This document shows positions 1 through 34,894 of a DNA stretch of 34,894 nt, piece after piece. The notes beneath the pieces are model-generated. The model ran no database searches and had not been told where the DNA came from. It worked only from the letters and a program-made list of their open reading frames with translations. Positions within the stretch are counted from its first letter, which is position 1; the number at the start of each line of letters is the position of its first letter. The stretch comes from a virus. The position numbers and the translations under genes are program-made. The stretch covers positions 1 through 34,894 of the IMG/VR virus record IMGVR_UViG_3300033145_001939. One strand, given 5' to 3'.

Positions 1-304
1 CTTTTCCCACTTCGCCTACAATTTCCTGGAATATCTCTTTCACTACACCCAGCCCCGCACCGAACACAGCCCAATCGATCATGTTTTCCACGGTGGCTAG
101 ATCGCCATCCTCCAGGGCCTCGGCCATCCTGGAAACAACAACCTTTTCCTGGGTTGCCGCTACCGCCATTAGGAAAGCCTTTTTTGTTTTGTCCAGCTTG
201 CTGTCGGCTACCCTATGCAGCAGCTTCCATTCGGGGTCTTTCGGGTTTACCGCTTTAAGAACCGGTTGTTTTCGACTTCGGCCAGGTGGCCTCGCTCTAA
301 ACAT
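1..304 (-). CDS. phage head morphogenesis protein (Mu F / SPP1 gp7-like), N-terminal part
   Basis: Only the first 101 codons are in the window; the gene runs off the left edge. The ATG (304..302) overlaps the portal stop as TAATG, so the two are translationally coupled. The visible part is charged and helical (starts MFRARPPGRSRKQPV, later DWAVFGAGLGVVKEIFQEIV). A minor head protein of this type directly follows the portal in SPP1- and Mu-like head modules, where it enters the procapsid with the portal. The call rests mainly on position and on general resemblance of the N-terminus; no diagnostic motif is in the visible part. The track-independent reading is that of an intact, uninterrupted frame up to base 2. 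Confidence 0.6.
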   Translation of the reverse strand, partial: MFRARPPGRSRKQPVLKAVNPKDPEWKLLHRVADSKLDKTKKAFLMAVAATQEKVVVSRMAEALEDGDLATVENMIDWAVFGAGLGVVKEIFQEIVGEVGK

Positions 305-1587
305 TATTCTTCGTCAACTCCTCCGCTCGGCAGGTTGGCCGCTTTAAGTAGGTATTTCTCAAGCTCCTCATTCGGAAAAAGCGGCATGCCGGACATTGAT
401 AACTTCTGCACGAAGTCGCCCAGTTCCTTCAAGTCGATATCCTCGATGTCCCCATGGCGGAGCTCCGGGTACTTCTCGACCTTAAAATCATTCAGCTTGA
501 ACAGCCTCGGCACGGCATGGGTGTTGAACACACCCTCAATTTCATCTAAGAAAGCACCAATTGCTACAGCAAACAATTCAGTCTTTGAAGAGGCTAGGGC
601 AAAGCTCCCCACTTTCTGCGTGCCCAGCATGATAAAATCAGCCAGTACCGTCTGCGCTATCTGGGTATTGTATCTCTGAATAATTGCACCAGTATCGAAC
701 TGCCGCCTGCCCCCGGTGGAAAGAAGCTGAATATCATACAACTTGTTCCCCCTTTCATCGTAGGCCAGCGGCATAACCACACCTTCTTGCTGGTCGCGAC
801 GGATTTTGGTCACCAGGTCTTTGAATTTTTGCAGGGCCGTTCTTTCTTCATTCGTCTGTGGACTGGCCACATTCGGCGGCACCCAGACCACAGGCAATCC
901 GGCCAAGTCACGCTCGACGCCGATACCTTCGATAGTTTCGACGTTCTTTTTAAAATAGAAAGGCTTATAGCAATTCCTGAGTATGCTTCTGCCTTCCGGT
1001 GATCCTTTGGTCGCCTCTGTCCTAAAAAGCAGCGACTTCTCTATCGGGATTTCCCTGATTTTATAATCCGGCGGCGCGCTTTGCCGCATAGCTTGTATGC
1101 TGCCTTCCTTGTCAAACACCCACTCGATCAGCGTCTCCTGCGCCCGTATGGGGAGTTTGCGCCAGCCTATTCTATGATCAGCGTATTTACTACGCCGCGA
1201 GGGGTCCCGACTATCTCCCTCTCTCCGTTTGTAGACTATTTCATGCCAGCTCCAACCAAACACCAACATAGACAAGATTTCGCTGATTGTGTCCTGCCAG
1301 GACATGCTCATATCATAAAGGCAACTTTTCAAGAAAGCCGCTGCTTCCCTGTCGGCGTTGCTCGTCCCAGCGGCTTCAACTCGCCAGGTGACTTGGCGGC
1401 AGAGCATTTTTATCGCAAAGAGGATGGCACCGATTATCGGGCAGTTATCGCGCATCTCCTTGTAGACACGAATAGCTTTAGTACCTTGCAGTTCAGGTAG
1501 CCATTCCTCGGCGATATAGCCACCCCACCGGGAGAGCCCGGTTGTTCCTAACTCTGACATCATCTCTTTTCTTGTTAGTCCAGACAC
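304..1587 (-). CDS. phage portal protein (DUF935 / Mu gp29-like)
   Basis: Portal proteins form the dodecameric ring at one capsid vertex through which DNA is packaged and ejected, and they dock the terminase. The 427-residue product lies directly after the large terminase, the expected position. Features resembling the DUF935/Mu gp29 portal group include an N-terminal segment with repeated small helices, the motif FGWSWHEIVYKRREG near residues 110-125, and a C-terminal helical part rich in Leu and Glu. The start is GTG at 1587..1585, three bases after the terminase stop, with GGAGG inside the last terminase codons as its ribosome site. The frame is intact. The exact portal subfamily is an inference; the portal role is well supported by context and length. 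Confidence 0.8.
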   Translation of the reverse strand: MSGLTRKEMMSELGTTGLSRWGGYIAEEWLPELQGTKAIRVYKEMRDNCPIIGAILFAIKMLCRQVTWRVEAAGTSNADREAAAFLKSCLYDMSMSWQDTISEILSMLVFGWSWHEIVYKRREGDSRDPSRRSKYADHRIGWRKLPIRAQETLIEWVFDKEGSIQAMRQSAPPDYKIREIPIEKSLLFRTEATKGSPEGRSILRNCYKPFYFKKNVETIEGIGVERDLAGLPVVWVPPNVASPQTNEERTALQKFKDLVTKIRRDQQEGVVMPLAYDERGNKLYDIQLLSTGGRRQFDTGAIIQRYNTQIAQTVLADFIMLGTQKVGSFALASSKTELFAVAIGAFLDEIEGVFNTHAVPRLFKLNDFKVEKYPELRHGDIEDIDLKELGDFVQKLSMSGMPLFPNEELEKYLLKAANLPSGGVDEE

Positions 1588-1590
1588 GCA

Positions 1591-3000
1591 TTATCGCCTC
1601 CAGCGACTCTCGCCGTCAATGCCGACAGGCGCAAGAATTGGAACTTTTACATTTCTAACAGGTGCAAATGCCAAAACAACTGCATCTGCTCTGTCCGGGC
1701 TACGCAGCCCCCGCTTTTTCATTTCTTTCTTGCTTTCCAGTTTGATCTTTCCTTTACTAGTCAGACTGTATTTCCTGGTAGACAACTGACCTACCAGGTC
1801 CTCGTCATTCATTAATTCAATTTCGCCTTCCTGAAGTAAATCCCGCAAATGCGCCCATGATTCCGTACCCCAATCCTCGTAGTGTTCTTTATCTTCAGGG
1901 ACGCCGCCGTTGTGACAATCGATAATATCAATATGCAGGTCTTCTTCACGCACTACCTCCCTCGTCCGGTCTGTGACCGCACCACCAACACCGTCGTCGT
2001 CAACCTTCACAACACATCTGGGTTTTCCAAATTCCCGCATCAACTCTTTTGCCATGGATATCACTCGACCAGTGGTAATCATGGTATCCTGCCCTTGGTA
2101 AACATCTAGGCGCACTTGCTTCACTCCCACCCGGGCCGCCAGGACCGTTTCATCATCGCCGAACCGGGCCACGTCAACGCCGATTTCCAGCGGCCCGTCC
2201 GGGTCTACCTCGCGCATGGTGGCCGCCTCGACCAGTTCAAGCGGAATGAAGGTATCTGGCTCGGCCTTGGGGAATTCCCCATCAGCCCGGACCCTGACTA
2301 TATCACTGTTCTCTCCGTACTTTTTGACCAAGCGTTCTCGGTAACCCGGGTCAACCCTCTTGCTGTCTGAACATGCTACTTTTCTGACCCAATATAGTGA
2401 ACGGTTCTTGAAAAAAGCATCGTGAAACTCACCGGAATTCTTTGTTGGGTTCCCGCAGATAAGGAGCTTTGCATCCGCCGTGGTCAGGGCGCCTTCGATA
2501 GTCTCAAAGATGCTATCGGCCACGCCCGAAGCCTCGTCCACAATAAAAAGCAGGTGCTCCTCGTGGAACCCTGACATATTCTCTGGTTTATTCGCTGTCC
2601 TGGCCGTTGCAAACCATCGTTCCGGATGCTGCCGCTGTACAATTTTCGTCCTTTGCCACTCGAAGTAGGGTTTTAGCACCGGCGCTTTTTCCAGCCATTT
2701 AGCAGCCTCTGCCCAGAGTATATCGTGCAGCTGCTGTCTGGTTGGGGCGGTGCATGGCACTTTGGGAAACGGCCGCGTGAAGAGAAACCATAATAGTGCC
2801 CAGGCTTCGAGGGTAGTTTTTCCTACACCATGGCCGGAACGAACCGCCACCCGGAGGTGGTCGGCTAGGGCTTGGAGGGTTTCTGCCTGCCAGTCATCAG
2901 GTTCGGCATGAAGTGCCTGTCTTACAAAGAGCACCGGCTTGCGGATATATTGCACCATTCCCCTTATCAGAGCGGGGTCAATCTTCTTCGATGCTTTCAC
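1591..3000 (-). CDS. terL: terminase large subunit
   Basis: ATP-driven DNA packaging motor with a nuclease that cuts concatemers. Residues 55-62 (SGHGVGKT) are the Walker A motif; residues 150-157 (LLFIVDEA) are Walker B with the catalytic Glu. The C-terminal RNase H-like nuclease begins near residue 268 with GVDVARFGDDETV, giving its first acidic residues, and ends with a typical SPDRADAVVLAF segment. The length of 469 residues is normal for a phage TerL. The gene overlaps the end of the small terminase by 23 bases and is followed after 3 bases by the portal start, so terS-terL-portal form one translational unit on the minus strand. All motor and nuclease motifs are intact. Confidence 0.95.
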   Translation of the reverse strand: MKASKKIDPALIRGMVQYIRKPVLFVRQALHAEPDDWQAETLQALADHLRVAVRSGHGVGKTTLEAWALLWFLFTRPFPKVPCTAPTRQQLHDILWAEAAKWLEKAPVLKPYFEWQRTKIVQRQHPERWFATARTANKPENMSGFHEEHLLFIVDEASGVADSIFETIEGALTTADAKLLICGNPTKNSGEFHDAFFKNRSLYWVRKVACSDSKRVDPGYRERLVKKYGENSDIVRVRADGEFPKAEPDTFIPLELVEAATMREVDPDGPLEIGVDVARFGDDETVLAARVGVKQVRLDVYQGQDTMITTGRVISMAKELMREFGKPRCVVKVDDDGVGGAVTDRTREVVREEDLHIDIIDCHNGGVPEDKEHYEDWGTESWAHLRDLLQEGEIELMNDEDLVGQLSTRKYSLTSKGKIKLESKKEMKKRGLRSPDRADAVVLAFAPVRNVKVPILAPVGIDGESRWRR

Positions 3001-3502
3001 CTCTTACCACGTCCCAGGCCTTTTTAAGAATATCAGCCAGGTCTTGCAAGCCATTTTCAGCCGGGTCCTCTCCAAGCAGGGCCTGTTTTTGCTTCAGCTG
3101 CTGGCGCACTTCACTGGCGGTTGAGGCTAAGAGATCTACCAGGGCCTTGGGTATCTTTTTTCTGGTTTTAACCAGTTCGTCAAGCCACGCCTGGGCTGCC
3201 TGGTGCAGCTCGTAGTTACCCCGGGCAATGGCATCAAGCATTTCGATATCAGAAAGCCGCTTTTTAACTACTTGCTGCATTTGCTGCTGGCTCTTCTGGT
3301 ACTGCTCCCGGGCCTCTGCCTTCACGTCAAAGTGTTCCTCGCAATGGCGTCTTATGGCCACATGGCTTACCTTCACGCCTAATTCCTTCAAACGCCTTTC
3401 AGCTTCTCGATAACTAACGCCTTCTTCTTTAACCCATTTTTCCACTTCCGTTCTGTGGCCCGAGTTACAGACCTTGCACCGGGCCGAGTAACCAGCTGGC
3501 AT
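2978..3502 (-). CDS. terS: terminase small subunit-like DNA-binding protein
   Basis: About 174 residues upstream of and overlapping terL, the position of the small terminase that recognises the packaging site. The N-terminus carries a Cys pair (CKVCNSGHR) followed by a helix-turn-helix-like stretch (VSYREAERRLKELG, then VSHVAIRRHCEEHF); the rest is a long helical, partly coiled-coil region rich in Gln and Lys, typical of the oligomerising part of TerS. A GTG at 3511 is in frame, but it lies inside the AGGAGG ribosome site (3511-3516), so the start is ATG at 3502..3500, eight bases downstream of that site. Two perfect 15-bp repeats sit immediately upstream and may be its target. Confidence 0.8.
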   Translation of the reverse strand: MPAGYSARCKVCNSGHRTEVEKWVKEEGVSYREAERRLKELGVKVSHVAIRRHCEEHFDVKAEAREQYQKSQQQMQQVVKKRLSDIEMLDAIARGNYELHQAAQAWLDELVKTRKKIPKALVDLLASTASEVRQQLKQKQALLGEDPAENGLQDLADILKKAWDVVRGESIEED

Positions 3503-3522
3503 TCGGGCCACCTCCTGTTAAT

Positions 3523-3552
3523 GTTACGGTTGTTAACGTTACGGTTGTTAAC
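3523..3552. repeat. two tandem 15-bp repeats upstream of terS
   Basis: The unit GTTACGGTTGTTAAC occurs twice in perfect tandem (3523-3537 and 3538-3552). A decayed partial unit follows (GTAAC) and another precedes it (TGTTAAT). Each unit ends in the palindrome GTTAAC. The array lies 7 bases beyond the ribosome site of terS. Repeats at this place are candidates for small-terminase binding (pac) or for a regulator of the late operon. Confidence 0.85.
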
Positions 3553-3570
3553 GTAACACTCCAAAAACAA

Positions 3571-4105
3571 TTAAAGTGCTTCTTGGGAATACGGCATAAG
3601 CCTTGCTCGAGCTTCAACTACAGCTTTAGCTGCATCTTTTATAATCGTCATAGCAACCAAAATTCTTTTTCTCACCATTTATTCTGACTTGAGCACGCCA
3701 TTTTTGTGTTTTATTACACCAATAAACCCCTCTAATGCCGCTGCGACTATTGCGCTATGCTCCTTTGCGATTTTGGTGATTTTCTGCACGAGTAACAATT
3801 CTAAGATTTGACGATCTATTATCTAATGTATCATGGTTACGATGGTCAACATCATAACCTTTTGGAGCTCCAGTAATAACTCTGTGAAGCAAAACAAGCG
3901 TATAAGACCCGTCGTTACGTCTGATATTCATTGCTGCATAAAACCCCGATCTTCCTTTATTTCCTTTTGATGCGAACCAGGCACCGCCAAACTTTTGCAC
4001 TTTTGGTAAATCTGCAGTATCTATCAATGTCTCCAAAACTGTACCGTCTTTTCGGCGTAAAAAAATCGCGGTTTCTTTACCGCGAATTTCGTAATCATTT
4101 TTCAT
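3571..4105 (-). pseudogene. HNH homing endonuclease with AP2-like C-terminal domain, broken by a TAG and a frameshift
   Basis: The first 116 codons (4105 to 3758) give an HNH domain with the core DVDHRNHDTLDNRSSNLRIV. An in-frame TAG (3757..3755) then interrupts it, but the same frame continues as a clear AP2-type DNA-binding domain (SGIRGVYW, then WRAQVRINGEKKNFG). At an A4 run (3637-3640 on the plus strand) the frame shifts by one base. Removing one A restores DAAKAVVEARARLMPYS and a stop at 3571. HNH-AP2 proteins are free-standing homing endonucleases common in Firmicute phages, often next to terminase genes. Two separate lesions make a functional product unlikely, although the N-terminal HNH part could still be translated as a 116-residue protein. 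Confidence 0.85.
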
Positions 4106-4131
4106 TTTAAACTACACCTCTTTCAAGCATC

Positions 4132-4153
4132 AAAAAAGAGCCCAGAGGCTCTT
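4132..4153 (-). terminator. Rho-independent terminator
   Basis: On the minus strand AAGAGCC and GGCTCTT form a perfect 7-bp stem with loop TCTG, followed directly by TTTT. It lies just after the stop of the gene ending at 4156 and before the broken HNH gene. Confidence 0.8.
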
Positions 4154-4155
4154 AA

Positions 4156-4356
4156 TTAATTTTTCTTTTCCAGATCTCTCTCAAACATTGCCTTTAGTTT
4201 TACCATTTTGTCAAGCATTTTAAGCAACCGCAGTTCTTCAGCCACAGTGCCAGTCACTATACCGAGAGAATACTGGTACAATGCAAATTCCAGCCGTTTT
4301 CGGTATGTCCGCTTCCATTTCTTGAATAGCTTCCGCATTTCTTTTACGTTGTCCAT
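4156..4356 (-). CDS. small basic phage protein of unknown function
   Basis: No recognised family. From ATG at 4356 the product is 66 residues, strongly basic and helical (KLFKKWKRTYRKRLEF, then ending in KLKAMFERDLEKKN). The frame stays open up to a TTG at 4434, but that TTG is part of a GGAGG sequence and a terminator-like hairpin (4375-4398) lies between, so the internal ATG is preferred; its upstream GGTGGG is a weak ribosome site. The gene lies between the ArpU-like regulator and a terminator. Existence of the gene is likely; start and role are uncertain. Confidence 0.55.
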   Translation of the reverse strand: MDNVKEMRKLFKKWKRTYRKRLEFALYQYSLGIVTGTVAEELRLLKMLDKMVKLKAMFERDLEKKN

Positions 4357-4374
4357 AAATACCCACCATAAATT

Positions 4375-4398
4375 AAAGCACCCCTCCCGGAGTGCCTT
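4375..4398 (-). terminator. terminator-like hairpin functional only as minus-strand RNA
   Basis: As minus-strand RNA, AAGGCACTCC pairs with GGGGTGCTTT across a GGGA loop with two G-U wobbles, followed by AATTT. On the plus strand the same two positions are A-C mismatches. That strand bias fits a terminator for the ArpU-like gene just upstream. Confidence 0.5.
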
Positions 4399-4456
4399 CT
4401 TTGCTTGGTACCATATTACCACACTTTCCTCCAAAAAAGTGTATACAATTTTTCAC

Positions 4457-4912
4457 CTACACCACCCTAAGAGCTCCCAAGCCGAACAACCTTACAGCAA
4501 ATTTCCTTAATGCCTTAGCCCTGATTTCATAAACGCTCTTCCGTGTTTGGTAGCCAATCTCCAATGCTATTTCTTCTTTCGGCACTTTTTCGATATACCA
4601 TTTTCGTAATACTTCTCCATATAACTCACACCCTGGATCCTGGCTTATTTCCTCCAAAATCTTTTCCACTTCCGCCAGCGCTTTTTCCGTCTCAGCGATA
4701 TTTTCGGTCAACACTTTTATCTTGTAAAGATCATTGATAGCTTCATCATGAGCGCTCGCCCTAACCCCAGTCAAATCAAACTTAGCTACTAAATCCCTAC
4801 TCGGGCAGGACTTGGCTATCAGTCTCGTCCTCTCCATCCTCATGTGCCCCATGCTCCGGTATAGCTCGGTGTAGTAGTATAGATATTTCTCAGCTTCCTT
4901 GACATAGTTCAC
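4457..4912 (-). CDS. ArpU-like phage late transcription regulator (sigma-like C-terminus)
   Basis: The ArpU/RinA-type group controls late phage genes in Firmicutes. The product of 151 residues is helical, with a C-terminal sigma-region-4-like helix-turn-helix: KWYIEKVPKEEIALEIGYQT followed by RKSVYEIRAKALRKFA. Its position shortly before the terminase genes is the usual one. The open frame begins at 4942, but a GTG at 4912..4910 has a good AGGGGG site seven bases upstream and gives the start MNYVKEAEKYLYYY, so that start is chosen. A minus-strand hairpin terminator follows the gene. Assignment is by C-terminal pattern, length and location. Confidence 0.7.
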   Translation of the reverse strand: MNYVKEAEKYLYYYTELYRSMGHMRMERTRLIAKSCPSRDLVAKFDLTGVRASAHDEAINDLYKIKVLTENIAETEKALAEVEKILEEISQDPGCELYGEVLRKWYIEKVPKEEIALEIGYQTRKSVYEIRAKALRKFAVRLFGLGALRVV

Positions 4913-4956
4913 CTTGCCACCCCCTGAAGTGTTGTAGTACAATGGCTATAGGACCA

Positions 4957-4998
4957 GCCCCTCAAGGGGCGCCCCGCCGGGAGGCGGGGTTTGTTTTT
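4957..4998 (+). terminator. two adjacent GC-rich hairpins, the second ending in a T run on the plus strand
   Basis: GCCCC-TCAA-GGGGC (4957-4970) is followed by CCCCGCC-GGGA-GGCGGGG (4972-4989) and then TTTGTTTTT. The T run makes this a plus-strand terminator, although all neighbouring genes are on the minus strand; it may shield the operon from antisense transcription. The stop of the 55-residue gene (4997-4999) lies within the T run. Confidence 0.65.
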
Positions 4999-5164
4999 AT
5001 GTGCGGCATCTTTTTTCAATTTCTTCCATTTTCTCTGCAACTTTTTTATAACCGTCAAATAATCCAACTTTATAATAGTCACCTTTTCTCTTGAAATACT
5101 CGCGCATCTCATTATCCTCAGTAAACCACCGCCTTAATTCTTCCCAGGCTTTTTGATAATCCAT
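4997..5164 (-). CDS. small acidic/basic helical phage protein (55 aa), function unknown
   Basis: ATG at 5164..5162 has an AGGAGC site six bases upstream, and the frame runs to TAA at 4997-4999. The product is charged and aromatic (starts MDYQKAWEELRRWF, contains YYKVGLFDGYKKVAEKMEEI) and is predicted to be all helix. It resembles small phage proteins seen beside ArpU regulators but belongs to no family I can name. An overlapping frame (4909-5112) crosses the hairpin terminators and has no ribosome site, so this is the preferred gene. Confidence 0.7.
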   Translation of the reverse strand: MDYQKAWEELRRWFTEDNEMREYFKRKGDYYKVGLFDGYKKVAEKMEEIEKRCRT

Positions 5165-5197
5165 AAACAACGCTCCTTTGTTTTATAGTATAAATTC

Positions 5198-5395
5198 CTA
5201 TAAAACTACCTCCTGACTCTCCCCCGGCAAAATCCCCGCTCTACCAGGTTTCGGCGGCTCGCGCATCAGCCTGTTCCACTCGCAAAAGCTCAGGTCAAGT
5301 ATTCTGCTTCTCTGCACCATGCCCTTTAACTCAAAAATAACCACCGGCTGGTAATATTCCAGGTACTCATAAACCGTAATCATTTTTACCCACAC
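5198..5395 (-). CDS. small phage protein of unknown function
   Basis: Up to 65 residues; contains YEYLEYYQPVVIFELKGM and a second half with RILDLSFCEWNRLMREPP. The first possible start is GTG at 5395, which lies too close to its GAGGA site; ATG at 5383 (MITVYEYL) is an alternative with rather long spacing. No family recognised. It lies in the run of small early genes between the ArpU-like regulator and the MmcB-like nuclease. Confidence 0.55.
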   Translation of the reverse strand: MWVKMITVYEYLEYYQPVVIFELKGMVQRSRILDLSFCEWNRLMREPPKPGRAGILPGESQEVVL

Positions 5396-5449
5396 TTCCT
5401 CTTTGCTTCCAGGATCTCAGCTGTATAGTTTCTTTGGAATGCGACGCTA

Positions 5450-6028
5450 TTACGTCTTTTTATTGGCAGAACTATCCCTCCAAAAACTCCACAAGTCGTT
5501 ATGAATTTTGTCTAGTTTATCTAGCACATAACGGTAATATCTAAACTCTTCTTGTTCCGCTACTAATCGCATAGTAATCGCTTCAAGTAAACTAATGTAT
5601 TTATCCTCATCAACCTTGTCGCGAAGTTTAGTGCAACCCCTAGTGTATTCGTGGCACAAAGTAGATAAATAACTGTTATCTTCTAAGTGCCAAAACTCCA
5701 CCAACCCCACACCTTTGGGCAATTCATTTTTACTAATTACACCTTTAGGTGCCGCAAATGCGAAATGGGTACAGTAAGGAAGATATGACTGCCATTTTTT
5801 ATCCGAAGTAAAATCCCTTCTGCAAGATTTAACTTCAAAAATTCTTATTTCACCTTTATTCCTGTTAATGCCCAACACATCAAATCTGATTGTATCTCTA
5901 TAAGGACTAAGTTCCTTTACTTTAACTGCGTAATTTTGCATCAGACTATCAAGAATATAGTTTATCATTTCATCAACTGTTGGAATTTTACTGAGTAATA
6001 ATGACTCGTTTGCATTCAATTTCACCAC
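5450..6028 (-). CDS. MmcB-like PD-(D/E)XK nuclease family protein
   Basis: The central block contains IRFDVLGIN, then IRIFEVKSCRRDFTSDKKW and YLPYCTHFAFAAPKGV. This matches the MmcB (PF06319-type) family of putative DNA-repair endonucleases: the Asp of FDV and the Glu and Lys of EVK form the PD-(D/E)XK active site, and the FTSDKKW...YCxxFxFAxP pattern is characteristic. Length 192 residues; the C-terminal 60 residues are helical and charged. The first codon is GTG at 6028, but a second GTG at 6025 sits better relative to GGGG. A phage nuclease of this kind may act on DNA in recombination or host DNA breakdown; the role here is inferred. Confidence 0.75.
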   Translation of the reverse strand: MVKLNANESLLLSKIPTVDEMINYILDSLMQNYAVKVKELSPYRDTIRFDVLGINRNKGEIRIFEVKSCRRDFTSDKKWQSYLPYCTHFAFAAPKGVISKNELPKGVGLVEFWHLEDNSYLSTLCHEYTRGCTKLRDKVDEDKYISLLEAITMRLVAEQEEFRYYRYVLDKLDKIHNDLWSFWRDSSANKKT

Positions 6029-6096
6029 ATCCCCAATGTCGCATAAAATTCAAATTGCGCTATAGACTTAATACCCTTCTCTTTGCCTCCAGTGTC

Positions 6097-6390
6097 TCAG
6101 CTATTGTCTTTCTTAGCAATAAAACGCGTATAACATTCTTCGCAACCGATGTCATTAACGATAGAACATTGGATATATCCGTCCTGATATTTCACAATCA
6201 CGGCTTCCATGCAGTCCATAACCTTTGTTTGGGAGTCATCGATCTTGACAAAATTCTTGCATGCATAAGCTTGGTTCATCCACCCGCCAGTACATTCTTG
6301 CTCTTTGCATTTTCCGTCGCAACGGCATGACCACCAGAATAGACATTTTCGGCAAATGCAGCCTGGAGGCTCTTCACACCATAGAGACAT
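6097..6390 (-). CDS. Cys-rich, probably zinc-binding phage protein
   Basis: 97 residues with a dense run of cysteines in the first 45 residues (CEEPPGCICRKCLFWW, then CRCDGKCKEQEC) and a further Cys pair near the end (CEEC). The start ATG at 6390 has a strong GGAGG site seven bases upstream. The spacing suggests one or more zinc sites. No family is recognised; similar Cys-rich proteins occur in early operons of clostridial phages. Confidence 0.7.
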   Translation of the reverse strand: MSLWCEEPPGCICRKCLFWWSCRCDGKCKEQECTGGWMNQAYACKNFVKIDDSQTKVMDCMEAVIVKYQDGYIQCSIVNDIGCEECYTRFIAKKDNS

Positions 6391-6411
6391 AAGTTTACCT
6401 CCTCACTTCTT

Positions 6412-6675
6412 TCAAGACACAACCCTCTCTCCCTCGCTCAATATGGTTACCAGGCTCCACCCGCCCCAGGACTCAGGAACGAACACCCCGTAGAGTTTCT
6501 GCCCAAAGGGCGCTACCACCGCTCCATTCTCCGCTTCCATCCCGCTCCCCAGGGCGCCCATCAGGTGGCGCCGGGCCTTCGCCGAGGTAAGTTGTCCGTC
6601 TCCGCCCCGCTCCTGGTATCTCTCCCGGGCATGCCTCGTCACCCGGACCCTACAGGGTCGATACCGCTTTGGCAT
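6412..6675 (-). CDS. small phage protein with RHARERYQERG motif (DUF4258-like)
   Basis: 87 residues. The N-terminal VRVTRHARERYQERGG resembles the start of DUF4258/RelE-fold-like small proteins, and the C-terminal half is a predicted beta-sheet (KLYGVFVPESWGGWSLVTIL). ATG at 6675 is preceded by GGGGATGGT. Whether it has any toxin-like activity cannot be told; nothing resembling a cognate antitoxin is adjacent. Confidence 0.55.
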   Translation of the reverse strand: MPKRYRPCRVRVTRHARERYQERGGDGQLTSAKARRHLMGALGSGMEAENGAVVAPFGQKLYGVFVPESWGGWSLVTILSEGERVVS

Positions 6676-6881
6676 ACTACCATCCCCTTCATCCCCTTCT
6701 TAATCCGTCCCTTCTCTGCCTTTTTCGTATGGTTCCTCGTCAGCGTCTCGCCGCCAGCCGGAGCCTCCGTACCATTAGATAGTGATGGGTGCTCCCCGTA
6801 TAAAACCATGCCCACGTATGATACAGTCGCAGAAGAAATAGCATTATCGCTTCTTCCTTTCGTATGGTTCCTCTTCAGCAT
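6639..6881 (-). CDS. possible small gene with an internal duplicated segment
   Basis: An 80-residue frame from ATG at 6881 to a stop that overlaps the next gene by 37 bases. The ribosome site is weak. The segment RNHTKGR near the start recurs 45 codons later as RNHTKKAEKGR, reflecting a 22-bp direct repeat (6726-6747 and 6861-6882, 20 of 22 identical). The composition is unlike a folded protein. It fills an otherwise gene-free gap in the operon, so it may be real, but confidence is low. Confidence 0.3.
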   Translation of the reverse strand: MLKRNHTKGRSDNAISSATVSYVGMVLYGEHPSLSNGTEAPAGGETLTRNHTKKAEKGRIKKGMKGMVVCQSGIDPVGSG

Positions 6882-6899
6882 CAAGGTACCATCCCATTC

Positions 6900-7028
6900 T
6901 TAATCTGTTCCCTCTTTCCGGTACACGCTGTCAATCTTGTGCCCAGTATGCTTCCCTCTCCCCGATCCGTATCCAAACCCTATAAGAAACGCCGCACCAA
7001 TCAGCACCACCACCAGGATCCACACCAC
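6900..7028 (-). CDS. small single-pass membrane protein (42 aa)
   Basis: GTG at 7028 lies eight bases after a GGAGG site that overlaps the RusA stop. The first 25 residues form one membrane segment (VWILVVVLIGAAFLIGFGYG), followed by a short basic tail (GRGKHTGHKIDSVYRKEG). Too short for usual gene finders; good ribosome site and tight spacing to rusA support it. Function unknown. Confidence 0.65.
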   Translation of the reverse strand: MVWILVVVLIGAAFLIGFGYGSGRGKHTGHKIDSVYRKEGTD

Positions 7029-7033
7029 CGGTA

Positions 7034-7492
7034 TCACCTCCTCAACCCATGGCCACCGCTGACAATCGGTCTATAGACAGCTTCCGCCTTGCTAATTCTC
7101 ACTTCAACCCCGGGCGCATCTCCGTACCGTTTTCTTAAAACTTTATCAACAATCCGGCTGTCATTGGTGTAAATTAACCCCTCAAGCGCATCAGTCACAC
7201 TCTTACAAAGGTTGTCCAAATCAGGCTTAGTTTCCGGGAATATCCGTTTCTTGGGTACTGACTTAGGTTTTGGCAGGATAAAAGTTGCTTCAAAAATTAA
7301 TGCCTCATCCCATAGCGGCTCCTGCCGGTGCTCCAGAGCCTGAAGCCTAATACTGTCTTCCCAATCCTCAGTTTTCTTCGGCGTATAAGACACTGTTTTG
7401 CCGTTTCTTAACTTGACCGTCCTGGCCCTAGCTTTTGGCTTTGGCAGGCCATAGACTGTGAATTTGATTGCATTCCCATTATTTATGGTCAT
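7034..7492 (-). CDS. rusA: RusA-family Holliday junction resolvase
   Basis: Cuts Holliday junctions during phage recombination and before packaging. The signature KPDLDNLCKSVTDALEGLIY followed by NDSRIVD carries the conserved Asp residues of the RusA active site; the N-terminus FTVYGLPKPKARAR is also typical. The open frame extends to 7573, but ATG at 7492 (MTINNGNAIKF) has GAGAGGGG upstream and matches the usual family start, giving 152 residues. It overlaps the end of the gene at 7479-7697 by 14 bases. Confidence 0.9.
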   Translation of the reverse strand: MTINNGNAIKFTVYGLPKPKARARTVKLRNGKTVSYTPKKTEDWEDSIRLQALEHRQEPLWDEALIFEATFILPKPKSVPKKRIFPETKPDLDNLCKSVTDALEGLIYTNDSRIVDKVLRKRYGDAPGVEVRISKAEAVYRPIVSGGHGLRR

Positions 7493-7697
7493 AGTAACCC
7501 CTCTCCCGATTTTTAGCCTCGACTTTATCTCTAAACTCCTCCACATCCTTTTCAAACAAAGGACCGTAATCAACTATCATCCGTAGCATTGTTTCAGCTG
7601 AATGAATAACGTCAAATCTTGGCCATAATATAAAGCCCCCTCCTTCAAGAATTAACTTTCCTTGATCCCAATAAGAATGCCCTTCTCCTGATCCCAC
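7479..7697 (-). CDS. small phage protein of unknown function
   Basis: 72 residues if the GTG at 7697 is used; that start lies inside the preceding gene (46-base overlap) with only a weak site. A strong AGGAGGGGG occurs later but has no standard in-frame start near it, so the true start is uncertain. The C-terminal half (AETMLRMIVDYGPLF, then VEEFRDKVEAKNRERG) is helical and acidic. No family recognised. Confidence 0.45.
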   Translation of the reverse strand: MGSGEGHSYWDQGKLILEGGGFILWPRFDVIHSAETMLRMIVDYGPLFEKDVEEFRDKVEAKNRERGYYDHK

Positions 7698-8053
7698 ATC
7701 CCTTTAAGTTTTACTGGGAGCTTCCAGCCCATCTTTCTTAGTTCCTCACTCAAAGCACTGCAGGCAATTAACAGGGAAGCATAACCCCTATATTGCCGAA
7801 CCCGCCAGTCATTTTTATCAGTCGATGGGCGAATGGCTATGGCATTAGGCAAAACCCCAATCTTGACATGATAATAACCGTCCCCACACTTTTCAGCCAA
7901 ACTCGCAAACTGCCATCCCAAAGGAGAAAAGATACGAATATCCCTTTTGTTAATTGTGATAGCAGTTTCAGACTGCGGCCCCTGCATATTGGGATACCAC
8001 TTAAACTCTTCCGGATCACATATTACCTGCCCATTTTTAATCTCAATTCCCAC
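7652..8053 (-). CDS. phage protein of unknown function (133 aa)
   Basis: GTG at 8053 with GAGG eight bases upstream. The sequence is a mixed alpha/beta domain (SPLGWQFASLAEKCGDGYYH, then a helical SLLIACSALSEELRKMGWKL). It lies between the DnaD-type replication protein and RusA, and is read with both by overlap or short spacing. No family recognised. Confidence 0.6.
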   Translation of the reverse strand: MGIEIKNGQVICDPEEFKWYPNMQGPQSETAITINKRDIRIFSPLGWQFASLAEKCGDGYYHVKIGVLPNAIAIRPSTDKNDWRVRQYRGYASLLIACSALSEELRKMGWKLPVKLKGMWDQEKGILIGIKES

Positions 8054-8068
8054 AGGTCTAACCTCCCC

Positions 8069-8851
8069 TCAGTTCCGGTATATGCCGGCGAACTTTTCTT
8101 TTCGCTTTTTGGTAATCTCATCTGGTTCCCCTCTGCCTGCGCCTTGCCCGATAGCCTTTTTCTTTGCCTCATACTCCTGATCAAGAAGGCGCACTTCACC
8201 CAGGGACTTCACACCGCGACTACGCCAGTTTTTAAGTATACCGTCCACGTATGCCACAGTCGCCTTGCCCTGAAGCTTTGCCCTTTTGATGGCATCAACT
8301 ACTACCTCCTGATCCATACCTAACTGGATATAGTCAAGTAGCTTTTCTGCCTCATAGGGAGATATAGGCCGTCCGAATTCCTGCTCCAGGACCAGAACAA
8401 TATTTTCAGCATTGGCCGCGGGCCCATCATCATCATCATCATCATCTTTTTGTTTAGTTTTGTTTAGTTTATTTAATGTGCTACTACTGTGTCCGCTTTG
8501 TGTATCAGTTTGTGTCCGCTTTGTGTCTACTACTGTGTCTACTGGTGTGTCTACTACTGTGCCTACTATGTTACACACAGACTTAATTTTGTATTTGCCA
8601 GCCTTATTGCCGCGTCCCTTGGTGTATTCAATTAGCCCTCTCTGGATTAAAAGCCCTCGGGCCCTGTCCAGGCCCTGCCGACTTAATCCTGTGAGTGATT
8701 CAAGCATCTTATTGGCTACCGTAAATTCGCAGCTCCAAGCAGTCTTATTGTTTATGTGCATCAACGCATGCCATAAAGCAATTACACCGGGAGGTAGCGG
8801 ATTTACTTCGAGCCAATCATAGAACGCTCGAATCTCGCGTATGTAGTTCAT
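8069..8851 (-). CDS. DnaD-domain replication initiation protein
   Basis: Replication initiator or helicase-recruiting protein of Firmicute phages. The N-terminal winged helix (MNYIREIRAFYDWLEVNPLP, then GLSRQGLDRARGLLIQRGLI) is followed by a low-complexity linker with repeated VDT and seven Asp in a row, and then a DnaB_2/DnaD domain (ISPYEAEKLLDYI, ending VDGILKNWRSRGV) from about residue 160. The frame extends to 8905, but ATG at 8851 matches the family start and avoids a long overlap with the upstream gene. No DnaC-type helicase loader is seen in the window. Confidence 0.85.
   Translation of the reverse strand: MNYIREIRAFYDWLEVNPLPPGVIALWHALMHINNKTAWSCEFTVANKMLESLTGLSRQGLDRARGLLIQRGLIEYTKGRGNKAGKYKIKSVCNIVGTVVDTPVDTVVDTKRTQTDTQSGHSSSTLNKLNKTKQKDDDDDDDGPAANAENIVLVLEQEFGRPISPYEAEKLLDYIQLGMDQEVVVDAIKRAKLQGKATVAYVDGILKNWRSRGVKSLGEVRLLDQEYEAKKKAIGQGAGRGEPDEITKKRKEKFAGIYRN
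8425..8445. repeat. (CAT)7 microsatellite inside the DnaD-type gene
   Basis: Seven CAT triplets encode a run of Asp on the minus strand. Next to it (about 8447-8565) are further short repeats: TTTTGTTTAG doubled, and several ACTACTGTGTCTACT-like units. They make up the interdomain linker. Confidence 0.9.
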
Positions 8852-8879
8852 ATTCACACCCACTTTTTTGCCTTTTAAG

Positions 8880-9824
8880 TTATCCCAGGCTAATCGGTGT
8901 TTCATCCCACGTCCGCCCGTCCAGCAGGCGGCCAGCTTTCTTTTTGCCCACCTTTTTCATTACTTGGCCGCCAGAACCTGATTTCATGATTACTTCATCG
9001 TCTGCAAGCCTTCTCAACTCAAATTGAGGACCTGTTGTATATGCTAGTGCCCATTCTCCCCACTGTTTAAAGAAGAACGGCACTTTTACCGTTTGACATT
9101 GTTTCTGCAGGTCTCGCACCCAATTCGGGTGCACCGGCCTTGCGTCGGGACCACTTTCGCCACCGACAATGACCCAATCGATCTCCCGCAGTCCATCGAG
9201 ATGATGGTGACGACCGAAGCGACGATGCATTTCGTCCGAGTCCACCCAGTGCGCCCATCGGAAGCTAACCGGCTCCAGCAGCGGCTCACACGAAACAAAT
9301 CTCACTGCCGCTGGTATCTGCAACAGTATCGGTATCCGCTCGTCTGCCGTCTCTTGGTTTTCTGCTGTAACGCCAAACCAGACGTTAGGCAAGGGCCACG
9401 GTGATTTCTCGTCATTGACGCCACTGCTAGTCTGTAGCCAAACATCGTTCGCAACTGTAGGGCTAGTCAATACTTCTTTCATTCGTTGTGGGCGTTTTGT
9501 AAGCACTATAAAAGTATGCCAATATGCTTCTGCCATAATGGAAAAGGTGTCTACTATATACATTTCTGGTATGTCCTCATGAAACAGATCCCCCATGCTA
9601 CAAACAAACACTCTCTTCGGCTTTCTCCATTTCAATGGCTCGTCCAATCTATCAGGGTGCAACGTCACCTTGAAAGGATTATCTTCAGGGTACCCGCACC
9701 GCCCCGCCAGGCGTTTAGCGAAACGGGCGGCATAACATCGTTCGCATCCTGCTGATATAGGAGAGCATCCCGTGGTAGGATTCCATGTTGTATCACACCA
9801 TTCTATTGAAGTCTGGTTTGCCAT
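8880..9824 (-). CDS. phage Gp37/Gp68 family protein (DUF5131), radical-SAM-like
   Basis: Typical N-terminus TSIEWCDTTWNPTTGCSPIS with Cys20, Cys27 and Cys30 (CX6CX2C), as in the Gp37/Gp68 family, whose members resemble radical-SAM enzymes and are widespread in phages. Further family blocks: VFVCSMGDLFHEDIP, FIVLTKRPQRM, PNVWFGVTAEN, VRFVSCEPLLEPV, WVIVGGESGPDARPV and PFFFKQWGEW. At 314 residues it is somewhat longer than usual. The biological role is not settled. The ATG at 9824 overlaps the end of the upstream HNH gene by 22 bases. A minus-strand unit HNH-DUF5131-DnaD follows the Dam methylase. Confidence 0.85.
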   Translation of the reverse strand: MANQTSIEWCDTTWNPTTGCSPISAGCERCYAARFAKRLAGRCGYPEDNPFKVTLHPDRLDEPLKWRKPKRVFVCSMGDLFHEDIPEMYIVDTFSIMAEAYWHTFIVLTKRPQRMKEVLTSPTVANDVWLQTSSGVNDEKSPWPLPNVWFGVTAENQETADERIPILLQIPAAVRFVSCEPLLEPVSFRWAHWVDSDEMHRRFGRHHHLDGLREIDWVIVGGESGPDARPVHPNWVRDLQKQCQTVKVPFFFKQWGEWALAYTTGPQFELRRLADDEVIMKSGSGGQVMKKVGKKKAGRLLDGRTWDETPISLG

Positions 9825-10396
9825 TGTCTATTATCACCTCTCATATTGTGGCCAGAAATATATCTACGTGGACGACCATTGTCGTCATATTTATAAAATT
9901 TACCGCCACACCCACATGCACATTCAATAATTGGATTAGGTTCACCTGGTAATCTCCGGTTACTAACCTTCTTTCGATGTCTTAATCGGTGATGAGCTAT
10001 ACTGTGCTCTATTCTTAAATTATCTGGAGAATTGTTTTGTTTATTGCCATCCAAGTGGTGTATTACTTCTCCTTGCCGAAGCGGACGACCTAGAATTTGC
10101 TCTGCCACAAGCCGATGCTCGTATACATACCCGCGGACATCGGCGAGTGGATGTTCTGGCGCTTTAACAAGAATATAGCCGTTGGAAGCAACCGTTCGAC
10201 CACCTTTCCAGTTGGGATTCTTTTCCGCTGGCTGACCTTTGCGAGGGCGTTTCCTTATCTCTGGGGTCAACAGGTTGTGCCCTGGTAAGTAACGTCGCAT
10301 TCTTCCCCTACTACCTACAGGAGGAATCATTTCCCCGCAACCGCACGCGCATGGTATCAAATCGTTATCAGTCCACTCAATCTTTGTCTGACTCAT
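9803..10396 (-). CDS. HNH endonuclease carrying a Gp68-like N-terminal leader
   Basis: The core VIHHLDGNKQNNSPDNL is an HNH motif. It is flanked by two copies of a Cys motif, CACGCGEMI...RRYLPGHN near residue 16 and CACGCGGKF...RRYISGHN near residue 160, probably zinc-binding. The first ten residues, MSQTKIEWTD, are what the Gp37/Gp68 family normally starts with, and the next gene is a Gp68 protein. This suggests the HNH gene inserted just inside a gp68 reading frame and took over its start. ATG at 10396 follows the Dam stop directly, with GAGGGTG upstream. It is intact and could be an active homing endonuclease. Confidence 0.8.
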   Translation of the reverse strand: MSQTKIEWTDNDLIPCACGCGEMIPPVGSRGRMRRYLPGHNLLTPEIRKRPRKGQPAEKNPNWKGGRTVASNGYILVKAPEHPLADVRGYVYEHRLVAEQILGRPLRQGEVIHHLDGNKQNNSPDNLRIEHSIAHHRLRHRKKVSNRRLPGEPNPIIECACGCGGKFYKYDDNGRPRRYISGHNMRGDNRQWQTRLQ

Positions 10397-11212
10397 TCAA
10401 ACACCCTCACTTTCAAACAACGAATAACTTGCCCTTTCCACTGCTACTGGGTTAAGCCAGAGGACCTCTTCCCGTTCCTTGCCTTTTTCAGCTCGAACTA
10501 TGGTCGTTTTCCTTTGCCAATGCTTAAGTCGTTCATCATAGACCTCATTTGCATAGCAACTTAAAATAACGGGTCCTGGATGTTTATCTAATACTTCTAA
10601 CAGTTCCATGTGTTCACTATCTGTCATTTCAGAGGCATATAGCTTGCCGGACCTGGTTGACAAAGGATAAGGTGGATCGGCGTATATTAAACAATCCTTG
10701 TAATGATGTGCTTGTATCAAATCAATGGCATTTTTATTCTCAATTTGCACGCTTTTTAATCTTGTCACTACAGCCAATATTCGTTTCGGCAACTCTTTCC
10801 ACGTATGATAGGTGCTTGCCCGCATTGTACCTTTTGCCTCATGCCTCCATCCTGGCACTCCGCAAAGTTTAGCACCGTATGCTTGCCAACACCTTACTAA
10901 AAACCTTCGCGCATCCTCCAGCGGGTCGCCTGTCCTCTCATAGCTAGCGTAATACTCATCCCGTGCCCATGGTGTCATCTCAATCAGTGCCGCCAGTCTT
11001 TCCGGCTGTTCGCGGATTACGCGAAAAAGATTCACAACCTGGCCGTCAATATCGTTGATGGTCTCCACCTTCGACGGCGGCTTGTTGAAGAATACCGCGC
11101 CCGACCCGAAAAACGGTTCAAGGTATGTGGTATGTCTCGGCATGTAGCTGATTATCCAGTCTGCCAATCTCCATTTACTCCCCGGGTATTTGAGTACCGG
11201 TGCTGGCTTCAT
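10397..11212 (-). CDS. dam: Dam-type (D12 class) N6-adenine DNA methyltransferase
   Basis: Methylates adenine in a short DNA target, protecting phage DNA from host restriction. Motifs: KYPGSKWRL (residues 8-16), the SAM-binding LEPFFGSGAV (31-40) and the catalytic IYADPPYPL (about 173-181). Length 271 residues is normal for the family. There is no restriction partner, so it is an orphan phage methylase. The ATG overlaps a TGA stop of the frame upstream (ATGA), indicating coupling to that short 3D-domain fragment. Confidence 0.92.
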   Translation of the reverse strand: MKPAPVLKYPGSKWRLADWIISYMPRHTTYLEPFFGSGAVFFNKPPSKVETINDIDGQVVNLFRVIREQPERLAALIEMTPWARDEYYASYERTGDPLEDARRFLVRCWQAYGAKLCGVPGWRHEAKGTMRASTYHTWKELPKRILAVVTRLKSVQIENKNAIDLIQAHHYKDCLIYADPPYPLSTRSGKLYASEMTDSEHMELLEVLDKHPGPVILSCYANEVYDERLKHWQRKTTIVRAEKGKEREEVLWLNPVAVERASYSLFESEGV

Positions 11213-11349
11213 TCAATCACCACCACTCTAACGTTCCTTCGCCCAAACTCCATGGCCCGGGCCAGGTCTCGTATAAAAATATCCACTCTTTTCCCTTTAA
11301 TAGCGCCTCCAATATCCTCTGCGCTGGCTCTATAGCGAAGTACTCGCAA
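11209..11349 (-). pseudogene. C-terminal fragment of a 3D-domain protein
   Basis: The frame ending at 11209 gives SAEDIGGAIKGKRVDIF followed by GRRNVRVVVIE. This resembles the end of the 3D (Asp-Asp-Asp) domain, with Ile where the family usually has DTG. Upstream of about residue 1 the frame meets a TAA, and no N-terminal half is present, so it looks truncated. Its stop overlaps the Dam ATG as ATGA, which argues it is or recently was translated; TTG at 11349 is the only start. A competing frame with ATG at 11363 (MTCKDCEYF...) covers the same bases but is less convincing. Confidence 0.5.
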
Positions 11350-11359
11350 TCTTTACAAG

Positions 11360-11440
11360 TCATCCCATATAGTCACCATAACCGTATTCAGGTGGCGGAC
11401 ACTCGACAACTTCCACAATATCGCCCTTTTTAAATGGCAT
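11360..11440 (-). CDS. very short protein (26 aa), probably a truncated gene
   Basis: ATG at 11440 has a strong AAGGAG site ten bases upstream. The product reads MPFKKGDIVEVVECPPPEYG and then YGDYMG before TGA. The N-terminus looks like the beginning of a longer small beta-barrel-type phage protein, and the good ribosome site is at odds with a 26-residue product, so a frameshift or deletion around 11350-11362 linking it to the following fragment is possible. Confidence 0.5.
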   Translation of the reverse strand: MPFKKGDIVEVVECPPPEYGYGDYMG

Positions 11441-11464
11441 AAAACCAAACGCTCCTTTCTTGAT

Positions 11465-11504
11465 TGCCCCGGCCCTGCGAGAGCGCCACCAACACGCCGG
11501 GGCA
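11465..11504. other. perfect 9-bp inverted repeat with 22-base loop
   Basis: TGCCCCGGC (11465-11473) and GCCGGGGCA (11496-11504) flank a 22-base spacer in the gap between the MBL-fold gene and the short gene that follows it on the minus strand. It has no T run, so it may be an attenuating or RNA-stabilising hairpin rather than a terminator. Confidence 0.6.
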
Positions 11505-11510
11505 GGAAAA

Positions 11511-12215
11511 CTAAGTAATATATACCATCTTGCCAGTTAGCTCCTGAATCTCTCGCTTAAACCTTGAAGCATCGCTGTTGTTGTCGCTCAGGTGTAATAA
11601 CCAGATCTCCTGCAACCTACTTAAATCATTTGCCTTGAAAAATTCCTTCACATTTTCCAGACTGAAGTGTGATTTGAGCAACCTGTTTTTCAGCGTAACC
11701 GGAACTGTCCCTGCATCAACGTTAGCCTTTAGGATGTCGGCGGCGTAGTTACATTCCAGCATAACGTGTGATAAACCTCGGAACTTATACCGGACATAAT
11801 AGGTGTCTGTGGCATACAATAGCTTGTCCCCTGCCTGGTTAGCCATCAGGAACCCCAGTGGCTCAGCTGCATCATGCTCAGTTTTAAAAGGTAGTATGGT
11901 CCATGTGCCGATATTAAACTGCCTACCTGCAATAACAGGGTTATACCTGTGGCCGGTCATAATGCCTATTGATACTGCAGTGCCTACAGACATATAGCAA
12001 TCTATCCCCGCCCGAGTTATGTCAGCTACGGCCTTGCTATGATCTTTGTGCTCATGGGTGACCAGGCACCCGGCAATCTCCGAAACCCGAAAATTAAGGC
12101 CGCGCTGTATGTCCTTGTATGGAATTCCGCACTCCAGGAGGAGCGGGGTGCTACCGTCTGTCACCCGGTAGCAGTTCCCCTTACTCCCAGAGGCTAATGC
12201 CGTTATCTCGATCAT
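11511..12215 (-). CDS. MBL-fold metallohydrolase, probable recombination nuclease
   Basis: Metallo-beta-lactamase fold with the metal-binding motif THEHKDHSKAV (HEHKDH at residues 54-59), an early ASGSKGNCY segment as in YycJ/WalJ-type proteins, an Asp in LLYATDTYYV, and a distal His in LKSHFSLENV. Members of this group are DNA-processing nucleases. The gene overlaps the end of recT (TGATGA), and such MBL proteins often accompany RecT in Firmicute phages, so it is a candidate for the 5'-3' resection partner. Substrate is inferred from context. Confidence 0.8.
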   Translation of the reverse strand: MIEITALASGSKGNCYRVTDGSTPLLLECGIPYKDIQRGLNFRVSEIAGCLVTHEHKDHSKAVADITRAGIDCYMSVGTAVSIGIMTGHRYNPVIAGRQFNIGTWTILPFKTEHDAAEPLGFLMANQAGDKLLYATDTYYVRYKFRGLSHVMLECNYAADILKANVDAGTVPVTLKNRLLKSHFSLENVKEFFKANDLSRLQEIWLLHLSDNNSDASRFKREIQELTGKMVYIT

Positions 12216-13021
12216 CAGAACCCCGGCCCCTCAGTGCCGGTCGGTTGCTTTTCCTTCTCCGAATCTTCGCTTGCAGTTGCCTCAATATCAATCGTTTCCT
12301 GGTTTGCATTTTGGTCGATTTCATCCTGGGCCTGTGCTTCCGGAGTCCGTTCATCTATGGAATCAGCGGTAAAGGCACTCATCATTTCAACCGACATTAC
12401 CCCGTACTTGCTAAGCAAATTCCGCAGCATTGTCTTTAGGGCCATTTCATCGAAGTTTGACTTCCAGGCTGAATTACTGCTGTTGTATGATTTGCTGTAC
12501 CGCTTAGCGTGGTCGGTGACTTTTTGCTTCGACCAATAAATCGACTTTTTGAACCCATTTACGGTCTCGATATAGGCAAAGTATCCGATAACCTTATCGC
12601 TTGTCGGTTCGCCGGAAAGGTCAATCTCGCCGGTGATCTTGTCATGGCCCTTAAGTTCACCCTCATAAACGACGTCGGCGTTAATATACCGGTACTGCCC
12701 GGTTCTCATGGCCAGCTGAATATACCCTTTGTAACCGATCTGCATTTGGGGCTCTTGCCCTCCCTGTTTGTTTCGGTACGGCACAATGTAAGCAAAGCCC
12801 AAGTTTTTATTGATGGGCAGCTTCAGTGTGGCCGCTTTTAGGGCTTCCATGATTACCGCTTGGGGTGAGCATTTTTGCAGATATGTGTCGTTTGCATAAA
12901 TATCAATTAACGAAGCTATAAAAAGCGGAGCGCCTTTATCCAGTGCATTCCTGAATTGCTCCTGGACACTGTCAGCATTGACAACATTTTTAAACTTTTG
13001 AACCGCTACTATGTTTGACAT
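12215..13021 (-). CDS. recT: RecT single-strand annealing protein
   Basis: Binds single-stranded DNA and anneals complementary strands during phage recombination. RecT family blocks are clear: LPINKNLGFAYIVPY, QMQIGYKGYIQLAMRTGQY, DKVIGYFAYIETVNGFKKS and SNFDEMALKTMLRNLLSKYG. Length 268 residues; the C-terminus is an acidic low-complexity tail. ATG at 13021 has an AAGGAGGT site. It lies three bases after the SbcC-like gene and overlaps the MBL-fold gene, forming a recombination cassette. Confidence 0.93.
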   Translation of the reverse strand: MSNIVAVQKFKNVVNADSVQEQFRNALDKGAPLFIASLIDIYANDTYLQKCSPQAVIMEALKAATLKLPINKNLGFAYIVPYRNKQGGQEPQMQIGYKGYIQLAMRTGQYRYINADVVYEGELKGHDKITGEIDLSGEPTSDKVIGYFAYIETVNGFKKSIYWSKQKVTDHAKRYSKSYNSSNSAWKSNFDEMALKTMLRNLLSKYGVMSVEMMSAFTADSIDERTPEAQAQDEIDQNANQETIDIEATASEDSEKEKQPTGTEGPGF

Positions 13022-13023
13022 AC

Positions 13024-14986
13024 TTAAACGACCTCCTTAAATAGACTTGGTTCTTCGCTTTCGACTTCCACTCTCAGCTTCTTGTCCGGTTCGCTTACGA
13101 TCAGGCTGATTACCTGGCCACTGGTCTCGATTAGCTTAGTGACGGCCTCACGGTTATCAATAAAGATCGGAGCCACAAAGCCGTAGTGCTCGGACAGGGT
13201 ATTAATGATGTCGAGGCCGACGTTAATTTGTGCCCCATGGTTAAGGCTTGAATAGGGTACGCCATTGAAAGTTGTTTCCGCTGTTTCGACCACGGCCCCG
13301 TTTACTTGGATGTCGAACAACTTGAACCTGGCCAGCTTAAAACGGCTGTTGATTTTCTCTTCCAGAAGATTGACCTTGGTCCGGATGAACTGCTCGGTTA
13401 AGTACAGCTCCTGTTCCAGCCTTTCGTATTCCTTGGCCAGCTGCTTTTCCTGGGCTTTCAGTTCCTCGATCCGCGCCTGACCACGTTCACACTGCTTGAT
13501 CTTGGATATCTGATCCTCCACCTGTGCCAGCTGCTCCCAGATCTCTGTTAGTTCAAGCTGCACGGCTCTGATTGCTTCCTGGTTGCCTTCTTTGAGCTCA
13601 GCAATGGCAGCTTCTAGCTTCTCCTTCTCGGCCAGCTTCTGCTTGTACTCGGGACTGTCAGCAGGATCCATTAGCCTTTCCTGCAGCTGGGTTATTTCGG
13701 TCTCAATTTTTCCTGCCTCAGTCTCTTTGGCTTCCAGTTCGCTCTTTAGTAAGCAAGCCTGCCGGTGCAGTTCCTTGTTTTCGCCTATCAACCTTTCGGC
13801 CTCAGCAGCAGCTGCCTTGCCTTCAATAGTTATCTTTTCAAGCTGTTGGGCTTTATCCCGGTTGAAGTTAGCGAGGGCCTTTTCACGTGCTTCAGCCAGT
13901 TTCTCTGCTGGCAATACTTGACCGCAGGTAGGACAGGTATCATCCTGTTCAAATGCAAATTCCTGATCATAAACCTGGTGCCACTTTCCCCTGAGCCCGG
14001 TCTTTTTTTGATCCAATGCAACAACCCGCTGGGCATTCGACTTCATGTCCTGCTCCTTATTCCGGATGTCGCGCTGCAGGTCAGAAATGGTGTTTTTCAC
14101 TTCGTTGAGCTGGCTTCGCTTCTGGCTAACCAAGTCATTGGTATGGGCGTTGAGATTGTTCTTAATCTGCAGAAGCGCCGCCTCAATCTCCCGTAGCTGC
14201 TTCTGCTTCTCAGCAATCTCCCCGCCGTTTTGAATGCGAATAAGTTCCTGGTCCTTGGCTTGCTTTTTGGTTTTCAGGTCCTGGAGCTCTTCCTCAAGCC
14301 TATTTAGGTTCAAGCCGGTTACATCCGGAAGGCTGAGCTGGGCCTCATCAATCCGAACCGGAATTTTCTCCAGTTCCTTGTTTATCTCTGCCCTCTTAGC
14401 GGCAATGACCTTGCGGTGATCCTCAAGCTTCCGGCCCTGGAGGATTTCCGGTAGTCGGGCCAAGGCCTTATCGCTGGCAATGACTTCCTCGTCGGATACG
14501 TCTCCGCATACCTCGAGGAGGATCCGACGTCTTTCCTGCCAGTGAAGCTGTTCATTGAAGTATGCAGGATTGGTCAATAGTTTGAATATGTTTTCATCGG
14601 CTATCTCTGCTATTTTGGCCGTATATCCGGTCTTCTTCACCGGCACGCCGTCAATATAGTAGTCGGTAGTATGGCCGGTAAATGTGGCCTTTGCGCTCCC
14701 GCGCTTTTTGGTCCACTTTTCGGCGTAGACCTTTCGCAGGGTCAATTGCTTGCCATCAATTTCAAAAACTCCCTCAACCTCATGGTCGAGGCCATGGAGT
14801 ACATGGCCATTTTGGTCCAGGGTTTTTATCTCAAAATCCTTTTTATTCTGGCTGTCCTTGTCGAACAAGAGCCAGATGAAGGCGTCGAACAGTGTTGTCT
14901 TGCCGGTGGCATTGTCACCATATATATCCACGTTGCCCCCCTGGGTTACCCTTAAAGTTTTTGAGGTTTAGCTTTAGTAGTCTCAT
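13024..14986 (-). pseudogene. SbcC/RecF-like ATPase with a frameshifting N-terminal deletion
   Basis: SMC-type ATPase: Walker A in GDNATGKTT, long coiled coil with a central CPTCGQ zinc-hook-like motif, and a C-terminal ATPase half (SSLNHGAQINVGLDI). The true start is ATG at 14986 behind AGGAGG, giving MRLLKLNLKNFKG, but that frame ends soon after. The ATPase frame resumes as RVTQGGNVDIYGDN. About 23 bases seem lost between two copies of ACTTTAAGGGT, of which one remains at 14948-14958. A GTG at 14931 with AGGGGGG upstream could still start a 635-residue protein lacking the first beta-strand. Probably the ATPase partner of the MBL-fold nuclease before damage. Confidence 0.75.
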
Positions 14987-15054
14987 AATTTACCTCCTCC
15001 AAAAGTTTGATTAGAGCGGGCATATTCTTCCCCTACCGCTGCATGTGACTCAAA

Positions 15055-15324
15055 TCAATCTGTAAACGGTTCTTTTTTGTAATATCTGTATTTGTTCTCA
15101 CCGATTTTGGAAAACTCATAATACCCGTGAAAGTAGCTGTTTGCATCTTTTGGGTCCCATTGTGCTATTGTTTGATTGCACGGCCTTAATACTTTTGTGC
15201 AGAAGTTTTTAACAAGAAACTCTGAACAATTTTCTACGGTTATTTCGTACTCATACTCACTGTCAGCATAAGCTCTTGGTTGGCCGAATTTTAATGTTTT
15301 TACCTTTATTGATAGTTCATTCAT
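15055..15324 (-). CDS. phage protein of unknown function (89 aa)
   Basis: The ATG at 15324 (MNELSIKVKTLKFGQ) has a GGGAG site and is preferred over an in-frame start at 15399, which lies inside the tRNA-like gene. The product looks like a beta-rich single domain (DSEYEYEITVEN, YFHGYYEFSKIGENKYRYY). No family recognised. It is the first gene after the tRNA-like element. Confidence 0.6.
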   Translation of the reverse strand: MNELSIKVKTLKFGQPRAYADSEYEYEITVENCSEFLVKNFCTKVLRPCNQTIAQWDPKDANSYFHGYYEFSKIGENKYRYYKKEPFTD

Positions 15325-15356
15325 CTTCTGTTCTCCCTTCTGTCGAGTTGTTATCA

Positions 15357-15478
15357 GGGCGGCGCCGGATTTGAACCGGCTTTCTTCGCTTTCCCGCATA
15401 TAGGCGGTATAGCCGATACTGCTTCCAGAGCGACCCTCGGCCTTCGCAGGGCCGCGTGTCCCACCACGCCGACCGCCC
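15357..15478 (-). tRNA. unusual 122-nt tRNA-like gene, anticodon loop reads GCG
   Basis: On the minus strand GGGCGGT pairs with GCCGCCC as an acceptor stem (extendable to 8 bp by a terminal G-U), and GCCGG-TTCAAAT-CCGGC is a perfect T arm. GCGTG-GTGGGA-CACGC can form a D arm, and GGCC-CTGCGAA-GGCC an anticodon arm with canonical C-T-NNN-A-A loop layout (anticodon GCG). About 56 bases separate the anticodon and T arms, far longer than any normal variable arm, and can fold as TCGCT/AGCGA enclosing small hairpins. Acceptor+T of 8+5 and the short D-to-anticodon junction recall selenocysteine-type tRNAs. No CCA is encoded. It fills exactly the gap between two genes. Confidence 0.6.
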
Positions 15479-15486
15479 CAAAATTC

Positions 15487-15648
15487 TCACAGCCCAAACG
15501 TATTGCCGATCATCCTGCACTGGTGCAGCAGCCATATTCCAATTAATCCAAGTCCCGCGATAAAAGCGAGAATCGCAAGCAGGTTCAAATAAACTTCAGC
15601 TGTCTTGGCATACAAGAGCCATTCTCCGGCTTTGATCAGCCTCTTCAT
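15487..15648 (-). CDS. small membrane protein (53 aa)
   Basis: ATG at 15648 overlaps the upstream stop as ATGA, with GGGGAGGGG before it. A short basic/amphipathic N-terminus (MKRLIKAGEWLLYAK) is followed by one long membrane segment (LNLLAILAFIAGLGLIGIWL) and a short tail. Function unknown; located just upstream of the tRNA-like gene. Confidence 0.65.
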   Translation of the reverse strand: MKRLIKAGEWLLYAKTAEVYLNLLAILAFIAGLGLIGIWLLHQCRMIGNTFGL

Positions 15649-16040
15649 GCCCCACCCCTCCCCTGCCACTGGTTAGGTGCCATGGTGTCGTATATGGTGC
15701 CGCATTCCAGGCAGCCAACTGTGATGCAATCTTTATCCGCATTCAGGTTTTCTTTTCTGGTCACAATGTACTTTGCATGGCCGTCCGGCATGCAACCGCA
15801 GCCGGGGCACTTGCTGTGCAGGCCTTTACCCTCAACTAACATAAAGTCAAAGCCGTAATCATTGGCAATTTTGACTGTATAGCTGTTGACAACAATCTTT
15901 TTGATTTTCAGTTTCTTCATGATCCAAATAATCTGCCTCTCGGCATCAACCCGGCTACATTTTCCATGGGCAAAGTTCTGCAGGATCCTGTGGATCAGCT
16001 GCCGGTCATCAGGTGTGGGAAACTGATATACTTTAGCCAT
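15645..16040 (-). CDS. zinc-ribbon phage protein of unknown function
   Basis: 131 residues. The C-terminal half holds CPGCGCM and, 40 residues later, CLECG, forming a probable zinc ribbon; the N-terminal half is helical (DDRQLIHRILQNFAHGKC). ATG at 16040 with GAGGAGG upstream. No specific family recognised; it may bind nucleic acid. Confidence 0.65.
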   Translation of the reverse strand: MAKVYQFPTPDDRQLIHRILQNFAHGKCSRVDAERQIIWIMKKLKIKKIVVNSYTVKIANDYGFDFMLVEGKGLHSKCPGCGCMPDGHAKYIVTRKENLNADKDCITVGCLECGTIYDTMAPNQWQGRGGA

Positions 16041-16072
16041 TCGGCTTGCCTCCTCAAACTCGAAATGGTATA

Positions 16073-16558
16073 CTATGCGTAGGATAATTTAACTTTGGGC
16101 CGACTTGGTTGCGGCTCTTTTTCTTTTTGCGTAAATAACAGCGCCATCCCGGCTCCGACTAGTTCCTTTACCTCTTTTTCAACTTTTTGCCAGCTTTCTT
16201 TTTCTTCGTAGCCAATAACGCCGTCACAGGCAACTTCTACCATTTCCCCGCTAATCTTTTCCGCATCGACCATCTCTTTCTGAAAACGGAGTACCGTAAT
16301 TGGAAGATTGCTAAAATCAATCTTTGGCAGGTATCGTCGGCCTAATGAACTTGTGCTTTGAAAGTACAAGTATGCCAGCCATTCCGCGCCATAAACCTCG
16401 CACATCTTTTCCACCGTTTCAGGCGGCGGCTTCAGTTCTCCAATTTCGTATGCTGCCAAAGTTCTTGTGCTGATGCATATTAGCGGTGCCGCTTCTTCCT
16501 GGGTCATACCTGCAAGGTCTCTGGCTTTTCTGTAGATGTCTCCGCAGTAACGTTTCAT
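16073..16558 (-). CDS. XRE-family helix-turn-helix regulator
   Basis: Residues 5-55 form an HTH_3 domain (IYRKARDLAGMTQEEAAPLI followed by STRTLAAYEIGELKPPPETV). The remaining 100 residues are helical with no known domain. ATG at 16558 (MKRYCGDIYRK) lies behind GGAAGGGGG and is preferred to the in-frame start at 16603. In the early operon it is a second Cro-like or antirepressor-type regulator, separate from the genes at the divergent promoter. Confidence 0.75.
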   Translation of the reverse strand: MKRYCGDIYRKARDLAGMTQEEAAPLICISTRTLAAYEIGELKPPPETVEKMCEVYGAEWLAYLYFQSTSSLGRRYLPKIDFSNLPITVLRFQKEMVDAEKISGEMVEVACDGVIGYEEKESWQKVEKEVKELVGAGMALLFTQKEKEPQPSRPKVKLSYA

Positions 16559-16599
16559 GGTCAACACCCCCTTCCTGTGGTTTAATGTAGCTAACAAGG

Positions 16600-16887
16600 T
16601 CATTCCTTCGGCCTTGAGATGTCAGCCCCACAGTACGGACACTCCCAATCTCCCCGACCATCGGCGCTGTAAACTTTCCCTCCACACTCAGGGCATATCC
16701 GCTTTTCCAATTCTTCACCCCTTTCGCCCCCGGCAACTCCCCGCTGGGGGCAGCTACTCTCATCTTTCCAAACAACCTTCACCGGCGCATCCGTCATCTC
16801 TCGTCGCCGGGCTGCTGCCTTAACCGCTACGTCATAATGCTCGTAGCAGTATGGCAAAATGTTTGAGCCCACTTTAATTGCGTACAT
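16600..16887 (-). CDS. zinc-ribbon phage protein
   Basis: The C-terminal CPECGGKVY...CPYCGADI is a rubredoxin-type zinc ribbon. The N-terminus (MYAIKVGSNILPYCYEHYDV) looks like a small alpha/beta domain. ATG at 16887 sits eight bases after GGGGG; the upstream GTG at 16896 is too close to that site. Function unknown. Confidence 0.65.
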   Translation of the reverse strand: MYAIKVGSNILPYCYEHYDVAVKAAARRREMTDAPVKVVWKDESSCPQRGVAGGERGEELEKRICPECGGKVYSADGRGDWECPYCGADISRPKE

Positions 16888-16935
16888 ATAGTTCACCCCC
16901 TTCTCTCCCAGATCTCAATAGTTCCTGACCGTACC

Positions 16936-17148
16936 TCATCCAACATCACCGCAATTATTTGCTTTCCGAAGTAGCTTTCTTATCGCCGCTGTTTCTATCC
17001 TCAGTGTTAATACGCCGCCGCTCCCTACGCATGGCGACTTCTCGGCTTCTGCTAATTCTACTTCTTTGCGTTGAAGCATTTTTTTCAAAATTTCGGGTTT
17101 GTAGTTTTCAAAATCTTTCATGGCAGTTTGGACTAAAGAACCGTCCAT
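16936..17148 (-). CDS. small helical phage protein of unknown function
   Basis: 70 residues, ATG at 17148 with a GAGGGGAG site. Predicted helical hairpin (YKPEILKKMLQRKEVELAEA and RIETAAIRKLLRKANN). No family recognised. Confidence 0.6.
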   Translation of the reverse strand: MDGSLVQTAMKDFENYKPEILKKMLQRKEVELAEAEKSPCVGSGGVLTLRIETAAIRKLLRKANNCGDVG

Positions 17149-17186
17149 CTATCTCCCCTCCTCTCTCCCCCGGGCCTCGGTCCTCC

Positions 17187-17528
17187 CTACTTGGCAATGT
17201 CCAGCTCGGCTCTGCCCCCCTTAATCTTGGCCACAACATTAACACCAATCCAGTCCTTGCCCACGATAAACCAAGCGCCGTATGCGTTTAAGATCTCACT
17301 CGCTTCCTGCACGGCCTTTTCAGTGCCGCTAAACTCAAGGCTTAGGATATCGCTGTCTATATAAAAATTCTTGTCCTCAAACAGCTTGTCTAACATCGCC
17401 AGGATTTCGCAGCCATACTTGCTGTTGATCTCCTCGTAGAACCTGTCCTCCCGGCAATGTTGACACCGGCAATTCTCGGGATGCGGTTTATACTCCGCCA
17501 GTGGTACTGATTGCACTTCTCTCACCAC
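17187..17528 (-). CDS. phage protein with Cys/His metal-binding N-terminus
   Basis: 113 residues. HPENCRCQHCRED near residues 16-28 may bind a metal ion. The C-terminal half alternates strand and helix (DILSLEFSGTEKAVQEASEI), like a small ferredoxin-type fold. The first GTG (17528) is close to AAAGGTG; the GTG four codons later (MQSVPLAEY) has better spacing. No family recognised. Confidence 0.6.
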   Translation of the reverse strand: MVREVQSVPLAEYKPHPENCRCQHCREDRFYEEINSKYGCEILAMLDKLFEDKNFYIDSDILSLEFSGTEKAVQEASEILNAYGAWFIVGKDWIGVNVVAKIKGGRAELDIAK

Positions 17529-17557
17529 CTTTCAGACTATTTTCTGCTACCGGCGGC

Positions 17558-17767
17558 TTATTCCGCCGCCTGGTCCATGGCCTGGTCGATAATGGTGTAT
17601 GCTTTCTGCCAGCATGGTCCGTCTGGCCCTTTGCCTTCAACCGCTTCAATCGCATCGCGGAGGCCTATCATGCGGCCAAACGCAATGCAGCCGTTGTTGT
17701 TGACATATTCCTCAGATACTTCTCGGAGTCGAGATAGCAGTGATTCCAGAAACATTTTCTTGTCCAC
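17558..17767 (-). CDS. small phage protein of unknown function
   Basis: 69 residues starting with GTG at 17767, nine bases after GGAGG. Helical throughout (FLESLLSRLREVSEEYV and AFGRMIGLRDAIEAV). The GRMIGLRDAIEAVE part resembles small phage proteins that pair with single-strand-binding or annealing genes, but no firm family can be named. Confidence 0.6.
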   Translation of the reverse strand: MDKKMFLESLLSRLREVSEEYVNNNGCIAFGRMIGLRDAIEAVEGKGPDGPCWQKAYTIIDQAMDQAAE

Positions 17768-17773
17768 CAGTCC

Positions 17774-17995
17774 TTACCTCCTCATTCGATACAATCGGGA
17801 TATGCTTGCCATTTGAGCGCCAAATCCTCTTATCAAATCTTCCGTCACATCTCTCACCTGATATTTAGTTCCAGCCGCTACTAAGTCTCGCTTTTCTTTG
17901 AGTTCCCGGTATTTTGCATGGTTTTCAAATCCATTAGCTTTCATTTTGGCTAGTGCATGATCTATGCGGCCTAGCAGCTCCTGTCTTGTTTCCAT
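17774..17995 (-). CDS. small helical phage protein of unknown function
   Basis: 73 residues from ATG at 17995 with GGAGG and AAGGAG upstream. Charged helices (METRQELLGRIDHALAKMKA) and a basic C-terminus (ISRLYRMRR). No family recognised. Six bases separate it from the next gene. Confidence 0.6.
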   Translation of the reverse strand: METRQELLGRIDHALAKMKANGFENHAKYRELKEKRDLVAAGTKYQVRDVTEDLIRGFGAQMASISRLYRMRR

Positions 17996-18042
17996 GCTCC
18001 TTACTTCCTCCCCCTTTCTATCCCTCTGTTCTCATGTTCCAG

Positions 18043-18234
18043 TTAAGACGCTTGCCCTTTGAGGTAGTCGTAAAACTTTGCTGCATTGATGTAGTAGGCC
18101 CAGCGCCGCTCCATTTTGACCGCTACGCCGAATGGAAAGCGCTGTTGTCTCAAACCCATGCGCAGGAACTGCGGTGTTACTCCCATAATGGCGGCGGCTT
18201 CTTTTATGGTGAGTTTGTTGCTGGTGGTAAGCAT
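18043..18234 (-). CDS. excisionase/MerR-like helix-turn-helix protein
   Basis: 63 residues: LTIKEAAAIMGVTPQFLRMG is an HTH_17-type recognition unit, followed by a wing-like WAYYINAAKFYDYLKG. Such proteins act as excisionases or small regulators. ATG at 18234 has AGAGGAGG upstream. It is the second gene of the minus-strand early operon, so it could be made on induction and assist the integrase at attP; that role is inference. Confidence 0.7.
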   Translation of the reverse strand: MLTTSNKLTIKEAAAIMGVTPQFLRMGLRQQRFPFGVAVKMERRWAYYINAAKFYDYLKGQAS

Positions 18235-18250
18235 AGGGCTGGCCTCCTCT

Positions 18251-18297
18251 CTATTGGTTGACAGCGGGGGGTTGGGGGTGGTCTATTGGTTCACAGC
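18251..18297. repeat. imperfect 15-bp direct repeat at the end of the Cro-like gene
   Basis: CTATTGGTTGACAGC (18251-18265) and CTATTGGTTCACAGC (18283-18297) differ at one base. The second copy covers the stop of the Cro-like gene. It may mark a small duplication. Confidence 0.8.
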
Positions 18298-18519
18298 AGA
18301 AGGTTGTTCAGTTTTTACGTAACTATTGGGCAAAAAAATATTTATATCTTTTATATTCAATGCTTGGGCTATTTTTATTAAAGTTTTTAACGAAGGTTCT
18401 GTCCTGCCTTTTTCAATATCAGACAAATAACTATTAGATATCTCTGCCATTCTTGCTAAATCAATTTGCTTTATATTCTTTTGTAACCGAATTTCTTTAA
18501 TTTTTGTTCCAATTTTCAA
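18283..18519 (-). CDS. Cro-like XRE regulator
   Basis: Helix-turn-helix protein of 78 residues (IKQIDLARMAEISNSYLSDI, then KGRTEPSLKTLIKIAQALN) divergent from the repressor gene. The frame opens at GTG 18534, but that codon is part of the GGAGGTGATC ribosome site, so TTG at 18519 (eight bases after GGAGG) is the likely start. It is first in the long minus-strand operon and overlaps no other gene. By position it is the lytic-switch (Cro) protein. Confidence 0.8.
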   Translation of the reverse strand: MKIGTKIKEIRLQKNIKQIDLARMAEISNSYLSDIEKGRTEPSLKTLIKIAQALNIKDINIFLPNSYVKTEQPSAVNQ

Positions 18520-18553
18520 CTTGATCACCTCCACTATGCAATTTTAATTTTAC

Positions 18554-18582
18554 GTATAAATCGAACATTATTCAAATGTCAA
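18554..18582 (-). promoter_or_regulatory. early (lytic) promoter
   Basis: On the minus strand TTGACA (18582-18577) and TTATAC (18559-18554) are separated by 17 bases, upstream of the Cro-like gene. Operator 18550-18566 covers the -10 box, so repressor binding would block it. Confidence 0.75.
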
Positions 18583-18670
18583 AAAAGCCAATTTAAGACC
18601 TTTATCATGGTATTTACGTATAAATCGAACATTATTCTTTCAATACCTTAGTTTTACGTATATCTCGTAA

Positions 18671-18699
18671 TTTACTTTTCTGTAATAACGTATTATAAT
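18671..18699 (+). promoter_or_regulatory. repressor (lysogenic) promoter
   Basis: TTTACT (18671-18676), 17-base spacer, TATAAT (18694-18699), 45 bases before the repressor ATG. Operator 18654-18670 ends directly at the -35 box and operator 18709-18723 lies just after the start of transcription, allowing both activation and self-repression. Confidence 0.75.
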
Positions 18700-18744
18700 A
18701 AATTTAGGTTCGTTATTTACGAAGGAAAGAAGGATAATAAGCTT

Positions 18745-19122
18745 ATGGCTGTTGGGGAACGCATAAAAGCATTTAGGCTAAAGAAAAAATTTACCTTAAG
18801 AGATCTCTCTGAAAAAGTTGATATATCAATTTCGTTTTTGAGTGATATAGAAAATGGACGGAGTAACCCCTCCCTGGAAAGATTAAAAGGTATTGCGGCA
18901 GCATTAGACATACCAGTAAGCGTTTTATTGGGTGAAGAAAAATTAAATGAAACATCTTCCCCCACCCTGGACGAGGAACTAAACGCCATCATGCGGGATC
19001 TCGGGCCGGATATAACCCTGCAATTCTATGACCTCAAGGGTATGACGGATGAGGAGAAGGAGAACCTGAAGATTTTTTTGCAGGGGTTGAAGGCAAGGAG
19101 AGAGCAAAAGAGGAAGGGTTGA
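18745..19122 (+). CDS. CI-like XRE repressor
   Basis: 125 residues with an N-terminal HTH (FTLRDLSEKVDISISFLSDI, then NGRSNPSLERLKGIAAAL). The short C-terminus (DEEKENLKIFLQGLKARREQ) lacks a LexA/S24 peptidase domain, so inactivation would not be by RecA-stimulated self-cleavage. An ImmA-like protease gene lies downstream, as in ImmR/ImmA systems, where the protease destroys the repressor after damage. AGAAGGA precedes the ATG. It is the first plus-strand gene from the lysogenic promoter. Confidence 0.85.
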   Translation: MAVGERIKAFRLKKKFTLRDLSEKVDISISFLSDIENGRSNPSLERLKGIAAALDIPVSVLLGEEKLNETSSPTLDEELNAIMRDLGPDITLQFYDLKGMTDEEKENLKIFLQGLKARREQKRKG

Positions 19123-19128
19123 TTTGCA

Positions 19129-19377
19129 ATGAAAGAAATAGTAATTGAATTCGGGTACAGTACTTCACCAAATTATGACCATGCCCTCGTTTTAGCCCAA
19201 AAGGCGGACAGATATGAAACAAGCGGTGAAGGTAGAAAAATTAGGCATAGAAGTTTCTTTAAACTCAGTAATTTTAGTAACCTTGAAAGGTTATTTGAGA
19301 TCGCTTCCGGCTGGAAAAGCTTTGCACTTTTTATAGATGAAGAAATGTTAATTAAAAGCGATTTTGGGGGGAATTAA
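19129..19377 (+). CDS. protein of unknown function in the lysogeny operon
   Basis: 82 residues; ATG at 19129, six bases after the repressor stop, with GAGGAAGG upstream. Predicted small alpha/beta fold (IVIEFGYSTSPNYDHALVLA; LERLFEIASGWKSFALFID). No family recognised. Codon use here is more A/T-rich than in the structural genes. It is conceivably a lysogenic conversion or immunity protein. Confidence 0.6.
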   Translation: MKEIVIEFGYSTSPNYDHALVLAQKADRYETSGEGRKIRHRSFFKLSNFSNLERLFEIASGWKSFALFIDEEMLIKSDFGGN

Positions 19378-19852
19378 AAGAATATTTGAGTGCTGGAGGG
19401 AAGCCAGCCGTTTGCCCTACCCGGAAACACACTGCAGCGCTAGGCCATTCGAGTTTCACCGTTATTCTGATGAAGGTCCAAATGTAATTGAAAAAGAAAT
19501 ATCCAAATGCAGAAAATTAAATACTGTCTATGACTGGAAAAATTATATTTATAAAGCTTCAAACGGCATGTGGAAGTTTGATAAAGAGTATTTCAAGAAA
19601 GCTATAAAGAACGAGATTTATTTAAACAAAATTAAATTATGCCCTTTATTCAATGAAGAAGCAGCATTAAAAGCTGTTGATAAATTATCCAATAAATATA
19701 ATCCAGATTTTGTTTCTGGTGCCAGGCATAGCTCTCGTGGTGCTTTTGGAGGCGTATCTTTAACTGTTGAACCGGAAGAATTAGGTGTTCAAAAGAAAGT
19801 AAAAAAGAAAGATTCACATAAGGTCATACCATTTAGGAAGCTGTTTGATTGA
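19364..19852 (+). CDS. protein of unknown function in the lysogeny operon
   Basis: Frame overlaps the previous gene. The first possible start is TTG at 19364 without a good site; GGGGGG (19366-19371) is followed by only non-standard in-frame codons (ATT, ATA), so the start is unresolved. The product (about 150-160 residues) is rich in aromatic and charged residues (YDWKNYIYKASNGMWKFDKE) with a basic C-terminal tail (VQKKVKKKDSHK). No family recognised. Confidence 0.55.
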   Translation: MGGIKRIFECWREASRLPYPETHCSARPFEFHRYSDEGPNVIEKEISKCRKLNTVYDWKNYIYKASNGMWKFDKEYFKKAIKNEIYLNKIKLCPLFNEEAALKAVDKLSNKYNPDFVSGARHSSRGAFGGVSLTVEPEELGVQKKVKKKDSHKVIPFRKLFD

Positions 19853-19944
19853 TTAAAAGAGAGCTTATATAAGGTGATTTTGAGGGCAGGATAGAGAGAC
19901 TGAAAAAAAAAGAAAAATAGGGGAGGTTAAACTAGAAAGTTTCT

Positions 19945-20412
19945 ATGTATCTCCTCATGGCTGAAAAAGCCAACAGACTTTTAAGTAAATACCAGGTAAA
20001 AGAATTCCCCGTTCCGCTGGACGTAATAGAACACATTATCTATAACGAAAGCATCGACATCCAGATCACAAAATACCTCAACCGCGCACTTTTCTGTGAC
20101 AATGTTATTTATATTGGACAAGCCCTGGAGAACAAACGCCGACGGGAATACTTAGTCCATGAAGCAGGCCACATGTACCACTGCGGTAACACTGCTTTAC
20201 TGGACCCGATTACTGTTGACAAAAACGAGGGCCAGGCCAAGGCTTTTGCCGCTTATTTCCTTATGCCGATAGGCCTTTTTGAAACATACCTTGCTCGGGG
20301 GGAAAACGATTATTCTCTTGCGGAAATCTTCGGAGTTACTCAGAAATTAGTAGAATATAGAAAAGAATTATCAAAATCTCTTATAGAAAGTGGCTACTAT
20401 AAACAAATGTAA
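19945..20412 (+). CDS. ImmA/IrrE-family metallopeptidase
   Basis: Zinc protease of the ImmA type. HEAGH at residues 72-76 binds zinc and holds the catalytic Glu; EGQAKAFAAYFLMP downstream supplies the third ligand and the typical family segment. Length 155 residues is normal. The ATG at 19945 has a strong GGGGAGG only 19 bases upstream, so translation may be weak. With the repressor it forms the expected ImmR/ImmA pair for induction without self-cleavage. Confidence 0.85.
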   Translation: MYLLMAEKANRLLSKYQVKEFPVPLDVIEHIIYNESIDIQITKYLNRALFCDNVIYIGQALENKRRREYLVHEAGHMYHCGNTALLDPITVDKNEGQAKAFAAYFLMPIGLFETYLARGENDYSLAEIFGVTQKLVEYRKELSKSLIESGYYKQM

Positions 20413-20465
20413 TATATTTTTTAAATGAGAAAGTATTTAAGCGGAGCGGAGGTGATTTGGTAGCC

Positions 20466-21499
20466 ATGAGGAACCCGAATGGCTACGGTTAGGCACGGTA
20501 TACAGGCTCAAAGGCCGCCGCCGCAGGCCCTGGATCGCTAGAGTAACAGTGGGCTGGACGCCGGAGGGCAAGCAAATACGCCAGACGATCGGCTATTTTG
20601 AATCCAAGACGGAAGGCATGGACGCTCTGGCGCTGCACAGGGTTAACCCGGTATCACCCAGGACAAATATAACTTTGGGCGAATTGTACAAAGAATGGTC
20701 CGAAAGTAAGTATAAGCATATATCCAAATCCACAGAAAACAACTACCGGGCTGCATGGAAATACATTCAGCGCTATGAAAAAGCAAAGTTCAAAGACCTG
20801 CGTACCTCCCACTGGCAAACCATAATAGACCAGTGCGCAGAAAATAACTTAAGCCAGTCCACGCTAAAAAAAATAAAAACCGTGGCTGTCATGCTGTACG
20901 AGTATGCTATGCAGAATGACATCGTGAACAAGAACTATGCCGAATTTATTACCCTGCCGAAAGAGAGCAGAAAGGAAAGGGAGACCTTCAGCGACATCGA
21001 CATCCAGACCATGTTTAACTATGCGGACACGGTGAAATGGGTAGACACTATTCTCATTATGATCTATTCCGGCATGCGCATATCTGAAATGCTGGAGCTT
21101 ACAAAGTTTAACGTAGACCTGGAAAAGGGGATCATAACCGGGGGAGCAAAAACTGAAGCAGGGAAAAACAGGATTATTCCTATACACCCGAAGATTATCC
21201 CCTTTATTAAAAAGTGGTATGCCAAAAATGGGGAAACTCTCATCTGCCGAGAAGACGGTAAAAAAATATCAGCTAAATATTACAGGGAAAAGAAGTATTA
21301 TCCCGCTCTTGAGCAACTGGGAATAAAGAAACTTACACCCCATGCCTGCAGGCATACTTTTGCAAGTTTAATGGCCCGGGCCAAAGTGGACACGCTTCAC
21401 ATTCAAAAAATTATCGGCCACAGCGACTATGCTTTTACTGCAAATAAATATACTCACCTGGAAATCGAAGAGCTTAAAAAAGCCATAAATAAGATATAG
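20466..21499 (+). pseudogene. int: tyrosine site-specific integrase, N-terminus frameshifted
   Basis: The catalytic part is complete: Arg in YSGMRISEMLEL, HACRHTFASLM, and the nucleophile Tyr in YAFTANKYTHL. The expected N-terminal arm-binding domain starts at ATG 20466 (MRNPNGYG), but a TAG at 20490-20492 follows. The rest of that domain (GTVYRLKGRRRRPWIARVTV) is in another frame, as if TTAGG (20489-20493) had been inserted. A GTG at 20549 opens an intact 316-residue frame that lacks the first strands of the arm-binding domain. attP lies directly downstream. A TTG at 20457 is another possible start. Confidence 0.85.
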
Positions 21500-21567
21500 A
21501 AATTATGGCACAGCTAACATATAGCTAACAAAAGTACCGCAAAATCCTTATATAACAACAAACTTTC

Positions 21568-21617
21568 TTTGACTCACATTCAAGAGGTCGCTGGTTCGAA
21601 ACCAGCCGTGCCCACCA
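21568..21617 (+). other. 3' half of tRNA-Val(CAC): crossover core of attP
   Basis: TTTGA-CTCACAT-TCAAG is an anticodon arm (anticodon CAC at 21575-21577), followed by AGGTC, a T arm GCTGG-TTCGAAA-CCAGC, acceptor strand CGTGCCC, discriminator A and CCA. There is no D arm or 5' acceptor strand upstream, so this is the 50-base part that restores a host tRNA-Val gene on integration. Confidence 0.88.
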
Positions 21618-21631
21618 TAAGAAACGCAAGG

Positions 21632-21664
21632 AAATCCTCGTAACTACAAAGGTTGCGGGGATTT
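21632..21664 (+). other. hairpin in the attP right arm
   Basis: AAATCCTCG (21632-21640) pairs with CGGGGATTT (21656-21664), nine pairs with one G-U and a 15-base loop, then TACTTTT. It could end integrase transcription, or terminate the restored tRNA gene after integration. Confidence 0.5.
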
Positions 21665-21731
21665 TACTTTTGGGTAAAAAAATCGTCTAGAATTGTGCTA
21701 GTTTGGGGCGGTAGCTAACACACAGCTAACA

Positions 21732-21898
21732 AATTTGGAGTAGAAAACCGGCCTTCATATTTGGCCTGTAAGGGGTTTAATATGTGGGGGTAAGGTGATT
21801 GGACGTATATTTGCTTGATAAGCTAATAAAAATTGCTGTCATACTTGATATAATTCTACTTCCAAGCTAATTTACTTGAGGGTTTAATCCTAAAGTAA
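21732..21898. other. non-coding stretch between attP and the DUF6504 gene
   Basis: No open frame with a ribosome site is seen. A TATAAT box occurs in the sequence TTGATATAATTC but without a convincing -35 element. Confidence 0.5.
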
Positions 21899-21931
21899 AA
21901 TAAATAAAGCCCCGGCTGCATTAGCCAGGGC
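21899..21931 (-). terminator. Rho-independent terminator after the DUF6504 gene
   Basis: On the minus strand GCCCTGGCT pairs with AGCCGGGGC (one G-U) across AATGC, followed by TTTATTTATTTT. Confidence 0.85.
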
Positions 21932-21934
21932 CCC

Positions 21935-22177
21935 TCAATCCCAGCACCTGTACATGTACCATTTTTTCTCCTTCCGGTCATAGTAAATGTCAAACAAGCC
22001 GTGATTAACCTGCACCCGGTAAAACACCTTCTCGCTCTCCCCGGCCCACCAGGCGCCGGTCATCACCCAATAGTTAATGATTTTGGAAATCTGATAAACC
22101 TCGCGCTTCCAGGTGAAGCGGACCGGAATTTTGCCGCGAACGCTTACTTCAATAGGCTTGTCATATAGCCGGGACAA
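21935..22177 (-). CDS. DUF6504 family protein
   Basis: 80 residues: RLYDKPIEVSVRGKIPVRFTW near the start, TGAWWAGESEKVFYRVQV in the middle and WYMYRCWD at the end match the DUF6504 pattern, a small beta-rich family known mainly from bacterial chromosomes and of unknown function. The start is TTG at 22177. The ribosome site GGAGG lies in the loop of a hairpin (22180-22213). It is a single gene with its own terminator beside attP, which suggests host-derived accessory cargo. Confidence 0.8.
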   Translation of the reverse strand: MSRLYDKPIEVSVRGKIPVRFTWKREVYQISKIINYWVMTGAWWAGESEKVFYRVQVNHGLFDIYYDRKEKKWYMYRCWD

Positions 22178-22179
22178 TC

Positions 22180-22213
22180 AAACCACCCGCCTCCTAAATT
22201 CTGGGGGTGGTTT
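22180..22213. other. perfect 9-bp hairpin enclosing the DUF6504 ribosome site
   Basis: AAACCACCC (22180-22188) and GGGTGGTTT (22205-22213) with a 16-base loop. Read on the plus strand it is followed by TTATT and resembles a terminator. Read on the minus strand its loop exposes GGAGG just before the TTG start of DUF6504. Confidence 0.7.
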
Positions 22214-22370
22214 TTATTATAAGGGAACAGGTGTTTGGGTGTCAAGGGAGAGGCTCCTATAAACCATTGTCGAAAATTGTCATATTGTGCCAAAAAGGAG
22301 GAATCTCAATCTCAATAGTCGTATATTGGTTTCAGGAAATTTTGAGAATGACAGGAAAGGAGGGAAAGCA

Positions 22371-22853
22371 TTGCCAGCAATAGGAATACGTTCAACCCCT
22401 AATGAAATTTTTTATGTAATTGTTGACGGCACAGTAGATAATCCCACCCTTACGGTCCATAGCAAATTGAGACAGCCCTCTGCTTATGAACTCCCCAAGG
22501 CTTTATCCTGGTATCGAGAAAAAATACTTGCCATCACTGAGGAGTTTGGTATTCAAGCTTGCGGAATAAGAACTACCGAGCCAATCTCTAGAACAATGGG
22601 AGCATCCGCTAGGGAAGGCGCCACAATAAGGGCTCACATTGAAGGAGTTGCAGCTGAAGCGGCAGCTTCGATTGGCTTAAACGTCGTGATCGGACCCCTC
22701 GCAACAATAACTGCGTTTTTAGATTCTAAGAATGCAAAAAAATACCTATCCAACGACGAGTTTAGAGGGATAGATCAATGGAGTGACTTAAACACATACT
22801 ATAAAGAAGCTATTCTTGCGGGAGTGGCTGCTCTCCGGACACTGGAGGAATGA
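22371..22853 (+). CDS. RNase H/RuvC-like fold protein of unknown function, kinase partner
   Basis: The frame opens at GTG 22287, but the best start is TTG at 22371, seven bases after AAGGAGG, giving 160 residues beginning MPAIGIRSTPNEIFYVIVDG. A beta-hairpin start of this sort, then helices, ACGIRTTEPISRT and HIEGVAAEAAASIGLNVVIG, resembles an RNase H/RuvC-like fold. The first catalytic Asp position is Arg (GIR), and no second Asp pair is obvious near the C-terminus, so nuclease activity is doubtful. Ten bases before the kinase gene, same strand: clearly one operon. The fold call is an inference from pattern only. Confidence 0.6.
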   Translation: MPAIGIRSTPNEIFYVIVDGTVDNPTLTVHSKLRQPSAYELPKALSWYREKILAITEEFGIQACGIRTTEPISRTMGASAREGATIRAHIEGVAAEAAASIGLNVVIGPLATITAFLDSKNAKKYLSNDEFRGIDQWSDLNTYYKEAILAGVAALRTLEE

Positions 22854-22862
22854 GGAAGGATC

Positions 22863-23930
22863 ATGGAAATCGTTTCAACAATAAAAGCTAAGATCATAAA
22901 AGAAATTGGAGTTGGCAAAGGCCAAAATTCCCGAGTTTTTCTTGCCTATGACCCCCAATTAGGTGGTGAAGTGGCCTTAAAAGAAATGCACATTAGTCGT
23001 TTTAAGTCGCCGGACCAATATTTCAATGAAGCAAAAGCTCTCTACGCTAATAGAAGTCCTCGGGTTGTACCTGTAAACTACGCTTGTAGAGATGCAGACC
23101 ATATCAGGATTGTAATGCCATACTATCGCAATGGTTCTCTTCAAGACAAACTTTATCATGGCCCTCTTACAGTACGTAAGATAATCGAATGGGCTGATCA
23201 GTTCTTAACTGGGGCACATTATGTTCATGCAAACCATTACATTCATTTTGATATTAAACCAAGTAATATACTTATACAAAATGACGGAAGTGTGGCACTT
23301 GCAGATTTTGGTCAATCAATGCCTGTAAATTATCTTGGCGTCGCCGATGTCCCAGCTATCTACTGGGTTCATTACCCGCCTGAAGCCTTTCTCAAAGACA
23401 AGGTTACGCTATCAGCAGATATGTACCAAATTGGATTGACCTTGTACAGAATGTGCAATGGAGATCAATATTTTAAAAAACAATTACCAGATTTGCCAGT
23501 TATGCCTGACGAGTTCAGAGACGCATTACAAAGACTGGTATTATCAGGGAAATTTCCCAATAGAAATAGCTTTCTCCCACATATACCTTTACGATTGCGA
23601 ACAATCGTTCGAAAATTACTGAAAATCGATCCATCAGATAGATATGAAACCATTATTGACTTGCAAAACGACTTAGGGCAAGTTGATACGTCACTCGACT
23701 GGGAGTATAATGAACTTACAAACGGAGCTATCTGGAGAAAAAAGAACATTACTCATGAATATGAGATAAAACTAGAGCCCATTAGTAATAAATGGATTAT
23801 TGTTGGGCATACTATTAGACGTTCTGACGGGCTTAGGCGGAGAAAAGGCGACTGGTGCGACGGACCTTTTCCAACGAGGAGGGAAGCAGAAAAACGCCTT
23901 GAGAGACTTTTCAGAAGTATGGAGGAATGA
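22863..23930 (+). CDS. Hanks-type serine/threonine protein kinase with a novel C-terminal domain
   Basis: 355 residues. All kinase landmarks are present: glycine loop GVGKGQNSRV (16-25), Lys40 in VALK, Glu56, catalytic loop HFDIKPSN (128-135, HFD in place of HRD), DFG (148-150) and PPE (172-174). Kinase fold ends near residue 275. The last 80 residues (NGAIWRKKNITHEYEIKLEP, then GPFPTRREAEKRLERLF) are a separate domain without membrane segment or PASTA repeats, so the enzyme is cytoplasmic. Phage-borne kinases of this kind include anti-phage abortive-infection proteins and host-modifying kinases. Flanked by its partner gene and a zinc-ribbon gene. Confidence 0.88.
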   Translation: MEIVSTIKAKIIKEIGVGKGQNSRVFLAYDPQLGGEVALKEMHISRFKSPDQYFNEAKALYANRSPRVVPVNYACRDADHIRIVMPYYRNGSLQDKLYHGPLTVRKIIEWADQFLTGAHYVHANHYIHFDIKPSNILIQNDGSVALADFGQSMPVNYLGVADVPAIYWVHYPPEAFLKDKVTLSADMYQIGLTLYRMCNGDQYFKKQLPDLPVMPDEFRDALQRLVLSGKFPNRNSFLPHIPLRLRTIVRKLLKIDPSDRYETIIDLQNDLGQVDTSLDWEYNELTNGAIWRKKNITHEYEIKLEPISNKWIIVGHTIRRSDGLRRRKGDWCDGPFPTRREAEKRLERLFRSMEE

Positions 23931-23933
23931 AAA

Positions 23934-24113
23934 GTGAAATCAATAAAATGCCCGTTTTGTGGGCGGAAATTTGTTCGGAACGCCAGAGCCCTGTTAGCAA
24001 ATAGGTATTGCAAATACTGTATTGACGAAAGAGTTAAAAAAAGCGGAGGCCTTCCTATACCTACACAAGCCAAATTTACCGAAGTTAAACCAGGTTACTT
24101 TATATTTAAATGA
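23934..24113 (+). CDS. small zinc-ribbon protein, third gene of the kinase operon
   Basis: 59 residues from GTG at 23934, eight bases after the GGAGG formed by the last kinase codons. CPFCGRKFVRN and RYCKYCIDERVKKSG form a CX2C...CX2C zinc site; the tail ends in KPGYFIFK. Same strand, three bases after the kinase stop, so co-translated. Function unknown; possibly a nucleic-acid- or partner-binding subunit. Confidence 0.75.
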   Translation: MKSIKCPFCGRKFVRNARALLANRYCKYCIDERVKKSGGLPIPTQAKFTEVKPGYFIFK

Positions 24114-24121
24114 TAAATTAA

Positions 24122-24149
24122 AAGCCCCCGACCATCCGGCCAGGGGCTT
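24122..24149. terminator. bidirectional terminator between kinase operon and lysis genes
   Basis: AAGCCCC (24122-24128) pairs with GGGGCTT (24143-24149). The minus strand continues as TTTTAATTT, ending the tail/lysis transcript; the plus strand is a weaker stop for the kinase operon. Confidence 0.8.
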
Positions 24150-24161
24150 CCTTACCTAAAA

Positions 24162-24473
24162 TTATTTATTATCCCTCGCTCTTACAATCTGTCCCAAAAC
24201 ACCTTTAGCAAATTCCGTAAGTCCGCTAGCTCCACCAGAGATCGCAACACCAGTCAAAACATAATCTGCATATTCACCGTACTGGATCTGCGCCTTCAGC
24301 CCCAGCATGTCCAGGATCCCAGCCTTGTATATCACGCATAGCACTATGCCGATCGCCAGCGCAATCAAGCCCGTGTACCGGTCCGTAATGAATGCCTTGA
24401 ACCGGCCGGTTAGCAGCTGAATAAACATGGCCAAAATGAATGCTGTCAAGAGAACGCCGAATTCACCGTCCAC
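24162..24473 (-). CDS. putative holin
   Basis: 103 residues with three probable membrane segments: GVLLTAFILAMFIQLLTG, GLIALAIGIVLCVIYKAGIL and YVLTGVAISGGASGL, and a charged C-terminus (IVRARDNK). Holins form the lesions that release the lysin; size, topology and position at the end of the lysis cassette fit. GTG at 24473 with GGGGTGAGG upstream. Confidence 0.7.
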   Translation of the reverse strand: MDGEFGVLLTAFILAMFIQLLTGRFKAFITDRYTGLIALAIGIVLCVIYKAGILDMLGLKAQIQYGEYADYVLTGVAISGGASGLTEFAKGVLGQIVRARDNK

Positions 24474-24478
24474 TTACC

Positions 24479-24697
24479 TCACCCCCTTTCCTTCGTCTTA
24501 GACCACTGCAGCAATCCCCATATCGCCAGGACAAAATAAACAAAAAACAGCGCACTCTGCGCCTTGGCTCCTAACCGCCAGTCATAAATCATCCAGAAGG
24601 CATTGGTGAACGACCAGATCACAAAGCAACGGCGGTCCTTTTTGACGTTTAGGATTACGCCGATTAACGCTAGAAAGGAAACTGTCCAGCTAATCAT
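24479..24697 (-). CDS. small phage membrane protein, possible second holin or PnuC-like
   Basis: From ATG at 24697 (MISWTVSFLALIGVILNV) with AGGAG upstream the product has 72 residues, with segments FLALIGVILNV and SALFFVYFVLAIWGLLQW. The motif WMIYDWRLGAKAQ recalls short PnuC-like or MtN3-type membrane proteins found in lysis modules. It overlaps the amidase stop by eight bases and precedes the holin. Confidence 0.6.
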   Translation of the reverse strand: MISWTVSFLALIGVILNVKKDRRCFVIWSFTNAFWMIYDWRLGAKAQSALFFVYFVLAIWGLLQWSKTKERG

Positions 24698-25880
24698 GAA
24701 CCACAATCTCCTTGCTGCCAATCCGCATGACAATTTTCCGGTCGTTGATAATACAGGTCACTGCCTGGCTGGCCGCATCCCAGTCCACCTGGCCGCCAGC
24801 AGCTTCAATTAAAACCCGGGCTGGAAGGAATGTGCGGCCATCTTTGATAAATGGGGCCACATCGGAGGTAATGATTTTGCCTTTAGACATGCGCTTATGC
24901 ACCTCATCCATATCAAAATTATTGCCGGGACAACTCTTGTAGGTAGCATATTTCCAGTGCGGCTCCACGTCCTCAACTTTAATGCCTGGGTACCTGGTCC
25001 GGATCTCGTTACACTTCTCTGCCACAAGCTGATAAATTTCCTTCGTGGGCGTGTCCTTGTCAAAGTTTCCGACCACGCACAGGCCGATACTCTTGTAGTT
25101 CATCCTCTGCTCTTTCACATGCGCCCCGGGGGTTTTCTCATCGCGCCCGGGAATCCAAAAATACCTATTCGAGACCTGTTCAAGTACCCAATGATACCCA
25201 ATATCGTTCCATCCCTTGACCTGCGTGTGGTAACGCTTGATGGCATTGAAGTCTTTCAAGATGATATTATCGTCGGTCAGAGAATGGTGGATGATAATTT
25301 TTTGAGGATTGTTCACGGTATCAACCTCCAAAGACATAAACCACTCTTTGATCTCCTCTCCCGGCGGATTTACTCGCCGGTAAAACTCATAGCTTCCCAC
25401 CTGCGCCTCCGGCGGGCCAAACAGAAACCGAAAGTCTTCAGCGAATATCTCCCTGGGCCGGTGGTAATACCCATACTGTTCCTCCCAGGTGATGCCCCGC
25501 AACTCCTTATATTTCGTCAGGTCTGGCACATAAAGAAGCTGCACCACATGGCCCAACTCGTGCGTAAACCACGACGGAAGGTATTCGGCAGGCTGGACAC
25601 CCAAAACTATGTGCGTATGGTAGGACTGGCCATGATAGCTCGCTCCCCAGCCATAGCTTTCTGACCACCTGCGCAACTGGTACGGAAATAGAAAAACCTC
25701 CACAGGGAAGCTCTGGACAGGGAACGATATTTTTTCTAGCGTATGTTCTACAAGTCCTACCGATGGAGCGGGGCCGCCTTCGTCAGCCATATAATTAGTT
25801 TGGCCTGCATAGTCAAACACGAAACCGCCCTCAAAGGGCTTGACCAAGGTTTTTGTGTGGTCAGGACCATGGATTTTCAT
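24690..25880 (-). CDS. triple-domain lytic enzyme: HELGH metallopeptidase + amidase_2 + copper-amine-oxidase-like domain
   Basis: 396 residues. Residues 1-190 carry HELGH (107-111) and a downstream REIFAEDFRFLFG Glu/Asp motif, as in gluzincin-type zinc peptidases. Residues about 195-330 are an N-acetylmuramoyl-L-alanine amidase (KIIIHHSLTDDN, SIGLCVVGNFDKD, PHWKYATYKSCPGNNF). The last 60 residues are a copper-amine-oxidase N-terminal-like domain (DGRTFLPARVLIEAAGGQVD), common on clostridial cell-wall proteins. No signal peptide; export would need the holin. GAGG precedes the ATG. The peptidase part is an unusual addition to a phage endolysin. Confidence 0.85.
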   Translation of the reverse strand: MKIHGPDHTKTLVKPFEGGFVFDYAGQTNYMADEGGPAPSVGLVEHTLEKISFPVQSFPVEVFLFPYQLRRWSESYGWGASYHGQSYHTHIVLGVQPAEYLPSWFTHELGHVVQLLYVPDLTKYKELRGITWEEQYGYYHRPREIFAEDFRFLFGPPEAQVGSYEFYRRVNPPGEEIKEWFMSLEVDTVNNPQKIIIHHSLTDDNIILKDFNAIKRYHTQVKGWNDIGYHWVLEQVSNRYFWIPGRDEKTPGAHVKEQRMNYKSIGLCVVGNFDKDTPTKEIYQLVAEKCNEIRTRYPGIKVEDVEPHWKYATYKSCPGNNFDMDEVHKRMSKGKIITSDVAPFIKDGRTFLPARVLIEAAGGQVDWDAASQAVTCIINDRKIVMRIGSKEIVVHD

Positions 25881-25908
25881 ACGGTAAACCCCTCATAAAT
25901 GCGTAATA

Positions 25909-25938
25909 ATAAACACCGCCATACTACCGCAGGCGGTG
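25909..25938 (-). terminator. terminator inside the lysis cassette
   Basis: On the minus strand CACCGCC and GGCGGTG pair (7 bp) with loop TGCGGTAGTAT, followed by TTTATTATT. The stop of the 33-residue gene lies in the loop. It could lower expression of the amidase and holin relative to tail genes. Confidence 0.75.
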
Positions 25939-26025
25939 CTCAAAATCCCTATATTCAAACTTATAACCGGCCCAGGTATGAGGTGAAATGTACTGCTTGC
26001 CCTCATCAGCAGAAAAAATACGCAT
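25924..26025 (-). CDS. 33-residue phage protein of unknown function
   Basis: ATG at 26025 with GGGGGTGA nine bases upstream; reads MRIFSADEGKQYISPHTWAG then YKFEYRDFEHRLR. Compact and aromatic, with its stop inside a terminator. Short but with a good site; similar short proteins sit after XhlA in Firmicute phages. Function unknown. Confidence 0.55.
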   Translation of the reverse strand: MRIFSADEGKQYISPHTWAGYKFEYRDFEHRLR

Positions 26026-26027
26026 AC

Positions 26028-26279
26028 CTATTTCACCCCCAGGGCCTTTAACCCGGCCCCGATTATGGTGGTTATAATCACACTGACTATTGCCCACAAC
26101 CATTTGACTTGCGCTTTCAATCCCGCTACGTCCCCCCGTAAGTCTCCTTCTTCCCGCTTCTTTTCCCTGATATCGGTTACCTCATTTCGCAGGTCCCGCA
26201 CCTGATCTCTCACCTCAAGGAGTAGGTCATAGATTTCCCGGGTACTAATGCAAACCCCGTCACCGTTTCTTTCTTCCAC
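26028..26279 (-). CDS. XhlA-like holin accessory protein
   Basis: A coiled coil (IYDLLLEVRDQVRDLRNEVT) followed by one C-terminal membrane segment (WLWAIVSVIITTIIGAGL), the layout of the XhlA/hemolysin family that works with a holin and amidase. GTG at 26279 sits seven bases after GAGGGG; the frame stays open to 26402, but the extra residues are unlike the family. About 83 residues. Confidence 0.7.
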   Translation of the reverse strand: MEERNGDGVCISTREIYDLLLEVRDQVRDLRNEVTDIREKKREEGDLRGDVAGLKAQVKWLWAIVSVIITTIIGAGLKALGVK

Positions 26280-26501
26280 TCCCATCCCCTCTTTTTCCAC
26301 AAATTTCCACTTTATCCACAAAGTTATTAACAATTTTGGGCCATTCTCCTCATCACCCCAGGTAGGAACCTGGGGCTCGGGAACAGCCCAAACTAAAAAC
26401 ACCCCATATGGTGATTATTCGACATTTTTCGTCAAAGGAAAACAGCTATTGATTAACGAATATTGTATAACTAAACTAAGCAAAAAGGAGGTATAAATAT
26501 T

Positions 26502-27059
26502 ATGAAACGTTCCTGTCTTGGTGTTTTAACAGGTTTGCTTGTTGGTTTTATCTTGGCTACCACCACCTTTGGCTTTGCCGCCCCTAACCCAATCCGTCTC
26601 ATCGTCAATGGTAAGGAGGTCCCCTGCGATCCCCCGCCGCAAATGATCGGCGGTAGGGTGTTTGTGCCGGTTAGGTTTGTGGCCGAGGCGTTGGGGGCAA
26701 AGGTGGACTGGGATGAAACAAAAAATGCTGTAATTATATCATCTAGTTTAACTATAAACGTCGACAAAGAAACAAAGGCTATCCCTACAACTGAAGGCTC
26801 TCCAGGTTATTATCCGGGTCGCCCCATCATAGAAGCTATTACGAAAAAATATCCTAATTTAAAACCTTCCAGTAGTAATTTAAATATAGAACCTAAAAAA
26901 GGTGAATACCGATTTCTTATAGAAACGGGCGAATTGTGGATTGATGGCCAGAAATATGTTTTACCTAAAAAAAGTATAAATAACAGAACGTATTTTAGTA
27001 TCAATCCATTAATTGTTGCAGGTGTATTAAGCTCAGACGATATTCAGTTGCTGCAATAG
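26502..27059 (+). CDS. secreted copper-amine-oxidase-like domain protein (moron)
   Basis: 185 residues with a signal peptide (basic MKRSCLGVL, then hydrophobic LLVGFILATTTFGFAA, cleavage near A27). Residues 32-80 form a copper-amine-oxidase N-terminal-like domain (RVFVPVRFVAEALGAKVDWD), widespread on cell-surface proteins of Peptococcaceae. The C-terminal half is unique. Strong AAGGAGG before the ATG. It runs opposite to the tail/lysis genes and its end overlaps the convergent gene by 27 bases. Likely a lysogenic-conversion gene altering the host surface. Confidence 0.75.
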   Translation: MKRSCLGVLTGLLVGFILATTTFGFAAPNPIRLIVNGKEVPCDPPPQMIGGRVFVPVRFVAEALGAKVDWDETKNAVIISSSLTINVDKETKAIPTTEGSPGYYPGRPIIEAITKKYPNLKPSSSNLNIEPKKGEYRFLIETGELWIDGQKYVLPKKSINNRTYFSINPLIVAGVLSSDDIQLLQ

Positions 27060-27263
27060 TTGCAGCTCTTTTTTTGCACTTTCAATATCTAGTGCTAGCT
27101 TATCGTAATGGTATTGCATGTGGGCTATCTGGCTTTGTAGCTGTTTGATTTTAACTTTAATATCATCTTCACTAAGTTCTATAGTACTTTCATATTTTAT
27201 TGAGATATTATTGCCTGCGGTTCGATTAACTCTAACATCACGTTTTTCTTGAACTTCTTTCAT
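27033..27263 (-). CDS. small coiled-coil protein after the tail fibre gene
   Basis: 76 residues; DDIKVKIKQLQSQIAHMQYH and LALDIESAKKELQLLQQL form a coiled coil. ATG at 27263 with GGGGGTGA upstream, two bases after the previous gene. It may be a tail-fibre assembly or connector protein, but no family is recognised. Confidence 0.6.
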   Translation of the reverse strand: MKEVQEKRDVRVNRTAGNNISIKYESTIELSEDDIKVKIKQLQSQIAHMQYHYDKLALDIESAKKELQLLQQLNIV

Positions 27264-27265
27264 TA

Positions 27266-29170
27266 TTAATAATCACCCCCTCCTCTGCTTTGAACAAATA
27301 ATTGAGAAACAACATTGGCAACAATGCGCCCAAGGTTATCTGGTGTGATAGTAATTTCATGCCAGGTGCCTCGAGTTATTTTACCTTCCGCATCTTTGGC
27401 CAGATACGGAACGATATCCACATCAGTTTCGCTGATTCCAAGACCAAGGATCGTGTTTCCGTCCACTTTTACCGTAACCGCAGTCGGGGTTGGGCCAAGA
27501 TAGATACCATAATCAATGTCATGGGTATGGTCTGGCGTAGTGTGAGTGTGCTCCATTCCATGGGAATGGCCTTCGATGTTATGCGTATGATCCATTCCAT
27601 GTGCATGTCCATACGCCGTAAAGTAATGTCCGTGATCATACAACCAATGCGCATGAGCAGAGCCAGAAAAAGCACAATAAGTAACGCTTCCACCACCCGC
27701 CAGGGCTAGTTCAGTTCCATCTGCAATCCCATGATTGTGAGTATCAGCATCCGCATATTCAGATTGAGTATTGTCAACAATAGGGCCTTCAATGAATTTA
27801 TAGCCTGTAATATCAATATTCTCATCTTCGGTTTGTGTTGTTGATTCCGATGAAGGCCCAGAGGTTGTCTGCCCTCCAGAATCAGTTGTGCTCTTAGATG
27901 AAGCCCCCGATGTACTCCCTCCACCACTAGCAGCCCCCTTACTATACGCTCTAAACTGCCCCACTTCATAACTTAGTAGCATCTTATTTATCCGGACAGT
28001 CTCTTCCGGGATGTAAAACTTGATCACTGCCGGGTTATCCGGGTCGCAGTTATCCGCGAAGTCGTGCGAATCAAGGTTGGTAGCGCCTTGAGCGTAGACT
28101 TCATTGATTCGGGTCCTGTCAGCTAACTCCGCAATACTGCTGGCAATATCCTCCAGCTGGTTGGCGATTTCGATTTGTATGTCGCCGGGGGCGCCGGTAA
28201 CGTCGTCTTTTGAGATGCCCACCACCCGACTGGTGAAATCGATTCCCAGCTCCTCGTCGATCACCCGTACCTGGGCGCCTAACTTAAATCTATCAATCGG
28301 GTCTTTAGTCAGCCTGAACAAATCAGCAGCTTCAACCGAATAGGTTATCCGGGGTATCTTCAGTTTCTCCAGCATTGCCCTAGCTGTCTCATACAAGGTC
28401 TCTGCATGCTCATACCTGCGGTCTACCCACACCCGGGCAATAATACCATACTGTGCCTGGGTATCGGCATCGATATAAGGCTGCCCGGTCGGGTTAGCTT
28501 CCACAATCGTAAGCTGATTGACGCCTTCGCCGTAGCCAAGAGCATAAAGCCTCGTGCAGAGGTTGGCCGGGTCTTCCTCCTTGGTCACGCCGCGCAGGTT
28601 TTTCCGATAGCGAATCTGCGGGCCTATTTCATTGCTGGCGGCGACCAAGTTGAGCGTCCAGGTTGTGGTATCCCAAGTCCATTGATATTCCTCAACAAAC
28701 GGCTTCGGCACGGCAAACAGGGCCGCCAGCAGGTTCTCATTTTCAAACTTGTACATAAACTGCCGGGTGAAGTCCACCGTCCCTAACTGCCAGCGAACGG
28801 TGGTCTGTTGGTTAAGGATATACTGCAAAACATCGGCGGTATAGACACCGGTACCGCCTATCTGGTGGTACTGAAAAAGCACGTCATCAAGAAGGGTCGC
28901 CAGAACGTGCTCTAAGTGGTAGGTTACTGTTTTGCCGTCTCCGCTTCGCACCGTCTTGACGGGCACGATGCGAAACAGGTCTACCCGTTCATTGCCGTCA
29001 AAGATTTCTACGAAATAGAAGGGCTTGCATTCGGCGTTTTTGGAGTCATCGGCTGGCAAAGAAAAATGAGCCGCCCAGAGTTCGTTGAGGCGCTTTTCAT
29101 AGCTGATAGCAAAAGCGTTTTCGAGAATGGCAACTAAGTTCAAGCTTAGGTCATATACTTTTGGGTGCAT
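27266..29170 (-). CDS. tail-tip (Tal/Gp37 ReqiPepy6-like) protein with His-rich C-terminal part
   Basis: 634 residues. The N-terminal ~380 residues follow the pattern of siphovirus tail-associated proteins (MHPKVYDLSLNLVAILENAF; YHLEHVLATLLDDVL; RITYSVEAADLF), which cap the tail tube and anchor receptor-binding parts. A Ser/Thr/Gly-rich linker (GGGSTSGASSKSTT) follows around residue 405. Then residues about 480-570 carry many HxH pairs (SAHAHWLYDHGHYF, GHAHGMDHTHN, GHSHGMEHTHT, DHTHDI), as in metal-binding phage tail tips. ATG at 29170 with GAGG upstream. Confidence 0.8.
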   Translation of the reverse strand: MHPKVYDLSLNLVAILENAFAISYEKRLNELWAAHFSLPADDSKNAECKPFYFVEIFDGNERVDLFRIVPVKTVRSGDGKTVTYHLEHVLATLLDDVLFQYHQIGGTGVYTADVLQYILNQQTTVRWQLGTVDFTRQFMYKFENENLLAALFAVPKPFVEEYQWTWDTTTWTLNLVAASNEIGPQIRYRKNLRGVTKEEDPANLCTRLYALGYGEGVNQLTIVEANPTGQPYIDADTQAQYGIIARVWVDRRYEHAETLYETARAMLEKLKIPRITYSVEAADLFRLTKDPIDRFKLGAQVRVIDEELGIDFTSRVVGISKDDVTGAPGDIQIEIANQLEDIASSIAELADRTRINEVYAQGATNLDSHDFADNCDPDNPAVIKFYIPEETVRINKMLLSYEVGQFRAYSKGAASGGGSTSGASSKSTTDSGGQTTSGPSSESTTQTEDENIDITGYKFIEGPIVDNTQSEYADADTHNHGIADGTELALAGGGSVTYCAFSGSAHAHWLYDHGHYFTAYGHAHGMDHTHNIEGHSHGMEHTHTTPDHTHDIDYGIYLGPTPTAVTVKVDGNTILGLGISETDVDIVPYLAKDAEGKITRGTWHEITITPDNLGRIVANVVSQLFVQSRGGGDY

Positions 29171-29200
29171 TAAATCACCTCACTGTTGCGTAGTTAAGTC

Positions 29201-29377
29201 CTACTCTTCAATAAGCCCCTGCTGTTTCGCCATGACCAAAACTAGGTCGTTTATGTCGTCTTGTGTTAACTGCTTTTTACCCTTCAATCTATACTTCAAT
29301 TGTCTTAACTCTTGTCTTTTCTGTTCCTCTCGTTGTTTCCGCTCCATAATCTGCTTAGAAGGTTTTGTCTCTCTCAT
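29201..29377 (-). CDS. small charged tail-region protein (58 aa)
   Basis: ATG at 29377 overlaps the upstream stop as ATGA. It is highly charged and helical (MERKQREEQKRQELRQLKYR), ending in DINDLVLVMAKQQGLIEE, like XkdX/tail-fibre-associated small proteins. Unknown function. Confidence 0.65.
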   Translation of the reverse strand: MRETKPSKQIMERKQREEQKRQELRQLKYRLKGKKQLTQDDINDLVLVMAKQQGLIEE

Positions 29378-29718
29378 GCTACCCCCCCCTCATGCGTCAA
29401 AACATAGATAGTATCGTTTTCAACCCAAATTACCGCACCTGGAGAACTTTGTTTATCTTCTCCCAATGGCGTATAAGGTATATCATCTAATAAATGTGTA
29501 TCTCTAATTAAATGCACCGGGTCTGTTGGGTTGTTTTCGATAAAGATTTTATCCCCATTGGCAGGTGTCCAAGTTTCTTCGGGTATTTCAATTTCTAGGT
29601 CACTGAAATAGAAAGTCGTGGGCTGGAGGGTTACGGTTCCGTCTCCATTGTCAACAAGAGTAGGTTTCCAAAAGCCTTTTTGTTTGGTTGATTTTTGGGT
29701 TATATAGCATATTTTCAC
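29374..29718 (-). CDS. small tail fibre-associated protein
   Basis: 114 residues, beta-rich (VDNGDGTVTLQPTTFYF, GAVIWVENDTIYVL). GTG at 29718 with GGGGTGA upstream, immediately after the fibre gene. Repeated ENDTI/ENNPTD segments suggest a small fibre head or accessory domain. No family recognised. Confidence 0.6.
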   Translation of the reverse strand: MKICYITQKSTKQKGFWKPTLVDNGDGTVTLQPTTFYFSDLEIEIPEETWTPANGDKIFIENNPTDPVHLIRDTHLLDDIPYTPLGEDKQSSPGAVIWVENDTIYVLTHEGGVA

Positions 29719-29719
29719 T

Positions 29720-30676
29720 TTAATTCACCCCTATAGAAAGCCAATATGCTGTATATACTGTTCCATTTACAAGATTTGAACCATCATGTGTTGCTACACG
29801 TGCAGTAAAACCAGTGGTTGTAGGTGTACCACTACCGATTGACCAGGTAACAATTGGACCGAATCCAGCTGTTGTTATACTGTTAACTAAAGTTTTAGAA
29901 AATGCAGATGGATATGTTACGGTTTTATCTAAATACTGACTTGCGCCATCTCCAGTTATTTGAACAATACCTACTTGGATCCTCAACATACCGTAAATAT
30001 AATTCGTCCCCGCACTATCCTGATAATCCACCGCCTTTAATGCTTTGTCCAGCGGATTGTTTGCGAAGGCTACGGGGAGTTCGCCGATGACAAGCATGGC
30101 CCAGTCTATATCAACGGAAGTCGCAGTTCCCGACTCCGTCTTACACACAAACCATACGTCAGTTGCGTCTGCTCTAATTGTCCGCGTTACAGACAATATT
30201 TCAAAATCACCACTTCCTGAGTGATAACTACTTGTTGCTTCCCATCCTGAACCATTATAGTCTTGAATTCGTATTCCGAACCGATTTGCAACAGACGCTT
30301 TTACGCGAGCAACTGCGGTTACTGTTTTCCCTGCCAAAAAGGGGGAAAGTTGCGAAAGTCTTTGGTCGAGTTGTGCGTCATTGTCAACAGTATTTTCTAA
30401 TCTAACAATATAACCTATTTCCGCACCTGTCTGTTTACTTACACTACCACCAGGTAATTTCCACCCATCCGGCGGAGCACTATCCCCCTGGCTCCAACTT
30501 GCAAAGCCGCCACCTTTGAGAAGGTTGGTGAATTGCTGGTTTTGGAACAGGGTTTTCAGGCCGTGGACATCGTCAGTTTGCGCAGTTTCGGCCAAATGCG
30601 CAAGATAATCGCTAAAGTTATCATTAAGATCCTGGCTGTTTACGTCCGGCCCAATGGTTTTTATATTACCCGCCAA
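29720..30676 (-). CDS. tail fibre / receptor-binding protein
   Basis: 318 residues. The N-terminal helix (VNSQDLNDNFSDYLAHLAET) is followed by a jelly-roll like carbohydrate-binding domain (GWKLPGGSVSKQTG, TVTAVARVKASVANRFGIRI, TRTIRADATDVWFVC), and a C-terminal knob that ends in YTAYWLSIGVN, the usual ending of phage fibre head domains. Starts with TTG at 30676 behind GGAGGTGAT. It lies after Dit, as expected for adhesion modules. Confidence 0.75.
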   Translation of the reverse strand: MAGNIKTIGPDVNSQDLNDNFSDYLAHLAETAQTDDVHGLKTLFQNQQFTNLLKGGGFASWSQGDSAPPDGWKLPGGSVSKQTGAEIGYIVRLENTVDNDAQLDQRLSQLSPFLAGKTVTAVARVKASVANRFGIRIQDYNGSGWEATSSYHSGSGDFEILSVTRTIRADATDVWFVCKTESGTATSVDIDWAMLVIGELPVAFANNPLDKALKAVDYQDSAGTNYIYGMLRIQVGIVQITGDGASQYLDKTVTYPSAFSKTLVNSITTAGFGPIVTWSIGSGTPTTTGFTARVATHDGSNLVNGTVYTAYWLSIGVN

Positions 30677-30687
30677 AATATCACCTC

Positions 30688-31518
30688 CTATAAGAATAGA
30701 TGATCATAATCGATTGTCACCGTTGCGTTCGGCATTGTATCACTTTCAAAAGCTAAATCATTACCTCCAGGGACCAGCTTCCAAAAATCGCCTGATACTC
30801 CTGACATCGCATTGTTTCCATTCAGCTTCACAGTCATTTTCTCCATATCTATCGCCAACACGTCTCCCGCCTGCAAGGTTCCGGTATAAGTCAGCGTTTC
30901 TGCTGTAGTCTCGTTTTTTATCTTCGGATTTGTACAGGCCCCGGTAATAGTTATTACCGGACCTGTTTTTATGTCCCCATAGTTATACTGGCTCATGGTT
31001 TGCCGGGTGTGGATATTCCAAGTAAAGCCTGTAGGATTGGGATAAATCAATCCGGTGTCGTATTGGAGACCGGTGTCATATTGTAAGTTCTGGTCGTAGG
31101 CTCCTATGTCGGCGTGGGCAAATGGGTCGTAGGCCACCAAGGGCAGCGTAAAAATCCCGACCTTGGCAATACGCTCAATTGGTAGCGAACCGGCATACCG
31201 TACGGTATACGTCTTGTCCGGCTCTAAATCAAAAACCAGTTCGAGGTCTTTAGGTTGACCGTTATCATCGATTAGGTGGTCTGCAAGTTCCCGGACCTTT
31301 GCCTGCAAGTCAGATGCACTTGTGGCGTTCACAAACACACATTCAAGACTAAATATCCTGGCATCCATATCAGCGCCAAAATCGTATGCACCGTGCCTGC
31401 CGGGGATCGTAACCGTTTTATCACGGGTCTCAGGCAAAATCGGGAGTTGCGATTCTCGCCGCATTAAAAGTCCCAACTCTTCTGCCATCTTACCGCCGAG
31501 TGTAAACCCATTGCTCAT
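30688..31518 (-). CDS. distal tail protein (Dit)
   Basis: 276 residues, the hexameric hub at the tail tip that links tube and fibres. SPP1 gp19.1-like features: VTIPGRHGAYDFGADMDAR, VRELADHLIDDNGQPKDLEL and PLVAYDPFAH. A short internal repeat, QYDTGLQYDTGL, lies near residue 145. ATG at 31518 overlaps the tape measure stop as TAATG. Intact. Confidence 0.85.
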   Translation of the reverse strand: MSNGFTLGGKMAEELGLLMRRESQLPILPETRDKTVTIPGRHGAYDFGADMDARIFSLECVFVNATSASDLQAKVRELADHLIDDNGQPKDLELVFDLEPDKTYTVRYAGSLPIERIAKVGIFTLPLVAYDPFAHADIGAYDQNLQYDTGLQYDTGLIYPNPTGFTWNIHTRQTMSQYNYGDIKTGPVITITGACTNPKIKNETTAETLTYTGTLQAGDVLAIDMEKMTVKLNGNNAMSGVSGDFWKLVPGGNDLAFESDTMPNATVTIDYDHLFL

Positions 31519-33658
31519 TACCCGATCACCCCCTGCGCCCTAGAACGAGACTGAAACAATCTAAAAAGCTCTTGTGCAATAAGTTTAATGTCTTGATCAG
31601 AACGGACATACATATTTTCGATTTGAATTGTAAACCCGCCAGCCATTGTAAACTCATGATTTGGCACCACTTGACTGCCCCTCGGTAGATTAACGAGTTC
31701 CGGGCCTTTCTCCCCGACAACTGCCAGCCCACCGGGGGCAAAATTCGTCCCTCGCGCGTACCAGTCTACCGACAGCTTTGGCACCGGGAAAGTAATCCCC
31801 GCTATGGTCTTTTCGATAGTTCTGAAGTCGAAGTGTGGTGTAGGGATGTGAATGTTGCGGAAAGGCTTAGTGATGACACCAGCAATCCGGTCAAAAATTC
31901 TCGAAGCAGTTGATTTTAAACTCTCCCATTTAGTAGTTAGGTTTGATTTTATTTCTTCCCATCTAGTGCTAAGTGTTGTCCAAATGCTGTCGGTTACACC
32001 GGTTATTGTTGCTTTTATTCTTTCCCACTTTTCAGAAGCCCAGTTTTTGATGGTGTCCCAGGTTCTGCCGAGAGAGTCTTTGATTCCATCCCAGGCAGTC
32101 TCGGCCTTTGACTTAATACTATCCCAATTGATGCCAAGTTTCCTTGCTAACAACACTGCCCAACCTGCGGGGCCGACAGCGATTAACAGGATTTCATCGC
32201 CCCACTCTTTAAAAAAGTCCTTAATGCCGTTCCAAACATCGGATGCCGTGTCCTTTATGTTGGTCCAAATCTCAGAGAGTTTCTTCTTGATCCCATCCCA
32301 AATATCCTGAGCTTTTTTCTTGATGTTGTCCCATACCTTCACCAGTTTAGCTTTTATCATGTCCCAGTTTTTGTATAATAAGATACCAGCAGTAACCACA
32401 CCGGCAATCGCTGCTATAACAAGGCCAATTGGGCTACAAATAGCTGTGAAAACTATTCCCAGTTTAGGAATCAGCGCGATGGCAGCCCCTATTCCTTTAA
32501 GAAACGGACCAAAAACCATCATTAGTGGTCCTAACGCGGCAGCAAATCCTATTATGCCCAAAATAACCTAAATCCTTCCGCCAACCTCGAAACAAAACCG
32601 ATGGCAGATTCTATTTGCGGTTGCATTTGTGTAAATGTATCAAGCAATGTTTTACCCAACGGCTCGAGGGCAACCTCCGCACGGTTTTTTAGCTGTTGCA
32701 TGCTCTCACCAAACGACATGGTTTCTTTCGCCGCTGCCGCTATGGTTTCAGGACTGGCCTGTAAAGTTTTCAAAAGTTCATCCAGGTCAAACCTACCCTC
32801 ACGGATAGCCGCCGCCATGTCGGGGCCAGCACGGGCGCCAAATATTTCTACAGCCAGGGCGTTAGCTTCAGCAGCAGAACCCATGTTTTTTATTTCCTCG
32901 ATAGCCCGTCTCATTGCTTTAGGCGGCTCTTCCCCGGCTTTGGCAAAGTTGACAAGCCCTATCCGCAGGCTGCCTAAGACAAGGTCGGCGTTTACGCCTT
33001 CTTTTTCCCACTTGCCCAACATCGCGGCAGAAGTTTCTAAATCGAATCCCATCTGGCGCAGAGGCGCACCATACTGGACCATCCTTCGTGATAGTTCACC
33101 GACTGCTATGCCTGTTTGTTGACTTACTTTCCATAAGTAATCTAATGTCTGACCTGTTTTTGATGTTTCGACGCCCCAATCGCCAAATACCCTGGTAGTT
33201 TGTGTCACAAGCTGGCTGGCATCTGTGCCTGCTACACGTGCAAGGTCAAGGGTCTGTTTTGTCAGGTCTTGCAGTGCCTTGCCGGTTAAGCCAGTCCGTG
33301 TGTTTAGGTCGGCTAAAGCACTACTAACAACATCCGCTCCCTGCGGGACTTGCCCGAATACTGCGCGAAAATCCTTGTTTAGTGCGTCCAGGTCTTTCTC
33401 GGTTGCGCCTGTACCCTTACGGATTATTTTCATGGCTTTATCCATGTCGTTAGCGGCAGCAAAAGCAGCCCCGCCAACAGCTACGAGTGGAGCGGTCACG
33501 CGCGTAGACAAAGTTTTGCCCGCGCTACTCATTTTTTTACCAACGCTCTCGAATTTCTTGCTGGTGGACTCAAGCCTACCAGCAACTTCATCCATTTTCT
33601 TCCTGAATTCATCCGTAGTCGCGCCTATACGGACAAATATGCTGCCAACTTCGGGCAT
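31518..33658 (-). pseudogene. tail tape measure protein, split by a frameshift
   Basis: The first 368 residues (33658-32552) start VGSIFVRIGATTDEFRKKMD, a classic TMP start, and include DWGVETSKTGQ and the phage TMP core. The frame ends at 32552. A second frame (from 32561) continues with GIIGFAAALGPLMMVFGPF, hydrophobic segments, repeated DxIK-type units and GVIG at the end. One extra T in the T4 run (32560-32563) would join them. Alternatively about eight codons are missing, since homologs usually have an NLSPxxQK-like piece here. TMP sets tail length, so a real break would give tailless particles. Confidence 0.85.
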
Positions 33659-33686
33659 TTACATCACCAGCCTAAAAGCTTATAAT
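33658..33686 (+). promoter_or_regulatory. moron promoter overlapping the tape measure start
   Basis: TTTACA (33658-33663), 17-base spacer, TATAAT (33681-33686), on the plus strand and 38 bases before the ATG of the membrane protein gene. The first base of the -35 box belongs to the tape measure start codon. Confidence 0.8.
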
Positions 33687-33724
33687 ACAATTAAACAACC
33701 AAAATCTAGAAAGGAATGATTATT

Positions 33725-33973
33725 ATGTCTCAAGGTAATTGGGAGCCTTGTCCTAGGTGTGGATCAAACAGGGTAGAAAGTCGCGGTATCGCATTCTTTC
33801 TCTTGCTCGGTATTGTGTTAGTTGGTGTCAGTATCTGGTTGCTTATTATCCCACCTGTAGGCATTGCCGGAATTGCGCTCGGCTTAATATTTTTAATAAT
33901 GGCTCCGTTTTCCAAAAACATACTGCAATGCCAAGACTGTAAAAAATCTTGGCGAATAAGCAAAAAGAAGTAG
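33725..33973 (+). CDS. zinc-ribbon membrane protein (moron)
   Basis: 82 residues from ATG at 33725 with AAAGG nine bases upstream; the ATG at 33716 is too near that site. An N-terminal CPRCGS pair, two membrane segments (IAFFLLLGIVLVGVSIWLLI and GIAGIALGLIFLIMAP) and a C-terminal CQDCKKSW pair: the two Cys pairs probably close one zinc ribbon across the membrane hairpin. Read opposite to the tail genes from its own promoter, with a strong terminator. This is a moron expressed in the lysogen, perhaps for superinfection exclusion. Confidence 0.75.
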   Translation: MSQGNWEPCPRCGSNRVESRGIAFFLLLGIVLVGVSIWLLIIPPVGIAGIALGLIFLIMAPFSKNILQCQDCKKSWRISKKK

Positions 33974-33987
33974 CCTAGCGTTTCCTT

Positions 33988-34191
33988 CTACCGCTTTCGC
34001 ATCTTGGAGGCCGCCTTTTTCTGGGCGGCCTCTATTTCTTTTGCTTCTGCCCAATAAAACGCCATCCATTCGGAAAACTCCCGAACGGTTATGCGTTCCT
34101 GCAATTCTCTTGCCGTCATACCCAAGTCCCTTGCAAGGCGGAATGTAAAAACCTTCTCCGCCTGCTCAGGATATTGTTTAGGCGCTTTCAT
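33988..34191 (-). CDS. tail assembly chaperone, second part (GpGT-like)
   Basis: 67 residues (RLARDLGMTARELQERITVR, then FSEWMAFYWAEAKEIEAAQ). This region is typical of the second half of tail assembly chaperones of siphoviruses. It overlaps the upstream gene by 14 bases in another frame, as in G/GT pairs, where a ribosomal frameshift makes a fusion; no canonical slippery heptamer is visible. Its 3' end overlaps the moron's terminator. Confidence 0.75.
   Translation of the reverse strand: MKAPKQYPEQAEKVFTFRLARDLGMTARELQERITVREFSEWMAFYWAEAKEIEAAQKKAASKMRKR
34007..34042 (+). terminator. strong terminator for the plus-strand moron, inside the chaperone gene
   Basis: GAGGCCGCC (34007-34015) and GGCGGCCTC (34024-34032), a perfect 9-bp stem with loop TTTTTCTG, followed by TATTTCTTTT. 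It lies within codons of the minus-strand chaperone (AAQKKAAS). Confidence 0.85.
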
Positions 34192-34540
34192 CCCCAGAAC
34201 GAAAGGATTTTTGGATTTCCTTCTGCGCTAGTTCGCTCAGGCCGTTTATGTCAAGGATAGCGAAGAGTATTTTATCAACAGCAGAAGCAGACTTTTCCCA
34301 AAGTTGCTGTGCCTGCTCTACCGTGATTTTAGGCTCTTCCAAGCATTCAGCCAGCATCAAAACCTGTATCTTATCACTGTCAACCTGGCCGTTGACGGTG
34401 GCTTGTTTGTTTAACCTTTCTCGCGCAGCCTTTGTTAGCTCTTTGATTTTTACCTTGCCGCCCCATTCAGACACCTCAACCTCCTGAGTGTCCAGGTCCT
34501 TAGCAGCAAGAATTTCGTCAAATGTTAATATTTTACTCAT
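34178..34540 (-). CDS. tail assembly chaperone, first part (GpG-like)
   Basis: 120 residues (ILTFDEILAAKDLDTQEVEV then ELTKAARERLNKQAT), typical of the first tail chaperone between the tail tube and tape measure genes. ATG overlaps the tube stop as TAATG, with GGGGG upstream. It overlaps the second chaperone frame. Confidence 0.8.
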   Translation of the reverse strand: MSKILTFDEILAAKDLDTQEVEVSEWGGKVKIKELTKAARERLNKQATVNGQVDSDKIQVLMLAECLEEPKITVEQAQQLWEKSASAVDKILFAILDINGLSELAQKEIQKSFRSGDESA

Positions 34541-34894
34541 TAGGCGTAAGTCCCCCTCGTTACTCCGCCGCTTACCTGAAACTCTGCCGAAAACGTCCCA
34601 ACGTCGTCGACAGGCGTTTCAGCTTCGTAGCTGGTGCAGATGCAGTTGCCGGTGTATTTTATGTTGCCGGAGGTTTCACCTGCCGGTCCGTATTCAAAAG
34701 CCACTTCCAGTCCTAAAATTCCATTTAGGTGTTCGTCAACCGTAGGGTCAAACACCCCATCGATACTAATAGTAGCGTCCTTCAGTCCAGCAATATAACT
34801 TTTTGCTGTTGCGCCTAGTGTCGTGGTTTCGTGCGTTTCAGCCTCTTCTGGGAAGGAAACACTCTTAACATAGGTTGAAATATCAGTAGGTGTG
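34540..34894 (-). CDS. major tail tube protein, C-terminal part
   Basis: The frame is open to the right edge, so the N-terminus is missing; 117 residues are visible. ETHETTTLGATAKSYIAGLK and ATISIDGVFDP fit the tail tube family of siphoviruses, with a final beta-sheet (VGTFSAEFQVSGGVTRG). Position before the chaperones and tape measure is as expected. Confidence 0.85.
   Translation of the reverse strand, partial: TPTDISTYVKSVSFPEEAETHETTTLGATAKSYIAGLKDATISIDGVFDPTVDEHLNGILGLEVAFEYGPAGETSGNIKYTGNCICTSYEAETPVDDVGTFSAEFQVSGGVTRGTYA

Follow-up and report, generated by a model that had tools for sequence, protein, structure and literature searches.

The window analysed here, a stretch of 34,894 nt of viral DNA, carries a tRNA-like RNA element of 124 nt on the minus strand, whose RNA reads 5' to 3' from 15479 down to 15356 (Table 1). 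The initial annotation had described a 122-nt tRNA-like gene between two genes of the early operon. The element and its site were confirmed, both neighbouring genes being small and co-directional, and each end was moved outwards by one base. Downstream, the 89-aa gene has the ribosome-binding site GAAGGGAG. Together with both flanking early genes, the element lies upstream of SbcC-like, RecT and metallo-hydrolase genes. No CCA is encoded at the element. The 131-aa neighbour protein (15645-16040), used as a lead to close relatives, returned none from IMG/VR.

Table 1. Parts of the tRNA-like element and its flanking genes in the window
Feature	Position	Strand	Evidence or remark
Whole tRNA-like element	15356..15479	(-)	R1 model 67.1 bits, E 9.6e-14 (window within R1 training sequences)
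Whole element, same ends	15356..15479	(-)	R2 model (other subtype only) 40.2 bits, E 3e-7
Acceptor-like stem, 5' strand GGGGCGGT	15472..15479	(-)	8/8 pairs with 15356-15363; covaries across family
Acceptor-like stem, 3' strand GCCGCCCT	15356..15363	(-)	Partner of GGGGCGGT
Linker CG, corresponding to tRNA positions 8-9	15470..15471	(-)	Conserved among family members
D-arm GCGTG-GTGGGA-CACGC, 5 bp, near-invariant, loop type GYGGGA	15454..15469	(-)	Family alignment
Hypervariable insert, 73 nt, replacing anticodon arm and variable loop	15381..15453	(-)	Comparison with relatives
T-arm GCCGG-TTCAAAT-CCGGC, perfect, canonical 7-nt T-loop	15364..15380	(-)	Family alignment
Small upstream gene, co-directional, 60 aa	15487..15669	(-)	Stop 8 nt before element; no known family
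Small downstream gene, co-directional, 89 aa from internal ATG	15055..15324	(-)	Start 31 nt past element; no known family

The acceptor stem, the perfect T arm and the possible 5-bp D arm named in the initial annotation are all present, as is the 8+5 acceptor/T arrangement. ARAGORN reported neither a tRNA nor a tmRNA in the window, and a search of the window with all Rfam 15 families at gathering thresholds gave no match. The Rfam tRNA (RF00005) and tRNA-Sec models found nothing at E<=10 on the element. When all Rfam matches up to E 10 were listed, the lone one was a cobalamin riboswitch (E 9.9) in the T-arm region, which was rejected as chance. The single-sequence folding energy of the element was not significant (z -1.5). 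Covariance models of known families thus give no score. Combined with unconserved stems in homologs, this would have refuted the initial annotation, but the stems of homologs are strongly conserved by covariation. The known models fail because the element belongs to a different RNA family.

By pattern scans and covariance models, the window element is a member of a large family of predicted phage RNAs. An exact 19-nt D-arm query of IMG/VR returned 10 contigs, all with the same layout and with acceptors that were unrelated yet self-complementary. Broader pattern scans of IMG/VR yielded well over 100 distinct members. Since each of two IMG/VR scans gave at least 120 contigs, the family must extend beyond the members collected here. 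Nearly all of these escape ARAGORN, and no Rfam family matches the member elements.

Pairing was assessed in two sets selected by D-arm/T-arm sequence with no acceptor criterion. In the set chosen by the D-arm core and T-loop only, 83.1% of the acceptor cells were paired, compared with 51.2% (sd 3.8) when 3' strands were exchanged among members. The second set comprised 107 distinct places, of which 102 closed with 6 or all 7 acceptor pairs; here 94.3% of the acceptor cells were paired (shuffled, 55.6%, sd 1.4), all four Watson-Crick types were present at acceptor pairs 1-7, and the T stem was 5/5 in every one. Alignments A2 and A3, covering both subtypes described below, showed 96.9% paired cells, with five measures all above 500/500 shuffles and a pairing signal that was lost when partners were slid. 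Their members had been pre-screened for acceptor pairing, so the 83.1% and 94.3% sets are the unbiased tests. D-stem pair 2 shows a compensatory switch from C-G to U-A. A scan demanding a 5-bp D stem, a T stem and an acceptor detected 83 elements in 1.59 Mb of collected loci; 0.8 Mb of shuffled sequence contained none. Kinship of the phages inflates member counts, and the neighbourhoods of members are mostly unrelated. The comparison of homologous phages for compensatory changes, proposed at the outset as a check, thus revealed the same architecture with compensatory substitutions in more than 100 viral contigs. Covariation demonstrates the fold. Judged by this comparative sequence evidence, which is decisive, the window element is real and beyond chance.

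Across the family, acceptor, D and T arms follow one another in tRNA order, with GG in the D-loop and UC.A in the T-loop. The D-arm consensus GYGUG-GNNGGA-CACRC is almost invariant, and the CG linker was found in 81/83, 99/107 and 21/22 members of three sets. The acceptor stem usually has 7-9 bp and reaches 18; in most members the helix is of 8 bp rather than 7, the 8th pair exceeding chance across members, and several have 16-18 bp. Closing stems of this last length mark a subgroup (L118, L109, L121, L141, L177 and L096). Predicted acceptors of such lengths are unlike a tRNA end built for CCA and synthetases.

The D-loop (GNNGGA) and the T-loop, which is either TTCRANT (7 nt) or TNTCRAGY (8 nt), define two subtypes. 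GYGGGA always occurs with the 7-nt T-loop (30/30, window included) and GANGGA always with the 8-nt T-loop (53/53). The coupling had no exception in 83/83 elements from a search that permitted both combinations, and it offers a clean natural experiment on how a tRNA elbow is constructed. The T stem of the 8-nt subtype is preceded by A in 107/107. The R2 model, built from the 8-nt subtype only, recovered the 7-nt element of the window at its exact ends, indicating that the two subtypes are one family. When R1 was run over 113 genomes of the host class, true copies scored 44.6-81.3 bits (window, 67.1 bits), and those lower-scoring matches that were checked (37-40 bits) were genuine host tRNA-Ala genes. 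Thus, the shape is tRNA-like and family members are distinct from tRNAs. D-loops of 7-8 nt, GTGGCGA and GACGGTGA, were observed in L181 and L182, from the class of the window's presumed host, so the family loop can exceed six nucleotides. A CsrA decoy, which would present ANGGA in a hairpin loop, is disfavoured: there is a single GGA, one copy resides in a phage of cyanobacteria, and the elbow accounts for the GG. In the mixed alignment, the invariant bases include the linker C, the D-loop G and GGA, and the T-loop U, C and A. In tRNA, the elbow contacts are G18-Psi55 and G19-C56 (PMC4810234), and the invariant loop bases of the family correspond to those forming these contacts, which predicts the same elbow.

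The anticodon arm with loop CTGCGAA and the 56-nt variable region of the initial annotation did not withstand comparison. The 5-bp form of this arm needs the last C of the D stem, and the lowest-energy fold pairs otherwise. Among relatives, an arm of 5 bp with a 7-nt loop could be formed with at least 4/5 pairs in 14/78 inserts, compared with 14.7 in shuffled inserts; the family has no conserved anticodon arm. Because the proposed arm is unsupported, the insert is counted as 73 nt, not 56 nt; a true long variable arm is likewise not supported.

Insert length in the family ranges from 13 to 172 nt and is usually 40-90 nt; the shortest inserts are of 13-23 nt (13 nt in L064). In 102 relatives of the 8-nt subtype, no insert position was conserved except the A beside the T stem. 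Inserts folded no better than flanking DNA (z -0.15 for both), leaving a structured payload unsupported in general, and their complementarity to their own locus did not exceed that of shuffled sequence. The 8-nt subtype has hardly any inserts below about 34 nt: one fitting a gap of 6-36 nt was found once, versus more than 100 longer ones. Phages L021 and L029 are otherwise unrelated; within 3 kb they resemble each other only in the element interior (70 nt, 98.6%), and their acceptor stems differ. L082/L096 and L139/L168 show a like pattern; in these pairs and in L021, L029 and L037, the interior is near-identical and the acceptor differs yet stays self-complementary. L003 and L108 have the insert start in common although their shells are of different subtypes. 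Interior-only sharing and the scarcity of short inserts indicate that the interior moves as one piece, by inheritance or by exchange, and that a minimum length is kept. With relaxed ARAGORN thresholds, tRNA-like sequence was seen inside the inserts of L176 (Pseudanabaena phage Pan3), L109, L130 and L098, which may represent a tRNA nested within a tRNA-like shell. No such nested sequence occurred in the unbiased set of 102.

Carriers are mostly phages, usually with one copy each, and the element is rare in genomes. A scan of 257 Gb of prokaryote genomes with the exact 7-nt pattern gave 19 matches. Three were real members, namely L038 (a Peptococcaceae MAG), L050 (Candidatus Syntrophopropionicum ammoniitolerans) and L055 (an Anaerolineae MAG); the other 16 of the 19 genome-contig matches lacked acceptor closure and were used as natural negatives. 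By our reading of the translations, L038 has a terminase-like gene and L050 has RecT-like and metallo-hydrolase genes akin to those of the window. The 8-nt type was present in 2/289 genomes of one alphaproteobacterial class, and a BLAST search of complete E. coli genomes with one member gave no copy. A plasmid copy adjoins a glycoside hydrolase 108 gene in Roseomonas mucosa p1-AD2. In L201, a Microvirga ossetica plasmid, the D-arm near 6000 is retained and the remainder is degenerate; this is probably a decayed copy. The microvirus match H3 (bajarodmic virus 346) was taken as chance, R2 finding nothing at the locus.

Copies that had escaped annotation occur in six cultured phages: Caulobacter phage DMCA, Komagataeibacter phages phiKX1 and phiKX2, Alcaligenes phage QDWS595, Pseudanabaena phage Pan3 and Acidovorax phage AP1. 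In DMCA, the element occupies 25553-25687. The family can therefore be tested at once in cultivable phages. In the Alcaligenes phage (L175), ARAGORN calls a permuted tmRNA and several tRNAs around the element (73-449 and nearby). Known RNAs lie close to two further members: in L097, a DUF3800-IX RNA (RF02968; 685-755, +) starts 17 nt downstream of the element at 564-668, and in L018, a skipping-rope RNA (RF02924; 1015-1122, -) is located about 200 nt upstream of the element near 700-810. We found no description of the family in open-access full texts, the only literature covered, or in Rfam 15. The family was previously unannotated; it is widespread and has been missed by standard tRNA finders and Rfam. 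It suggests that phages make tRNA look-alikes for work other than translation.

The window also contains a tRNA 3' half with CCA, GAGGTCGCTGGTTCGAAACCAGCCGTGCCCACCA, at 21583-21618 (+), after the integrase stop at 21499; R1 matches it weakly (11.5 bits). It is a likely attP core, and the window phage probably uses the 3' end of a host tRNA gene as its integration site.

A decoy or regulatory tRNA mimic, as put forward in the initial annotation, is still the best class of explanation. Within it, we favour, with a probability of roughly 0.45, a stand-alone RNA that acts in trans, its elbow and D-arm docking on a conserved host tRNA-binding factor and its insert serving as the phage-specific part. 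The family would then be an undescribed class of phage RNA in which the elbow is copied, the anticodon arm dropped and the inserts transferable, a natural scaffold addressing one such factor. The outer part folds as the upper half of a tRNA, with an acceptor of about 8 bp or longer on the 5-bp T-arm (a stack of about 13 bp) and a stiff D-arm whose loop GG would dock into the T-loop UC-R-A to form the elbow; the insert occupies the place of the lost anticodon arm. The RNA may be cut out of a phage transcript or stay part of it, and it may persist because of its tRNA-like fold. Elbow and invariant D-arm could then dock on the host factor, known elbow binders including RNase P, the ribosomal L1 stalk and tRNA modification enzymes, and the insert might alter the action or reach of the docked factor. 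The invariant D-arm, combined with the lack of a common neighbour gene, suggests a partner common to many hosts. Held-out detection, the tRNA-like shape, the invariant D-arm and the near-identical inserts in unrelated phages count for docking; against it count that inserts are not specially folded, that some are nearly absent (13 nt, L064), and that a pure decoy fits the same data. Should the elbow's docking partner prove to be a universal host factor, DNA phages would have a general route to tRNA processing, ribosomes and tRNA-centred defence.

Such a decoy, the shell of which would titrate an elbow-binding protein of the host or of a defence system, with the insert a tolerated spacer, is a possibility that we consider rather unlikely. 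In favour of a decoy, conservation is confined to the shell, inserts can be as short as 13-23 nt, and they have no special structure; however, insert length is held at about 40-90 nt in compact phage genomes, with short ones almost absent in the 8-nt subtype, and identical inserts are common to unrelated phages. More doubtful still is a natural tRNA scaffold in which the shell only stabilises the RNA and the insert, as a guide or sRNA, base-pairs with targets in phage or host. This would match the layout of the engineered tRNA scaffold (PMC3753655) and explain inserts that are unstructured on average and behave like transferable alleles, but a near-invariant D-arm sequence would be superfluous in a mere scaffold, inserts are no more complementary to their own locus than expected by chance, and some members have short inserts. 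That interiors move between unrelated phages with differing acceptor stems, and that some copies are near integrases, could point to a mobile DNA cassette or recombination site with an incidental resemblance to tRNA. Yet compensatory changes on G-U-tolerant pairs and the D-loop/T-loop coupling are RNA features, and most copies are away from integrases, making the cassette very improbable.

The position of the element is independent of the neighbouring genes, and this bears on a cis-acting role as an operon processing signal, leader or riboswitch for the downstream gene. The window copy sits between two operon genes with a ribosome-binding site 31 nt downstream, and in some relatives too such a site is close behind. 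By crude gene calls, however, the nearest downstream gene is co-directional in only 47/83, near a coin toss (upstream gene, 60/83), and within 120 nt in 20/83; the next gene is convergent in DMCA and Pan3, neighbours are not conserved, and in the related prophage L050 the copy lies elsewhere in the same recombination operon. With downstream-gene orientation near chance, cis-regulation is rejected as improbable. No neighbour protein family is shared by more than 5/94 loci, ruling out a common neighbour protein as the partner. A bacterial Y RNA of the YrlA type, tethering a Ro60/Rsr protein, has hardly any chance: YrlA RNAs do carry a tRNA-like domain (PMC7790460), but a TROVE (Ro60) protein is encoded in only 1/26 carriers, there 20 kb from the element, and no Rfam family matches. 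Equally slight is the chance of a decoding tRNA with an odd variable arm and the anticodon GCG, or of a relative of tRNA-Sec, both of which had been raised initially. The 8+5 acceptor/T stack, the long D stem with its short loop and the candidate loop CTGCGAA speak for them. Against them, neither the Rfam tRNA model nor ARAGORN finds a match, no anticodon arm is conserved, some inserts shrink to 13-23 nt and the window encodes no CCA, so that a decoding-tRNA identity is refuted for the family; for tRNA-Sec, there is also no UCA.

Compared with known RNAs, the family shares parts with several systems. In bacterial tRNA-Sec, an 8+5 acceptor/T stack is combined with a long D stem that carries a short loop. 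The family resembles tRNA-Sec (SelC) in its 8-bp acceptor and 5-bp T stem, stacked to 13 bp, and in its long D stem with a small loop; unlike tRNA-Sec, it has no anticodon arm, no UCA and no long variable arm of that kind, obtains no Rfam tRNA-Sec score and does not conserve the acceptor and discriminator. Like tmRNA, it keeps the upper half of a tRNA and replaces the anticodon arm with inserted sequence, but its D stem is real and invariant, and inserts of 13-172 nt are far too short for a tag frame and pseudoknots. A tmRNA identity was rejected, since no insert position is conserved and neither Rfam nor ARAGORN found a tmRNA in the window. In YrlA, the arms are permuted and the Ro stem stands in the anticodon place. 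The family has in common with YrlA a tRNA-like module with a predicted D-loop/T-loop contact, a probable role outside translation and occurrence in phages; it differs in the normal tRNA order of its arms and in having no Ro60 partner in 25/26 carriers. Decoding tRNA, tRNA-Sec, tmRNA and Y RNA each fail at least one tested defining feature. The elbow of D- and T-loop is also mimicked by the tRNA-like structures found in plant RNA viruses (TYMV; PMC4810234). Those are charged 3' ends of RNA genomes, whereas the phage elements lie as genes inside DNA genomes and conserve no acceptor identity. The engineered tRNA scaffold retains acceptor, T and D arms and takes up its insertion at the anticodon arm (PMC3753655). 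The family shares this layout, its acceptor, D and T arms being constant and foreign RNA standing at the anticodon position; unlike the scaffold, it is natural, with an almost invariant D-arm sequence and an acceptor of 8 bp or often longer. If our reading is true, phages would provide a natural precedent for the tRNA scaffold of biotechnology.

Follow-up and report, generated by a model that had tools for sequence, protein, structure and literature searches.

Organization of the operon and its surroundings

The DNA analysed here (the window) is the whole of virus record IMGVR_UViG_3300033145_001939, 34.9 kb in length, and the carrier is a temperate phage of Gram-positive bacteria. Three genes follow each other closely on the plus strand: ORF1 (22371–22853; 160 aa, TTG start); a gene for a Stk-type protein kinase (22863–23930; 355 aa), assigned by Pfam, PHROG, tblastn and alignment; and ORF3 (23934–24113; 59 aa, GTG start), whose product carries two CxxC knuckles. 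Only 9 nt separate ORF1 from the kinase gene, and 3 nt the kinase gene from ORF3. As judged from the sequence, the ribosome-binding sites of the operon are good: AAGGAGGGA stands directly 5' of the TTG start of ORF1, with the Shine-Dalgarno element, AAGGAGGG, at positions 22357–22364 (plus strand). A strong terminator-like hairpin with a 14-pair stem (24120–24151) separates ORF3 from the convergent lysis genes, and a weaker one lies 5' of the operon (22187–22210, plus strand); both carry T-runs. The right-hand neighbours of the operon, encoding holin-like, amidase and minor head/tail proteins, are on the minus strand. Inspection of the sequence 5' of the operon identified no lysogeny promoter.

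To the left, the integrase gene (20549–21499) is followed just downstream by a probable attP core (about 21581–21617, plus strand), recognized from sequence and repeats as the 3' end of a tRNA gene (T-arm and CCA), with AGCTAAC arm repeats on either side (21512–21532 and 21713–21733); ARAGORN found no complete tRNA in the window. We regard the placement of attP as sound because the integrase adjoins a tRNA T-arm and CCA with flanking arm repeats and, since both integrase and attP lie in mid-record, the record is apparently not written as an integrated prophage. The preliminary description had reported a tight plus-strand operon bounded by hairpins, placed between attP and oppositely oriented lysis and tail genes where prophage cargo is found; its coordinates are right, and each of these points holds.

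Two further features of the region may be recorded. An 80-aa orphan gene with its own terminator lies between attP and the operon (21935–22177, minus strand); it is preceded by a perfect consensus promoter (TTGACA-18-TATAAT, 22245–22216), and no PHROG match was found for it. The amidase endolysin of the window (24690–25880, minus strand) includes a Cu_amine_oxidN1 domain, a second Cu_amine_oxidN1 protein is encoded on the opposite strand inside the tail region (26502–27059, plus strand), and the closest relative operon, L172, also adjoins a Cu_amine_oxidN1 gene.

ORF1 has a RuvC-like fold with an altered active site

AlphaFold2, supplied with 42 aligned sequences, produced a model of ORF1 with a pLDDT of 94.5 and a pTM of 0.89, in which strands and helices follow each other in RNase H order. 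The best Foldseek matches of the model are RuvC resolvases (2.3e-9), and ORF1 resembles RuvC in overall fold and length, as judged by a VIA-align 2 superposition with Z 18.2 over 150 residues at 3.0 Å. Sequence searches were less productive: the ORF1 profile retrieved chance hits only from the PDB, tblastn with ORF1 gave no match in phage records, and neither the window kinase nor ORF1, used as a single query sequence, found a match among viral contigs, a failure explained by the departure of the window ORF1 from the RxxIE[GA]VIQE signature, so that an alignment is needed.

With true RuvC proteins from cassette-carrying genomes as the comparison set, the register was fixed jointly by the fold and a weak sequence signal (profile–profile E 4e-4). 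RuvC strand 1 'GIDPG' then aligns with 'GIRxxP' of ORF1, which puts Arg7 in place of the catalytic Asp, and the RuvC Glu after strand 4 aligns with Arg67; the catalytic acids of RuvC (Asp7 and Glu66 in the E. coli enzyme) are thus both arginine in ORF1. Arg7 is found in all 42 ORF1 proteins and Arg67 in 40 (Lys in 2); Glu70 is likewise present in 40 (Asp in 2), and Arg49, Arg87, Glu91, Glu96 and Glu146 are each found in 42 of 42. Such strict conservation suggests that the site retains some role. Arginines in place of two metal ligands should inactivate a two-metal nuclease of the RuvC kind. Because the two catalytic acids have become conserved arginines, ORF1 is predicted, from model and alignment, probably to be without resolvase activity, in agreement with an earlier reading of the first protein as RNase H/RuvC-like with no intact active site. 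All 42 family members match phrog_3875 ('RuvC-like Holliday junction resolvase'), a public label that is probably wrong about activity. ORF1 also differs from RuvC in not being net basic (family mean charge −2.5), which argues against simple DNA binding and leans towards a protein ligand.

The kinase and its C-terminal domain

The window kinase matches Pfam Pkinase (1.4e-36) and phrog_2361 (8.5e-59), and its motifs are intact: Lys40, Glu56, HFD130IKPSN135 and DFG148–150. That all catalytic motifs are present had been observed before; Lys40, Glu56, Asp130, Asn135 and Asp148 prove to be invariant in 35 of 35 aligned kinases. The HxD motif reads HFD in 31 of the 35, making these non-RD kinases. 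The best tblastn matches in phage records are to SPbetaL7 (1e-76) and to the stk gene of phi24B, of the Stx phages (5e-52). Against the NCBIfam models antiphage_MADS6 and PknB_PASTA_kin the kinase scores 71.5 and 106.3 bits, below the respective cut-offs of 460 and 450 bits, and its match to the PADLOC PD-T4-6 profiles is to the generic kinase domain.

The tail of the kinase, previously called unfamiliar, is predicted to form a family-specific C-terminal beta domain (residues 280–355; 23700–23927, plus strand) that folds confidently (pLDDT about 97), with strands at 281–336 and a helix at 339–354, and it has no significant match in Pfam. The segment after residue 279 could be aligned in all 35 relatives, phi24B included, and has a mean identity of 20% compared with 45% for the kinase domain, which marks it as fast-evolving. 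When the whole kinase was searched by fold against the PDB, kinase domains took up the hit list. The strand and motif pattern of the tail had prompted an AP2/integrase-arm-like interpretation, which lacked support and was discarded.

At three loci the kinase frame is interrupted while ORF1 and ORF3 are open (L010:5462–6500, L015:2607–3654 and L021:5456–6501); such interruptions suggest that an active kinase may impose a cost.

ORF3 is a short basic protein

A small ORF follows the kinase gene in 73 of 75 distinct loci. The encoded proteins are short and basic (mean net charge +6.5). Sequence conservation among them is low; what recurs is an R[S/D/E]xLAxP-like stretch, together with aromatic residues at the end. 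Against a profile built without it, the window ORF3 outscores its own shuffled versions in all but 8 of 5000 cases. The zinc ribbon by which the third protein was originally described is present in the window (CPFC...CKYC), but it does not define the family: two CxxC knuckles occur in 1 of the 73 distinct ORF3 proteins, and one further double-CxxC ORF3 belongs to the closest relative, a Paenibacillales prophage (L166/L172). Judged by these sequences, the ribbon is a lineage-specific addition, the trait of a sub-lineage.

The three genes are linked across several phyla

The order ORF1–kinase–ORF3 was found in 140 loci encoding 75 distinct ORF1 proteins. Loci retrieved by ORF1 alone have the kinase directly downstream in all cases except L009, where the contig ends, and among 67 loci retrieved by the kinase alone, 65 have ORF1 immediately 5' of it. 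A neighbourhood survey had been set beforehand in the preliminary description; its outcome is that the kinase is not always found alone and that the gene order is kept. L120 and L143 were rejected as cases of a kinase without ORF1 (contig end; different, distant kinase). A profile search of 780 genomes, from two groups other than E. coli, returned 11 family members (9 of 395 and 2 of 385), every one with an adjacent kinase; L170 was rejected as a member, being a genuine RuvC caught by the profile, with no linked kinase. ORF1 and kinase distances are correlated with r=0.887, a value reached in 0 of 2000 permutations and expected if ORF1 and kinase are inherited together. Linkage of the three genes by chance is excluded.

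The cassette is carried by lambdoid, SPbeta-like, clostridial and rhizobial phages and by genomes of several phyla, with records from Alpha- and Gammaproteobacteria, Bacillota, Bacteroidota and the Salinibacter/Fodinibius group. Present in 221 of 5426 complete E. coli genomes, it is a patchy accessory element, and it also occurs on chromosomes and plasmids. The surroundings of the chromosomal copies give a faint and heterogeneous defence-island signal (methylases, HipA, OLD-like ATPases), with no recurrent neighbour. Two outlying records deserve mention. In Paenibacillales, L167:1501–2993 encodes an ORF1-like protein that keeps GVR in strand 1, and the next gene specifies an HRD-type kinase; the pair is perhaps a sister system. 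An 8.2-kb E. coli record, CP148561 (hit H42), bears an ORF1–kinase pair and is possibly a satellite or a small plasmid.

The cargo position recognized in the window recurs elsewhere, in slots that vary. The window operon sits beside attP and the copy of its closest relative beside the tail genes. In lambdoid phages the cassette lies downstream of cI, in the slot that rexAB occupies in lambda; mEp506 has hicABC in this slot (cI–N), with matching flanks. In SPbeta-like phages the cassette lies between a XerC-like recombinase and yomJ/yomI, and relatives with flanks about 94–98% identical carry other genes there. The SPbeta-like slot is highly variable, with several gene contents (L002:2311–6494; L153–L157). 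Exclusion genes are common in variable cargo sites of this kind.

Relationship to Stk and to other kinase systems

Sequence comparison groups the window kinase with Stk of Stx phage 933W. The kinases of 933W and phi24B are homologous to it including the C-terminal domain, ORF1 and ORF3 flank them in the same order, and they too are prophage cargo; they differ in that the window kinase is 35% identical, the window ORF3 has its zinc ribbon, and the window operon lies by attP and not by cI. The gene order in JLK-2012 is cI, DUF3024 gene, ORF1, stk, ORF3. The same genes are present in phi24B, whose immunity-region record leaves ORF1 and ORF3 unannotated.

According to the accessible parts of the published reports, 933W stk is cotranscribed with cI, and Stk activity aborts HK97 infection of the lysogen (PMC3564112, PMC6356687); Stk is activated upon HK97 infection, with little activity in uninfected cells (PMC3681748), and stk expression is limited to stable lysogeny (PMC3430580). 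Homology to this kinase substantiates the link to abortive infection drawn in the preliminary description. In those same parts, the Stk work deals with the kinase only and makes no mention of ORF1 or ORF3. The two lysogeny-restricted proteins that 2D-PAGE detected in a study of phi24B lysogens, P2 and P3, are encoded downstream of cI (PMC3342100). From consecutive 933W accessions and the JLK-2012 gene order we infer that P2 corresponds to the DUF3024 gene product and P3 to the ORF1 homologue; P2 and the DUF3024 gene are both present in Salmonella phage SE1. Since P3 is lysogeny-restricted, ORF1 would, given this assignment, probably be made in lysogens.

Genes 73-72-71 of the Bacillus SPbeta-like phage SPbetaL7 match the three genes and their order, with a kinase 38.6% identical over 97%, but are annotated only as hypothetical and have an ORF3 without CxxC. 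The Paenibacillales prophage operon (L166/L172) is closer (ORF1 44%, kinase 46% and ORF3 41%, with all four cysteines), and differs in its phage position, after the tail genes. KKP, CapK/VapK, Stk2, PD-T4-6 and MADS mad6 likewise represent kinase-based phage defence, or control thereof, but have other partners or are single genes. The kinase domain of CapK is of the GHKL type, and CapK is paired with a STAS partner; KKP differs from the window, where positions 21935–24473 hold no second kinase and no phosphatase; PD-T4-6 is a stand-alone kinase gene, whereas the window kinase family is part of a three-gene unit; and the curated antiphage_MADS6 cut-off separates the window kinase from mad6.

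We found no description of the three-gene unit in the literature, in a search that was thin on subscription journals and is weak evidence of absence. The earlier statement that no system of this composition has been described stands, within the searchable literature, for the unit, but not for its kinase, which is of the published Stk type. Exclusion by means of a kinase is known for Stk; absent from that literature are the obligate unit of three genes and its spread over phyla, a dead RuvC as partner, and the sub-lineage with a zinc ribbon.

Proposed function and alternative explanations

We propose that the cassette is probably a lysogeny-expressed, tripartite abortive-infection (superinfection-exclusion) module of the Stk type. 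Defence has been demonstrated by others, and for the 933W kinase only; that the window operon is active, and that ORF1 and ORF3 act as follows, is what we infer. The kinase would be the effector, silent in the lysogen until a product of an incoming phage switches it on, whereupon protein phosphorylation would halt the infected cell. ORF1, its metal-binding acids now conserved arginines, would not cut DNA; it would most likely sense a phage recombination or replication protein, or its DNA intermediate, and relay the signal to the kinase. The short, basic ORF3 could be a partner or inhibitor of the ORF1/kinase pair, and in the window lineage it would have gained a zinc ribbon. The proposal draws on the strict linkage and co-inheritance of the genes, the invariant catalytic residues, the matching operon at 933W-type stk loci, the lysogeny-restricted P3, the cargo slots and the patchy distribution; against it count the lack of constant defence-island neighbours, the charge of ORF1, the failure to identify a lysogeny promoter, the low sequence conservation of ORF3 and the treatment of the kinase alone in the accessible Stk reports.

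A more specific version, in which the dead RuvC recognizes the junctions or the annealing protein of the invader and so switches on the kinase, which halts the cell by phosphorylation, is offered tentatively and is doubtful as it stands. The HK97 function that activates Stk is reportedly 'Orf41'. Between genes 40 and 42 the HK97 record has erf, which encodes a single-strand annealing protein; in AF069529 (24175–24780) erf is labelled Gp40, as is its neighbour, and would be gene 41 by order. If erf is Orf41, the position of a dead RuvC beside the kinase would be understandable, as it could read recombination proteins or junctions.

The interrupted kinases at L010, L015 and L021, accompanied by intact ORF1 and ORF3, are as expected of a costly kinase and would also suit a kinase-based toxin–antitoxin or addiction module, in which ORF1 and/or ORF3 neutralize a toxic kinase and which serves mainly to stabilize a prophage or plasmid. 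Small basic and regulator-like proteins do adjoin a potentially toxic kinase here, and the cassette occurs on plasmids too; the strict three-gene order is nevertheless more than a mere pair, and we consider this explanation unlikely. Such a role would be compatible with defence, neither excluding the other.

Somewhat less likely still is a prophage regulatory module, in which the kinase would regulate its own prophage, or a co-resident one, at the level of lysogeny or induction. Adjacency to cI in lambdoid phages would fit this, and there is a precedent in KKP of Pseudomonas, a prophage kinase–kinase–phosphatase module that serves both lysogeny control and defence (PMC11341870). The position of the cassette in phages varies, however (by cI, attP, tail genes or in the SPbeta slot), chromosomal and plasmid copies have no constant neighbour, and the operon contains neither a phosphatase nor a second kinase.

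Phage-borne Ser/Thr kinases for host takeover, such as T7 gp0.7, are part of general knowledge. A lytic-cycle role of that kind is very improbable for the window kinase, given that the operon is opposite to the late genes and in a cargo position, that the 933W/phi24B counterpart is expressed in lysogeny only, according to the accessible parts of the reports (PMC3430580, PMC3342100), and that the cassette is found in many bacterial genomes.

Implications

Should an obligate cassette that extends over several phyla have Stk as its central gene, a likely sensor and a likely regulator stand unannotated at either side of it, the question of what activates Stk becomes directly testable, and phrog_3875 needs renaming, as its members have lost the active site of the resolvase. 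What has been regarded as a 'single-gene' Stk defence is probably a component of a tripartite system that is widespread.
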